The notes under the pieces were generated by a model. The model was not told where the DNA came from and did no database searches. It saw nothing but the letters and a program-made list of their open reading frames with translations. 64,000 nucleotides of DNA from Coptis chinensis. Lineage: Eukaryota > Streptophyta > Magnoliopsida > Ranunculales > Ranunculaceae. Location: the NCBI GenBank assembly GCA_015680905.1, contig CM027377.1, positions 37,534,501-37,598,500 on the forward strand. Reading direction: 5' to 3'. Numbering within the stretch: the stretch's first letter is position 1; each line of letters begins with the position of its first letter. The position numbers and the translations under genes are program-made. This document shows positions 1 to 64,000 of this stretch, piece after piece.

Positions 1-2016
1 AAATCTATGATGCAAACACAAAGAAATGTAGAACAAATCTATGACAAAGAAAAGAAACCAGAACACGCATAAAGAAAGAAACCATTCCAATTTGAAAATG
101 GATTTATTATTGATCCGTTAGAAGAGAACACGTAAGTAACATAATGAAAACAGTGAGGTGAATGCCCAATATGGAAGTTAGAAGTTTAACTAAAAAAGAA
201 TATGGAAGTGAGATGAAAAAACAATAAGGGAATAAATAAGGGAAGACGAAAAAGTCGTCATACCTTCAAAATATGCAACAACTTAGCGGATGGCTATATA
301 GGTTTACTTATCTGTACATCTATATAATAGTGAACATTTATGGTGCTGAAGGAAATTAAAAGCAAAAGGACAGTATGATCCAAGAAAGGGAGCTCATATG
401 CAAATCTTTCATATATTTTTGCTTGAACCTCACTTTGATGGTTATTGAAACCAAATTAGCCTAACTTGCATATATAAACAAATCAATATTAAATCTGCTT
501 ATATAATAGCACATCAAATAAAATAATAGATCACATCAGATAACAGGAAATTCATAGCCAATTGCATAAGAAATCACCTCAGCTTGAACAGAAAATTTTC
601 ATCAATTGTTGTTGGTCACATACTTCAATGAGTCCCAGACAAATCTGCAAGGATAATCAAAGCTCAGTCGAAACAAATTGAATGAGAGGCTATCGACACC
701 AAGCAACAAAGTGTTTAAAAACAATTGCTATGATGACAATACACTGTTGCACTTACAGAGGACAATAACATTAAGTAGGTGGTGTTGGGTACTACTTCAC
801 TGAAACAACAACGTCCTAGCTTAAGATTGCACTAAATGCAAGAACCCTTCAAAAGGCATACACAAGTCCTCTCAAATTCTGAAAGCCACATTTTTTACAT
901 AGAATGAAATAGGGCCTATCATGAACTCATTTGATGTACTACCAAGAAGCTATAAACCTCATTCTTGATATTTAGTAAACCCTCATGTCTTCCTTTCCCT
1001 TTAATAACCCCATTCTTGATCACTGCAATCGAATCAGTGCCCTTTATTGAAATTAAGACAAACAAAGTGGTGGTCTCTTCTTCAATATGATGCTTTTAAA
1101 TTGTTTCATTTGCCCCAACCCAAGGACCACAACTACTGGTTCACTTGCAGCAATGCCTACCATCTCATCAACTTTCTGCAAGTATTTCTAAACACATTCA
1201 GACATACCACTATCACAGTTCAACTAACAAAGGGAGAGCGAATGAGAGGATGAAGTCAGATGCATATTCTTTACCACATAGATGTAGGTATAGACATAAG
1301 AGAAAATAGCAATTCCTTTAACATACCACATATAACATGAAGGTTTGTTGAAATGAGGGGGTGTCGCCAACTCTCTTCCTTCTACAAAACCAAGTCGATT
1401 CGGCTAGTGAGACCTCCTATATGCTATGGAGAAGGATCAAATAGGAGCCTTGATTGTGTTGTGTCATGGTAAACTTGTAGGATATCATTGTAGAGATCAA
1501 TTAGGTAGCTTTCCACCTCAAATTCTTCATGAATTGAGAGTCTATCCAGCATGAGGTTCTACCTAAAAAAGATGCAAGTTTGTTACGATTCATTCTCTAT
1601 GTGCTATTATGGCATGTCTTGCTCTTGCATCTGTATCATCAAGCCAAGCTGCTGCTGATTATGTTGTGAGCGTTTTTCTTGAATGCAGCCAAATATGAGA
1701 TATGCCAAAAATCTCATATTGGATGGCAATGTACGACACTCAAATAATGGTATTGGACCTAAATAAAAAACCATAATTTTTTTTTATAAATACTGTAATT
1801 ACAGCTAATAAAATAATTGTGGCCTTAACTATGATGCACCAAGTTTCAATCTCAATAGTGATATAATCTACATTATAAAATAGTGCAATTTCTACGTAAT
1901 ATCAGCAAATCAAGAAGATCATGACCTTAGCTTCTAAGGAGTGACAACGCATAATTATTAATATGTACTTATCTCACTGCAAAGTGTGTGAAGCTGGTCA
2001 TAATGCCATCAAAGAC
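1..2016. other. No gene recognised
   Basis: AT-rich non-coding DNA. The only open frame of note (1047-1253 +) has no recognisable domain and biased composition, so I do not call it. A small perfect hairpin lies at 1692-1720. I see no TIR pair, LTR or RNA gene that I can bound. Confidence 0.6.
1692..1720. repeat. Short perfect hairpin
   Basis: The 10-base arm AATATGAGAT (1692-1701) is followed after a 9-base loop by its exact reverse complement ATCTCATATT (1711-1720). It could be a local fold-back. No function can be assigned. Confidence 0.6.
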
Positions 2017-2055
2017 CAATGATGTGATCTTTCAATTTGAAAGACCACATCATTG
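2017..2055. repeat. Near-perfect palindrome, about 39 bp
   Basis: CAATGATGTG at 2017 is mirrored by CACATCATTG ending at 2055, and the central CTTTCAA/TTGAAAG also pairs. I count one internal mismatch and essentially no loop. It would form a cruciform or a long RNA hairpin. It may be the core of a very small fold-back element. Confidence 0.75.
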
Positions 2056-4051
2056 TTCTATTAGTGTTAACACGTACGGTATAAGCAATAGTGTTTGAAC
2101 ACATTCGTTGCATCCCTTGAGCCAATCATGCAAAAATTATATAAAATGCACGTGCTCTGCACATAGATGGCAACTAAATGTTTTTAAAAAAGTACGCTAA
2201 CATACTTTTGTGTTCTAAGTTTTTTTTTTCTAAATTCTTTGATAAAATTATGTTACAGTTGGCAATTACTCGATTATAAATAAATTTTGTTGAAGACCCT
2301 AGCTTACATGGCAAACATACGAAGTGAAGAATAAATGCTTTGTCAAAATGTTAATAAGAAAAAAACAATAATTACTCCCTCAGTAAAGATGTGGAAATGA
2401 AAAGAGAATTGAAAGAAAAGTGCAAACACGCTTCTATGAAATAAGCAAATCCCTTAAGAGTAACACTTGAGATCCTTGACTGAAATGCACTACTTTTAAG
2501 GCTCTGCAAAACATATAAAAGTTGGTTTAGAAACCATGTTATTGAAATTGAAAGCTCGTCAAAGTCTCATAATTGCCGATTCACTGGAACAAAAAGTTTT
2601 TGTCAAAAACCAAGATTGTACTGAAGCTTTTGCACAAACCTTGCGTTGGACAAACAACCAAAGTTCTACATAACATCCACTGCAGGCTGGGATAGCATAG
2701 CCATTGTAAATGTTCTTTTTGGGCGAACCTTACGTGTGTAGGAATTTTGGGGAGAATGATGTTGCGACTGAGTTCGAAGGATCGAACTACCTATGTATCC
2801 AGTTTGTTGACGACCTAGAATCAAGTCGAACGTAGTTCATTGTTTGGATTCTATGATCGAATCATTGATGACGAACGGAGACGATGGAGAGTGGAGAAGA
2901 AGTATAGGATCCCCCCTTATTTAGAGAGTGGAAAGGAAATATATAGAATTCCTTCCCCCCTTTGGTGCTCCATGAATTGAATGAGATCCACTTTTAGTGC
3001 TCTATTCATTGATGATATTTAATATTTCATTGATAACTATTATTGCTCTATGCATGTATTCATGTTCATTTTGTAACCATTTGGTAACTTATGACTCTTG
3101 AGATAACCAATTGTAATGATCCAATAAGTTAGTTTTAAGATATGATCAATAGCAATGACACGTGTCGCGAATATATTGATGACAATATATGTCCCCCACA
3201 GCCATCACATTCAAATTTGTATGTGCTTTAAGTTTCTCCGAAGTTGCGTATCATAATCAAAAGAAACATTTTATTGGAAAACTTGCAATGTATCAAATCC
3301 AAATTGCTATTTCATTGTTTAAACAGGGACAATGTCGGAATGAGAATTTGTGCTCCAAACTTTTTCCTGAAGTGAAAAGGCAATAAGCCAATAACAACGT
3401 ACCTGCAGAAGTACTCAACAGGGAAAAAAAACCAAGTAAGATGGTTCTCCTGTCCTCTATTGAAACACATCATGATAACATTACCAATATGCAGTGAAGT
3501 AATTTGAGGTACACACATCGCTAAACCAATATCACATCATATCACCCATTAAAATTCAAATCAAGTTCTGGTTCCAGAACAGATTAACCAAATGAAATAA
3601 AAGTCGAAAAATAATTGGGGGAAAAAGAGTATAGCATATTTAAACATGGTTTCTTAAATATCAATAGCCATTATCTTTCCAGTAGAGCATATATTAATGC
3701 CATAACACATCTAAATAATCAAACAAAGCAACTAAATATTCATTACCAGTACACAAAAGTGTAAGTTCATTAATATGTCAAGAATCTTGAAAATAATTCT
3801 CAGTTAGACTAACTATCAAACACTTTTAACCACATTTAACTACTACTAAATTCCCCAACCCCTAAAATAGAAGACACCCTAACCAACTACTCCTACCCAA
3901 CCCCAAATTCTCATATCTAAAGCCCTTTCACCATAGATCCTCAAAGCCAACTGAATATCTTGGGCATAACAGTAACCCTCTTAGCATAAGATACTACGCT
4001 ACCTATTCATATACATAAGCTAATGCAAAATGCTAACTGATACCACAATGA
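2056..4051. other. No gene recognised
   Basis: AT-rich DNA without a coding signal I trust. The short opposed open frames near 3189-3518 overlap each other and show no family resemblance. Around 2700-2960 the composition is less AT-rich and resembles decayed repeat sequence, but I cannot bound it. Confidence 0.5.
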
Positions 4052-4327
4052 AACGTTTACTGATCTTAAATTCATTAGGAGTAAGACTTAGGTAGTGTAA
4101 TACTTGAACGTTTTGCATGCCATTAAGGAGTGGTTTGGTTGCTGCCGCTGCCATAAAATGCATAATCATTACCTTTGGCTAGAGAATTTAACGTTTACCG
4201 ATCTTAAATTCATTAGGAGTAAGACCTAGGTAGTGTAATACTTGAACTTTTTGCATGCCATTAGGGAGTGGTTTAGTTGTTGCCACTGCCATAAAATGCA
4301 TAATCATAACCTTTGGCTGGAGAATTT
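4052..4327. repeat. Tandem duplication, 2 x 138 bp
   Basis: The block starting AACGTTTAC at 4052 recurs head-to-tail at 4190, giving a 138-bp period. Copies 4052-4189 and 4190-4327 differ at only a few positions, mostly transitions. An open frame on the minus strand (4188-4376) is a by-product of the repeat. Confidence 0.9.
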
Positions 4328-4564
4328 TCAGCGAGCCAACATAAATTATACTCTCTTTGAGATTTGAGATAGGCATATATCTGATAGACTACATCTCTAT
4401 AACTTATTATAAATTTCAAGACTTAACTACCTTTAAAAAAAAATCATTCTGAGAAGAAAGCATTGAATTTTAGATTAGATAGTCCTAAGGAAACAATAAG
4501 TCCAAATTGACAAATCCAGGAGAAATATACTTGTTCTCTCCGGCCTATTGAGATAATGTATCCC

Positions 4565-4951
4565 TTAATGCCATGTTAAATGGGGGTGGTATACTGTAGG
4601 TAATAGACTATTAGTTGATAGAGGGGGTGGGGTTCCCCATCTCGCTATCAGTTGACAGTTGATAAATAGCTCGGGCGACACTTTAACCAACATCCGAACA
4701 AAAAAATTTGGACGTCACTTTAAGTCACGTCCCTTTCTAGTTCTAAAGTCATAATTTGCAATTTTTTAACTCCGACATCCCAGTTTAAGTGATGTCTGAG
4801 TTTAAAATCCAATTTTTTTTACAGTTTTTCATTGGGGACTATAGAGTGTGGATATTTATAGGCTATACAATAGTATGCAATTAGAGTTGTAAAATCCTAA
4901 TAGCACCTACGTGGAGGTGTAATTTTACACCCCCCATTAGAGATGCCCTAA
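4565..4951. mobile_element. Putative Harbinger/Tourist-like MITE
   Basis: The left end reads TTA, then ATGCCATGTTAAATGGGGG. The right end, read in reverse complement, is TTAGGGCATCTCTAATGGGG, so imperfect TIRs are bracketed by TTA/TAA, the usual PIF/Harbinger target. The interior holds inverted GACGTCACTTTAAGTCACGTC-type motifs and no coding capacity. The left TIR is degenerate, so that boundary is the weaker one. Confidence 0.45.
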
Positions 4952-5450
4952 TAGTTAGACTTATACTTATAAGACAGTCACAACGTATAGCCACTTCAAA
5001 TATACAAAGCTACAGTAATAATGTGTCTACTGGATCAATATTAGAAAGCAGATTGATCAAAATAGACCAATGTGAATAACAAAAATAGTTGCGAAAAGAA
5101 AATTACTCACACTACTTACGTAACCAAGACAATGCTGACAAATAACAATACTACTCGTGATTAAAAAAAACCACCTGAAAAAGTAAAAAAATGACTCCTC
5201 AAATACTCTCATTACTCCAGATGAAGCAAACAACAATCCTTCCACATATTGATAAAAGAAACATTTCAAAAATGTTTTTGATTTAGTAATATGCAAACTA
5301 CAGCAGAGCACCAAATTACTCTTGTTTCCTTCAAGCCAAATGGTAGATATTGTTTCTTGGGATTGATAAATTGATATGGAAGCCCCCTCCATCTAGATGG
5401 CATAATTAAGGCATTTTGATGGTTAATAGGACCTGCTAAAGGTGTAGCAT
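4952..5450. other. No gene recognised
   Basis: AT-rich sequence. A 111-codon minus-strand open frame (5057-5392) is rich in Phe/Leu/Ser and has no domain I recognise. It looks like a chance frame. Confidence 0.5.
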
Positions 5451-6700
5451 TGATAGGGCTATATACTAAAAGTAGTATTTTTGTATTAACTCTAATTCTT
5501 TTTATTTTGAATGAGAATCATATGGGCAAATGTTATGCATATTATATATGTTATTAGTTATATATATGCATGCGTCTAATACTTTATGTTGTCGATGATA
5601 TGGTGTGTGGTGACACACAGAAGATCATATCATCAGTACCTTATAAAGTATAAGTAAACGTTCACAACCTAGGTGGATTTGGACAAACCATTGGTACGGT
5701 TGTAGTATAATCTGGTATTAGTCTATCTTGACTACATGATTACACTAGTACACTTTGTGTGTATTGAACAGGACCAAGTGAGGTTGTTTCTCTTTATACT
5801 GACTATATAAGAGAACAAACACCTCTGTTATTATGGATGTTTGTCCTCTTGATCTGGATATAATAACGGGCACTTACGTGCATTACATTGCTTTAAATCA
5901 TCAATGAGTGAGATTCATTTATGAATCAACAAACTCGATGGATTGGGTAATGACATTATATGTAAGGTGTGTTCTTGATTATAGAAGGAATTCGTGACCC
6001 GCAGGAAGTCGAGTTGATGATGTCCCCTTGAGGAGCTCATAAGGATTGTCATGTAAACCCTGCAGGTGGATTTAATCCGACATGACAATAAGGTTGAGTG
6101 GTACTACTCAAGGAAATAAGAAGTTGATTAATGTAGTTGTCAGTAACTTGACTTAATCAACGGGCATTCGATATCTTAAACATGGGGAGATCAACAAGCA
6201 TATAATATGGAGCCCATACACGTAATTTGGGATTAGGGCGGTAGTGCAAGAATGACCTTTAGTGGAATAAGCCATTTGTTGACGGACTTGGGCCGTGTGT
6301 TCTGGGCGAACATGGGAAGCCCAAGCCCGTCAGGAGACCTAACCCTAATTTCTCCTCATGGTCCCTGTTGTAGCCTATATAAAGAAACCCATCTTTCTCT
6401 GGCCAATGGTCTCAGGTTTTGCTCAAGAAAAGTTAGTTCCAAAATTCGGTTCTAAACTAAAAGAGTGAGAGAGGCCAAGAGAGAAAGAAGGGGTTGGAAG
6501 ATCGTTGCCCACACAATGTCCATTCTAAGGATAGGAATACAACAGAAGATCAAGAGGTTGCTGATTCGAATTCTTAGAAAAATCACAGCTGATCAAAAAG
6601 GTATGATTTCTAACAAAATCATGAACACCCCTTATTCCGCTGCGCATGGGTTTTCGCCGTTTGTAGTAAATCATTACATGAAACCATATCGGTTCCTACA
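5451..6700 (+). mobile_element. Probable solo LTR, copia-type
   Basis: The text around 6040-6260 (TGTCAGTAACTTGACTTAAT, a GGGCATTCGATATCTTAAAC block, then AATTTGGGATTAGGGCGGTA) is typical of a plant copia LTR family. A TATATAAAG box lies near 6378. The segment starts TGATAGGGCT and ends GGTTCCTACA, giving TG...CA ends. The flanking 5-mers AGCAT and GGCAT agree at 4 of 5 positions, a plausible decayed TSD. No PBS, PPT or coding region adjoins it, so I call it solo. The outer edges are the uncertain part. Confidence 0.55.
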
Positions 6701-7099
6701 GGCATTACCGCATACAACACACCACACAAAAAATCAAGTGTGGAAAGATGCGACTTGTGGGTAGATCAAAGGAAGATAAAGTAACCTGATAAATAGGTTG
6801 TATTTTCTTATCCAATGCAAAATCTTGATTCTTGCACTGGTGCAACTGTGCAAGAGAGGTAAAGGTAAGGATTGTTACCATGCTGACAAAAGAAAAAGTT
6901 AACATAAAATGGACTCTCCATTCCTACGAATAGCAGGTGCAGTCTTAAACTTACATCCCACCCTATCAGCCCACATGTAGGCGCTCTTAGCAAAAGGCTT
7001 CGACATTTTCTCCATTGTTAAGGAGTTAGGACTTTTTGTTCATTTCATGGACAACTCTCAAGGATGGGAAGATCCACAAAGGTTCTCTAGCAGACTTTT
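6701..7099. other. No gene recognised
   Basis: Non-coding. The open frames at 6705-6993 (-) overlap each other and match nothing recognisable. This stretch separates the solo LTR from the ubiquitin-S27a pseudogene. Confidence 0.5.
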
Positions 7100-7720
<621 letters not shown>

Positions 7721-9390
7721 ATCAACAGCTGAATAAAAATCAAAACTGCTAATAGAGCAATGTCCGCACAATGGATTAATCTGGCATAGTATAACCAAAA
7801 AAAAATAATTTGGCCATGCCTGAGAGAACTAATCTAAAACCTATGCGAAGAACAAATAGAGAGATTTTTTTTTATTCACCAATGGAGAGATTAGGGAGTC
7901 GGGAGAGTGGGAAAATTTTGGGTTTACATAAAGTTAGGCACGAAGAAAAGAACAATTGGATTTACTTCCTTTCGTACTCTCTCTGGTCTTTTCATTTTTT
8001 AAACGGTCTAATTAAATTACTTATTAAATGCATTTATGGTGGGCATACCATTCAAATGATGCTCAAATGACTGATTACTCTCATTCAAAGGTGTTAAGCA
8101 ACGCTTCAATGCAAGGACAAAATGGGCACCACAAATTTACAAAGGGCGAAAAATACCAAATAGTATTTGGGCCTTTTAATATAGTTATTCACTTAGGGGT
8201 ATTATGCGTAAGAAAAATACCTGAATGAATTTAATAGGCAAGGTTAATTATAGGAGAATAGACCAATTATATACCTTACCTTATCGACTCCCCAACCCTC
8301 CGTCCTGTTACCTCTGTCATTCTCTTCTACTTACTTTTTCCTATTTATCTAATCTTACTGGAGTTGGAGTATCAACCGTCCCCTTCACCTCCCACTCACA
8401 CTAGCTATATCTTACATGATCCATTTCACCTTATGAGTAAGCCTAAATGAAATGTATGCCAATTTTTTTTAATCAAACCCATGAGGTCTTTACTATCTAT
8501 ATTATATGCATGTTGGAGACTTGTAGTGTTGGAAATGCTTCAATAAGATAACTGATTAACTCAGCACCATCTATGCATTCTCTGGGTAGGAATATCCCAA
8601 CAAACTCCTTGCGTATAAATGACAACTAAGTATTCTGGTATAAAAAGATATTGCCTACTCTTAGATTGATCGATAAGTTCGACAATGCAAGATAATAAAT
8701 ATTGAGTCGAATTCTGCTAAAACCAAAATTTCACTAAAATTTTGTTCAACGCCCTGAGAGCTTAAGCAAGTGACAGACTTTTTCTGATCAATTAGTCCCA
8801 AAAAATCGCGCCAAATCATATAAAACCGATAGTTTAAATTTCATGGTATATAAAAGGAAAAATGATGAAACAAAGAGCAAAATCTTCGATAACAGATGAA
8901 CCACATTGAGAAATTAGAGTTTGATAACCACAAAACTTAAAATTAATACTTTTGTCAAACCAATGAACTTAGAAAGATCAAAAGCATAATCAAAACGAAA
9001 TAATTAAACAACACTTCACTTAGAACAACCAAAAACTCACCTTAGATTGTTGAATACACCATACGACTTCCTCTTTACAAAAAAATTATTCCGAAACCCG
9101 AAGATGGAAAACAATATATCGAGTTTGTTGGTGGTGGTAATTGACATGGCAATAGACTTTAACATTATTGTTTTTCAAAAGGTTTATTATAAAAAGAACT
9201 CGATTTGATTTGGAAGGAGATAGAGAGAATTGAAAAATTAGGGAATTGGTAGTAGAGAGAATATTAGGGCTCATTGTTTTTTTTGGGGGGGGGGGGGTTG
9301 TTAGCTTTTAGGAGAGAGCAAATGTGGGGAGATTTGAGAGAGAGAAAACACCATAATAAGAAGATAAGAGAAGAAAAGGCGAGGACGTCT
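7721..9390. other. No gene recognised
   Basis: AT-rich sequence without a recognisable coding region. It contains a T8G13 homopolymer junction at about 9277-9297, where the base count may be unreliable. The open frames at 7810-8228 (+) and 9086-9274 (-) have no domain features. Confidence 0.5.
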
Positions 9391-9392
9391 GG

Positions 9393-10135
9393 TTTTTTTT
9401 CTTTTTTTCTTTTTTTAAGTTAAGCTAGGGTTGGGCAGGCCCTCACCTGTTGTATTACTTAAGAAATTCTTACATAAACTCTCTCTTGCGCATCCTCTTC
9501 AACAATGTTGTTGAGGGTCTCATCAAGGGGTGGTATAAAGGAAGAAAAATTACATAAAAGGCCTGACTAATAGAAGCTAAAAAGTCGGTTGCCCGATTAG
9601 TTTTTCTAACTGCATGTCGAAAGGAAATGAACTTAAAAAGAGGGCACAAAAGTTGGATAGCCATGACTACGTCCAGACAGTACCAAAGAGGCTTTTCATG
9701 CTTATTAATCATGTTAACTGCTCTTAAAGATGTCTAAATGAGGGGATGTTGAAAGTAGAAGTCTGAGTCAACTTCTACTTTTAACATCCCCTCATTTAGA
9801 CATCTTTTTAACCCAACTTCAATTGCCAAAAGTTCTTGGAAAAGCGCCGATAGCATTCCACCACTTCCTGTGTAAGCTGCAACAACCCGACCAAATCTAT
9901 CTCTGATCATTCCACCATGCCCTGTTCCACGACTGCTCAAGCTACCATCAGCATTAAGTTTAACTCGATTCTCTAAGGGAGGGTCCCAAGAACATATGTT
10001 AAGGCCTTTGGGATTGAACTGCATGTTGAGCCCAAGTCTGTCATTCACGTCTCTTGACACAGGCGCGTCTTTTAGTAGGCTTCAAAACAACAAGATAATT
10101 TTTGAGGTCCCTTACCAGTTTGTTAAAGAGGCCGT
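9393..10135 (-). pseudogene. LINE 3' end with RNase H domain, 5'-truncated
   Basis: On the minus strand the sequence runs from NKLVRDLKNYLVVLKP (about 10120) through a linker with SWDPPLENRVKLNADGS into a plant-LINE RNase H domain (RVT_3 type). The acidic residues are visible: D in LNADGS, E in FQELLAIE, D in VEVDSD, and a final NRATDFLAS. The frame is cut at about 9727-9807 by a palindrome, after which the domain resumes (9470-9712). The stop is followed by a short 3' UTR ending in CCTAGCTTAACTT and an A-rich tail seen as T runs at about 9393-9417. The same 3' UTR and tail recur at 59.4 kb. No reverse transcriptase or endonuclease is present, so this is a 5'-truncated, dead copy. Confidence 0.75.
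9726..9807. repeat. 36-bp inverted repeat breaking the RNase H frame
   Basis: The left arm (9726-9762, containing GATGTCTAAATGAGGGGATG) and right arm (9771-9807) are reverse complements with one mismatch, separated by the 8-base loop CTGAGTCA. The right arm encodes the expected RNase H residues LNEGMLKVEVDSD on the minus strand. The left arm is therefore the extra, inverted copy. Confidence 0.9.
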
Positions 10136-10449
10136 TTGGTTTCCTATCCACTAAAGTCGGTATTAATTAATGGTAATAAAATCGACATTAATTGGCAAGC
10201 GTACATCGCGAACAATTTAGAATAGTGGCATGTAGTTGATTTTAGACTTTAATTTACACAAAAATCCTTCGTGTTATTCTATCAAGTCAAGGGTATAAAC
10301 GATAGTAAAAATTAAAATGATTAAGTAGTCCTTCTTAAAGGCATTGAATAATTTGTTTGAATATTTTATCAAGGGCATTTAGTAGTAAAAAAAAGGCTGG
10401 TCCAATTTAAATGTCCATGTTAATTATGGTGTACTCTACTAATTGAGAT

Positions 10450-10651
10450 TTGCTAACAAAATTTCACGAATTTTTGGCTTCCGAATTTTTGCAACCAAAT
10501 GTTTAAAACGCGTACTAATTAAACACCGTATATATAATTACCGTATTGTGAATTTTTGACCGAATATTTGACCGTACCATTTTTTTGAGTCACCGAATAA
10601 TTCTGAATTATTCTCGTATCGTACTTTTGTCATATCCCGAATTGCTAACAA
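10450..10651. mobile_element. Possible small insertion flanked by 10-bp direct repeats
   Basis: TTGCTAACAA occurs at 10450-10459 and again at 10642-10651 around a 182-bp AT-rich segment with scattered CGAATTTTTG and ACCGTA motifs. The repeat length suits a Mutator-type TSD, but I cannot see a clear TIR. A chance repeat is possible. Confidence 0.3.
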
Positions 10652-11392
10652 GAATCCCAACTACTATACTCCTCCTTCCCCAAACTAATTTCCTCTCATT
10701 GCTTCTAACCTCTACATCTAAATCTCTCTCTCACCAACTTACAATCATAAACAGTTTATTGAGTTGTGAAGACATATTTTGTTCTTAAGATTTTGAGTTT
10801 TCAAATCTAAAAATAAGGAAGAAGAAGGATAAGCATTAAAAACATATTTTTTTCCCGAATTTCTTCTTGTTTTGATTTTTTTTAATTTGAAATTTGTATG
10901 GATATGAGAAACCGACCAATCCGAACCGATTGGTTTTGGATTGGTTTGCAATACTTCTTGGGTTGGTTTCGGTTGAGTGAACTGTGAAACCGAGCAAGTC
11001 AGTTCGGTACGGTGGTCGGATTTTGGTCAAAATCGATCTGAACTGACACGTGCACACCCTTAGTTGTTACCACAAAATTATTGTCCAATGGCCCTCTAGT
11101 TTGGTAGGTGCCTCCCCACTTCCCCAGTTCCAGTTAACAACATTTGATCGAAAATTGTCTTTATGTCCTCCTCATTTAACGTAGTAGGGAGGGGGAACAA
11201 ACTTGTAGTGAAAGACAGATTATTGCATACAAGTTGCCACACAAGTGACAATATATCATGGTACTTTGTGTTTGTAGTTTTTTTCAATTTAGGCATGAGG
11301 TATCAAAGGGATTACTCTGCCCTTGTTAGACACAGTAAACTTTGGCCTCCCGGCCACACCAGTCTTTAGGATTTTGTGTTGTAGGCTTGTAG
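10652..11392. other. No gene; possible end of a hAT-like element near 10890-11065
   Basis: The segment has dense CCGAACCG/GGTTCGG motifs and finishes GTGCACACCCTTA at about 11062, which resembles the TAGGGGTGTxxA-type ends of the bounded hAT elements downstream. No matching left end or TSD was found. The open frames here (10585-11369) are low-complexity. Confidence 0.35.
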
Positions 11393-12680
11393 CCATAATA
11401 CAAAATGCCGCAAAATATCGCAATATATATAATTTTTTGGGCTGATCGGCACCGACATTTGAAGATTATATGCCTGGCAAGAGGTACTCTTTTTATCGAC
11501 AAAAAATCATGATAAATTTTTATAATTTTGGTTTTTTGCTAATAGTACCGATATATCAAGAAAAACTCAGTTTTAATAAAAAAAAAGGCATCCGAATTTT
11601 GTGTCTTCCTCCACCTTATCCCCCATAGCCACCCCATATCTCATTATATTGCTCCTTCCCCATTTGCAACCAATTTCAATTCTTCAATCTTTTTTTTTTT
11701 GCAAAATTAAACCTCTATTCTCAACATTAATCATACCTCATCATTTTCAATCTAATACATAAGTAATAGTCCATTCAATTAACTTATCACTACTACAAAT
11801 CTTTGGGGTGTTTCTTTTAATCTAGCAAGTAAACCCCATCTTCTTGATCATATTTTTGTGCATATGTTGATATATATATATTTTTTAAATTTCTTTGTAC
11901 ATAAATTGAAATCTGCTTTCTTTTTTACTGTTTTTTTTTTTTTGTTTAATCCAAAAAATCTAGATATTCCTTCTTCCTATTTTCCATTTTTTTCGTTGTT
12001 TTTTTGCAAAAATGATACTAGTTTTTAGTTTCGAATAAAAATAGTGGTTTTTATTATCTAATCAAAATGTTTGTTGCTAGAATTTATTGTTTTCCAACTG
12101 TTTTTAGTTTTCATTTTTATGCAATATATGTAACTAGTATTTGCCCGTGTCGTACGACATAGATACGCGCGCCTTTGGTGCCCGACACGCATCCGCCCCC
12201 GGTACGGCACAGATACACGCGCCTTCGGCACCCCCGACCCCCCCCCCTCTACTCATGTTTCCAGAGTCCAACAGCCCATAAAAGTTTAGCCCAAAAACAA
12301 TCCACACTTTTTTTGGGTGAGGTGAGAAATTTTTTTAAACTCACCCCAAAAAACCTGTTAACTCACTCAAGGAGAACAATCTGGTGGCTATGGTGAGGGG
12401 GTGGCACGACCAAATATCACCTTATGAGGTGGAATTTGGCGTCCCACTCCCTCTTTCTTTGTTATATAGATTTCATGAATAAACTGAAATCTGTTTCAAT
12501 TTGTTATTCTTTTGTTAAGGTACCTCCTCTTACCTGCGAGATTTACCGATATATTGTGATATTTGTGACAATTTGCCAATATTCTGGTCATTTCAAATCT
12601 CAATTTTTACCAACCCAAAATGGGTGATACATACCAAAAATATCGAAAATATAGGTCTGACATGATATTTTGTACTATGG
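11393..12680. mobile_element. MITE-like TIR element, probably with internal insertion
   Basis: The left end CCATAATACAAAATG (11393) and the right end ATATTTTGTACTATGG (ending 12680) form imperfect TIRs matching the better-preserved element at 22767-23156. Flanks TTGTAG and TTGCAG may be a decayed TSD. At 1.29 kb it is longer than its relative (390 bp), and the middle has unrelated T-rich sequence plus a GC-rich imperfect tandem repeat at about 12150-12240, so something probably inserted into it. No coding capacity. Confidence 0.45.
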
Positions 12681-12869
12681 TTGCAGCTATACTGCTATAG
12701 CTACTTTGGAGTTGGAACCACAAACTAAAACTCCATTGCATATGTTGTTATCCTCCGGCCACCAACAAATTTTCAAAAGAAAACATTATAAAATTACTAT
12801 TATGGAATTTAAGTTAATGACATCATTTTAATTTAAATTAAAAAGATAAAAAACAATGTGGTGTGCAAC

Positions 12870-13164
12870 CAGGGCAGGGAATCGGGTCGAGTTTGACCCG
12901 AATCTGACCAACCCGAACCCGAATAGTTTGGGTTCGGGTCGATTTTTGTATACGTTTACTTATTCGGGTCGGGTTTGGCTATGTCGGATTCGGATTCGTG
13001 TTTGGATATATTTTTTGTGCTTTTTTTGAATTTTTAGTGTTATCTGATCGGGTTAGTTGGGTTCGGATATTAAATTTCGGATATAATCGAGTTCGGATAT
13101 TATGAAACTATTTGGATTCGGATATATCCATATCCGACCCAAACTCCACCCGATCCCTGCCCTA
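12870..13164. mobile_element. hAT-type non-autonomous element, 295 bp
   Basis: The exact 8-bp TSD TGTGCAAC flanks it (12862-12869 and 13165-13172). The TIRs read CAGGGCAGGGAATCGGGT on the left and, in reverse complement, TAGGGCAGGGATCGGGTG on the right, near-identical apart from the first base and one gap. The subterminal sequence is rich in CGGGT/ACCCG and ATCCGAA motifs. An 8-bp TSD with short TIRs is diagnostic of the hAT superfamily. It encodes nothing. Confidence 0.88.
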
Positions 13165-13193
13165 TGTGCAACATTCAGAAAGCCATTTCCAAC

Positions 13194-13505
13194 TGTCATG
13201 TCCCAGACATTGACCAAGGGCTATGGGGTATTATCTTTTATGTAGTAGGGGTAACCTAGTCATTTCCTTGTTAAGTGATTGGTTAGATGTTCGCCACATG
13301 TTTGGCCTTGATCTATTTTTTGAAAGCATTGAGCTTATATGTGTAGAAAAAAGGAAAATGCGAGATACGAAAAAAAGGTTAATGAGAAAAAGCTCTGAAC
13401 TTCATTTTTGAAGCAGAGAAGGCTCAACTTCATTATTGAAGTAGAGAAGTTTATCTCTTAATTGTTTTGGTTTCATTCAGTTGAATTGTTATTAGGGTCA
13501 TAACA
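13194..13505 (+). repeat. 5' LTR of the gene-capturing element
   Basis: It begins TGTCATGTCCC and ends GTCATAACA. Near 13390-13450 it contains an imperfect direct repeat of about 30 bp built on CTGAACTTCATTTTTGAAG and CAACTTCATTATTGAAG. The 3' copy keeps two bases (TG) that are missing here. Confidence 0.93.
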
Positions 13506-13507
13506 AT

Positions 13508-13519
13508 TGGTATCAGAGC
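13508..13519 (+). other. Primer-binding site, initiator tRNA-Met type
   Basis: TGGTATCAGAGC starts two bases after the 5' LTR and is complementary to the 3' end of plant initiator tRNA-Met, the usual primer of many copia and gypsy elements. Its position confirms the LTR edge and plus orientation. Confidence 0.9.
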
Positions 13520-13935
13520 ATTCAATCCTTGACAAAGATGATGGAGATGCAAGATGGGGTTCTCAACTAGCAGAACAAGTGGAGAGAGAGGCTCAAACAT
13601 GGGAGAGTTATGAGAAAAGGATGGATGAGCGATTTGACAAGTTATTTAAGCTGCTAAATGATATGGGGTATATAGAAATGGAGAAACAAGCTGAAGCAGG
13701 ACTTTCTTCAAACATAGAGACGCCATTAGAGACCTTCACTGAAGCTGAAAGTCCAACTCATCGAGTCGACTCAGAAAAAGCACCAAAATATGCAGAGAGA
13801 AATCTAACTAGTACAATGATAACACCATCAATTCCAATCAATGAATCATCAAGTGCAGAATCAATTGAACAAGTCAGTGAAGGTAAATCATCATATGTTT
13901 TAACTTTCGTAGTTTCATTTGTCAGTTTTTCTGTA
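13520..13935 (+). pseudogene. Leader segment of the chimeric ORF, origin unknown
   Basis: It is open and in frame with everything downstream to about 16.09 kb. It has a charged, probably coiled-coil stretch (AEQVEREAQTWESYEKRMDE then RFDKLFKLLNDMGYIEMEKQ) followed by a Ser/Thr/Glu-rich region. I do not recognise it. It may be the element's own residual gag-like N-terminus or a fourth captured host piece. No ATG lies at the very start of the frame. The first in-frame ATG is at 13621, inside the coiled-coil stretch, so the original start is unclear. Confidence 0.5.
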
Positions 13936-14630
13936 AATAATGGAATTGGTATTATTAGAAACAAATGGGGTAGTTTACTTGGTTTACTTAAAGTTGTTTC
14001 CAAATATCAAAATGAGAAGAAATGTGATTCTAAGGCTTCTTCTGGTTTTGGATCAACCTATAACTATGGACTCCCGGTTTTATTTGATGGGAAGTGTGGG
14101 AAAATTTATAAGAATTTAAATGGGAGTGCTGTTTTAGACTCTGTTAAAGTGACCAGGGTTATGGTTTGAAAGTTCTGTGAATTAAGGTGGTTGTTTGATA
14201 AAGGGAAATGTTATGTTTGTGAGAATATGAATAAGTTTCTAGCTAGAGGTGTTGGAACAGATAGACAAATTTTTTGTGCTACATTGCAACATAAGCTTTT
14301 GGAGTATTATAAGATGTTGGCAGTACTTGAAGCACTTTCGATGAATCAGGTAGTGAGTTTGGGAAATTATTTTTTGATAAATCAGGTGGTGAGTTTGGGA
14401 AATTATTTTTCGATGAGGTGATTGTCAATTTGGTTAAATGGGCCAATGTTTAAGATGAGATTGGAAGTTGTTTTGGTTGATAGTTGTAAGATTTTGAAAA
14501 GTAGGGCAATGGCTGGTGCAATTCCTAATCATGCTCAACATGGTGACCCTTTGGTGCAAGAGTTTTTGAGGCGTCTACTTCAACGAGTGTGGCCTCCACT
14601 TTACGAAATGGTAAGAAGTTGGCTTTTGGT
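13936..14630 (+). pseudogene. Captured GCP3 (gamma-tubulin complex component 3) fragment
   Basis: GCP3/SPC98 is a core subunit of the microtubule-nucleating gamma-tubulin complex. The recognisable order is NKWGSLLGLLKVVS (N-terminal region), then a deletion, then NGSAVLDSVKVTRVMV, FCELRWLFDKGK, LQHKLLEYYKMLAVLEALSM, and finally AMAGAIPNHAQHGDPLVQEF with RVWPPLYEMVRSW. These follow the collinear order of plant GCP3. The frame is constant, with stop codons at 14167-14169 and 14419-14421. A short duplication around 14346-14400 repeats NQVVSLGNYF. Segments that are separate exons in plant genes, as far as I recall, are joined without intron sequence. It fuses in frame to NOP56 sequence at about 14630. 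Confidence 0.8.
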
Positions 14631-14890
14631 AGGGGGAATTACAGAAGCAGCCAAAGCATCCATGAGACAAGAAATTTCTATAACTGAGTTGATCAATGTC
14701 GAACAATTTGTCAGGACGGTCATGATCCTTGTTGAGCACAGGAAGAGGCTCCATGAATATTTGGCGAAAAAAATGAATGACCGCATGACTAATTCGGCTT
14801 CTCTTATTGGTGAAATTGTTGGGGCTTATCTGATTTGTCATGCTAGTAGTCTCCCAAATTTTGTCAGGTGCACTCCTTTGACACCTCATG
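14631..14890 (+). pseudogene. Captured NOP56 fragment
   Basis: NOP56 is a core protein of box C/D snoRNPs that guide rRNA 2'-O-methylation in the nucleolus. The fragment reads ITEAAKASMRQEISITELIN, then VEQFVRTVMILVEHRKRLHE, KMNDRMTNSASLIGEIVGA and LICHASSLPN. This is the conserved Nop-domain entry (family form EAAKASMGQ...DLINVQQFAQRVMDLSEYR...MNDIAPNLASLIGE). It stays in frame with the GCP3 part upstream and the ankyrin part downstream, apart from a TAG at 14941-14943 in the linker. Only about 85 codons are present, far less than the full protein of about 500 residues. Confidence 0.82.
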
Positions 14891-14943
14891 TAAGGATATT
14901 CAATCAAAGCAATACTTCTGTTCTGGTTGGTCGCAATTTCTAG

Positions 14944-16165
14944 AAGCAGCAGAATACAAACCCAGAACTAACTCGTTTTCTCATTTACCAAAACACTAAC
15001 ACTAGTGAAAGGAAAGGTTATGTTTCAGGAGAGAGATTGGTATCAGCGGCGAGAGATGGAGGTTTATTTGAAGTGAAGATGTTACTGGAATTCAATCCAT
15101 GTCTAGCTAAGTACTCTACATATGGTGGTCTCAATTCCCCTCTTCATTTTGCTGCTACTAGAGGGCACATTGAGATTGTAGCATTGTTACTTGAGAATGG
15201 GGCAGATTTGAATTCGAGGAATTATTGTGGATAGACTACGTTGATGCATGCGGGTCGGCATGGACACTGGGAAGTTAGGCATACTCTTCTACTGTTCAAA
15301 AGCAATGTTACTCAAGCAGACTATCTCAGTGGAAGAACATCTCTTTATTTTGCAGCTGTAAATGGCCATGTTAGATGCGTAAGACTTGTTGTGGCAGACT
15401 TTGTGCCGAGTGAGTGTTATGAGATTACTAGTGCTCAGACCAACAATGGTGATAGAGACAATGGGTCTATTTTAAAGAACAAATATGGTCAATGTGCACT
15501 ATCTAAGTTTGTAAATATAGCAGGGGATGGTGCTAAAACAGCTCTGCATAGGGCCGCATTGAATGGTTACTTCGATTGTGTACAACTACTACTCGACATT
15601 CAGGCAAACATCTTGGCAGTGGTATTTTAGTATGGCACGTCTACCGATTTGATAGGAGCTAGCAGCACTCCTTTGCATTATGTTGCATGTGGAGGAAACC
15701 TAAAGTGTTGTCAGATGCTTCTTACAAGAGGAGCTAGTCGAAGGACATTGAATTGCAATGGGTGGTTGCCGATTGATGTTGCAAGGATATGAGGATGCCA
15801 TTGGCTTGAACCATTGCTCTCACCCAATTTTAATTCAGACATACCGACATTTGCACCATCAAATTGTCTTTCCTTGCCTCTCTTAAGTGTGCTTAATATA
15901 GCAAGAGAGTGTGGGTTGCAGTCCTCTACCTCCTATGATGAAAGTGATGTTTGTGTTGTCTGCCGAGAGAGCGCATGCACTGTAGCGGGTGAAGGTTGTG
16001 GGCATGCTTTGTGTGTGCGGTATGCACATTATCTCTGTTCAATAAACCATATACCTTATAAAATGGATGGACCACCTGGTTCCCTTCCATTCTCCTCCCC
16101 CAATGTCGGCATGGCATTATCTCTTTTGTTAAATTGCCCTATTCCCAAGCGAAGGAGCCTCATGA
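14944..16165 (+). pseudogene. Captured XBAT31-like ankyrin-repeat/RING E3 ligase gene
   Basis: The intact family (XB3/XBAT) are plant E3 ubiquitin ligases with N-terminal ankyrin repeats and a C-terminal RING finger. The piece starts at [12 protein letters not shown], close to the family N-terminus, and runs through repeats such as [72 protein letters not shown] and [20 protein letters not shown] to the RING ([20 protein letters not shown]). Stops occur at 15232 (TAG), 15628 (TAG) and 15790 (TGA, where the family has Trp). A RING cysteine is replaced (LCVRYA for LCVRCA). After a frameshift near 16090 the RING end [11 protein letters not shown] is still readable. The copy is continuous without introns, so it is a reverse-transcribed message. 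Which XBAT member it came from is uncertain. Confidence 0.85.
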
Positions 16166-16330
16166 GGTTACTACTTTACAAGCTTATGAATCATATTTGT
16201 TTCAATTTACAATATATTATATAATGTTGGAAGTCTTGGAAGTGTCGTGGGCCATTTTATGGATGAAATGGATGCTGCAAAAGATCTAGGTGATTTGTTT
16301 TGCAATACACAGGAAGTCAGAAGTCACGGG
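16166..16330 (+). pseudogene. Second GCP3 fragment, from the C-terminal region
   Basis: [20 protein letters not shown] and, after small frame changes, MDEMDAAKDLGDL match the order of the plant GCP3 C-terminal half (MNHFVTNxQYYIMxEVLEVSW ... EMDAAKDLDDL). The XBAT and NOP56 pieces therefore sit between an early/middle and a late part of one GCP3 message. Frame breaks: a 2-base insertion near 16215 and one shift near 16250. What follows to 16480 is not recognised. Confidence 0.72.
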
Positions 16331-16510
16331 ACAGATTCTATGCAAATCTCTAGAGTTGCAGGCAATAAGTCGATCGCTCCAAGTGCTCTTAAGGCAGTAA
16401 CATGAGTTCTTTTCCAATGTTCTAACACCATTACTGATGATGCCACATGGAAAGATTGCTCCCACATTTCTGTTCCGTTTTCTCATTTCAATCCTTGAGG
16501 ACAAGGATTT
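16331..16510 (+). other. 3' internal region of the gene-capturing element
   Basis: An unidentified stretch up to the polypurine tract. Its last 40 bases (ATTTCAATCCTTGAGGACAA, then GGATTTTAAAGGGG) resemble the conserved sequence before the polypurine tract of other plant gypsy elements. Confidence 0.5.
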
Positions 16511-16522
16511 TAAAGGGGAAGG
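16511..16522 (+). other. Polypurine tract of the gene-capturing element
   Basis: TAAAGGGGAAGG is the second-strand primer site. In the original element it was followed by TAT and the 3' LTR, as seen across 21408-21416 after the duplicated GAAGG. The nested element entered exactly here. Confidence 0.85.
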
Positions 16523-16798
16523 TTATGCAGGGCGATAGACTCAAGTAGCACTCAACCCTCGCAACAATGAATAGAATAATCTCTATTCGTATTATAACTC
16601 AAAATTCATAAAAGTCCCTTTCTCAAAACCCTACCTAGCCTTTATATAGGCAACGTAAACAAAACAAACATGTGAAATAACAACTACTGGGTTATTGCTC
16701 TGCGGTGTGTACAAAGCCCAAACACCTCTGATAGAATTCACCACAGAACTTTGATAGAGCATAGCACACATAACTCTGACAGAACTCAAACTGCATCA
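16523..16798 (-). repeat. 3' LTR of the nested gypsy element
   Basis: On the plus strand it begins TTATGCAGGGCGATAG and ends CTGCATCA. Its partner is 21132-21407, of identical length (276 bp). Confidence 0.93.
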
Positions 16799-18279
16799 TT
16801 CCCCCCTGCGTGGGAGAAATTCGACCTCGAATTTGGCTTGTCTTCATCTGAAGAAGTATCACAATAAGGACGAAGGTGCTTCACGTTAAAAACATCCGAA
16901 GTACAGAAATGATCAGGTAACTGCAACCGATATGCATTGGAATTGATCTTGGCAATGACCTCCAGAGGACCAATCTTGCGAGGGCCCAATTTGTTGTACC
17001 TACCAGCTGGAATCCAATCCTTAGTAAGAACAGCCCAAACAAAATCTCCTACTGCAAAGCTCACATTTCGGCGGTGGCGATCAGCAGCGAACTTATACTT
17101 CGAGTTAAAGTCGAGCAAATGATGTTGAGTAACGTCGTGAACAGTGTGAATTTCCTTAATGAAGTCACCAGCAGTACCATGCATACGAGATAAATCCAGA
17201 ACAGGAGCCAAATCAATAGGAGAGCGGGGATTAAAGCCGTAAACAATCTGGAAAGGACTGTAACCCGTACTCTTGTTCACTGAACGATTAAAAGAAAACT
17301 TTGCCTGAAACAACACATGCTCCCAACGTTTAGTATTCTGACCTACCAAACTGCGAAGGAGATTACCCAAAGAACGATTCACCACCTCTGTCTGACCATT
17401 CGTTTGAGGATGATATGCACTATTGAACTTAAGGTCGGTATGAACAAGCTTCCACAAACTCCGCCAAAAATGGCTCAAAAATTTAGTATCCCGATCAGAC
17501 ACAATAGACTCAGGTAAACCATGGAGATGATAGACATCCTTAAAGAAAAGTTGAGCAACATTCACAGCGTTAGTGGTTTTCTTCCAGGCAATGAAGTGTG
17601 CCATCTTAGAAAACCTATCAACAACCACGAACACAGAATCCATACCCCGTTGGGTGCGAGGTAAACCCACAACAAAATCCATACTAATATCAGCCCATGG
17701 ACGAACTGGAGCAAGTAATGGCATATACAACCCAGCATTGTTAGCACTGCCTTTAGCAACCTGGCAGATACGACAACGGTCCACAAAGTTATGCACCTCT
17801 CTAGTCATATTAGGCCAGAAGTAAGAATCAGAAACAAGGTTGTATGTCTTATCACGCCCAAAATGCCCAGCACCATGTAACTCCCTAATAATCAGCAATC
17901 TAAGACTACAATCCAGAACACATAAACGTCTACCTTTGAAAAGAAACCCATCATGGAGAAGGTAATCAGAGCGCTTACCCGCCCTCATCTCAGCCACAAT
18001 AGAAGAGAAGAAAAGATCATCAGCTATCAAATCACGAAAACTGTCAAAACCAGCTACTTGTGTTCGCATAGACACCAACAAAGACACACGCCTACTGAGA
18101 GCATCTGCCACATGGTTCTGAGCACTCGATGTATGCTTAAGCACAAAAGTAAAATCTTGTAGATAACTGGACCAGCGTAACTGGCGAACGTTAACCTTAT
18201 CCTGTGTTCCAATATGCTTTAGAGATTCGTGATCAATATGTAGAACAAACTCATTGTGAATTAGGTATAGTGACGCCAA
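16786..18279 (-). CDS. RNase H C-terminal part and integrase of the nested gypsy element
   Basis: A 497-codon open frame. Residues about 10-62 are the tail of gypsy RNase H ([10 protein letters not shown], then HVADALSRR). The integrase zinc-binding motif HHCC is at H135, H139, C169 and C172. The catalytic D-D-E is visible in SMDFVVGLP (D201), VSDRDTKF (D262) and GQTEVVNR (E298). A GPY/F-type module ([21 protein letters not shown]) follows near residues 420-455. The protein would insert cDNA into the genome. The frame is offset from the reverse transcriptase frame, overlapping by about 19 bases at 18261-18279, which is a frameshift relative to a functional polyprotein. The first Met is not a true start. 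Confidence 0.92.
16799..16809 (-). other. Polypurine tract of the nested gypsy element
   Basis: On the minus strand GCAGGGGGGAA directly precedes the 3' LTR. Confidence 0.8.
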
Positions 18280-19619
18280 TGCTTAAGTGTTTGAATAATG
18301 GCGTAAAATTTCAACTCATAGGCACCATAGTTTTGTTTGGCGCCAGTTAATTTCTCACTAAAAAAAGCCAAAGGACGTCGGGTTTGGCTAAGAACAGCCC
18401 CAATACCCACCTTAGAAGCATCGGTATGAACCTCATACGGCAAAGAGAAATTAGGTAATGCAAGAACTGGTGTGGTGATCAATTTTTGCTTAAGCAAAGC
18501 AAAGCTCGCATCTGCTGCCTCAGTCCAAATGAATTTCCCACTCTTCATGCAGTCAGTAATCGGTGCGGTGATAATACTAAAGTTGGGAATAAACCTCCGA
18601 TAGAATGATGTGAACCCGTGGAAACTCCGACATTCATGTAAACTGGCCGGCCTAGGCCACTGTTGAACTGCATCCACCTTAGTCTCATCCACCGAAATGC
18701 CATCCTTGGAAACCACATACCCCAAAAAGAGAACACTATAAACACAGAAAGAACACTTCTGAACTACCGCATACAATTGAGCAGCCCTCAACGCATGCAA
18801 AACCTCGCGCAACTGTCGTAAGTGCGACTCTAAGTCAGGACTATAAATCAGGATGTCATCAAAGTAGACGACAACACAACGACCAATAAATGGTTTCAAC
18901 ACCTGGTTCATCACTCGCATAAATGTGCTAGGGGCGTTTGAAAGCCCAAACGGCATGACCAGCCACTCAAATAAGCCTTCACGAGTTTTAAAAGCCGTTT
19001 TCCATTCATCCCCAACCCGAATACGTATCTGATGGTATCCACTCTTTAAATCCAACTTGGTAAACACCATGGCACCATACAACTGATTTAATAAATCATC
19101 TAGACGAGGTATGGGAAAGCGGTATTTAACAGTAATTTTATTAATAGCTCGACTATCCACACACATACGCCAACTACCATCCTTCTTTGGGGTCAAAAGA
19201 GCTGGAACGGCACAAGGACTAAGGCTCTCATGGATGTGACCTTTGTTAATTAAATCACCAACCTGTCGCTTGAGTTCTTCATGTTCCTGGGGACTCATGC
19301 GATAGTGTGGGCGATTTGGAAGGCCAGACCCTGGCACAAGGTCGATATGGTGTTGAATATCCCGTAAAGGCGGCAACCCATTGGGCAAATCAACAGGGAA
19401 AACATCCTAAAATTCATCTAGCAGACCCTGAACACAACCCGGTACATCACCAGCACCACCACTAGCCTGTCCTAGTAATAAATATACCACGCCCGACTCG
19501 GCCATCTCCTCTTCAAACCGACACATAGACAGAAGGCTAGAGGACCCATTCACCTCCGTACTCGGTGCTGGAACTACTGTCTTAGTTGGCATCAAGATAA
19601 TGCGCACTGAGTCAACCAT
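18261..19619 (-). pseudogene. Reverse transcriptase and start of RNase H of the nested gypsy element
   Basis: The main open frame is 18261-19388 (375 codons). It has [32 protein letters not shown], the palm motif [11 protein letters not shown] (YFDD at 175-178) and the thumb and start of RNase H ([25 protein letters not shown]). An in-frame TAG at 19407-19409 separates it from the linker 19410-19619, which carries on in the same frame. Ends with a stop at 18261 where the RNase H should continue, so a frameshift moves the reading to the integrase frame. Confidence 0.92.
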
Positions 19620-19720
19620 AAAACTGTAGGTATTCTGTCGTCCATCAGTACAGCTCCTCTATCAAACTACCACGGTCTTCCTAACAATAGATGATAGGCA
19701 TCCATTGCTACCACATCACA

Positions 19721-21097
19721 CTAGACCTTGTCTTTGTACTTAGAACCAATAGAAAAACTCACTAAGCAACGTCCAGAAACCGTTACCTCGGTAGTCTTGC
19801 TCAACCAGGACAACGCATATGGCTTGGGATGTTTTTCAGTTGGTATTTTCAGTTTCTTCACGGCTTCCTCATAAATCACATTCTCACAGCTACCAGAGTC
19901 AATAACAAGATGACAAACCTTCCCAACAATTGTGCATGTCGAGTGAAAAATGTTATGGCGTAGCCAACCATCACCACCCTCATCCTTGGGTGTGAAACAA
20001 ACCCGATGCACTACTAAGAGCTCTCCTTGATCACCATGAACAACTTCTTCAGGTGAGTCTTCTTCACCAACATCAAACAAAGGATTATCAAAGTCGTGAA
20101 GTTGTTCCTCTCTTTCGTCTTCATTATCGACAAACAAATTCTTCTTTTTGCAATTAGAAGTGATATGACCTTTCTCACCACAATTAAAACATGTTGTATC
20201 CCTAAACCTTTGTTGTCCGCCACCCTGCAGATTTGTGGGCCTATTAGAAGGCACAGTGTTTGGCACAATGTTTGGACGAGCAGTTGTGGTATATGAAACT
20301 CCTCCCCTGCAGTTAAACTGCTTCTCTAAACACAAAGCCCTTTGATGGGCTTCCAAAACTGACCAAGGATCAAACAAATTCAGCGTATCTTGGAAGTTCA
20401 GGCACAAGCCTCCAATATAGCGATGCATGAGTTGCTCCTCAGACTCTACTAAATCTGCCCGAACCACCAATTGATTGAAGTCTTTGATGTATTCATCTAT
20501 GGATTGGGCTCCTTGCCTTAAACTTTGGAGACAGTTATACAAATCCCGCTTGTAGTTATAAGGTAAAAAGGCAGCATGCATGTACTTCTTTAACTTCTCC
20601 CAAGTTTCAATCTTTTTCTTGCCCTGTCGGTTTCTAGTGGCCTTAGTTTGTTGATACCATGCAGAAGCCCTCCCTCTAAATCTCATGACCACAAGAGGAA
20701 CCCGCTTGTTCTCAGGGACCTCTTTGAACTCGAGAATCTCCTCTACAATACAGATCCAATCGATAAGCTCATCAGGCTGTAGATTGCCTTGGAACTCAGG
20801 AATCTCTACCTTTATCCCAGATTCGGTAGCCTTGATTCTTATTATGCGTCGCCGAAACTCTGGTCGGTCTAAATCAGCAAAAGGGTTTTCACCCTCATCA
20901 TCATCACTACTTTCTTCAATCCACGAGAAAGCTTAACGAGCGGCCACTCTCCGCCATTGCTTTGAACAATTTGCCAATTGGGCGGTGAGCGCATCAACCT
21001 GCCGTTGGAGATCAGCCACACGATCTCGCTCATACACATCTGCAAGAGGATCTATTCTTTGAACTCCACGACCTGCTCCACGTCTACCACGAGGCAT
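19721..21097 (-). pseudogene. gag and protease of the nested gypsy element
   Basis: The likely start is the Met at 21097 (MPRGRRGAGRG). The frame holds one TAA at 20933-20935 and then continues without shift through the capsid region (FRGRASAWYQQTK, FLPYNYKRDLYNCLQSLRQG, YIGGL), the zinc knuckle CFNCGEKGHITSNC and an aspartic protease with VIDSGSCENVI, stopping at 19721. Beyond that stop the protease end (AMDAYHLLLGRPW) can still be read with further stops and a frameshift near 19640, so the link to reverse transcriptase is lost. Confidence 0.88.
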
Positions 21098-21117
21098 AAT
21101 GTCAGGAAAGAGTGTTG

Positions 21118-21131
21118 GCTCCGATACTAGA
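21118..21131 (-). other. Primer-binding site of the nested gypsy element
   Basis: On the minus strand TAGTATCGGAGCC follows the 5' LTR. It is a slightly altered version of the initiator tRNA-Met complement TGGTATCAGAGCC. Confidence 0.75.
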
Positions 21132-21407
21132 TTATGCAGGGCGATAGACTCAAGTAGCACTTAACCCTCGCAACAATGAATAGAATAATCTCTATTCATA
21201 TTATAACTCAAAATTCATAAAAGTCCCTTCCTCAAAACCCTACCTAGCCTTTATATAGGCAACGTAAACAAAACAAACATGTGAAATAACAACTGCTGGG
21301 CTATTGCTCTGCGGTGTGTACAAGGCCCAAACACCTCTGACAGAACTCAACATAGAACTCTGACAGAGCACAACACACATAACTCTGACATAACTTAAAT
21401 TGCATCA
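21132..21407 (-). repeat. 5' LTR of the nested gypsy element
   Basis: The upstream LTR in the element's own direction. A TATATAAAGG box is read on the minus strand near 21250-21260, consistent with promoter function. Confidence 0.92.
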
Positions 21408-21415
21408 GAAGGTAT

Positions 21416-21728
21416 TGTCATGTCCCAGACATTGACCAAAGGCTATGGGGTATTATCTTTTATGTAGTAGGGTAACTTAGTCATTTCCTTGTTAAGTGAT
21501 TGGTTAGATGTTTGCCACATGTTTGGCCTTGATCTATTTTTTGAAAGCATTGAGCTTATATGTGCGGAAAAAAGGAAAACGCAAGATATGAAAAAAAGGT
21601 TAATGAGAAAAGGCTCTGAACTTCATTTTTGAAGCAGAGAAGGCTCTGAACTTCATTATTGAAGTAGAGAAGTTTATCTCTTAATTGTTTTGGTTTCATT
21701 CAGTTGAATTGTTATTAGGGTCATAACA
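21416..21728 (+). repeat. 3' LTR of the gene-capturing element
   Basis: A 313-bp partner of 13194-13505, beginning TGTCATG and ending CATAACA, followed by the TSD CCAAC. Between it and the nested element lie GAAGG (the duplicated target) and TAT. Confidence 0.93.
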
Positions 21729-21733
21729 CCAAC

Positions 21734-22766
21734 ATCCCAACTTCGGTGTATACAAAAACATCTTCAATCTTCACAAAAAATTGATGATATATAATTACAG
21801 TTTACGCCTTTAAGGACTTTTTTCCCTTCAATATTTTGGAATCAGTATGTATATATTTGGTTTTGCAGAAGTTTTTGCTTGTAACAAACTCAAAAGAAAA
21901 AAATAAAGTTAGTCAATTCTTAGCAACCAACGTGCCATCTTTTGAATTTGAGTTAGTAGACTTGGTTTGACTATCATTGTGAAACAGACTCGCTGCCTAC
22001 CACACTTCCATTAGGATTTGTGCCACTGTCCTGTTACCTCTATGGATTGAACAATGGTCATACTTGGGTGGTTTAGTATGTATTCTTTTCCATCAAGTAA
22101 GGAAAAAATGGATAGCCGGCCTATTATCTGAACTTAGTTGTACACGGCCACAACCAGTGGGTCTACTCTACTCTTATCCAATTTCATGAAGGACCTCAAC
22201 TTCACTAATGTACTTCCCTTTGAGGTAATTATATTGATATCTAAAGACAAAAGTTACAAAGATAAAGACTGCATCTGTACATTTTTACCTTTGAAGTAAT
22301 GGTAATATATTCCATTTTTACCTAACTGTGTACATCTCCATTCACATCTCCATGCATTTCTCTCATGCTCTCAGCTCTACATGGTAACATTGTACGTGAC
22401 ATGCATGTTCAATGAAATTAGATCCTGGTATAATCCACCATACACGTACTAAAGGATCAAGATTAAGGGATGGTAGCATTGTAGCAATCCCCAAAGAGTT
22501 GCAAGTATTAACCATATATGTAGCAAAAATTTAGATCAAAATAACTTACAGCCATTGATAACCACTTTCGCAGCCAATAATACCATCTTTTGGTAAGAAC
22601 TTGACCCACTTTTCACTCAGGGACTCAGGGTGCTATCACTTCTTCTCTTCCCTCCACCACACACAGAGCTTAGTAGACATATTACCTTCCACTTGTGTGA
22701 ATAAGATGTATCGTTCAATTCAAGACAACAATATCTTTGTATCTATCACTGTTGTTCTGTGTAGTG
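21734..22766. other. No gene recognised
   Basis: AT-rich sequence continuing the original locus interrupted by the gene-capturing element. No domain-bearing frame or bounded repeat was seen. Confidence 0.55.
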
Positions 22767-23156
22767 TACCATAGTATAAAATATCGGATATGAGTATTTA
22801 TTGATACTCAATTTCTTGATATGTATCGTGGATATATCCTTTTCTTTGGAGATATTTTACATTGTTTTGCAAATATTGTTGATATATAAAAAATATCAAC
22901 AAATATCATAGATATTGTGGATATTTCTTGATATATCAAGATATATCATTTATATTTATTTGAAATATAATGGTAAATATTAAATAAAATTGTTACCTAC
23001 ACAAAATATCACCAAATATCCCCATATATCCCAAATATCGCCAATATCATTGAAATATCGCTGATATTTGCAATCTTATATATCTTTAAACATATCGTGA
23101 TATTTATGTATCCCTTGTTGAAATCTCAATATATAGCAATATTTTGTACTATGGTA
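22767..23156. mobile_element. TIR element filled with GATAT motifs, 390 bp
   Basis: The TIRs TACCATAGTATAAAATAT (left) and ATATTTTGTACTATGGTA (right) match at 17 of 18 positions. The interior is dominated by permutations of GATAT and ATATC, which make many local palindromes. I could not define a convincing TSD. A related longer element is at 11393-12680. No coding capacity. Confidence 0.7.
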
Positions 23157-23168
23157 TGTACTATGCCC

Positions 23169-24011
23169 TAGGGGTGTAATATGGGCAGGCCGGGTCAACT
23201 TCGGGTCAAATAGTGATGGGGCGGGGTCTAGAGGATACAAATCCAGTGGTCCCCGACGGGGCGGGTTGAATTGTCATGTCTTAGTACCATCACCCGGCCC
23301 GTTGGGTCAGCTTACGGGGCAGGTCATCTGGGTCGGGTGGAAATTATCATTTTAACCCAATTTCACTCAAAAAAAAACTTTCTAATTCTGTAAGTAATAT
23401 ATTTCTAATTCACAGCATAGAGAAAAAATGGAATCAATCAATAAAAAAAAAAAAAAAATAAAAAAAAAAAAAAAAAAAAAAAAAACTTGAATTTGAACCC
23501 AAAACCATATGTGTAAATTTGAAACTTATTTATCGTGATTTACCATTTGTAAATTGATTATTTTTCATAGTATGATAAAATGAAGATGGGAGCAAGGATC
23601 TATAGTACAAAACAATAAAATATAAACTAAAAGAATTCAAAATTAATACAAAGATGAATGATTTATCTTCTCCAAAATTCGAAACTTGAATATGTGAAAT
23701 TGATGTTGAACTCATAAGTTTGTATTCATATCTATCAAATTCCTACAAAAGTTAAAAGAAATTATAAACAAAATACAAAAATATTAGAGTTAGAGTTTTG
23801 AAATTGTGCAGGTCAACGGCTTTTGACACAGTGCGGGTCGGGTGGTTTGACGGGTCGGGTTTGAGCATAGAACCTACACCCATAGCCCGACCGCACAAAA
23901 ACGGTGGCGGGGCGGAGTGGGTCTATTTTCGGGTCAGTGCGGATTTGGGTGGCGGGTGAAGACCGGATACCCTATCGGATGATGGGTCAATAGTTTTTTT
24001 TTATACTCATA
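23169..24011. mobile_element. hAT-type non-autonomous element, 843 bp
   Basis: The 8-bp TSD CTATGCCC is at 23161-23168 and 24012-24019. The left end is TAGGGGTGTAATATGG and the right end in reverse complement is TATGAGTATAAA, so the TIR match is weak but in register. Subterminal parts are dense in GGGTCGGGT, CGGGGC and ACCCG motifs, while the centre is AT-rich with a broken poly(A) run at about 23441-23486. It starts 13 bp after the previous TIR element ends. Confidence 0.72.
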
Positions 24012-24102
24012 CTATGCCCACATGCAAAAGCGGACCCTCATTTAATATAGCTAGTCTACACTAAGTATCCAATACTCTATATATGTCTCTATCTAGGCCA
24101 TA

Positions 24103-24539
24103 TATAGTCACAAATTCGGAATTCATCATTAATTCGGCAATGATGAAATCATTAATTCGTACAAATTCGTTAAAAAAATCGGAAAAGCCATAAATAATTA
24201 AAACATAAAATAGTATGCAGTGTGTGATTGTACATCATGTCAGGGTTACTTCAAGCATGTATCAAATTTTCAAAATTTGAAAATATATGTGTAAAGTCTT
24301 GTTGTATCCTATGATATCCTACAAATATTTGTAATTCATAAAATAAAATATTAAAATAAATGAATTGAAAGCTATCCATCATAAAAAAAAAAAAAATGAA
24401 AAAAAATCGCTAAACATCGAGAATTATGAGACTTTTATCATTAAGTTTTTATTGTTTATTCGTTTAAAAATTCGGTAACCAGTCAATTCGGAGACTTTTT
24501 ATCTTTTTAAAAAAAAAAATTGAAGATTTTGTGACTATG
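24103..24539. mobile_element. Putative Mutator-like MITE, 437 bp
   Basis: Ends carry TATAGTCACAAAT (left) and, in reverse complement, CATAGTCACAAAAT (right). Flanking ATCTAGGCC and ATCCAGGCA could be a decayed 9-bp TSD. The interior contains repeated AATTCG and ATTCGG motifs and A-rich runs, and no coding potential. Confidence 0.5.
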
Positions 24540-25189
24540 ATCCAGGCAACCTGAATTAGAGAAGATAGAGAAAGTATATATATATACACACACGTTCTAC
24601 TTTTAGTGTTTAATTAACAAATAACAATTATGCAAAACCAGATCTCCTGTACTTATCGCAACACTTTGCTTATTAAGGTACTAGGTATTATCCATGCCTA
24701 CGACATGCATGGTTTGTTATGAGGTGGCATTAATCTTGGTACACCCTAGTATTTTCAAACGTGTGGCCTATATATGTGAGAATTTGTAAATATTTTATAT
24801 TTTGAAGTGGTACTTCATGTTGGATAATATACTTCCCTGCCGTTAGTTGTTTATTTTGTAGATGTCAGTATGTGGTAATGAATGCAATTTTTAAAATAGT
24901 GTAGATCTTGCTTTATTTATAAAACCCAATTTGAAAGTCATGAATTGAACACAATTTCATCCACTTTACTCCCACCAATGGATAGTTCACATTTAATCAA
25001 AATATGTAAAATGGCACACACAACACCAAATCTACAAACAAATCAAATTCATCCCAAAAGAGTTTGACATGGTTCAATTAAGGTTAATAAAAATCCGCTA
25101 CGGGTACCTTCCATTTTGTGTTGGGCAGACTAAAAAAAAGAATTATCTAAAATACATGTTTTGTGATTGCCCTCCCCCTAACTACATCA
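24540..25189. other. No gene recognised
   Basis: AT-rich intergenic DNA with a short (TA)n(CA)n microsatellite near 24577-24594. A 20-base string at about 25103-25122 (CCATTTTGTGTTGGGCAGAC) recurs inverted at about 32019-32038, near the 5' side of the DUF247 pseudogene. Confidence 0.5.
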
Positions 25190-25197
25190 CTGGCAAC

Positions 25198-26301
25198 TAG
25201 GGGTGTCAATGGGTTCCAATAACCCGATAACCGATCCGAACCAAACCGATAAAAAACGGTTTCGGATTTGGTATTTCGGGTTCGGTTCGGTAATGGGTCC
25301 ATTTTCTAGTACCGATAAGATATCGGTTTGGATTCGGTTTGTCCTTCCACCGAACCGATATTAACCCGAACCGATAGTTTGGTATAAGTTTTAGAAAATT
25401 ATATGGCTGAGATCAACTAATATAAAATCAACGGCTAGATTCAATGTAGATGGGTATGCCCACTTTTTGGTGAGAATGTAGATCGATTGTTTCTCAAAAC
25501 CCCTTTCTCTCTCATATCAACAAAAAGCGTCAATTTCCCCCTCGTTATCTCACTCAATCCGATATTTTAGAAACGAGGTTGCTATTAATTTCCGATATAC
25601 ACCGATATAATAAAATATTTTATTTCGATATAATCGAATATTCGGTTGATTTATAGATCCCGTGAATTTAGGCGGTCGCAAGATCAATTTCTCATTCACA
25701 TTTGAAAGGTCAATTTCTTTTACTGCCCAAGTCCCCAATCACCTTTTTTTTTCCCTAAAAAAACACTTATCTATTTGATTGAATGATGGGACGTTTGTTC
25801 TGTAGCCAAGTAGGTGAATTTGTGAAAGCAACCGATTCTTTTAAGTAAGGACGATCTTTAATTTCTATCTTCATTGATTTTGGAAGGAGATAATTTGCTT
25901 GGAACGAAGCTTTGAGATTTTTCTGGATATGCTGTCTTTAAAGATTTGGGATTTTTCACTTGGTCTTTTGTTTATTACTTTATTTTGTACACTATCAGAT
26001 CCTTAATACAGTATGTGGATATCTGATTATGACTCTCGATCTTCTATTCTTAATTCTTCTATATGTGGTCTGACTTGAAAAAAAAATGATAAAAATCATG
26101 GTTTTTGTTCAAAGAGACAAAGTGCTAATTATCGGTTCGGGTTGGTTCGGTTTCGGTAGACAGTATACCTTATCGGTTCGGATCGGTTTCGGTAGCTAAT
26201 ATACATTATCGGTTCGGATCGGTTTCGGATTCACTAAATTTTTATCGGTTCGGTAATGGATTTTACAAAATCCGATCCAAACCGATCCATTGACAGCCCT
26301 A
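25198..26301. mobile_element. hAT-type non-autonomous element, 1104 bp
   Basis: An exact 8-bp TSD CTGGCAAC flanks it (25190-25197 and 26302-26309). TIRs: TAGGGGTGTCAATGG and, in reverse complement, TAGGGCTGTCAATGG. Both subterminal regions are packed with ATCGGTTCGG/CCGAACCGAT motifs. On the right (about 26130-26260) they form an imperfect tandem array of GGTTCGGATCGGTTTCGG units. No transposase frame is visible. The ends and TSD length assign it to hAT. Confidence 0.87.
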
Positions 26302-26309
26302 CTGGCAAC

Positions 26310-26765
26310 CTTCTAGTGCCCTTTCTCTCAAAGATCCAAACTTCTTTGCCTTCTCCAACACTCTCCAATTTTAAAATTGTCAAGTCCTTAACAACAAACA
26401 CAATTAAAAAGTTGATTTTAATTTTAAAAACACACAATTATATGGATTAAAATACACATAGAATAAAAATGATGCTATTACATGAGATTTTCATTACATT
26501 ACTTCTTTTGGAATGTTTTCTTAGCAAGGGATTTGTGAAAACTGCTTTAATTACATTCACTGGAACTCATCTTTTATTTAGTTGCCTTCTGCATAATTTG
26601 AACTATATGCAATGCTCTAAAATAGTCCTGCTACCAAGAAACTAGTCAACAAAGGCTTAAATATTGACATATCAAGACTATTGTTGTCGTAAATGACACT
26701 ACTACTTAATCAATCAAGAATGGTTTGTGGAGTTTGGAGGCATGGAAAATCACACTGTTACACAA
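26310..26765. other. No gene recognised
   Basis: Sequence between the hAT element and the 3' end of the DUF247 pseudogene, with no recognisable coding region. It would hold the gene's 3' UTR. Confidence 0.5.
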
Positions 26766-27523
26766 TAATAAGATCAAGAATGGGTTGGGGAGTATGACAG
26801 TATGGAGAATAGAATCTGTGTGAAGGTGAATGTGATAATGAGAATAGCATCAACAAATAAAAGGATCGCCCACGGGTTGTTGAAGTAATCACGTTTAATG
26901 CAGCCACCCATCCATGCCACCTGCTTTTGCAATATGCGTTCACTTGCTCGGAGAGGTTAAAGAAATGGTAGTGGTGTTCAAGATTAACTTCAGCACAAAG
27001 TTAGTTGAATAGAAGACTGACATCTTCGTAGTTGCCCAACCAGCTATCAATTATTCCATGGTGATCCAGCATTGCCACGTCATCTGTGTTACTGATGAGG
27101 CTATCCATAAGAGAAGCATATGTTGTAAACTGGTTGGTACAATCTTTATGGTATTGTTCAAAGGCGATAAGGTTTCGGAAAAAAGGTTCAGTTAGATCTT
27201 GGATGGTCAAAGGTGGAATTTCCAATACCCCATTACTGAACTTCATGCTGCAAAGGTTGTCATCTTCACCCTTCTTGAACTTGATTCCAAATTGTCGTAG
27301 TGTCATTGCACAAGGTATACGCTTTACAGGCTTAACAGCATGTTGATTGCTGTCTTTTATAGCAGTCAATGCAGTATTGGAGGGAAGAAGAGAATTTCGT
27401 AGTAATTCAAGTAGATGACTGCTTTTGAGCCCCAAACTAATTTATGGAGTTGTTGGCATCATCCAAGAAAAAAACACCAAGTGCGCTTTCAGTGAGGTAG
27501 TGAAATGGATCATTGTATGGATC

Positions 27524-28115
27524 TGTTATGGATAAATCAATGCGGAAACAATGTTATCCACTACAAATAGATTAACTCTACACAAGGATTGATCTTTCTC
27601 TCTGGACAAGACTTCAACACCCTCCAAGTACTATCCCAACGCTTCCCATTAACAATTTAACAAGCATATAAAGTAAAGATAATAATGCAAAAGAGAACCA
27701 ACTATAAGACAAGGATATATCGTGATTCGGCAATTTGCCTACGTTCACACTGGCGAGTTTCAAGCTTTACTAGATGTCCAGAGTAACAGATTACAAGACC
27801 TCTCTTCGCTCAAAAAGAATGAACACTCAACTCACTAAGAATTTCTCTCTTACAATCTCTCTTTTTTTCTTTTTGGTTAGGTTAAGTTTTTACATAAAAA
27901 ACTTTATATTTATACTGTTTTCAAAAACAATCGAAGTCGTCTTTGAAATCACGATTGGCAGCGCACCCTTGGCCGAGCAAAAGTCGAAGGCGGCGCTATT
28001 AACAACTTTGATCGTTTGCCAAGAGAGGAGCACGAGCGCACCCTTGTCCAAGCATACATAAGCGCGGGCGTGCCTTACACGAGAGAAAGAAAAAAAAACT
28101 CCTTTTTTCTCTACA
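27524..28115 (-). repeat. 3' LTR of the copia element
   Basis: Begins TGTTATGGATAAATC on the plus strand and ends TTTTTTCTCTACA. It shares long identical blocks with 30587-31179. A TATAAATATAAAG box is read on the minus strand near 27903-27919. Confidence 0.92.
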
Positions 28116-28126
28116 TTCTCCACCTC
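28116..28126 (-). other. Polypurine tract of the copia element
   Basis: GAGGTGGAGAA on the minus strand abuts the 3' LTR, a common copia arrangement. Confidence 0.85.
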
Positions 28127-28202
28127 GATGAGGTTTTAACACATAAAACCAAGCCGAACACATCCAGCAAGAAGTACTAGTCCTCGAAACTCGCCATAAC
28201 TG

Positions 28203-28378
28203 CCCCGAAGGGCCATGCCCACAAAGGGCTATGCCCGCGAAGAGCCACCCACAAAGAGTGTCTTGCTCACGAAGAGCCACCCACAAAGAGTCATGCCCAC
28301 AAAGAGCTATCTTCACAGAGAGTCATGCCCACAAAGAGCAATCACGCCCACCAAGGGCCATGCCTACAAAAGGCATCA
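28203..28378. repeat. 16-bp minisatellite inside the copia element
   Basis: About ten imperfect copies of a unit near GAGCCATGCCCACAAA run head to tail. It lies where reverse transcriptase and RNase H should be. It gives long but meaningless open frames in several phases (28215-28565 +, 27999-28316 -). Confidence 0.85.
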
Positions 28379-29209
28379 ATCAACAATGCATGAGCCTCCA
28401 CCATTTGTAGAGTACCTCCAACCAATGTTAGAACTCAACTCTATAGATAATCTTCTACAACCCAAATCCCTTTTGCCCGTAGGCAATGAAACAAATTCCC
28501 AAGTACAAAACTTGTCACGAGCCTCCACCATTTCATGCATATCCACCGACCAATATTTGCAATGACCATCTCTAACAACTTCTTCGAAGTCGTTTGGTTC
28601 ATCACCCTCGATATTCAGTGCGTAGGCAACCGAGTCCGGTTGACCATAATGCTTCACTGGCTTATCATGCCCATACTTCGTAACTTGTTTCACACTTCTC
28701 TTTGGCTTTGATCTAGCCAAAGTTTGCTGCTCAGGTTGTTGTAGCTCTACTTCTTGTTGAATAGTTCTTTCATTAAGAACCTCACTCTTTATAGCATCCT
28801 CTGATGCTTCCATCTCAATCACTTGAGATTCTATAGAATCACCACTATTTCCAGCCTTCTCCGGCCTGCTAAAATGTAGCACCGAAGTCTCATCAAAAGT
28901 AACCTCACTGCTGACCAGGAACTTGTGGTTCTCAAGACACCACAATCCGTATCCCTTTCCTTCCTTTGCATAGCCCAAGAATATTGCTTTCTTAGCTTTA
29001 GAATCAAGCTTATTATCCCTCATGTGGTAGTAAGCACTAGGTCCGAACACGCGCAAAGTATCATAATCAGTTGGTTTCCTTGTCCACACCTCATAAGGTG
29101 TCTTGCAGTCTATCGCCGGAACTGGTGATCTATTATACAAGTAACACGCCATGGCCACTGCATCTACCCAGAACTCTTTGCTTTGAGATTGGCATTGGAA
29201 AGCAAACAC
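28376..29209 (-). pseudogene. Copia integrase C-terminal part and truncated reverse transcriptase start
   Basis: A 277-codon frame. It has the copia integrase end (EFWVDAVAMACYLYNRSP, TPYEVWTRKPTDYDTLRVFG, KAKKAIFLGYAKEGKGYGLW, SSEVTFDE), then a variable linker, then MHEMVEARDKFCTWEFVSLP and TGKRD, which is the entry to RVT_2. About 25 residues later the frame enters unrelated sequence and stops. A 15-base direct repeat (GAGCCTCCACCATTT at 28392-28406 and 28519-28533) lies at this edge and may mark the deletion or template switch. Confidence 0.88.
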
Positions 29210-30113
29210 CTAGCTTTCTCAAGCAACGTGCGATTCATTCTTTCTGCTGCAGCATGCCCCTCACTGTTCAGTGACTGGCAATTCTCTGTTGCGCACAAAA
29301 CCTTTGGAAAGGCCTATAGGTATACTCAATACCATTATCATATCGTAGAGTCTTCACCTTCCTATCTGTGCGATTCTCAACCCTTGCCTTCCACTTTTTA
29401 AATGTCTCAAAAAATTCATCCTTGGAGTTCAAGATATATACTCACACATAGCGTGTATAATCATCGATGAAAGAGACATAATACCGGTTACCTCCCTTAG
29501 AAACCACTCTAGAAGGTCCCCAAACATCCGTATGCACATAATCCAGGATGCCTCTCGTCTTATGCTTGCTTGTACCGAACTTAACTCTGCACTGCTTGCC
29601 ATAGACACAATGCTCGCAGAATTCCATACTTGGTTTCTCCAAGTCTTTTAGTAGCCCTCGCTTGCACAACTCATACAATCCATTTTGGCACATATGCCCA
29701 AGGCGCATATGCCATAATTTTGTACATTCAGAATCATCACCACATGTACCCACTGCTACACCACCTATCACTGTACTACCCAACAAAGTATACAAGTTTT
29801 TATATCTTTGACTCTTCATAATAACTAAAGAGCCACTAAGGATCTTTAGGACTCCACCATTTCCCACAAACTTGTGGCCTTTTGAATCCAAGGTACCAAG
29901 AGAAATAAGGTTCTTCTTTAGCTCAGGAACATGCCTCACATCGGTTAAAGTCCTCACTACACCATCATGCATCTTGACCCGTATAGTTTCAATTCCTACT
30001 GTCTTATAAGCAACATCATTACCCATCAAAACGGAACCTCCACTCAAGTTCTCATAGGTAGCAAATCACTTCCTATTTGGACACATGTGCTAGGAACACC
30101 CAAAATCAAGAAT
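29210..30113 (-). pseudogene. Copia protease remnant and integrase N-terminal part
   Basis: The longest frame is 29442-30047 (201 codons): SGGSVLMGND, VRTLTDVRHVPELKKNLISL (protease to pre-integrase), then the zinc motif LWHMRLGHMCQNG with EFCEHCVYG, and the integrase core with DYVHTDVWGPSRV and YYVSFIDDYTRYV. Just upstream (30048-30113) the protease active site reads ILDFGCS instead of ILDSGCS and is flanked by stops. Below 29442 the core continues only with further stops and shifts, including a decayed RYDNGIEY. Confidence 0.88.
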
Positions 30114-30330
30114 CTACTTTTCGGTCATGTGGGCGTCTTGTGTAAACACCGAAAGACTTACATCATTCCCATCGAAGCCGGAAGCAAGACTTGCTTCAAT
30201 AACATCCTCATTCTCAAACTTACCACTTATCTTGTTACTCTTTTTCAGGCTAGGGCAATCGCATAGATAATGCCCCTTTTCTTTGCAATTGTAGCACCAT
30301 ACATATTTTAAAGGTTTCTTCAAACTACCC
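30114..30330 (-). pseudogene. Copia gag zinc knuckle fragment
   Basis: WCYNCKEKGHYLCDCPSLKK fits the CX2CX4HX4C knuckle. It is followed by an acidic region (FENEDVIEASLAS). The rest of gag upstream to 30560 is degenerate or deleted, since less than 300 bp separate the knuckle from the PBS. Confidence 0.85.
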
Positions 30331-30569
30331 TTCTACTTGCTGGTGGAATTCATCTCATTCGACATCACCCTCGCCGTCTTTTCTTTTACTTCTTTATCAA
30401 ACTTCTCTACTTCAAATCTAACATTTGACATCTTGGGAGCCTTTTTTCAAGTCACACACAATAACCCAAAAAAATATCTCACTCAGGAATTTTATCGAAC
30501 ACCTTGTCTACCCAAATTTTGGGCACTATGGTTCTTCACCAAAACTCAAAATCTTAGGTCGTATACCCC

Positions 30570-30581
30570 GCTCTGATACCA
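30570..30581 (-). other. Primer-binding site of the copia element
   Basis: On the minus strand TGGTATCAGAGC lies five bases after the 5' LTR end. It is the initiator tRNA-Met complement typical of plant copia elements. Confidence 0.9.
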
Positions 30582-30586
30582 ATTGT

Positions 30587-31179
30587 TGTAGATAGAACAA
30601 TTAGGAAACAACGTTATCCACTACAAATAGATCAACCTTACACAAGGATTGATCTTTCTCTCTAGACAAGACTTCAACACTCTCCAAATACTATCCCAAC
30701 GTTTCTCATTAACAATTTAACAAGCATATAAAGTAAAGATAATAATGCAAAAGAGAACCAACCACAAGACAAGGATATATCGTGGTTCGGCAATTTGCCT
30801 ACCTCCACACTAGCGAGTTCCAAGCTTTACTAGATGTCCAGAGTAATAGATTGCAAGAGCTCTTAATTCACTCACAAAGAATGAACACTCAACTCACTAA
30901 GAATTTCTCTCTTACAATTTCTCTCTTTCTTTCTTTTTGGTTAGGTTAAGTTTTTATAGAAAAAACTTTATATTTATACTGTTTCCGAAAACAATCGAAA
31001 TCGTCTTTGAAATACGATTGGCTGGCTGGCTTTGGCCCTCGCAAAAAAGTCGATGCGCTGCGCTTAACAACCTGATCGTTTGCCAAGAGAGGAGCACGGG
31101 CGCGCCCTTGTCCAGGCATACATAAGCGCGGGCATGCCTTACAAGAGAGAAAGAAAAAAAAACTCCTTTTTTCTCTACA
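30587..31179 (-). repeat. 5' LTR of the copia element
   Basis: Upstream LTR in the element's direction, 593 bp. Its outer end abuts GGATC, which continues into DUF247 coding sequence. Confidence 0.92.
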
Positions 31180-31748
31180 GGATCCACTTGATTAAGGATG
31201 AACAAACCGTAGAGAACAGAAAGGAATTTGGTTTTCGAGTGACATCAGATCACGATTTAAGGATGTGAGTATCCAAGATGTATTGAATATGGGGTCCTCT
31301 TTTTCTCTCCAATCATTTATCCGATATTTCAAAAAGAGCTCAATAAGGAAGCAACCATCGACTAGCAACATTTCAACGAGCACATTCCTGCTTAAGTTGA
31401 TAGTTTATGCATAACATCTACGTGCTTTTTGTTCCAAATCCATGATGGCTTGTACACGGTCCTCTAAGCTTACTGGACTTCGACGCATAAAAGACTTCGA
31501 TGCATATAGACTTCAGTCCATTTATGCTTTTCCATAGCTTTTAGATTTTCTTTGCCATGGTGATAAGGACCAATCAAGAGTAACTGAGGGACATAAGTCA
31601 TTTCGTTCACTGCACAAAGACTATCATGAACTCTATATATACAACACTCTGAAGGTAATCTAGGGACGTTCTCGAGTTTTTGTTTGATAGAAGAAACTAA
31701 CTCATCGTCTATAATCTCAATTGATGAATGTCCCTGGCCTTCTTCCAT

Positions 31749-33797
31749 ATTTTGCAGCCAGACACTGTCAATGTCTTTGATTAAAACCTTTCGTGCTTGA
31801 AGAAATTCTCTTGAGAATGATATGAAACACAATCTTGCAGACTAATTCTTGAGCAGGGGATATGAAGATGAAATTTTGAACAGAGAAGAAAATGAAACCA
31901 AAACTGGTTCTAGCCGGGTTTCTTGGTTTGTTTTTTGTTTGGGTTATTTTAGAGTGACGTGGGTGGTGTACTAGACCATGCATAGTGCCCAACACAATTG
32001 CAAACCCCAATTTAGATCGGGGTCTGCCCAACACAAAATGGCATCTATCAATAACAGGACCCATAAACCCAATCACTAAGAAAGGACTCGATAGATTCCT
32101 AACAAAAACATTACAACCTTTAATTGATAAACTACATAAATGAGTATTCATTAATATGAAACCCGCAACAATCCAAGTAAGAGGCCTAATTATGTTGAAC
32201 ATGGAATGATCACAAACATCGGTCAGCGACAAAACATTTTGGGGTAGTTCAAATAATTACATAAATATTTTGCCTCACTTAGGTATGTTTTGCATCACCT
32301 ACCCTTTTTCGATCAGATGTCTTCACCAAATCATCACCTAATACTCTTTGCTTCAATTGTCTTTACATGTTGCATAAGTTAAGTCCTTCCTTTCCTCCCT
32401 CTTAAGTTGCGGCACATAATTGCTACTTTCTTATCAATTCTCTTGAAGCACTCTAAAATAGCAGCTCTCTTCAACAAAAATAAGTATAGCTGCAAGTTAA
32501 ACAATAGACAAAAAGTGAGTTCTCCAACATAACCAAGACTTATCATTATAGCCGAGGAACCATACCCACCAAAAATATGTAAGTAGGTGTTTATAACTCC
32601 ATTTCTGTAGCAAGCAACCTCTACTTCTTTTGTGCAAGTTGCTTTCATAAATCGATATGGTTATGCTTGCTAAAACCTCAATTTGAAAAGTTATATGACA
32701 TCACGAACACTTGTAATTAACACATAAACACAATCAAGAACATATATGCATGTACATACCGATAGTCTATTTGTGAACATTATATTAGTTCCAAAATCAC
32801 ATAGATGACAAATGTATCAACTACCTGCTGCTATTGTAAACCGAAGTTCATGTGTGCCAAACGAAGTCCCAACTACCAACTACAAAAAGGAGTAACTAAA
32901 ACCAAAATGTAGTAGTACCATACTACACCAGCCAAACAGTTGAATACACTTTCAACAAATCATCACCACTTGAACCATCACCGTTCAAGAACCAGAAGTC
33001 ACATCACACCACTGTAGATTCCGCTTGACAATATTCTTTCATCTTTTTTCATGATAAAGTCTATCTCTGCAAAAACTTAAAATCATTATATGCAAGTAGG
33101 TTCCTATAAGATCATTGTGTTGGCATTATTTTCTATATCAAGATTGTTAAAGCACATCATAACTATATATTAAAGAAAATTATTAGAAAATTAATAGATT
33201 ACGAACTACGTACACATGTTATGTAATTACCTAGTCAAGACAGTTTCATAAGCGGTAACCCATGGCAACGCCACTGAAGACATCACGGCATTTTGAGCTG
33301 CATTTTACCCACGAAGGTAGTGGCAATACATTAGATTTCACAATGAACAGAGGCTCTAAATCATGCATAAGATGATATAATTTAAAATCATAGATGATAC
33401 CCACATTTGGATCAATCTAAGAAAAAGAAAATTTTGGAACATTTGTTACACACTATATTGAAGTATAAATGCTTCAAAATTGTAAATTTTTTATGTACGT
33501 AAAAATCTAAGTGGTTACTAAATTAGAGTAATTTTAATTTCACCTGGAGAGTTGGTTGTGGATACTTTGTGTCCTGTAAGACTTCATTTCCATCTTAAGC
33601 ATAGTGTAAACTTTGAAAAGATTGAAAAAAATTGTTGAACCACATAAAACATTACCAGCTTTTAGTAAAATTCCAAGAGTTTGTACTGTCTTAAAAGAAC
33701 ATGAAGTCTGCAAGAAATTTACCAACATTGTTAGTTGCTCTAGAGATCTAGATCCATGGTGATAAAAGAATCCACTCTTGGCAAGCTTGAATTGTTA
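31749..33797. other. No gene recognised; 5' flank of the DUF247 pseudogene
   Basis: It holds the likely promoter and 5' UTR of the broken DUF247 gene and further AT-rich DNA. The open frames 31768-32232 and 32379-32648 (-) show no domain that I recognise. Confidence 0.45.
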
Positions 33798-33802
33798 ACC
33801 AT

Positions 33803-34403
33803 TGTAGGGGAGCAATATCCCCACTAAGGAACATTGCAGACGAAGCACAAGCGACCTCAACGCATCGACCTCCAAGACCGATCTGCGAGCGACTCCTTAC
33901 AAGTAGGTGTGTTTTGCAGACGAAGCACAAGTGACCTCAACGTATCGACCTCCAAGACCGATCTGCGTGCGACTCCTTACAAGTAGGTGGTACGAACAAA
34001 GATATACTTCAAGATTTAACACTTTGCCGAGACGAACGCAGCCCCCCGATGTAATCATTGCCAAAATCTTATTTGTATTTCCCACCACCGGAAATAGGGA
34101 CTACCGCGCCAACTCCCAATCAGAGTATGACTTACACCAAAACCACTCCAGCACTCATTCACGATCTCTACCCTACATTTGTACACAAAGGGTACACGTG
34201 TCTGAAGGATCTCCACTCCCAAAATCCTATAAATACCATCTACTGGAACTACGTCGGACCTGATTCTTCTCTCCCCAAGAAAAGGAAGAACGAGAGAAGA
34301 TACGTAGGCAGTTCGCTCACAGCGACCTCGGTCCCATCCAAAGTCCAAACCCATCTCGTCCTCCTCTACTGTAATCAGGAGAAAACTAAAACGCTCCTTT
34401 ACA
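33803..34403 (+). repeat. 5' LTR of the Tat-like element
   Basis: Begins TGTAGGGGAGCAATATCCCC and ends GCTCCTTTACA. It contains an 80-bp tandem duplication (33836-33915 and from 33916), each copy with CGACCTCCAAGACCGATCTG, a probable enhancer repeat. A TATAAATA box is at about 34228. Confidence 0.93.
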
Positions 34404-34404
34404 T

Positions 34405-34419
34405 TGGCGCCGTCTGTGG
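34405..34419 (+). other. Primer-binding site of the Tat-like element
   Basis: TGGCGCCGTCTGTGG starts one base after the LTR. It has the TGGCGCC form frequent in non-chromovirus plant gypsy elements. I do not name the tRNA. Confidence 0.8.
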
Positions 34420-34483
34420 TTTCGATTACTGGAGAGCCACTTTAGATCAGTTCATCCATCTCTAACTCCCACCCACCCTAAGC

Positions 34484-35967
34484 ATGGTTAGCATAGAAGA
34501 TCAAGTTCAGAACCTTGCCCACCAGTTAGGAATAACGAATGAGAGCATTTCCTTGCTCAGGGAGGAAAATGCTACTTTACGTGCTCAGGTGGATAGTTAT
34601 CAGCAACAACAAGTCGGCAACGGAGCCGAACACAGCATCAATGACGTTAATCAGCAGCTTAACGAGTTATCCCAAAGGATTGGCCAGACCTCTGCGAAGA
34701 AGGACTCGACACAGATTGTGCACAAGATGCTTAAGACGTATCGCGCATCTCCGTTCACCGCAGAGGTCCTCAGTAAATCCTCTCCACACGACTTTATCCA
34801 GCCACGCTTTCCCATGTACGACGGCAGCACATGCCCTGGTCAGCATGTGGCTCGCTATATTCAGAGTTTGGCACTCTACAGCTCACCCGAGTTTGATTAT
34901 CTCCACTGCAGATTATTTCCAGCCAGCCTCAAGGATGGCGCTCTCGATTGGTTCTTTTCACTGGAGTCTGATTCTATAAACACTTTCGAGCAGCTTACTG
35001 ATTTGTTCGCCAGCCAGTACGTCCACAACAGGCGGAAGAAGGCAGATCTTGATTCTCTGTTTCAATTATCATTCAAGGAGGGCGAAACTATTCGTGAATT
35101 CCTAGGACGGTTCAAGGCCGAACTGCTGTGCATGGAAAGTGGCTTGAAAGAATCTTTCGCCACACTGGCCTTTTCCAATGCTTGCCGAAAGCGAAAACAA
35201 ATGACCTAGCTAGGTCGTTGATGAAGGAACGCCCAGAGACACTGTCCGAGCTCTACGCTCGCGTGGACAAGTACATCAAGTTGCAAGAAACTTTAAAACT
35301 CCATGGTTTAGCAGAGAGCCACGAGGTCGCCGAAGTCTCAGATCGTTCCCCCCGGGGCAAGAAGCGCGCCAGGTCGCATGCCCCAGCAGCTCGTGCACGA
35401 TCAGATAACAACAGAGAGTTCACTGTCCTGACACGTTCCCCCAGTCACATACTGGATAAGATTAAGCGCGCCTCATTTTTCCGGCCAAACATCAGGCAGC
35501 CCGCAGATCGACCTGGCAAGCCTTTTTGTGCATTTCATAAAGCAAAGTGCCATGAAACTGATGCATGCTGGGGGCTCAAGCATTATCTCCAAGACCTGGT
35601 GGAAGCTGGTTATATCAAACATTACACTAGCATTCCTGATGGCGACCTGCGTCACAAGTTGATGGCTCGTCGTGTACGTAGTCGGTCTCCACCTCACCAT
35701 CACCGCCAAGGGGTACAGGCTCATCCTCATAGTAGAGGACGCTCCCGTGATCGTTCTCGTCACGAGAGAAGGCAACACTCGTCCGATCGTGACAATGCTC
35801 GCACTATTCATGTGATTACCTTTCCGACGATTCCGCGACCTCTTCCCCGAGAAAAAGACGTCGGGTTGGCGCTTCGTGAAGTCTATCATTTTACTTCACA
35901 GGGCAGCCTCGCCCCGCGTGGTTCAGTCGCAAAACAGGCGATATCACTTTCCGCGAGGCCGACTTAA
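34484..35967 (+). pseudogene. gag of the Tat-like element, frameshifted
   Basis: The first frame (34484-35209) starts MVSIEDQVQNLAHQLG, with a coiled-coil N-terminus and the capsid-like region (FPMYDGSTCPGQHVARYIQS, LKDGALDWFFSLESDSI, DLFASQYVHNRRKKADLDSL, FKEGETIREFLGRFK). A shift near 35180 moves to the second frame (to 35967), which carries ELYARVDKYIKLQE and FCAFHKAKCHETDACWGLK, then a basic, Arg/Ser/His-rich tail. One indel therefore splits an otherwise well preserved gag. Confidence 0.88.
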
Positions 35968-36977
35968 GCAAAGTCTGCCTTCCTCATAATGACGATTGGT
36001 CGCTCATGTCAAAATCAGCGGACCGGACCGGTCAGCGTGTCCCGATCGACCACGGCAGTTCTGTGACATCTTATTTTACCACACCATGCAAGAGATGAAC
36101 CTCCCCAAGTCCGTTCTCGTCGAATCCAATCGCCCCTTTTACGGGTTCAATGGCTCCGAGCCGACCCCATTGGTGACATTATCTTACCAATATCGGTGGG
36201 ATCTCGAGAGGATAAGATTACCCTGTGTAATACCCGGTTCTCGCGTTCGACACAAAGTCGCCATACAATGCCATCCTCGGACGACGGCCGGATTCATCGG
36301 GATGCGGCCGCATCGGCCCACTCTACATCAAGTTCTCCGTTTCCCGGGACCTCGAGGCATGATGGAGCTTAGAAGCAATCAACTTGAAGCGTACCATTGT
36401 AACCGTGTCCAATCAACAGATCGACCGCCGCGTGAATTGCTTCCCACCATACGGGATCCCTCCAACACACAATGGCACGTGACTTTAGTCGCCAACCCCC
36501 AACCCCAACCGCCAAACGCCGGGGCTCTTACAAGCGAAGTTCTCTCCAATGCCGATACCGCACTTTCGCCCCCCGAAGTCCTCAATGCACCGGGCGAAGA
36601 CCTCTAGCTTTAACCCAACGACGCTGGCCGTCGATTAAAGTTTCGAGATCGTCTCAGCCCATGCAGCGCCGCCCGCGGTTACCAATAGCAGCCGCACCAT
36701 CAATGTGTTTGCAGCCGGTCCCACTCCCGGTTAAATGGCTACCCACGGCGCGTTGCGAGCAATTCGCCTCCACCATCAACGACCGGTCGGATCGTCCACC
36801 GGCCAGTTCAGCCCTTCTCTCGGAAGTGAAGTCGCCAAGTAGTGCTTCGCCACCGTTGTAAAACCCCGGTGGCGAGAAAAAAAAAAGTGAACCTTAGGCA
36901 CGAAGGCGACCCGGTTTGTATATGTAGGGGCTAACCTCGACCCCACACTCAGATCCCAACTTGTAAATTTCTTATCA
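35968..36977 (+). pseudogene. Protease region of the Tat-like element, degenerate
   Basis: DHGSS near 36045 stands where the aspartic protease has D-[ST]-G-[SA]. It is followed by CDILFYHTMQEMNL and FYGFNGSEPTPL, which match the Tat protease layout. After about 36200 several frame changes scramble the text. The region is GC-rich and cytosine-dense, and I see no complete domain. Confidence 0.65.
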
Positions 36978-37800
36978 ATGAATAAAGATGTTTTTGCTTG
37001 GTCGTATATCGATGTGCCTGGAATCGATCCTAACCTCGCTTGCCACAAATTAAACGTGAACCCCAATGCTAGACCAGTTCGACAACGACCTCGTCGACTA
37101 TCCCTGCGCTTTCAAAAAGCCATCAATGACGAGGTCGAAAAACTCAAGCAAGTCGGTTTCATCAGAAAGGTAGACTACCCCGAGTGGATTGCCAATATTG
37201 TTGCCGTCCCCAAAAAGAATGGCACAGTTCGCTTATGCGTCGATTTCACAAATGTCAATCAGGCCACGCCTAAAGATAGCTTTCCCTTGCCTCGCATTGA
37301 CCAACTGGTCGACCAAACCCGCGGGTCATGAACTCCTCTCCTTTATGGATCGCACGATTAGTACAACCAAATCCCACTCGCCAAGGAAGATCAAGAGAAG
37401 ACTTCGCTCATTCTTCGGAGCAAGGGATCTATTGTTACAACGCCTCCCGCTCGGTCACGAAGAACGCTGGAGCGACATACCAACGCCGGGTCACGGATAT
37501 GTTCCAAGACATGTTAAAGCGACACCATGGAGGTCTACATTGGCGACATGGTGGTCAAAAGCAAAAAGCCGGTGATCACCTCACCCACCTAGAACAAAGC
37601 GTTCTCCAGGACTCACGCCCGTCACGGGCATGAAGTTGAACCTTAAAAATGCCTCTTTGGGCGCCCCCCGACAAGTTTTTTAGGGTATCGGTGTCGCAGG
37701 ATCGAGGCAAATCGACCGGATCCGGCGTTCTTAGATATGCCCGATCCACGCACAAAAAGAAATAGATCTGAAGTTGTCGGGGAATGGTCGCGGCGCCAAC
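36978..37800 (+). pseudogene. Reverse transcriptase of the Tat-like element, frameshifted and catalytically altered
   Basis: NKDVFAWSYIDVPGIDPN, VRQRPRRLSLRFQKAINDEV and IVAVPKKNGTVRLCVDFTNV give the N-terminal half in one frame (to 37331). The rest is spread over other frames: ELLSFMD, QGIYCYN and, near 37535, EVYIGDMVVKSKKA. The last is the YIDD box with its first Asp changed to Gly, which would abolish polymerisation. At least three frameshifts lie between 37320 and 37640. Confidence 0.85.
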
Positions 37801-38297
37801 CGTTCATATCAAGGGCCTCGGATAAATGTAGACCGTTCCTCGCAGCTCCTCAAAAAGGCGAGCCGTTCTCATGGAGCGATCAATGTCATCATGCATTCGC
37901 TACTCTCAAAGAGTATCTCACCACGCCTCCGCCTTAGCCAAACCAAGATATGGAGAGACACCGGGCTTTATCCGGCGTTTCGACTTAGCCATCAGCTTTC
38001 GGTTCTCTTTAAAGAGGAGAACAATTCAGAGAAGCCGATCTACTTCACGAGTAAGACACTCACGCCAAATTTAAAAGAATTACTCCTTCCTGGAACGAGC
38101 CGTCCTTGCTTTGTTGTATTCCGCACGGAAGTTCAGGCCGTACTTTCAAGCACATCAAATCAAAGTTCTTACCGACCTTCCATTGAAGAAAGTCCTTCGC
38201 AAAGAAAACAAGACTACTCGAATGGCAGTTTGGGCCGAAGAACTCGGAGAACACCACATAGAGTTCGTCCCCCGCACTTCTCAGAAAGGTCAGGTCG
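37801..38297 (+). pseudogene. Gypsy RNase H of the Tat-like element
   Basis: Read across shifting frames: FSWSDQCHHAFATLKEYLTT, then KEENNSEKPIYFTSKTLT, YSARKFRPYFQAHQIKVLTD and TTRMAVWAEELGEHHIEFVP. This is the standard gypsy RNase H order, followed directly by the archaeal-type domain. Confidence 0.8.
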
Positions 38298-38963
38298 TTG
38301 GCCGATTTCCTAGCAGATTTCCCAGTCGAGGACCCCAACTGGGAACAAGAAACCGAGCTCCCAGACACAAAAACGGGAGTCAAATCGCATTGGTCTCTCT
38401 TTGTGGATGGTTCGAGTAATCTCGGTGGAAGCGGCATCGGAGTCGTCTTAGTTTCCCCTGACGGAAATATGATTGAAAAGTCAGTCCGCATTGATTTTGC
38501 AACTTCCAACAATGAAGCGGAGTACGAAGCGCTAATTAGGGGACTAAGGATGGCGCTGCAGCTCGGTGTCGAAGAGCTCCAAGTCTTTAGTGACTCGCAA
38601 CTGGTCGTTCGCCAGGTTGCAAAAGAGTACACTACCCACGAAGGTAACCTTTCCAAGTATCTTCAGGTCGTTCATCAGTTATTGCCTTCTTTTAAGCAGG
38701 TACACATACATCATTTCTTGCGTGAGGAGAACCGCCACGCAGACAGTTTAGCTTATTTGGCTACCCAGACCCCGAGCTGCGTTCCCCGACAAGTTCTCAT
38801 AGAAGTCGTCGACCGACCTGCATACCAAGTCGACCACACCTTGATGATAAGCGACCTATTTCCTCTCTCCGCCAGTCAGTTGAGCCAAACATGGATGCAG
38901 CCCATCATCGATTATATCCAGCACGGCACGCTCCCTGAGGAGCGTACCATGCCCAAGTGTTGA
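38298..38963 (+). CDS. Archaeal-type RNase H of the Tat-like element
   Basis: A 221-codon frame, the best-preserved domain of the element. WSLFVDGSSN (D37), GSGIGVVLVSPDGN, ATSNNEAEYEALIRGLRMAL (E75), VFSDSQLVVRQV (D99) and NRHADSLAYLAT carry the expected catalytic carboxylates. This extra RNase H was acquired by the Tat lineage and would degrade RNA in RNA:DNA hybrids. The Met at 38298 is internal to the polyprotein. The frame ends with TMPKC and a stop just before the polypurine tract, where integrase should follow. Confidence 0.88.
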   Translation: MADFLADFPVEDPNWEQETELPDTKTGVKSHWSLFVDGSSNLGGSGIGVVLVSPDGNMIEKSVRIDFATSNNEAEYEALIRGLRMALQLGVEELQVFSDSQLVVRQVAKEYTTHEGNLSKYLQVVHQLLPSFKQVHIHHFLREENRHADSLAYLATQTPSCVPRQVLIEVVDRPAYQVDHTLMISDLFPLSASQLSQTWMQPIIDYIQHGTLPEERTMPKC

Positions 38964-39007
38964 GTCTTCTCTTAGCAGATCGCCTGCATGAACCCAGCCA
39001 TTCTACT

Positions 39008-39019
39008 GAGAGGGGGCTG
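39008..39019 (+). other. Polypurine tract of the Tat-like element
   Basis: GAGAGGGGGCTG directly precedes the 3' LTR. Confidence 0.8.
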
Positions 39020-39623
39020 TGTAGGGGAGCAATATCCCCACTAAGGAACATTGCGCACGGCCGAAGCTTAACGACCTCAACGCGATCGACCTCCAAGACC
39101 GATCTGCAAGCGACTCCTTACAAGTAGGTGTGTTTTTGCGACGGCGAAGCACAAAACCTCAACGTATCGACCTCCAAGACCGATCTGCGAATTTAACTCT
39201 TACAAGTAGGTGGTGCGAACAAAGATACTTCAAGATTTAACACTTTGCCGAGGCGAACGCCCCCACCGGATGTAATCATTGCCAAAATCTTATTTGTATT
39301 TCCCACCACCGGAAATAGGGACTACCGCCAACTCCCAATCGAGTATGACTTACACCAAAACCACTCCAAAGACTCATTCACGATCTCTACCCTACATTTG
39401 TACACAAAGGGTACACTTGTCCAAGGATCTCCACTCCCAAAATCCTATAAATACCATCTACCGAACTACGCTGGACCCGATTCTTCTCTCCCCCAAGAAA
39501 AGGAAGAACGAGAAGATAATGTGGGCGGTTAAACTTCACAAATGACCTCGGTCCCATCCAAAGTCCAAACCCATCTCGTCCTCCTCTACTGTAATCAGGA
39601 GAAAACTAAAACGCTCCTTTACA
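39020..39623 (+). repeat. 3' LTR of the Tat-like element
   Basis: Partner of 33803-34403, with the same 80-bp tandem structure. It differs by clustered small indels (for example around 39050-39080), more than simple substitution would give. It is followed by the TSD ACCAT. Confidence 0.92.
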
Positions 39624-39628
39624 ACCAT

Positions 39629-40192
39629 ATTGTATATGGCCTCATTAAACTCCAAAGGAATTTTGTTCAATCATTTAGTGTTAACTTGAAAATGGAAATG
39701 GTTGTCGATCGAACTTCCTAACATCGTTGACATTCTTATTAGAAATTGTCTTAGGAAGCTATAACATTGTAGACTCTATTCTATGCCAATCTAAGACTGT
39801 CTAATCGATCTGCCTTAGTCAAGCTCATTGTTGACATTCTTATGTGAAAATGTCTTAGGAAGATATGGCATTGTATACTCTATTCTATGTCAATCTAATC
39901 TGCCTTAGTCCAGCTCTGTACTATGGAGTTTTAGCTACATATTTAGCGGCATTTCCCAGGCCACCATGAATGCCCTAACTACATCATAGTATAACCAATA
40001 CAGACTGCGCCCAAGCCTGATGTTGTTCATGTTTTGTTTTGGCACACCATTAACAGTCAATCACTTGATCACTCAATCTGGTAGCATATAAAAATAGCAT
40101 CCTAAATACCTTTTGTGCCTTTAATGATATGTAATTTAAGTAATGTGAAGGTGCTAACACTTTAAACACTAAGTCTTAGTTTTAGGACCATT
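39629..40192. other. No gene; 104-bp tandem duplication at 39726-39917
   Basis: GTTGACATTCTTA begins at 39726 and again at 39830. The two units share GTCTTAGGAAG, ACTCTATTCTATG and ATCTGCCTTAGTC. The second copy is shortened by about 15 bases. Otherwise this is non-coding DNA between two retrotransposons. Confidence 0.75.
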
Positions 40193-40197
40193 GTATA

Positions 40198-41068
40198 TGA
40201 AGCTTTAGTAGTGGTGGAAGTATACTTCAAAAGAGTTTATATTAGAAGTTGAGGTTCATCCTAAATTGTTTAGCGTTTGAGTGAGGGAGATATGAAGAAG
40301 AAAAGTAGACTCTTGTAGGATTAGAATGGTTCTAAGCTAATGAAACTTGAAAGCTTTGATTGTTGTATTGAAATGAATTGAAAACATGAAAGGGAAGATT
40401 TATTAAAACATTGAAATGAAAGCAAACAAACAAAATTGAAGATTAAAACAATGAAAGCAAGCAAACAAGATTGAAGATTAAAACAAACAACAAATAAACA
40501 AGATTGATTGAAATAAAATAAAACAACAAGAAAGTAAAAATATGAATTGAAAAACAAGACAAGAAATTAAACAAACCAAATGGTTTGGATCCTAAGACAA
40601 TGGATGGGTTCTCTCTCTCTTGCTTTTAGCTTATATACCCCTACTTTTACCTTTTTACAAATTTGCCCTTCTCCATTACAAACTAGACACCTCACCCTTT
40701 CACTTTTGCTTTTGTTTTTGCTTTTACTTTTTGGTTTCTTCATTACCAAAGTAGGTTTAGGGATAAAGTCTTCATAATTTGAGATAAGGGCCTCCATCTT
40801 TTGTCTTCTGATTTTAGGACTTTGACTGTTGACTTTGACTATTGACTTTGACTTTTTCAGCACTTTTCCATAGCAGCTACTGGTTTTCATAATAAGCGTG
40901 ATTAAGGCTCCTTTTGGTGCTACGACGTAGCTTTTATAATAAATGGTCTGAAATACTCCTGAACCTGAAAAAGACAGTAAAAGCTATGAGTTGTCTTTTC
41001 ATTAAATGTAAGAGAGACTGTAATGCAGCAATATACAGGTAATAAAACACACATTTGAAAGTTGATCA
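40198..41068 (-). repeat. 3' LTR of the Athila-like element
   Basis: Plus-strand start TGAAGCTTTAGTAGTGG, end GTTGATCA. It contains an A-rich region of repeated AACAAGATTGAAGATTAAAA units (about 40380-40560), seen as Phe/Leu/Ser-rich open frames that are not genes. Confidence 0.88.
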
Positions 41069-44000
41069 CCACCCCCAAATAGCATCTTGCTTGTCTTCAA
41101 GCAAGGATGAGAGAAAAAAAACTAAGATCACAAATGAGTGATTTATTATCAGTTATACTAATCTCGTTTCGCAGAGTACGATTGCATTGACCATATGCAA
41201 CAAGGTCTTAAACCACTAGAAATTTCCTAGTGGACAAGCTTTAAGCCTCGTGAAAGTTTTCCAGTGAAGGTACTCACAAACTTCTTCTATGTAGTACAAA
41301 GGGTCTTGTTTCCTTATTTATTCTCAGAAGTTCATACATCTCATTAGCGGGGAATAAGCTAGGATAAGCTCCTTTAAACTTAGAATAACATATATACAGT
41401 AATTTAATCATCTAAAGATAAATGTACAAAACATGAGCAACGAAATGCAAAAGCAGAGTTGTTTCTGAGGCTTTTGGATAGCTTCCTTAAGGTGGGTTCT
41501 CACAGGGGTGTGTTGCAATCACAACTCTCTGATAGATTCACTCTTTCAAGTGCAACGGGCACTTATATTTCTTGCATACTCAAATGACGTCCAAAGAAAT
41601 CGGGGTCGATTGATCACGCTTGCCATTTACTATCATACCATCATATTCCTAATCGAGCTAAAGGTCTTTTATTAAGGAGTTACGGGGATAGGGTGATGGT
41701 TTAGAAAGAAAAAGAAAGGGAAAACAAAATCTGATAAGTCGAAAAATTGGGTCTTCAAGATATTTGTAACCAGAGAAGAACCTCATTTTGTTCTTTTGCT
41801 TCCGAATTGTGATACATTCTTTTAGCCCTTTGGCTTTGTGACTCCATATGATTTTGAATTTTAGGAGTTCTAACTTTGCTTTTGATTCTTTTTGTTTTTG
41901 ATATCGTCTCCTTCTGATTTTGAACTTTTGGGAGATTTGATTGTTTTGACTCCTTTGGATTTTTGGAGTTTTGGTTTTTGATGGGTCTTTCTTTTCTTCT
42001 CTTTTTGAAGCAAATAATTGTTCTATTTTTGTACAAGGTCTTCTCTTCTCTTTTTCTGATATCCATCCAGTTCTCAACTCATCAGCTGGGTAAGCTTTTT
42101 ATTGTGTGTTATAACGAGTTAAGAATTATTGGTGAAGAATAAAAAAGCTTTTAGAAAGGGTGAAGGCTCAAGAGGGGTAACTAGAGGAAAAACTATATTT
42201 TTGGGTTTTTAACGTTTATTTGGCTATATCGATCTAAAAAAGGCCTAAATTCCCTCATAGGATATGGCGTGATGATCAAGCAAGTAGATGTGTGGTCTAT
42301 CTATCCGGACATTCTTTGTGTCATCACTCAATAATCATTTAGACGAGGCTTTTGGCTAGATTCTCATAGGATATGGAACTTAATTGTTCTAACCTTGGTT
42401 TCAGAAACTCACTGCTATATACAAGCATGCATGCTATTCATGAAATCATGAAAAAATGTAGAAACTATTGTACGTATATTAGTCTAAGTACGAAGAACAA
42501 GTCCTTACTCTATTGCTATAATGAGACTTTTAAACTTTTTATTCATCATAGAAAAAGAAAACAAGACTTTTTAATACTAAATAGAAAAATATTTTTGGCC
42601 TTTTTCGAAAAAAAAATTTAGAAAGGAAGAAATATACTATTATATAGAAAATGCTTAGTTTTTGCAAAATGTCACTATACCATATAGAACTATGTTTGTC
42701 CTCAAAATATGAAGAGATAAGGGAAAAAATTACTATAGAAACATGAGCAAAAACGGCGATACACCTGTATTCTGTTCTTCATGATGAAAATACGTCACCC
42801 CCAAATAAGTTTGGGGCGTAGGTTGTTTGATATAGAACGAGAAATACATGGTTTATTATACTAGGGATATTTATTATACTATAAAATCTTTTTGGGGTTT
42901 TTTTATATTTTTGAAAACATATATGAAATGCATGAAAGAAAAATGGAAAATTTTGGCATGATGTATCTGTTTTACCTTCTACTCATATACCAAATTCCAT
43001 AAGAAAAACAAGCAGATAATATTAAACATAAAATTAAACTTATACTATGTTATACACGTGAAAAAGAAACAGAAAAATAAATAGATCCAACTATACGGAC
43101 ACTAGGAATCCTAGTCAGAATCCGTGTGTGACTCGTCTCGACGTCTAGCAAATCCTTCTCCTTCCTAACGTAGAGGCCTGGCATGACTATCACTATGTAG
43201 GAGCGCGTCTCTGATGCTCTGCAGTGTTTACATTGTGCTGAAAATGTCGATGCTCCTGCTGGAAAGATCGTTGCTCCTCTCTGAGGGTATGTTGTTCCGC
43301 TCGGATAGTCTGCTATTTCGTTATGATGTTCTGCTGAGTTTCCCTAAGCTGGTAGAGATATGAGTGCAAAATCCTCTGGCCTCCATGGAGGAAGTGAATT
43401 CTGTCAATGGGCTGAGTGAACTATCGAGTGGCATCTTTAGCGAAGTAATCCACCTTCTTGGTCGGGCGTGCTTGCTCACTGGCTCTAGCGGCAAGTGGTA
43501 GCCATGACTTCTAGATGCAGTGGGCATAGATAAGACCTGTGGTAGCATCCTTGACCTCCACTATGGCGTCTGTGGCTTGGAACCCCCAGTGTTGCATGAT
43601 CTTGGTGACCAGCACTGGTAAAGGGGCAATTGACTTCTTCGGTTTGCAAAGTTGCTTGAAGATAAAGGAGACGATGCAGAAGCTATTCTTCTACTCTTAA
43701 AGAATCCATAAAATATGAAGTATCATCTTACCTATATCCGAATGCTTGGCCGAGCCTAGCAGGTTGTATGATGTCCACTGAGATACTGCTAGCTGGTTCC
43801 TTCATAGCGAACTCTGGTAAGCGCAGTGAAACTTGGAGTTTTTCACCCCCTCGAGAAGCGTCTCTATTATCATCACATCGATGGTCTTTCCGTCTGGGGA
43901 CTGTTCCGTCTGAACATAAGTTTTCAGAGGAATCCCCATAACTCCACTCACCACCTCCTTGGTGAGCACCAGAGAGCGGCCATCTTTAACAACTATAACA

Positions 44001-46630
44001 CGGTCATCCTCCCTTCTAGGCATGCAGGTATAAAACGAAAGAGTAAGAGAGAGAGAGAAAATAAACTACATCTTCCAACAAAACCAATGGTTCTCATCCT
44101 CTTACTCTGATCTCAGCCCTGAAGTACACTTCAAACAGATCGGAATAGAAGTGGTCTTGAAAATTTTGCTCTGGCACGATTTTAAGAACTCGAGCCATTT
44201 AGAGTAGGGATTTCAAAAATTAGGGTTTTGAGTTGGAATGGAGGTTGAAAATGGGAAAGGTTGTGAAAAAATTAGATGGAGGTGTGTTGAGGTTTACGGG
44301 CGGTCGCGAGCTAGGAGGGGGCGAGCGCGAGTCGAGTGGGGCGGCTAGGGTTGGGAACTTGTGAGGAGGAAGAAAGGAAGGTGGGTGGGTGCGAGGGTTT
44401 AATGGTTTGATGGCATGTGCTTTGCACGTGCCTCTTTTAAGAAAATGAAATTTTGGCCCAAACCCAAATGAAATCAGGAAATTCCGATCTTGTCTTTAGT
44501 GCCTTACCAACTTCCAGAGCCGATCCGTGTTTCGTTACTCGTTCGATCTTGACTTGTGAGGTACCAAAACGATTAGCATTGAAAATGCAACGTAACAGTA
44601 TAAGGTACACTCACATCCAACGGTGGATGAAAAATGGATAGTGGAAAAAACTATACAGGAAGGCAATACTACCATTTAAGCCTATGAACTTGTTAAAATA
44701 TTACACTTTACCCCATATACTTTTTTTAGAGCGCAAACCACCTTAAAATTGTAATGAAATTCCATTTAACCTACCCTAGCCCATTTCAGGCACTAGATTG
44801 CTGATGTGTCTTATTTTATGCCTACGTGTTTTTTGTCTTCATCCGACACAGTGGCGTGGCGGATGATACATGTTATATATCATCATGATATATGACATGT
44901 ATCACCCTTTTACACAATGATACATGACATGTATCACGATGATACATGACGTGTAGTACGATGATACAAAACATGTATCATCTGCCACATCACTGTGTCG
45001 GATAAATGGAATGAGCCGGATAGGTAAAATGGAATTTCATTACAAGTTTAAGGTGGTTTGCGCTCTAAAAAAAAGTATATGGGGTAAAAGTGGAATATTT
45101 TAACAAGTTCATAGGTTTAAGTAGTATTATTGTCGTACAAGAACTGTGGGGAAATATGTACAAGTAATAGAAAAAAATATTTAATTAATTTTTTTGGGTT
45201 TTGAATAAGTTTGATTGGAATTTTAAAAAGGTGGGTCGTTTTAAGTCAGATCCCTAAGACTTGGAAGTTTTTGAAAACTCGAGTCAATCCCAACCAGATG
45301 ACTGGATTACTCTCTTAGACCAAGCATAATGCACTGGGGGATAACACATGTAAACTTTGTAAATAGAATTATTATGTTGTTGAAGACCGGGGCAAGTTGG
45401 TGTTTGACAATTTTAGCACCAGATTCTCTCTTAGCTCATCTTTTACGTGCGTATAAACTCTTATCTAAACCAGGAATGATTTTCGGTATATGTGTCCATT
45501 ATCTTAAGCCGCAGTTCTCTAGGAAGTGCTTGCACACGATCATTGAAACTAATCCATCTAGTCTTGCTAGGTGGAGGGTTTTTGTTTGCTACAGAAGACA
45601 TTTTTGAAAAAAAATTCAGAAACGAGAGAGATTTAGAAGGGGAAAAGATTTAACCGAAAGGGGAAAGATTTTTAAGAAAGGAAAATTTTGAAAATTTGAA
45701 ATTTTTTGAGTCTTTTAATGTCAGATTTTTTAGACAAAATAGAGAGGTGGAGGCAAAAGATAGAACTAAACATATAATAGTATCACTTTGGGTTACTCTA
45801 TTTGTTTAATTCTCGTTTGGAAATGCCTCGTCTTTTTTTTTTTTAGTTGGTTTTCTCATTTAAAATATATCTCTATCCATATAGAAGTTTTCCTAAGAAG
45901 ATAAAATTATACATTAATCCGGTATCATTTTGGTTACTCCGAACGTATAAATTTCATTTTTATATCTTCTGGTTTTGAAAATTATGGAGATATGTTTTAA
46001 GAAACTCGTACTCAAAAGCAGTGATTCTAGATGTTACTTACTTTAAAACAAATCATAATAGATAATCTTAGGCAACTTTCGTGTCGACTCTGTGGCGAAC
46101 CCAATTTAGACAGATAGAGCTTCAGCTACGCGAGTTGGGGGATTTACTGCGCAAGATATGGAATGTCCTGACCCGAGCAAATAGCTCGGTGATATAGGCG
46201 ACCCTTAGTAAGCAAAGTTGATCTCAAACCGCCCCTAGATTGTATTGTTCTAAGGGTTGGTCTGTGTAAAATTTATTGTCCGTTTTGAAAAAAAATAAAC
46301 ACTTAACTATTGATGTATTGAGAATCTATCATTAATAGCACAAAGAAAACAACATTTTTGAAAAAGAAGTGTAAAACAAGGAAAAGAAAAGTTGTCGTTC
46401 CACAGGTTCACACTTACTCCAACGACGAGTAAAAAGTGTTTTACAAAGAATATGCGAGATATATTGTGGACTAAGGCTCCGGCACTTACAACCACACCCT
46501 CCAAGTGGAGAGGTCTGGTTACCTTATTTATTAATGTATCCCCTTAAAGCAAAAGATGGAATGGAATGGGAAAGGAATACATCGGAACAAGAGGAGTCAA
46601 TCCTCATAGATGGGATCTTAGAGAAGGATT
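41069..46630 (-). other. Athila-like internal region, pol absent or unrecognisable
   Basis: About 5.5 kb without a readable pol domain. A minus-strand frame at 43802-44023 (MPRREDDRVIVVKDG, LVLTKEVVSGVMGIP) and a related stretch at 43321-43548 are the only coding-like parts, unidentified and perhaps from the extra ORF that some Athila elements carry near their 3' end. Basic low-complexity frames at 41658-42077 and pieces of unknown origin fill the rest. The MITE at 44662-45134 lies within. Confidence 0.5.
44662..45134. mobile_element. Long-TIR Mutator-like MITE, 473 bp
   Basis: TIRs of about 105 bp (left from GGCAATACTACC, right ending AGTAGTATTATTGTC) pair along their length, including TATGAACTTGTTAAAATATT and AGAGCGCAAACCACCTTAAA. 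Flanks ATACAGGAA and GTACAAGAA agree at 7 of 9, suiting a Mutator-type 9-bp TSD. The centre (44865-44990) is an array of GATGATACATG/CATGTATCATC palindromic units. It interrupts the Athila-like element, so it is younger than it. Confidence 0.82.
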
Positions 46631-46633
46631 TCT

Positions 46634-47480
46634 TCAACATTCGTAGACCGTAAACTCATGAAAATGCTTGAGGTGCTGACCATTGACTTTAAGGGTGTTG
46701 ACCATTGACAATGTCTCTATAGGATCCTGTCCTTCTATTGAAAACACCTGGGCTGGTGATGTCTCCTTATGTTCAAGTAACTCATCATCTGAATTGCATA
46801 AGGGAACTAATTCCAAAGCTACCAAGGTATCTTCTTTATACTGATCTATATCGAACTCTGAATCTCTAAAGGATAAGAACTGATGCACCTCATTTTCTGG
46901 GAAAGTCTGATCACAGTACTCTTGCACTACGCTTACTATCATACTAACTTCGGCATCCAACTCTTCTTCCATCTGTTGTTGCATCATCTTGAAAATATTG
47001 ACTTCTACTGAGAGGTTTTCAAAAGGCATGGTCATAGATCCATTACGGAAATTTATGAGGACGTTGGCAGTTGCCAAGAATGGGCGCCCTAGAACTATGG
47101 TATGGCATCATGAGCAATTTCGGTGTCGAGGATGACAAAATCAACAAGGTAGTAAAAATCCTTAACCTTGACAAGCACATTTTCGACCACTCCTTTTGGG
47201 TATTTGATGGATCGGGTCGGCTAATTGCAATGTCATAGTCGTAGGTGTAAGCTCGTGGAAACCGAGTTGTTTAAAGATGTAGTATGGAAGGAGGTTAACA
47301 CTTGCTCCAAGATTGAGCAAAGCAGTTGCAGTGTACTTGTCTCCTATAGTGCAAGGGATGGTAGGACGACTAGAATCTTTATATTTGACGATTTTGTTGG
47401 TCTTTGTGAGGGATGGAAATTGTTCTGTAAGGAAAGCATCTTTTGGAATGTTGTTTTTCTTTTGATGGTGCACATATCCT
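46634..47480 (-). pseudogene. Athila-like protease region
   Basis: Two frames. 47162-47518 has IVKYKDSSRPTIPCTIGD, ALLNLGASVNLLPYYIFKQL and TTMTLQLADPIHQIPK, where the usual active-site Asp of LCDLGAS-type Athila proteases reads Asn (NLGAS). 46634-47077 continues with ATANVLINFRNGSMTM and an acidic tail. A gap with frameshift at about 47080-47160 separates them. The domain would cleave gag-pol. The altered residue and breaks imply it is inactive. Confidence 0.78.
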
Positions 47481-49223
47481 TTAGAAACTTGGCATGCTTG
47501 GTAAATGTTTGATGGCATCGAGAAATGGCAAGTTTATGGTTAGGCTTTTGAATATTTCTCTGATTTCATCAAAATTTTCATCCTCCTTGGGTGTCATGAG
47601 GCGAGCTGGAAAAGGTGTCTTTGGTTTGTATTGTCTAACTGGGTTAGGTGGAAGAATTGATGGTTTAGGGACTAGAACATTGCTAGGAATACGTGGAGGT
47701 ATTTGGGTTTCAATTTTCGATTCTGGTACTAGAATGGTTACCTCTATAGATGTAGGATCTTCTGGTAAGACTACTTTGTTATCAACAATTTTGCCTGATC
47801 GCAACGTTGTGACTGCTTTAATCTTTTGGGTTTGAAGATTTTGAACTTTTTGGCCTGGTAATGAACTTTTCTAGGCTAACAAGTTCAGAGATTGTTGCAT
47901 GGATGCTAGGATTTGGGTTTGATGTTGCATGACAGATAGCATTATTTCGGTGGGCTTATCTGTTTGGACATTAGTTGATGGTGTAATGGGGACTAGGTCG
48001 CTTTGGTTGTTGATAGGTGGGTTTTGATAGTTATGGTTAAACTAGGATTGAACCAATGCTCTGTTCTGATAGTTATAGGTACCTTGTCCTTGTCCTTGTT
48101 TGAAGGTATTTGTTGGTTTATTGAATCCTGGTGGTGTTTGATTTTGAGGAATGTTAGTCTATGGGAAGTTTGGATGTTGTCTCCATGGTGCATTTGGTAC
48201 ATTGAAAGCACATACTTCTTCTGGCTGAAGTGATAATAGGTTTGTGATCAAGGGATAGGTGGTATCTATATGATTTAAGCTTAAACAGAAATTGCATGGT
48301 GAGGTATTTATGTTCATGACAAGATGAGTGGTTTGGTCTTTTTGTTTGGTTGTGAGGGCATCTATCTTTCTTGTGAGGGTTTCTATTAGGGTTTTGATTT
48401 ATGGATCTGATTTCACCTCAAAAATACCACTAGCCTTAGATATACTGGGTTGGGCTTTCTAGAATTGTTTATGTCCCCCCAATGGGTACTCTTTTCAGCT
48501 TGGTTTTCATGAAACGTTAAAGCTTCGGTGCACCTCTATCAAAAAAATTACCATTACTCATGATGTCGAGGGTTACTTTGTGTTAGGCCTTTGAAGAAAC
48601 ATTGGACAAGAGTGGATTGTTTTTTATTATGGTGAGGACATTAATGGAGTAGGTCAAAGAATCTATCCCATGCTTCTAAAAATGTCTCACTCGGACTTTG
48701 TCTGAAGAACTGTATCTTGCTTCTTATCTCTTCTGTTTTCTTCGGCGGAAAGTACTTCTTCATGAAGGAGAACACAATATTTTCCCATGTATCGAAAGAG
48801 TCGGCCTTCTGTGAGAGAAGTCAAGCATGACTCTTGCCAACTAGAGTGAAAGGAAACACTCGTAGCTTAACCTGAACGTCGGTGATACATGAATGATGAA
48901 AGGTATTACATACTTCATGTATCCGGCATAGATGCTCGCGCATACGGTAACTCGTGTTCTAACCTGTGGAAGATGGGTAGAAGATTGAACACGTTCGGTG
49001 GAATCCTAAAATCGCTCATAAGCACTGTGAGTCATATACAAGATGGAGGCCCATCTTGCAACGGTGTGTAGAAGTTGGACAGAGGCTCTTCAGCTTGCAC
49101 TACTTCATCAGCTATCTTATTAGGTGGAGGACTAGAAACAGGAGATTGTCTAGGTCGATAAACTCTCCTACGTGAGTAAGTTTTATTCTTGCTAAAACTA
49201 GAAGTGCCTGAATGCAGTATCAT
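47481..49223 (-). pseudogene. Athila-like gag, degenerate
   Basis: Pieces in changing frames: DFRIPPNVFNLLPIFHRLE (about 49010), FPFTLVGKSHA and DTWENIVFSFMKKYFPPKKT with EEIRSKIQFFRQSPSET (48640-48880), then KPKTPFPARLMTPKEDENFD and FKSLTINLPFLDAIKHLP (47490-47640). These match the order of Athila-type gag. Multiple stops and shifts are present. An N-terminal Arg/Pro-rich piece lies at 49032-49223. Confidence 0.75.
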
Positions 49224-50676
49224 ACACTTTTAGCAAGACCCCAAAACTATCCTAACTCATGTAAACAGTGCAATATATGCTCAAGCAATCCAAATTCGTT
49301 TTGCAAGTATAGAGTTTTGAAAACTTTGCTTTTGGTCTATATTTTACTATGCCCTGTTCAGAGGAACAGTTGAGCGCGAGACTAGGATGCCTCTACTACA
49401 CCTCTCAAAAGAGTAGGTAGTCACTTCACCAAGTGGTATGCTACCAAGAATCTCACTCACGATAAATATGGGGGAGGGGAGTGAGGAAGGTAGTTAGTCC
49501 ACCGGAATCTGGTAACTAATTACTCTAAATTCTCGTGGCTATATTTTTGTCCTTTTTCTGGAGGAGCGTAACTACTTTAGGCTCTAATTGATTGATTTTA
49601 ATTAATTTTGTTGGTCTAGGGCTTTCAAGAATCAAGCAACGTCCAATTTACCTCTAATGACTTCCCAATGGTTGTTATGGCTCGTGTTTAGCCTTATGCA
49701 CGAATGTAAATTACAGCGCGGAAAGTAAATTTCAAACAATCACATAAGCATGCTTGAACACACAAGTATCCTCTTACTTGGGCTTCGAGGACGTTTATAA
49801 ATTACCTCTCAAGCCGTGCTTACACGCTGCTTGGGGAGAAGACGACGTCGGTTGGCACTTGATCTGAGAATCAGGCCCAACCTTTCGAGCTTTACCTTGT
49901 TTTAAGTTACAATAAAGGCCCATTTAAAAAGCCCACAAATTGGGTTTTTGACAATTTATACAACTTTGCCTTCAAGGGCTCAAACTTGAAACTAAACTAA
50001 GATTATACTAATCTAATTAACTAGTTTTAGATTAAGCACATAAATTAACTAGAGTCAAATGGACTTAGAGTGTTAATTACCAAGTTGATCCATAATGTGT
50101 GAGCTATGAGACACAACTTGCCTCACACACTTGATCTTCCCAAGGCAATTAAAACTCTAATCCCTTAGTAAGTATAAAGCTTAAACCAAGTTTAACCCAT
50201 GTTCATCATAAGAAATCAATCAAAAACCAATTTTTTTCTTTTTTTTTCGTTTTTCTTTTTATCACTAACTATTACAAACAAGTTCCACTATTTTCTCCTA
50301 TTCTATTACAAAATCCGGGATCGGAGTATAGGTACACACTTCCAAACAACCGATACTGGAAAAAATCAGGTACTAATATGCCGATGGTATCGGGCGTCGC
50401 CTCGCCTGTGATCGTGCTAGGCGCGGTCGCCCGTCTGGTGTCGACAATCGTTCGTCGATTTTTCTCTGTTTCTTCAGCTCCTCTCCAAGTTGTTTGTTCC
50501 GCAACCTGATTTGCAAGAAAGTGGATCAGTACTGTAAAACAATAAAATAAAATGATGAAAAATTGAAAAAAAAAAAAAAAAAAACATAAATGGAAAGATA
50601 AGAATGATGCTCAGCTCCCTTCTTAGATTCTCAACCAATCACTCTCACTCCTTCAATCCATGACGGCGCCGCCATT
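49224..50676 (-). other. 5' internal region of the Athila-like element
   Basis: Non-coding leader between the 5' LTR and gag. Near 50660-50676 the minus strand reads AATGGCGGCGCCGTCATGG, a plausible altered TGGCGCC-type primer-binding site directly after the LTR. There is an A-run of about 18 at 50567-50584. Confidence 0.55.
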
Positions 50677-51521
50677 TGAAGCTTTAGCAGTGGTGAAAGT
50701 ATTCTTCAAAAGAGTTTAGACTAGAAGTTGAGGTTCATCCTAAATTGTTTAGAGTTTGAGTGAGGGAGATATGAAGAAGAAAGATAGACTCATGTAAGAT
50801 TAGAATGGTTCTAAGCTAATGAAACTTGAAAGCTTTGATTGTTGTATTGAAATGAATTGAAAACATGAAGGGGAAGATTGATTAAAACATTGAAATGAAA
50901 GCAAGCAAACAAGATTGAAGATTAAAACAATGAAAGCAAGCAAACAAGATTGAAAATTAAAACAAAGAACAAATAAACAAGATTGATTGAAATAAAATAA
51001 AACAACAAGAAAGTAAAAACATGAATTGAAAAACAAGACAAGAAATTAAACAAACCAAATGGTTTGGATCCCAAGACAATGGATGGGTTCTCTCTCCCTT
51101 GCTTTTAGCTTATATACCGCTACTTTTGCCTTTTATAGATTTTCCCTTCTCCATTACAAACTAGACACCTCGCCCTTTCACTTTTGATTTTGCTTTTTGT
51201 TTTCTTCATGACCAAAGTAGGTTTAGGGATAAAGTATTCATAATTTGAGATAAGCGCATCCATCTTTGGTCTTTTGATTTGAGGACTTTGACCATTGACT
51301 TTGACTTTTTCAGCACTTTTCCATAGCAGCTACTGGTCTTCATAATAAGCATGATTAAGGCTCCTTTTGGTGCTAAGACGCAGCTTTTATGATAAGTGGT
51401 CTGAAATACTCTTTAACCTGAAAAAGGCAGTAAAAGCTATGAGTTATCTTTTCGTTAAGTGTAAGAGAGACTGTAATGCAGCAATATATGGGTAATAAAG
51501 CGCACATTTGGGAGCTGGTCA
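50677..51521 (-). repeat. 5' LTR of the Athila-like element
   Basis: An 845-bp partner of 40198-41068. It ends GGAGCTGGTCA on the plus strand, with one change from the GGAGCTGATCA of the copy at 62460. It is followed by the TSD GTATA. Confidence 0.87.
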
Positions 51522-51526
51522 GTATA

Positions 51527-52289
51527 TACAAAATTTTGATTCGTTTTTTGCATAATATATAGCTCCACCAATATTGAAATGGAAAATGTTTTGCCAACAT
51601 ATTGAAATAACAAAACACTGAAAAAATGAAAATTACCAACAATGACTCACCCCACTCAGAATGTTCACTAATTCGCAAGCAGGCAATGCAAATAGTGACT
51701 AACCATTAAGGTTCAATGCACGTATGTAAATAGCTAATCTACAGACGATTGCAAAACAACAAAGGAGTTTGGGATTTAATACCTTTTTCGAGGGAAGTTT
51801 CAAAGATACGATTATCAAGTTTACTTTCTCCCCATCTGGGAAGAACACTAACAGCATCAATAATGCCTAGAGAGATCAAGAATTACTCTTAAAACTAACA
51901 AACATATTTTCAGAGCTGCAAAGAGGAGAAGATAATTTTTTTCAAATGATATTTGATCTTACTGAATCATTGTGCACTTTCTTAGATGCTTACCAGCAAG
52001 AACTATACATGTTGAGAATTTGAGACTGAAAATGTCAAAGAGACTACTAAATACGCCAGGGATCTTTTACACATTCTGTGTGATGTAAAAGGCTTCATTT
52101 GATACTTTTAACTCATACTAAAGTTTTATGATGCAATGTAACACAAGCACATATATTGAAGTACAATAGAATGCAATGTAATGCGTGCACAAAACCGAGA
52201 GGATGATATTGCTTCCAATAAACTATCTTAAATCTTAAAACTAAAGCACGCTATAAACTGTAACCAAATCAACAAAAGCCAAAGCTAAC
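51527..52289. other. No gene recognised
   Basis: AT-rich sequence between the Athila-like element and a related LTR fragment. No coding or bounded repeat feature seen. Confidence 0.5.
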
Positions 52290-53100
52290 TAATCAGCTCC
52301 CAAATATGTGTTTTATTACCTTTACATTACTGCATTACCGCCCTTCTTACGCATAATAAACAGACAACAACTCATAACTTTTACTGCCTTTTTTTCAGGT
52401 TACAAGCCATTTCATACCACTTATCATAAAAGATGCATTTTAGTGCCAAAATGAGTCTTATTAACGCTTATTATGAAGACTCAAGCTGCTATGAAAAAGT
52501 GTTAAAAAAGTCAAAGACTCAAAACCAGAAAACTGAAAGTCACGTCCTTTAACTCAGAAGACTGGAGATGGATGGCCTTGTTACAAAAGAAGACTTGCTC
52601 AAAAACCTAGCTTGCTCAAGAAGATATGAAAAAGCAAAAGGAAAAGCATAAAGCAACATAGTGAGGTGTCTTCAAATGAGAGGGAGAAGGCAAATCAATC
52701 TTTGGCAAAAGGTGTAATATAAAAGCCAAAAGTAGGAGGAGAGAAGGCACCTAGACTTAATCTATGGTCATGTAGGAGTAGAGTAGATTTTAATTTCAAA
52801 TCTTTTACATTTTCAAGTTTTTATTGCTTTATTTACTTTTTGTTCTTCAATTCAAGTTTGTTCTTCAATCTTCAATCTTCAATCCAAGTTGTTTTTCAAT
52901 ACAAGTTTATATTCAAGTTTGTCATTCAATCTTCAATACAAGTTTTTCCATTCAAGTTTTAGTCAAGTTTCAATACAAGGTTGTTTCATTCAAAAACAAG
53001 TCATGAACTTTAAGGATACTACCTTCCCACCTTCATAAACTCCCATCAATCCATCTCTATAAATCTATGGTGAACCTCAAACTAAACTCCCACTATACAA
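52290..53100 (+). mobile_element. Diverged Athila-family LTR, opposite orientation
   Basis: TAATCAGCTCCCAAATATGT opens it, followed by GTTTTATTACC, CAACTCATAACTTTTACTGCC and CATTTCATACCACTTATCATAA, the same order as the 40 kb, 51 kb and 61 kb LTRs but on the plus strand. The second half has its own array of CTTCAATCTTCAA/CAAGTTT units (52845-52980). The 3' end is not clear (near a GGTGAACCTCAAACT motif at about 53068), and no TSD was found. Confidence 0.65.
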
Positions 53101-54660
53101 CTGGTACAACTCCTCAATATATGACATGTTAAAGTTTATAAGATGCATACCTCCTCAAATTACGATAACAAATTGGATTCATTGAAAGAACCTTTAGTCT
53201 CATACTATCCCTGGCATGTACAAAAGCTGTTTTTTTTTAGTTTTTCAAGTTCCTTCTCTATGCTAAGCTGCTACAATGCATGAAGTTTCTTTCACAAAAA
53301 AATGTGCTTAAGTTTCCATTCTGTAACAATTGACTGAGCTACTCGTCCTATCTCTTTCTAAGATACCGTGGGAGTTTATGTTTGAAAATTTCCTATAGAT
53401 TTTTGCCAAGATCAGAACCATCAGTGATCATAACAACATCCACACATGCTACTTCCAACAACTTAACTTTTTATTTTAAAAACTTGAAGGAATCCAAAAC
53501 TGATGAGAGAAAAATGAGAACAAAGAAAGAAACAATTTGAAGTTAGAAACTAGAAAGCAAAAAGGAGAACCTCAATTGATGAGTACCTGGTTGAGAAATT
53601 AAAAATTGACGACAAAATCCACCGTTGTTATAAGTTTTTCTTCATTGAGAACTTCGAGGGGAAATCTTTTGTAACTTGGAGGGGTAGACCAAAAGGGTTT
53701 ATAACTTTGGAGAACTATTTTTTGTTAGAAGAAGGCATGAAGTTGGAGAGTTTTTAATAAATCTATTCCACTGAAGGTTGAGAGATCGTCGGCTTTTCTT
53801 CAATGCATTTTAATTATAATAGTGCTAATTTTCTAATTGTAGACCATTGTGAGATTGGTTACCTCTATGAATGACTGACTATAAGAGGGGCTTCCACAAT
53901 GGTTCCCATGTCTGATGGATATGGCTTCCATTGCATGATCCCACCCTTATAGTTTCTTTCTTGCTCTAACAGTAATCTTTTTTCATTTTTTTTAATCTGA
54001 CAGTATCTGATACCTAGATAGTAATAAAATTCCAACTTGAGTTGTGCATATTAGGAATGATAACCGATGACCGAACATTAACAATCCGTAAAATAAAAAT
54101 TGCCACATTATAAACAGAGTATCAAAGAAAAAAGGGCAAAATTGATAAGGTGAAAACATAGAACTACTAGTCTAACTGAAACTACATTAACAAAGTGGTG
54201 GATATATGAACATGCACTACAACAATGTATGCAAAGAAATAAAAGAACTGCAGATAGAAAAACATACATGACTAATTACCTAATCAAGGGATTTCACCTT
54301 TCAATTGTGGCAAGTTCAACGAAGTGCAAACGATTTCAAGCAATATGACATGTGCCGATAGCAAAATCAAATGTCAATTTCAACTGATGATTTATCATAA
54401 ATACTTTATCGAGATATATCAAACAATGCACTTGCGACAATTGACACTGTGATTAATTACAGAAACATAAAAGATGAAATTAAAGTGGTAACTATTAATC
54501 AAAGAAAAACTCTGAGAATCCTAAAGCTCCCGTAATTGGTGTGTATTTTGTGACCAAAGCTAAAGTAAACAATGTTAAAAAAAAATGGATTTGCACAAAT
54601 CCACTGAGATATGAATGAATAATTTGTCTCCCAAGTTACCCCACTTGAGATGAAATAGGT
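53101..54660. other. No gene recognised
   Basis: AT-rich DNA without recognisable coding or bounded repeats. Confidence 0.5.
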
Positions 54661-54666
54661 TTCACT

Positions 54667-55132
54667 TGATACAGTACGTAAAGAGAGAAATTATTTTTCG
54701 AAAGGGTGCACTGGCTCGAAACAGTGCATTATGCCGAAAACGTGCAACCTTTCGAAATAGGCATTGGTTCGAAACAGTGTTTTATGCCGAAAATGTGCGA
54801 CTTTTCAAAATAGGCACTGTTTCAAAACATGTGACTTTTCAAAGAAGTGCCTAACTTTTTCAAAGAGTCATTGTGTTGTTTCGAAAAGGCACTTCTCACT
54901 TATAAATAGTGGATGAATTTGGAGAGAAAGACACCAGATCACACATTTTCTGATCTTTCTCTTCTCCCTCTGTTCTTAGTCAAATACTATGTTGTGTTTG
55001 CTGATTTTATAGAATTGAAGTGCTAGCTTTCTATAGAAGGAAATCCGTTCTATCTTGGGAGACAGTTTCCTATCAACCTTCAAGCACCGTGAGGGGGAAA
55101 ATATGTCTTAAGAACATAGTTTTTCTACACTA
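54667..55132 (+). mobile_element. LTR-like fragment with TTTCGAAA enhancer-type repeats
   Basis: Two copies of a unit of about 52 bp (from about 54716 and 54768) share TCGAAACAGTG, TTATGCCGAAAA and ATAGGCA. They precede a CTTATAAATAGTGG TATA box at 54899 and a CT-rich leader with CTTGGGAGACAGTTTCCTAT and CACCGTGAGGGGGAAAATAT. This arrangement resembles U3-R of a copia LTR. Neither edge nor a TSD could be fixed. Confidence 0.4.
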
Positions 55133-57415
55133 GGCTCGAATTTAACAAAGAAGTACAAAACACTTACAACACAAAAGGTTTGTACTGTTTGGTGATTGGT
55201 GATTGGTGATTGGTAAAGAGTAAGTACATTTAAGTTGTATATTACTAACAAACAATTAATTGATAACCTAAAAAAAAGATGGAGAAAACACTTCTAAATT
55301 CTAAGCATGGCCCTTTTTCTCAAGAAGAAAAGAAAGAGTGGCAAATAGAGAAGAAAAAAAAAGATACCTATGAGAGGAATAGGTGAATGTTATCCATGTT
55401 TTACTAAGTGAGAGAGAAAGAACTCAAGAAAAGTGACGGACAAAATGATAAGTGAGAGACTCGGAAGTACAAATGTGAAGAAATAGATAAATAACAACTA
55501 AAACTGTTAATTCATATTTCATAATAGAATGATCGATGCATAATTCAACAATTCAATTGTCAAATTTGATAATGCTTCATAATGTAACAAATAAAATTAA
55601 ATTGCTCTGAGAAGTTAAAAGCCTGATTGAAGTGATGACACAACCTTCCATTTATCCGAGGAGTACAACAAACAAAAAATAACAACAATTTGTAGAAGTG
55701 GTAAAAACACAAACATAGGGAGGAGGTGAAGAGGCCCCTTATTCTCTATGATTTTAGTGAGGGAGTTACACAAAAATTAAATTAAGGAGAAGAATGTACA
55801 CATTTATTCACTTTCGAAAAAAAAATTAAGACCACCAATGCAAGACTGCAAGAGTCATAGTTGAAGGAGACTAATAAGAGTTAAACATGGGCGAATAAAC
55901 AATTTTAATAATTTAATGCACTCCAACATACTCCTCAAATTTGTTTCATTCAATCTCTGTTAAACACATACCAGCATGTTACAGCGTAAAGCTTTATACT
56001 CAAGTTAAAATGGCAGTACAAAGAAGAAAAGTCCAGCTCCTAGTTTAGAAAACTTACCCGCAAGAAATACAAACACCATAAACATTACAAAGAAATTTAC
56101 TAATAATATAAACATGGCATGCACTTCTAGGTACTTTTTCTAACCTTGGTAAGTGACATTTGTATTAAATCTTTAAAGAAAAAGAAAAATGTACAGGGCC
56201 AAAGCACTTGACACAAAAAAATTAACATTTGCATCAATCTCTGGTCATGTGTTAACAATTAAGGCATCAAACAATGACAATCAAAAGAACTTGTTCAAAC
56301 TTTACATACAATTAGTAAATTTTGCAATGGAAGAACACATTTGCATCTTGGACACTTCATCATGTGAGGGGGGGGGGGGGGGGGAGATATTATCAATTGG
56401 ATCATGCGACCTCACTTGCATCTTGAAGTTGGAAATTCTAACACCATCTAAAAGTGTGTCAGGTTCATGTTAAAATTCCGCAACAAAACTTGCTCACACA
56501 ACAAAGGGGCTCAAAAATGACAATTAAGTCATGAACATATGCAGCAAGTGCCTTAATATCCATGAGACACCATTAGGTTTTTCATTGAAGGCACTTAAAG
56601 TCTCAGCACCGGATGTGTAGAACTGCAACATGCAGAAAATAGAAGAAGGTCATTAACTCAGGCGTAAAGTTATCAATGTGACATAGTTCTAGGCATCCTC
56701 TCGCCACACATATGACACTGCCAGTACCTTTGACCACCTAACATGCCTTCTACACTCGAAGGTATGCCCACCCAAGGCCACAAACACCAAAGACATACAA
56801 TTTAGGAACCTTTGATTATCTTCTACACGCCTTTAACATGCCTACGAAGGCGTCACCTTGCAGAATATGTACGTTATAGGTCACTGAGACAACAATAACC
56901 TAAATCCTATATAAATACAATCTGCCTTGGTGACACTCAAGTTAAAACCATAAGCAAGAATGTCTCACCCTTAGAGAACTACATAGACTAATTAAGAAAC
57001 CCAATACAATTAACATGAATAGTGGTATTTAATTACCAGCATAAAGGATCTCGGATAGAAAACACATGCTACATTATACTCAAGTCCAATCATATACAAT
57101 CTCAAGGATAGTCTACCACTCTTTACAAATTGACGATAGAATCCTAACAACTGTTAATGAATTAGAGATCTTTTAGAGATGTTGAGTATTGATCCTAACA
57201 CAATTCAATAACAACATATGATTGTTGCGAGATATTAGAGAGGTTTATAAATTATGTTGAAGGATTGATATGAGAGATTTTCGCCAAAAAGGAAAACCCA
57301 ATTAAGACAAATAGCGAAAATCAATAAGAAATTTTTGCACAGAGAGACAGAGGGACGAGTTGCCCTATTGGAAACGAGCAGAGAAACAATGAAACTTTGA
57401 AATTGCTTGTGCTAA
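55133..57415. other. No gene; simple repeats only
   Basis: A short heptamer repeat (GTGATTG) lies near 55192-55215. A run of 17 G at 56368-56384 could form a G-quadruplex, although its length may be a sequencing artefact. The open frame across it (56189-56473 +) has no domain. The remainder is AT-rich. Confidence 0.55.
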
Positions 57416-58271
57416 GGGGCCATTTGTTTTTGTCTCTTTTAAGACTACCTCTTATAAGATGTGGACCACTGATTTTGGACATTTGTATGTCAAAAAAATA
57501 TCTTATAAGAGGTTCCAATTCTATAAGTACCAAAATTGGATCTACTTTAATTCTATAAGTCTTATAACTTAGAAAATGACTCAAACACCCCCATCCATAT
57601 ACCCCTAGCCCCATTTCTTTGTTATTCCATTTTCACTATCTTCTTCTCCAAATAACTCAATTGCCCTAGCCACCACCTCCACCACCAAGCTATTAAGACC
57701 ACTACCACCGCTGCTACTACCACCACCACCACTATACTATTAAGACCAATGCCACTACCACCACCACCAATGTACTATTAAGACCACCACCACCACCACC
57801 ATCATGATATTAAGGCCAATACCATTACTTCCACCACCACCGTGTTATTAAGACCACTACCCCCACCGCCACTACCACAACCATCAACACCACTACCATG
57901 CTATTAAGACCAATACCATCACCTCTACCACCACCACCACCACCATCATCACCATCGTGCTATTAAGATTACTACCACCACCACCACCACCTTGTTATTA
58001 AGGTAATTTTCTAAAATCGATATTCTAATTATCAAAATTGATTTGAAACCGAAAATCAAATTATACACTTGTTTCAAATTAATTTATTAAAGTTAAATGT
58101 GATATAAGGCAGGGTTATATTTGTCAAATAACCATCTATAGGATGTTGTGTATTTATTTTTTCTATTTTTACAAGTACTTATCAGAGGAACTTAAAATGA
58201 AAAACAAACCACTTTATAAGACCATCTTATAAGACCCTCTTGTAACTTAACCCAAAAAAACAAATAGCCCC
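57416..58271. mobile_element. Harbinger/Tourist-like element with internal minisatellite
   Basis: TIRs are GGGGCCATTTGTTTTTG (left) and, in reverse complement, GGGGCTATTTGTTTTTT (right), flanked by TAA on both sides (57413-57415 and 58272-58274), the PIF/Harbinger target. Further inward both ends carry CTTATAAGA-type motifs in inverted order. The centre (about 57660-58005) is an expanded repeat of TATTAAGACCA followed by runs of CCACCA, about seven units. It has no coding capacity. Confidence 0.7.
57660..58005. repeat. (CCA)n minisatellite with TATTAAGACC spacers
   Basis: About seven units of roughly 45-60 bp. Each is a TATTAAG(A/G)CCA block followed by a CCA/CCG-rich run of varying length. 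Trinucleotide slippage inside larger units explains the length variation. Confidence 0.85.
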
Positions 58272-58528
58272 TAAGTAACTCATTCAAACTAAGTAGTAGA
58301 CCTACATTGAAACCTCAGTTTTTTTTTGGGTGACCCAGACTTTACTATTCTAATTTCTAAAGTAGGTAACTACATAAGTGAGACATAAAGAGGAAGAGAA
58401 ATGGGAGCTAATTAATGTGAGAACTTTACTCAGGTATACTATAATTCGAGAATACAAAGAGTTCGCATATGGAAACGCTAAAATAAATGTTTAAGACATT
58501 TTTTTTTTAGAAAGATAAGATATATGAA

Positions 58529-59278
58529 GGGTCACGGTATTGACACCCCACTTTATGGGATTGGCACCCCTTTGACCAATTCCAAGGTATTGGCACCCCT
58601 CCATTAATCACATAAAAAAACACCCATGGCAAGAAGTTAACACGAGATCGCACAATTCGCGGTATCAGGTTGCCGTGACATCTTATATCCCACGGAAGGT
58701 TGTTGTCGTGGGTCTGTTTTTGTTTTAAATTTTTTTTAATAGTCACTGTAAAAAAAGTTAGTTGTCGCGAGATGGTTGTGTTCACTAAAATAGAGTCTTT
58801 GCTTGTGTTAATTATCAAAATTCTTCTTCATTAATTTGATCACAAGTTTTTCTTATAGCATATGAAAATATTTGACGCGAGATAGCAAAATTATGCTTCA
58901 ATTGTACATTTTTTTTCATGGTTTTGGTGTTGTTCTTAGAGTGTATAAAGAAGCTCTAAAGAAGAAAATGAGATATCCATATGTTGTGTGTATTCAATAC
59001 GCAAAATTTGAAGTGAAAAAAAAAAAAAACACAAAAAAAAAATCCTCCGCGGCAACTCCTTGCCGTGGGATATAGGATATCGCGACAACCCGATACCGTG
59101 GATTGTGCTATCTCGCGGCAACTGCCTACCATTAGATATGGGATCTCGCGACAACCCGATGACGTAGAACTATCGAGCATGTGGAGTGTAAAAGGACATA
59201 TAAGGAATAACCATTATTGTTCTACTTTTTGCCAAAAGGGTGCCAATCCCATAAAGTGGGGTGTCAATACCGCGCCCC
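58529..59278. mobile_element. TIR element, 750 bp, with nested hairpins
   Basis: An exact 8-bp TSD TATATGAA flanks it (58521-58528 and 59279-59286). TIRs of about 45 bp carry CGGTATTGACACCCCACTTT and ATGGGATTGGCACCC, with few mismatches. Internal inverted motifs (GTGGGATATAGGATATCGCG, CTATCTCGCGGCAACT and mirror copies near 58640-58710) would give a multi-hairpin fold. The TSD length suits hAT, or Mutator with an 8-bp TSD. It has no coding capacity. Confidence 0.83.
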
Positions 59279-59420
59279 TATATGAAAGGGTTTAAAAGTG
59301 AGAAATCAACAAATGTTCAATAATGCATTAATTGTGTTAATAAAAAAAACATTTAATTCATTAGTTATATACATTAATTTAGTATTGAGAATACTCTAAA
59401 AGGGGTTTCAAAATGATCTT
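59279..59420. other. Spacer between TIR element and LINE tail
   Basis: Short AT-rich DNA with no feature beyond the duplicated TATATGAA at its start. Confidence 0.5.
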
Positions 59421-59905
59421 CTTTTTTTTCTTTCTTTTTTTTTTAAATTAAGCTAGGGTTAGGCCAACCCCCACCTATATTGATTTAACTGTTTCATACA
59501 TAAATTTGTCATCTTGCATCATCATTTACAATGCATTGTAGTCTATGATCTAACGGATGGACAAACTGTACAACAAAATTAGATGAGTCATGAAGTGAAG
59601 CTAGATAGTCCGCAGCTCGGTTCACTTCTCTATAGGCATGAGAGAAGGAGATGAATGTGAACTTGGACCTTTTCATGTCTATTGCTTTAATCACATCAAG
59701 GCAGAACCAAGGTGGTTTCTCCACCTTGTTGATTGCATTCACAACTTTCAATGAGTCAGACTCTACCTCCACTTCCTTGTAACCTTCTACTATACATCTG
59801 TGTAAACATGTGTCTATTGCTTTGATTTCCTGAAATAGCACAGAAGCCATGCCGCCACTGCCACTGAATCCAACTAACACTTTCCCATCTTTGTCTCTTA
59901 TTACC

Positions 59906-61261
59906 TGATAAAGTGTAAAACAATAGTTTTACCTACTCTTAACTATTTATACTATAAATAAGTAAAACTAAATGCTTACCTATTGCTAGATTATCAAAGT
60001 TATCTACTCTCGTTTATCGTTAAATATATGGAGTAGAGAATTCGTTCCACTCCTAGCTTGTTAAATGTAAGTTTCCACTAGTTTAATCTATTCTACCAAA
60101 ATAAGTGAGAGTAATGAATTGAAATTATACTAATATGGCAATTGAACTAATTTCAATGTTTTAATTTATACTATGACAATTAAATACTAAAATGTGAATA
60201 TGGAGAAGGGATTAGGGGGATTTGATTCTATTTGATGTATTCCTAATATGCTAGTTTAGATTATTACAATCCTAATCAAATAAGATTAAGTGTTTGATCC
60301 CTAATTACTCATGGCAATCTCTGCCAACTAATAATTAGCATGTGAGGAAGTTCAACCCATTCTCATGGCGAATCAACTAACCTACTAGAGTGAAACTCTT
60401 AAAAATCAATAATCCTAATTAACACATCAAATCTTCATCAAGCTTCATCAAACCCCTCTAATTGAGGTTTAGCTAGAAGTCATTAGACTATTATTACTAT
60501 ATAAATAAGAAGAAGACATAAAGAAGAACAAACTTGGATTTTATTAATCTAATTGAATAATGAAGAACAAATAACTAATGAAGAAGTTAATGAATTAAAA
60601 CTTAAGTTTAAACTAATAACTAAGTCTAAGTTCTAAATATCTATCTCTAATTAAGTATATCTATCTAAGTCTAAGTATATTGAGAGTTATGCCTTAGTCC
60701 TCTTTATATAAGAGATGGATAGGTTTACAATTTCGTGCATGGGCTTTAGAGCCATGTTTTGGGCCCTTAAATCAAGCCCAAAACCTAATTACATATGTCC
60801 AAAAAGGGTTTCTCTATTGGAAATTACTGCAATAGACTTTTCATCCACTTCTTCTCCTCTGATTGGGTCAAGGCCTAGACCGTTAGAAATCTCTTTCCAA
60901 ACCGGTCACTTTGACATATAATAGGCCCAATTCTGAGGCTTGAGTCCAAAGATACGGCCTGCGGAAGTTCTGTTGACTTTTCTACTCTATTTCTGCCCGC
61001 GTTGACTTTGATTTGTCAGCCTTGACCAGGCTTTAAAAAGGCTTTTTCTCCTTGAATATTGGCCTTTAATCATATAACTTCTTAGTAACCAATCTTTGCT
61101 CTTTTATCTCGCAAAAGTGATATGTTTCTTTACATATTTGACTCCAATACCTGAAATACATAAACGCACATAAACAGTATTAACTCATATTTATTATACA
61201 TATAATTGGTCCAAATGTAATGATATTAGGGGGTTAAAACTATAGTTTTGGGCTCTTATCA
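59906..61261 (-). mobile_element. Solo LTR, 1356 bp, inside the LINE
   Basis: Plus-strand ends are TGATAAAGTG and GGCTCTTATCA, a TG...CA pair with the 6-bp inverted ends TGATAA/TTATCA. The 5-bp TSD TTACC flanks it (59901-59905 and 61262-61266). Both ends cut the LINE RNase H reading at VIRD. A TATATAAAGAGG box is read on the minus strand near 60700-60711, suggesting that orientation. Length and ends suit an Athila/Tat-type LTR. No PBS or PPT is present, so it probably arose by LTR-LTR recombination. Confidence 0.88.
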
Positions 61262-61608
61262 TTACCCCACCTTGACCAACTCCATTACTACTCAAAGTGC
61301 CATTAGTATTTGCTTTCACTCGATTACCAATTGGTGGGCACCAAACACAGTCTATTTGCCTTTGCATCTTATATCTAGTATCAATGTTAAGTCTATGAAA
61401 AAGAATTCTAGCTCTAGCAGAGTCATTGATTTCAGGTCTTAAGACTTGCAAATAGTTCCTTGTATCCCTTACCAGTTTCTCAAAAATCCTCTTCGCTAAC
61501 TTTGTAGATTGCTGGAATCTGCGAGCATTCCTTTCCTTCCAGATGTAGTCAACTGATACATAGAATAATACCTTGTATATCGCTCCCACATCTGCCTCTT
61601 TTCATATA

Positions 61609-62460
61609 TGAAGCTTAAATATTGTAGTGAGTATACTTCAAAAGAGTTTAAAAGTTGAGGTTCATCCTAAATTATTTAGAGTTTGAGTGAGGGAAATAGA
61701 AAAAGAAAGGTAGACTCTTGATTATAAGAATGGTTATAAGCTAATAAACTTGAAAGCTTCGATTGTTTATTAAAATGACTTGAAAACATGAAAGGAAGAT
61801 TGATTAAAACATTGAAATAAAACAAGCCAACAAGATGAAGATTGAAACAAAGAACAAATAACAAGTTTGATTTAAATAAAGAAAATGAAATAACAAGTTG
61901 ATTGAAATAAAGAAAATAAAATAACAAGAAATTAAAAACATGAATTGAAAAACAAGATAAAAAAAATAAACAACCCAAATGGTTTGGATCCTAAGACAAT
62001 GGATGAATTTTCTCTCCCTTACTTTTTGTTTATATACCCCTACTTTTGCTAATTACAGATTTGCTCTCATCCATTCTAAATAAGACATCTCACCCCTTTC
62101 ACTTTTTCTTTGCTTTTACTTTTTGGTGTCTTCTTGACCAATATAGGGTTAAGGATAAGTCTTCATAATTTTAAATAAGGGCCTCCATCTTTGGTCTTCT
62201 GATTTGAGTCTTTTGACTGTTGACTTTGACTGGTTGACTTTGACTTTTTCAGCACTTTTCTATAGCAGCTACTGGTCTTCATAATAAGCGTGATTAAGGC
62301 TCTTTTTGGTGCTAAGACGCAGCTTTTATGATAAGTGGTCTGAAATACTCCTTAACCTGAAAAAGGCAGTAAAAGCTATGAGTTGTCTTTTCGTTAAGTA
62401 TAAGAGGAAATGTAATGCAGCAAAATACGGGTAATAAAATGCATATTTGGGAGCTGATCA
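61609..62460 (-). mobile_element. Solo LTR of the Athila-like family, 852 bp
   Basis: Plus-strand start TGAAGCTT and end GAGCTGATCA, with TSD ATATA at 61604-61608 and 62461-62465. The body is collinear with the LTRs at 40198-41068 and 50677-51521, including the AACAAGATTGA-rich block and GACTTTGACTTTTTCAGCAC. It sits in the LINE remnant. Confidence 0.9.
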
Positions 62461-62777
62461 ATATACGAAGATGTAGTCAAAATGATCTTTGTCGTACACC
62501 TGTCCCCATTCAACGCAGGTCCCTATGCGATCCCCACCACCCTTTGTCTTCCCATTATGTTTTGTTATAATAGATACTAGATAATGATGATCTCTAAGAG
62601 AATGAGATTGAGTTATTTATAGATATTTCTACAGTATCCCCAACACTTGTTTTGCATAAGAGCTCATCAAGGTATGTAGTGTCTTCTAAGGATCAAAATC
62701 AATGGACTGCTGTGTAGCGAAAAAGAAGCAAAAGGATCCAAGAGTGTTATTCAAGAGAAATAGAGCCTACGCTTGCA

Positions 62778-63045
62778 ATGATGAAGAACGTAAAGTTGAT
62801 AACGAAAAACAAAAAGATGAGACATCTTGAGGACTACACCAAAGAGTTTTGGGATGATACTTTGGGACTCACTTATGTGTGTTATGCTTGCGAAGGTTTC
62901 TTTGCAACTATGAGAAAGCACAGACTCATCTTAGGAAAGATCATCCTAAAATTGTTAAGGAAATCATGACTATGAAGCAGGACTACTATATATACTTTCT
63001 TAGGTTCAATTGTAGGATGACTAGTATGTTATCTTATATATGTTA
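62778..63045 (+). pseudogene. C2H2-type zinc-finger gene fragment
   Basis: The frame at 62778 gives HLEDYTKEFWDDTLGLTYVC and YACEGFFAT. After a one-base loss near 62908 the text continues as YEKAQTHLRKDHPKIVKEIM and TMKQDYYIYFL. Together CYAC and HLRKDH give a C-X2-C...H-X4-H finger. Upstream, another frame (62700-62820) has KKKQKDPRVLF and RAYACNDEERKVDNEKQKDE, a charged stretch. I do not recognise the parent gene. It looks like an exon remnant or processed fragment. Confidence 0.45.
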
Positions 63046-63079
63046 GGCTTGAAGCCTGTCGGTATAGTGTCTTTGTGTT

Positions 63080-63205
63080 CCTCCTTTTAATGATATAACT
63101 CTTAGGGAGATCTGTAAGGTTGAACCTTTTGCAATAATAATAGGTGGGGGTCTGCCTTAACCATACCCCAGCTTAATTTTTCAAAAAAAAATAAAAATAA
63201 AAAAT
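63080..63205 (+). mobile_element. LINE-type 3' end on the plus strand
   Basis: GGTGGGGGTCTGCCTTAACC, then CAGCTTAATTTTTC and an A-rich tail at 63181-63204. This is the same 3' UTR pattern as the minus-strand LINE ends at 9.4 kb and 59.4 kb. The 5' extent is unknown and may include the C2H2-like stretch. Confidence 0.55.
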
Positions 63206-64000
63206 TATATGCATACCTATTCTGGAATCTGGATATTGTACTCATGTTGATATGCGCAGTGCATAGGCATGCAATATTCATTGTCTTAAGTTGAATTCTT
63301 CCTTGCAAACTTTGGGTGGACAGACTGTATAGTTAATGTGTTGTTACTTGTTAGGCTACATGGCATCTACCCTTGGGGTTTGTAAGGGACATCGATCTTA
63401 CGTCCCACACACTCCACTCTACCTCACATGAATACTTACCTCACATGCTACCAAGAGAACTTGTCATTATCACCACTAGTTCACTCAACATAATCTACCT
63501 ACTCAGGACTACACATGTCACTACACTATGACAAGTACGTGTGAGGCATGCTAATACAAGGCTTCATCATTCACAACTAGAAAACTTCTCCACCCGAGGC
63601 TCTCTCTCTCTCTCTCTCATGGCTTCCAATGCATTTATATGTAAATGGAATGAAGTAGACTATAAACTCATTCCATACACACTCAAATCATTGTAATCAT
63701 CTCCACCACAACCTCCATGAATAAAGATGAAACCCAACCCTTGTGGACGTAAGCAATGACTATGTCGAACCACTTAAATTCTTGTGTCTATTTCTCTTTA
63801 TTATGTGCAATCTCTACTAATCAATACTTTCCCAATAAATCTCTAACAAGCTAAATTCATATATGGTGTAATGCCCAAATGCCTTTGGTTAAATTTGTGC
63901 ATTTACTTCTACTACTTTGAATCTGGTATATATCAAACTTGAATTAGTACTCGTTTATTTTTAAACTTTAAAACGTTAAGAGTTATATAGTTTCTTTTCA
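63206..64000. other. No gene; (TC)n microsatellite at 63600-63618
   Basis: Non-coding. About nine TC dinucleotides at 63600-63618 precede ATGGCTTCC, which opens no long frame. The sequence from about 63340 to the window end has a CA/CT-rich composition and may be the edge of another repeat. Confidence 0.5.

Follow-up and report, generated by a model that had tools for sequence, protein, structure and literature searches.

An LTR retrotransposon on the plus strand of Coptis chinensis contig CM027377.1 (assembly GCA_015680905.1), at positions 13194..21728 of the 64,000-nt stretch of DNA analysed here (the window), carries pieces of the host genes GCP3, NOP56 and XBAT31 and very probably belongs to an old, recently active non-autonomous family, derived from Ty3/gypsy elements and shaped by serial template switching onto spliced host mRNAs. 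Five host mRNAs were captured stepwise in this family, those of GCP3, SUCLA (succinyl-CoA ligase beta), NOP56, XBAT31 and BUD23, with a segment M standing apart from these. The literature searched returned reviews and surveys and no report of the family itself.

Structure of the outer element and of the element nested in it

The complete LTRs, TSD, PBS and polypurine tract (PPT) announced by the preliminary description were all located, and the features of the interval are the following (window positions).

13189..13193, no strand: TSD CCAAC, left, repeat of the right one
13194..13505, plus: outer 5' LTR, 312 bp, aligned to the 3' LTR
13506..13753, plus: leader with truncated gag N-terminus, common to the sisters; DNA of sister L032 matches the start of L052, with a similar gag start by eye
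13508..13519, plus: outer PBS TGGTATCAGAGC, position from sequence
13754..14049, plus: captured GCP3, first part, 73% to positions 3708-4009 of L039, the GCP3 gene
14084..14633, plus: captured GCP3, second part, 76% to L039 4201-4741; Pfam PF17681
14634..14870, plus: captured piece of NOP56 that lacks one intron of its donor, L042; Pfam PF01798
14871..15021, plus: segment M between NOP56 and XBAT31, boundaries approximate, by eye
15022..16158, plus: captured ankyrin/RING cDNA of XBAT31 type that lacks nine introns of the donor; Pfam Ank, RING_XB3-XBAT31
16186..16293, plus: second, more 3' GCP3 piece, 84% to L039 5583-5689
16512..16522, plus: outer PPT AAAGGGGAAGG, interrupted by the nested element
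16518..16522, no strand: nested element TSD GAAGG, left, part of the outer PPT
16526..21407, minus: Ty3/gypsy element nested in the outer one, with its LTRs at 16526-16798 and 21135-21407
16789..18279, minus: nested integrase and RNase H end (Pfam)
18264..19388, minus: nested reverse transcriptase/RNase H (Pfam)
19724..20692, minus: nested gag, zinc knuckle, weak protease match (Pfam)
21408..21412, no strand: nested element TSD GAAGG, right
21416..21728, plus: outer 3' LTR, 313 bp, aligned to the 5' LTR
21729..21733, no strand: TSD CCAAC, right, repeat of the left one

The outer LTRs have TG...CA ends and are identical at 302 of 311 aligned sites (K2P 0.030), and together with the PBS, which we take to be of the initiator-Met-tRNA type, the PPT and the TSD they make up a complete LTR retrotransposon. 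It is not an autonomous Ty3/gypsy element, the short gag-like leader being its own coding remnant. Nor is it a TRIM, in which the internal region spans a few hundred bases, as its own internal sequence amounts to ~3.0 kb with the nested element excluded. The GCP3, NOP56 and ankyrin/RING content read from the sequence was borne out by Pfam domains in plus-strand ORFs at 14422-16221 (GCP_N_terminal, 5e-11; Nop, 2.4e-13; ankyrin, 1e-11) and by PDB sequence matches (NOP56, 5e-14; GCP3 weakly, 0.002); the RING_XB3-XBAT31 match has an E of 2.8e-10, yet at 40.5 bits lies below the cut-off of 50.

Most of the interval consists of the second element, a minus-strand Ty3/gypsy copy with gag and pol, LTRs that are 93.8% identical and the TSD GAAGG. 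The interval had been said to enclose no recognisable pol; pol is present, carried by this nested element. Since the joint between PPT and LTR is uninterrupted in all seven sisters in which the 3' end was inspected, the nested element inserted into the outer PPT, and three more bases, TTA at 16523-16525, are probably part of it as well.

Sister copies, donor genes and the order of capture

The preliminary description proposed a search for sister copies, and such copies exist: at least 20 loci of the genome, the window included, share the leader/GCP3 part. Six sisters (L025, L029, L031, L032, L033 and L035) have an LTR pair with a 5-bp TSD, their LTR identity ranging from 92.7 to 100%, and the sister with the 100% identical pair is a recent insertion. 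Module maps were drawn for 16 element loci, counting the window and taking L027/L028 once, and setting aside the donors as well as L044, an XBAT31 paralogue and not an element. In every copy with the 3' part seen, the captured inserts sit between two GCP3 parts, the window copy reading leader-GCP3-NOP56-M-XBAT31-GCP3. To the question whether the sisters share the same insert, the maps give a divided answer: the GCP3|NOP56 junction recurs in 10 of the 16 loci and in both main clades, and spliced SUCLA and BUD23 also occupy that slot in sisters. The SUCLA|GCP3 junction at ~3953-3962|4999-5004 is found in nine of 12 SUCLA-bearing loci. Segment M, searched with the M of sister L033, occurs also at C9:5738600.

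The donor loci in the same genome (L039 for GCP3, L041 for XBAT31, L042 for NOP56) made it possible to examine the claim that the captured genes are intron-free. Nine introns of the XBAT31 donor are absent from the element copies (eight fit exactly), as are seven of BUD23 (five exact), six of SUCLA and one of NOP56 (L042 4171-4244), the last fitted on sister L036, with the window copy joined at the identical place. The claim thus stands for NOP56 and XBAT31; for GCP3 the absence of introns is uninformative, because the donor is one long exon over that region. The GCP3 and BUD23 donors seem to carry one frame break of one base each, which may come from errors in the assembly; indels of a single base in the copies therefore need careful reading.

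The leader at 13506..13753 taken alone gave no gag match in a Pfam scan. That of sister L032, in turn, matches C8:4172569-4172707 at 83%, and this C8 locus (L052) contains Retrotrans_gag, Ty3_capsid, RVT_1 and Integrase_H2C2 (integrase zinc-binding) domains, a match to a gag-pol locus that points to a Ty3/gypsy derivation of the outer family. The leader-GCP3 frame of L025, compared with a large protein set, yielded 490 candidates, none at E 0.01, so that this search recovered no relative from another species.

Members of the family have recombined with one another, as two mosaic copies reveal. L034 lies 5.6-5.8% from L025-L027 in GCP3 and has the insert site in common with them, but carries GCP3|SUCLA in place of their NOP56-M-XBAT31. 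L030 is 3-5% from L029-L035 inside, whereas in the LTR it stands 28-29% away from those copies and 4% from L037. Less in keeping with the family reading is the LTR of the window copy, which is 43-53% different from each of the eight sister LTRs aligned, far above the 15-25% of the inner parts; short end regions excepted, the window element therefore has LTRs of another kind, for which recombination would be the likely reason.

GCP3 is the oldest capture, its dS to the donor (0.42-0.53 in four copies) agreeing with the module structure. The dS ranges of SUCLA (0.24-0.32, four copies), NOP56 (0.20-0.29, three) and XBAT31 (0.21-0.26, two) overlap, so the order of these three rests on structure, and we infer from it the order of the captures after GCP3. 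Directly observed are the structure of LTRs and TSDs, the donor pieces free of introns, the junctions common to several copies, the mosaic copies and the recent insertion of one sister; beyond this, a course of events can be proposed. In an ancestral gag-pol element, the coding sequence beyond the first part of gag would have been lost and a GCP3 cDNA acquired, and other elements would presumably provide, in trans, the enzymes that reverse-transcribe and integrate the RNA. The reverse transcriptase would then have switched repeatedly onto spliced SUCLA, NOP56, XBAT31 and BUD23 mRNAs and back to the element RNA, template switching being the putative molecular step of capture, and different members would also have recombined during rounds of reverse transcription. 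Later, an unrelated gypsy element inserted into the PPT of the window copy. Speaking against template switching, microhomology at the switch points is short by eye, and at GCP3|SUCLA there is none or almost none.

Another origin of the spliced pieces would be retrocopies made by LINEs (processed pseudogenes), inserted as DNA into elements and then carried along. A LINE-like fragment does lie inside GCP3 of L025-L027, with ~7 bp of GCP3 duplicated, but the 3' joins of XBAT31 and BUD23 are without poly(A), XBAT31 is cut within its coding sequence at both ends, and SUCLA replaced GCP3 sequence instead of being added to it, which makes this route quite improbable. Several template switches onto packaged mRNAs, as first proposed, remain the most likely route, but not within a single element, the sisters showing captures inherited step by step. 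One burst of switches in the window element is very improbable: in its favour, a single element holds the three pieces, and they lack introns wherever this can be judged, but the shared junctions already contradict it, with GCP3 and NOP56 joined without XBAT31 in six sisters (L029, L030, L031, L033, L035 and L036), and in the window copy dS to the donor (bootstrap intervals were made for dN/dS only) is 0.42 for GCP3 as against 0.26 for XBAT31 and 0.20 for NOP56.

Evolution of the captured reading frame

The captured protein sequence evolves nearly freely, with a dN/dS of ~0.8. New stops, for their part, number six where 22.4 are expected, and for all five captured genes there is at least one copy in which the gene continues the phase of the upstream sequence. 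Tentatively, the family may maintain an RNA that can be translated across any coding sequence it takes up, the amino-acid sequence hardly mattering; only captures in frame with gag would persist, stops and frame-breaking indels being filtered out. The control frames of the stop test are uneven (39 observed against 33.3 expected; 22 against 29.6, P 0.07), one of them reached P 0.027 in the test restricted to GCP3, and copy by copy one in 12 falls below 0.05 (L030). L043 has two new SUCLA stops against 1.6 expected. The SUCLA|GCP3 junction is in phase in L032 and out of phase in L036, and the phase of XBAT31|GCP3 is ambiguous. In the window element, the frame from 13507 meets six stops ahead of the stop at 16222.

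Purely neutral evolution of the captured frame was also considered. It agrees with the counts by codon position, with the majority of the dN/dS intervals and with the indels of SUCLA (4 of 28 in multiples of three), XBAT31 (0 of 2) and NOP56 (0 of 2). It does not agree with the stop counts or with the indels of GCP3, most of which are multiples of three; the control for indels taken from the LTRs is weak, several LTR pairs differing by >40%. That the chimeric frame became a functional gene, selected for its protein in the way suggested for Bs1 of maize, is improbable. Besides the phase and the scarcity of stops, the dN/dS interval lies below 1 in two of 14 GCP3 copy pairs (L036 with L037 and with L025) and for SUCLA in L033/L036. 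Yet it includes 1 in the other 12 GCP3 pairs and lies above 1 for NOP56 between the window and L036, the copies lack a third-position excess (0.181, 0.211, 0.169), and the frame is broken in the sister with 100% identical LTRs.

If the tentative reading of a frame kept open is true, captured host exons would be open-frame filler, for example avoiding nonsense-mediated decay or coupling translation to packaging. Free amino-acid change, few stops and mostly in-frame GCP3 indels lead to a testable question, namely whether non-autonomous LTR elements need an open frame in cis though no particular protein is needed.

Comparison with other gene-capturing elements

By mode of action, the window element, with pieces of GCP3 (introns uninformative), NOP56 and XBAT31, resembles Bs1 of maize, described in a review as an LTR element in which parts of three host genes make up one hybrid reading frame (PMC13317346). 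The Coptis family is Bs1-like, but multi-copy and modular: the host genes are different, the captures, from five donors in all, vary between copies, so that their order can be read, and the members recombine; a functional product is improbable in this family. The captures known from maize and from rice and sorghum likewise place pieces of host genes within LTR elements, and some of these pieces multiplied along with their element. Such capture had been called rare, which does not agree with the 425 intact maize elements with gene fragments given in one survey (PMC2774510). Several genes in one element do seem rarer, none of those 425 having fragments of more than one standard nuclear gene, but in another survey the rice counts, 1,343 non-TE proteins for 1,318 elements, mean that more than one must be present in some of them; for rice/sorghum, that survey gives examples of a single captured gene being amplified (PMC3726574). 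The chimeras Veju and BARE-2 of wheat and barley are likewise ascribed to abnormal switches of template, made between unrelated RNAs that share a particle, the partner being another retroelement or unknown DNA (PMC13317346), whereas here the partner would be the spliced mRNA of a host gene, and this repeatedly. The transduction of genes by LTR elements tends to be viewed as single frozen events; in Coptis, intermediates survive in one genome, and capture order, switch points and recombination between members are directly readable from them.

The outer element and its nested insertion

The preliminary description saw in the window an LTR retrotransposon carrying parts of three host genes, and this has held up: the LTR pair, the TSD CCAAC, the PBS and the polypurine tract (PPT) were all confirmed in the window sequence, and on the plus strand, from the 5' LTR as far as 16519, Pfam places GCP3, NOP56, ankyrin and an XB3/XBAT31-type RING.

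13194-13505 and 21416-21728: LTRs of the outer element
13507-16222, plus strand: frame of the outer element (gag leader, GCP3, NOP56 and most of XBAT31), with six internal stops (14167, 14419, 14941, 15232, 15628, 15790)
16526-21407, minus strand: nested LTR element carrying gag, RT, RNase H and integrase, plus a weak match to protease; LTRs at 16526-16798 and 21135-21407

By eye, the end of XBAT31 lies in a different frame from the rest. The target duplication of the nested element, GAAGG, sits within the outer PPT, a site uninterrupted in all seven sister copies whose 3' ends were read (six have GGGGAAGGTATTGTCATG; that of L029 is slightly shorter). The nested LTRs differ at 17 of 273 sites and the outer ones at 9 of 311 (P 0.07), which is the opposite of what nesting leads one to expect, since the outer element is the older; this reversal could stem from gene conversion of the outer pair or from changes driven by methylation.

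A family with five donor genes

Searching the genome with one window LTR alone recovered both LTRs of the outer element plus two weak matches. The internal 3.0 kb gave at least 79 matches (40 of 106 first-look candidates scored), and the LTR of the sister L033 at least 42 (40 of 64 scored). Among the internal-region matches listed, at least 20 separate loci, window included, hold leader (truncated gag start) and/or GCP3 sequence of the element's kind, a lower bound that leaves out the donor gene and bare GCP3 pieces. Twenty fetched stretches were examined for LTRs: clear pairs occur in L025 (TSD TATAA), L029 (TAATC), L031 (CACGC), L032 (GCATA), L033 (TCATC), L035 (ATGCT) and L036, and a degraded one (75-76%) in L038; L034 and the donor L041 contain unrelated repeats, and the remaining stretches showed no pair. 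The L033 insertion is recent, its LTRs being identical across 307 bases. The L032 leader matches (83% over 139 bases) the start of L052, a Ty3/gypsy element on C8 with Retrotrans_gag, Ty3_capsid, reverse transcriptase and integrase zinc-binding domains.

Order of modules in the copies (M, a segment of about 280 bp)
Window: leader-GCP3-NOP56-(M)-XBAT31-GCP3
L025, L027/L028, and L026 across the part fetched: leader-GCP3-[LINE-like insert]-NOP56-(M)-XBAT31 (first four exons)-SUCLA remnant-GCP3
L029, L030, L031, L033, L035, L036: leader-GCP3-NOP56-(M)-SUCLA-GCP3
L032: leader-GCP3-BUD23-SUCLA-GCP3
L034, L043, degraded L038: leader-GCP3-SUCLA
L037, L040: leader-GCP3 in the 5' part covered

Segment M also occurs alone on C9 (L051, C9:5738600-5739100) and at four places on C2. 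By eye, the XBAT31 of L025 is located within M, as if the enzyme had departed M and then returned. The insert of L025 (4122-5220, element orientation) is a fragment of a LINE-like reverse transcriptase (Pfam RVT_1 match weak, 0.013) inside captured GCP3, with an open frame continuous with GCP3 on both sides; L026, L027 and L034 share its site, where L034 carries 3.2 kb. Pieces of related LTRs and a leader also occur in 4 kb of C1 (C1:61853430-61857358), which may hold other captures.

PDB sequences named two sister contents as succinyl-CoA ligase beta (1e-20) and the 18S rRNA guanine-N7 methyltransferase BUD23 (2e-12), and all five donors were placed in the same genome.

Donor genes
GCP3: C7, L039; GCP_N 5e-79, GCP_C 1e-71
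NOP56: C6, L042; Nop 1e-23
XBAT31-type: C3, L041; ankyrin 7e-5 (tested exon)
SUCLA beta: C5, L049; ATP-grasp 2e-4, under the curated cut-off (tested exon)
BUD23: C1, L050; no Pfam match for the tested exon

The copies lack nine donor introns in XBAT31 (eight exact fits; the ninth is off by one base and poorly flanked), seven in BUD23 (two of them off by one base), six in SUCLA (five judged on L032 and one on L034; one was hand-placed, its automatic fit being poor) and one in NOP56 (judged on L036); GCP3 is uninformative here because the captured part of its donor falls within a single long exon. In both the GCP3 donor (L039, about 4010-4100) and the BUD23 donor (L050, exon 1) the frame seems to be broken by one base, possibly through an assembly error. 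Further GCP3 pieces lie in L047, L048, C6:14150078, C8:19410327 and C1:22713830; those at C1:33477093 and C2:62465093, with nearly alike ends and no leader match, may stem from capture by a different type of element.

The closest known case is Bs1 of maize, whose single hybrid frame combines three host genes (PMC13317346). In a maize survey, 425 elements carried fragments of genes, and in no element did these come from two or more standard nuclear genes (PMC2774510). For rice and sorghum elements, the abstract of another study gives 672 and 1,343 captured genes; its results section gives 1,343 proteins within 1,318 rice elements (PMC3726574). No family that had captured five genes in series was found in the open-licence literature searched.

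Possible constraint on the captured frames

No third-position excess was found among GCP3 copies (0.181, 0.211, 0.169; all pairs of 15), and dN/dS was 0.51-1.07 in 13 of 14 pairs, the exception being a close pair at 1.88, with intervals including 1 in 12 of the 14. Over 18 lineage-by-gene tests, whose lineages partly share branches, 6 new in-frame stops were counted where 22.4 were expected (0 of 1000 simulations as low), and 3 where 8.4 were expected with GCP3 left out (P 0.026); two control frames gave 39 against 33.3 and 22 against 29.6. Indel lengths were divisible by three in 21 of 29 cases in GCP3 (all five pairs examined), 10 of 60 in LTRs (all eight pairs), 4 of 28 in SUCLA (three pairs) and 0 of 2 in both XBAT31 and NOP56. 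For less overlapping pairs, picked after the counts were seen, GCP3 had 13 of 19 versus 5 of 27 for LTRs (P 0.0009) and 4 of 28 for SUCLA (P 0.0002). Each captured gene matches the phase of its upstream sequence in at least one copy (partly by eye), for which the chance would be (1/3)^5 given one try each. These sequence patterns suggest a past open-frame filter on the 5' part, not absolute today because the BUD23 5' leader contains a stop, SUCLA of L036 is out of phase with the following GCP3, and L033, the youngest copy, has a broken frame.

Exchange between members and order of capture

In the GCP3 tree the window groups with L032 (support 88) and L034 with L025-L027 (support 100). L034 lacks the NOP56 of its close kin, and its structure is not explicable by loss alone, because its GCP3|SUCLA junction lies more 3' in GCP3 than the NOP56 junction. 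GCP3 of L030 is 3-5% from those of L029, L031, L033 and L035, whereas its LTR is 27-29% from theirs where aligned and 4% from that of L037, whose GCP3 is 30% different. The window LTR is 43-53% from all eight aligned sister LTRs (L025, L029, L030, L032, L033, L035, L036, L037), with likeness confined to short end regions, and the inner parts differ by far less (15-25%). The L034 structure and the mismatch between LTRs and GCP3 indicate that segments, LTRs included, were swapped within the family or with elements outside the set seen here.

Silent divergence from the donor (dS) is highest for GCP3 (0.42-0.53), which was therefore captured first; SUCLA (0.24-0.32), NOP56 (0.20-0.29) and XBAT31 (0.21-0.26) are not separable by dS, and BUD23 shows 86-98% identity in blocks. 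From structure, we infer that XBAT31 was captured after NOP56, and BUD23 after SUCLA.
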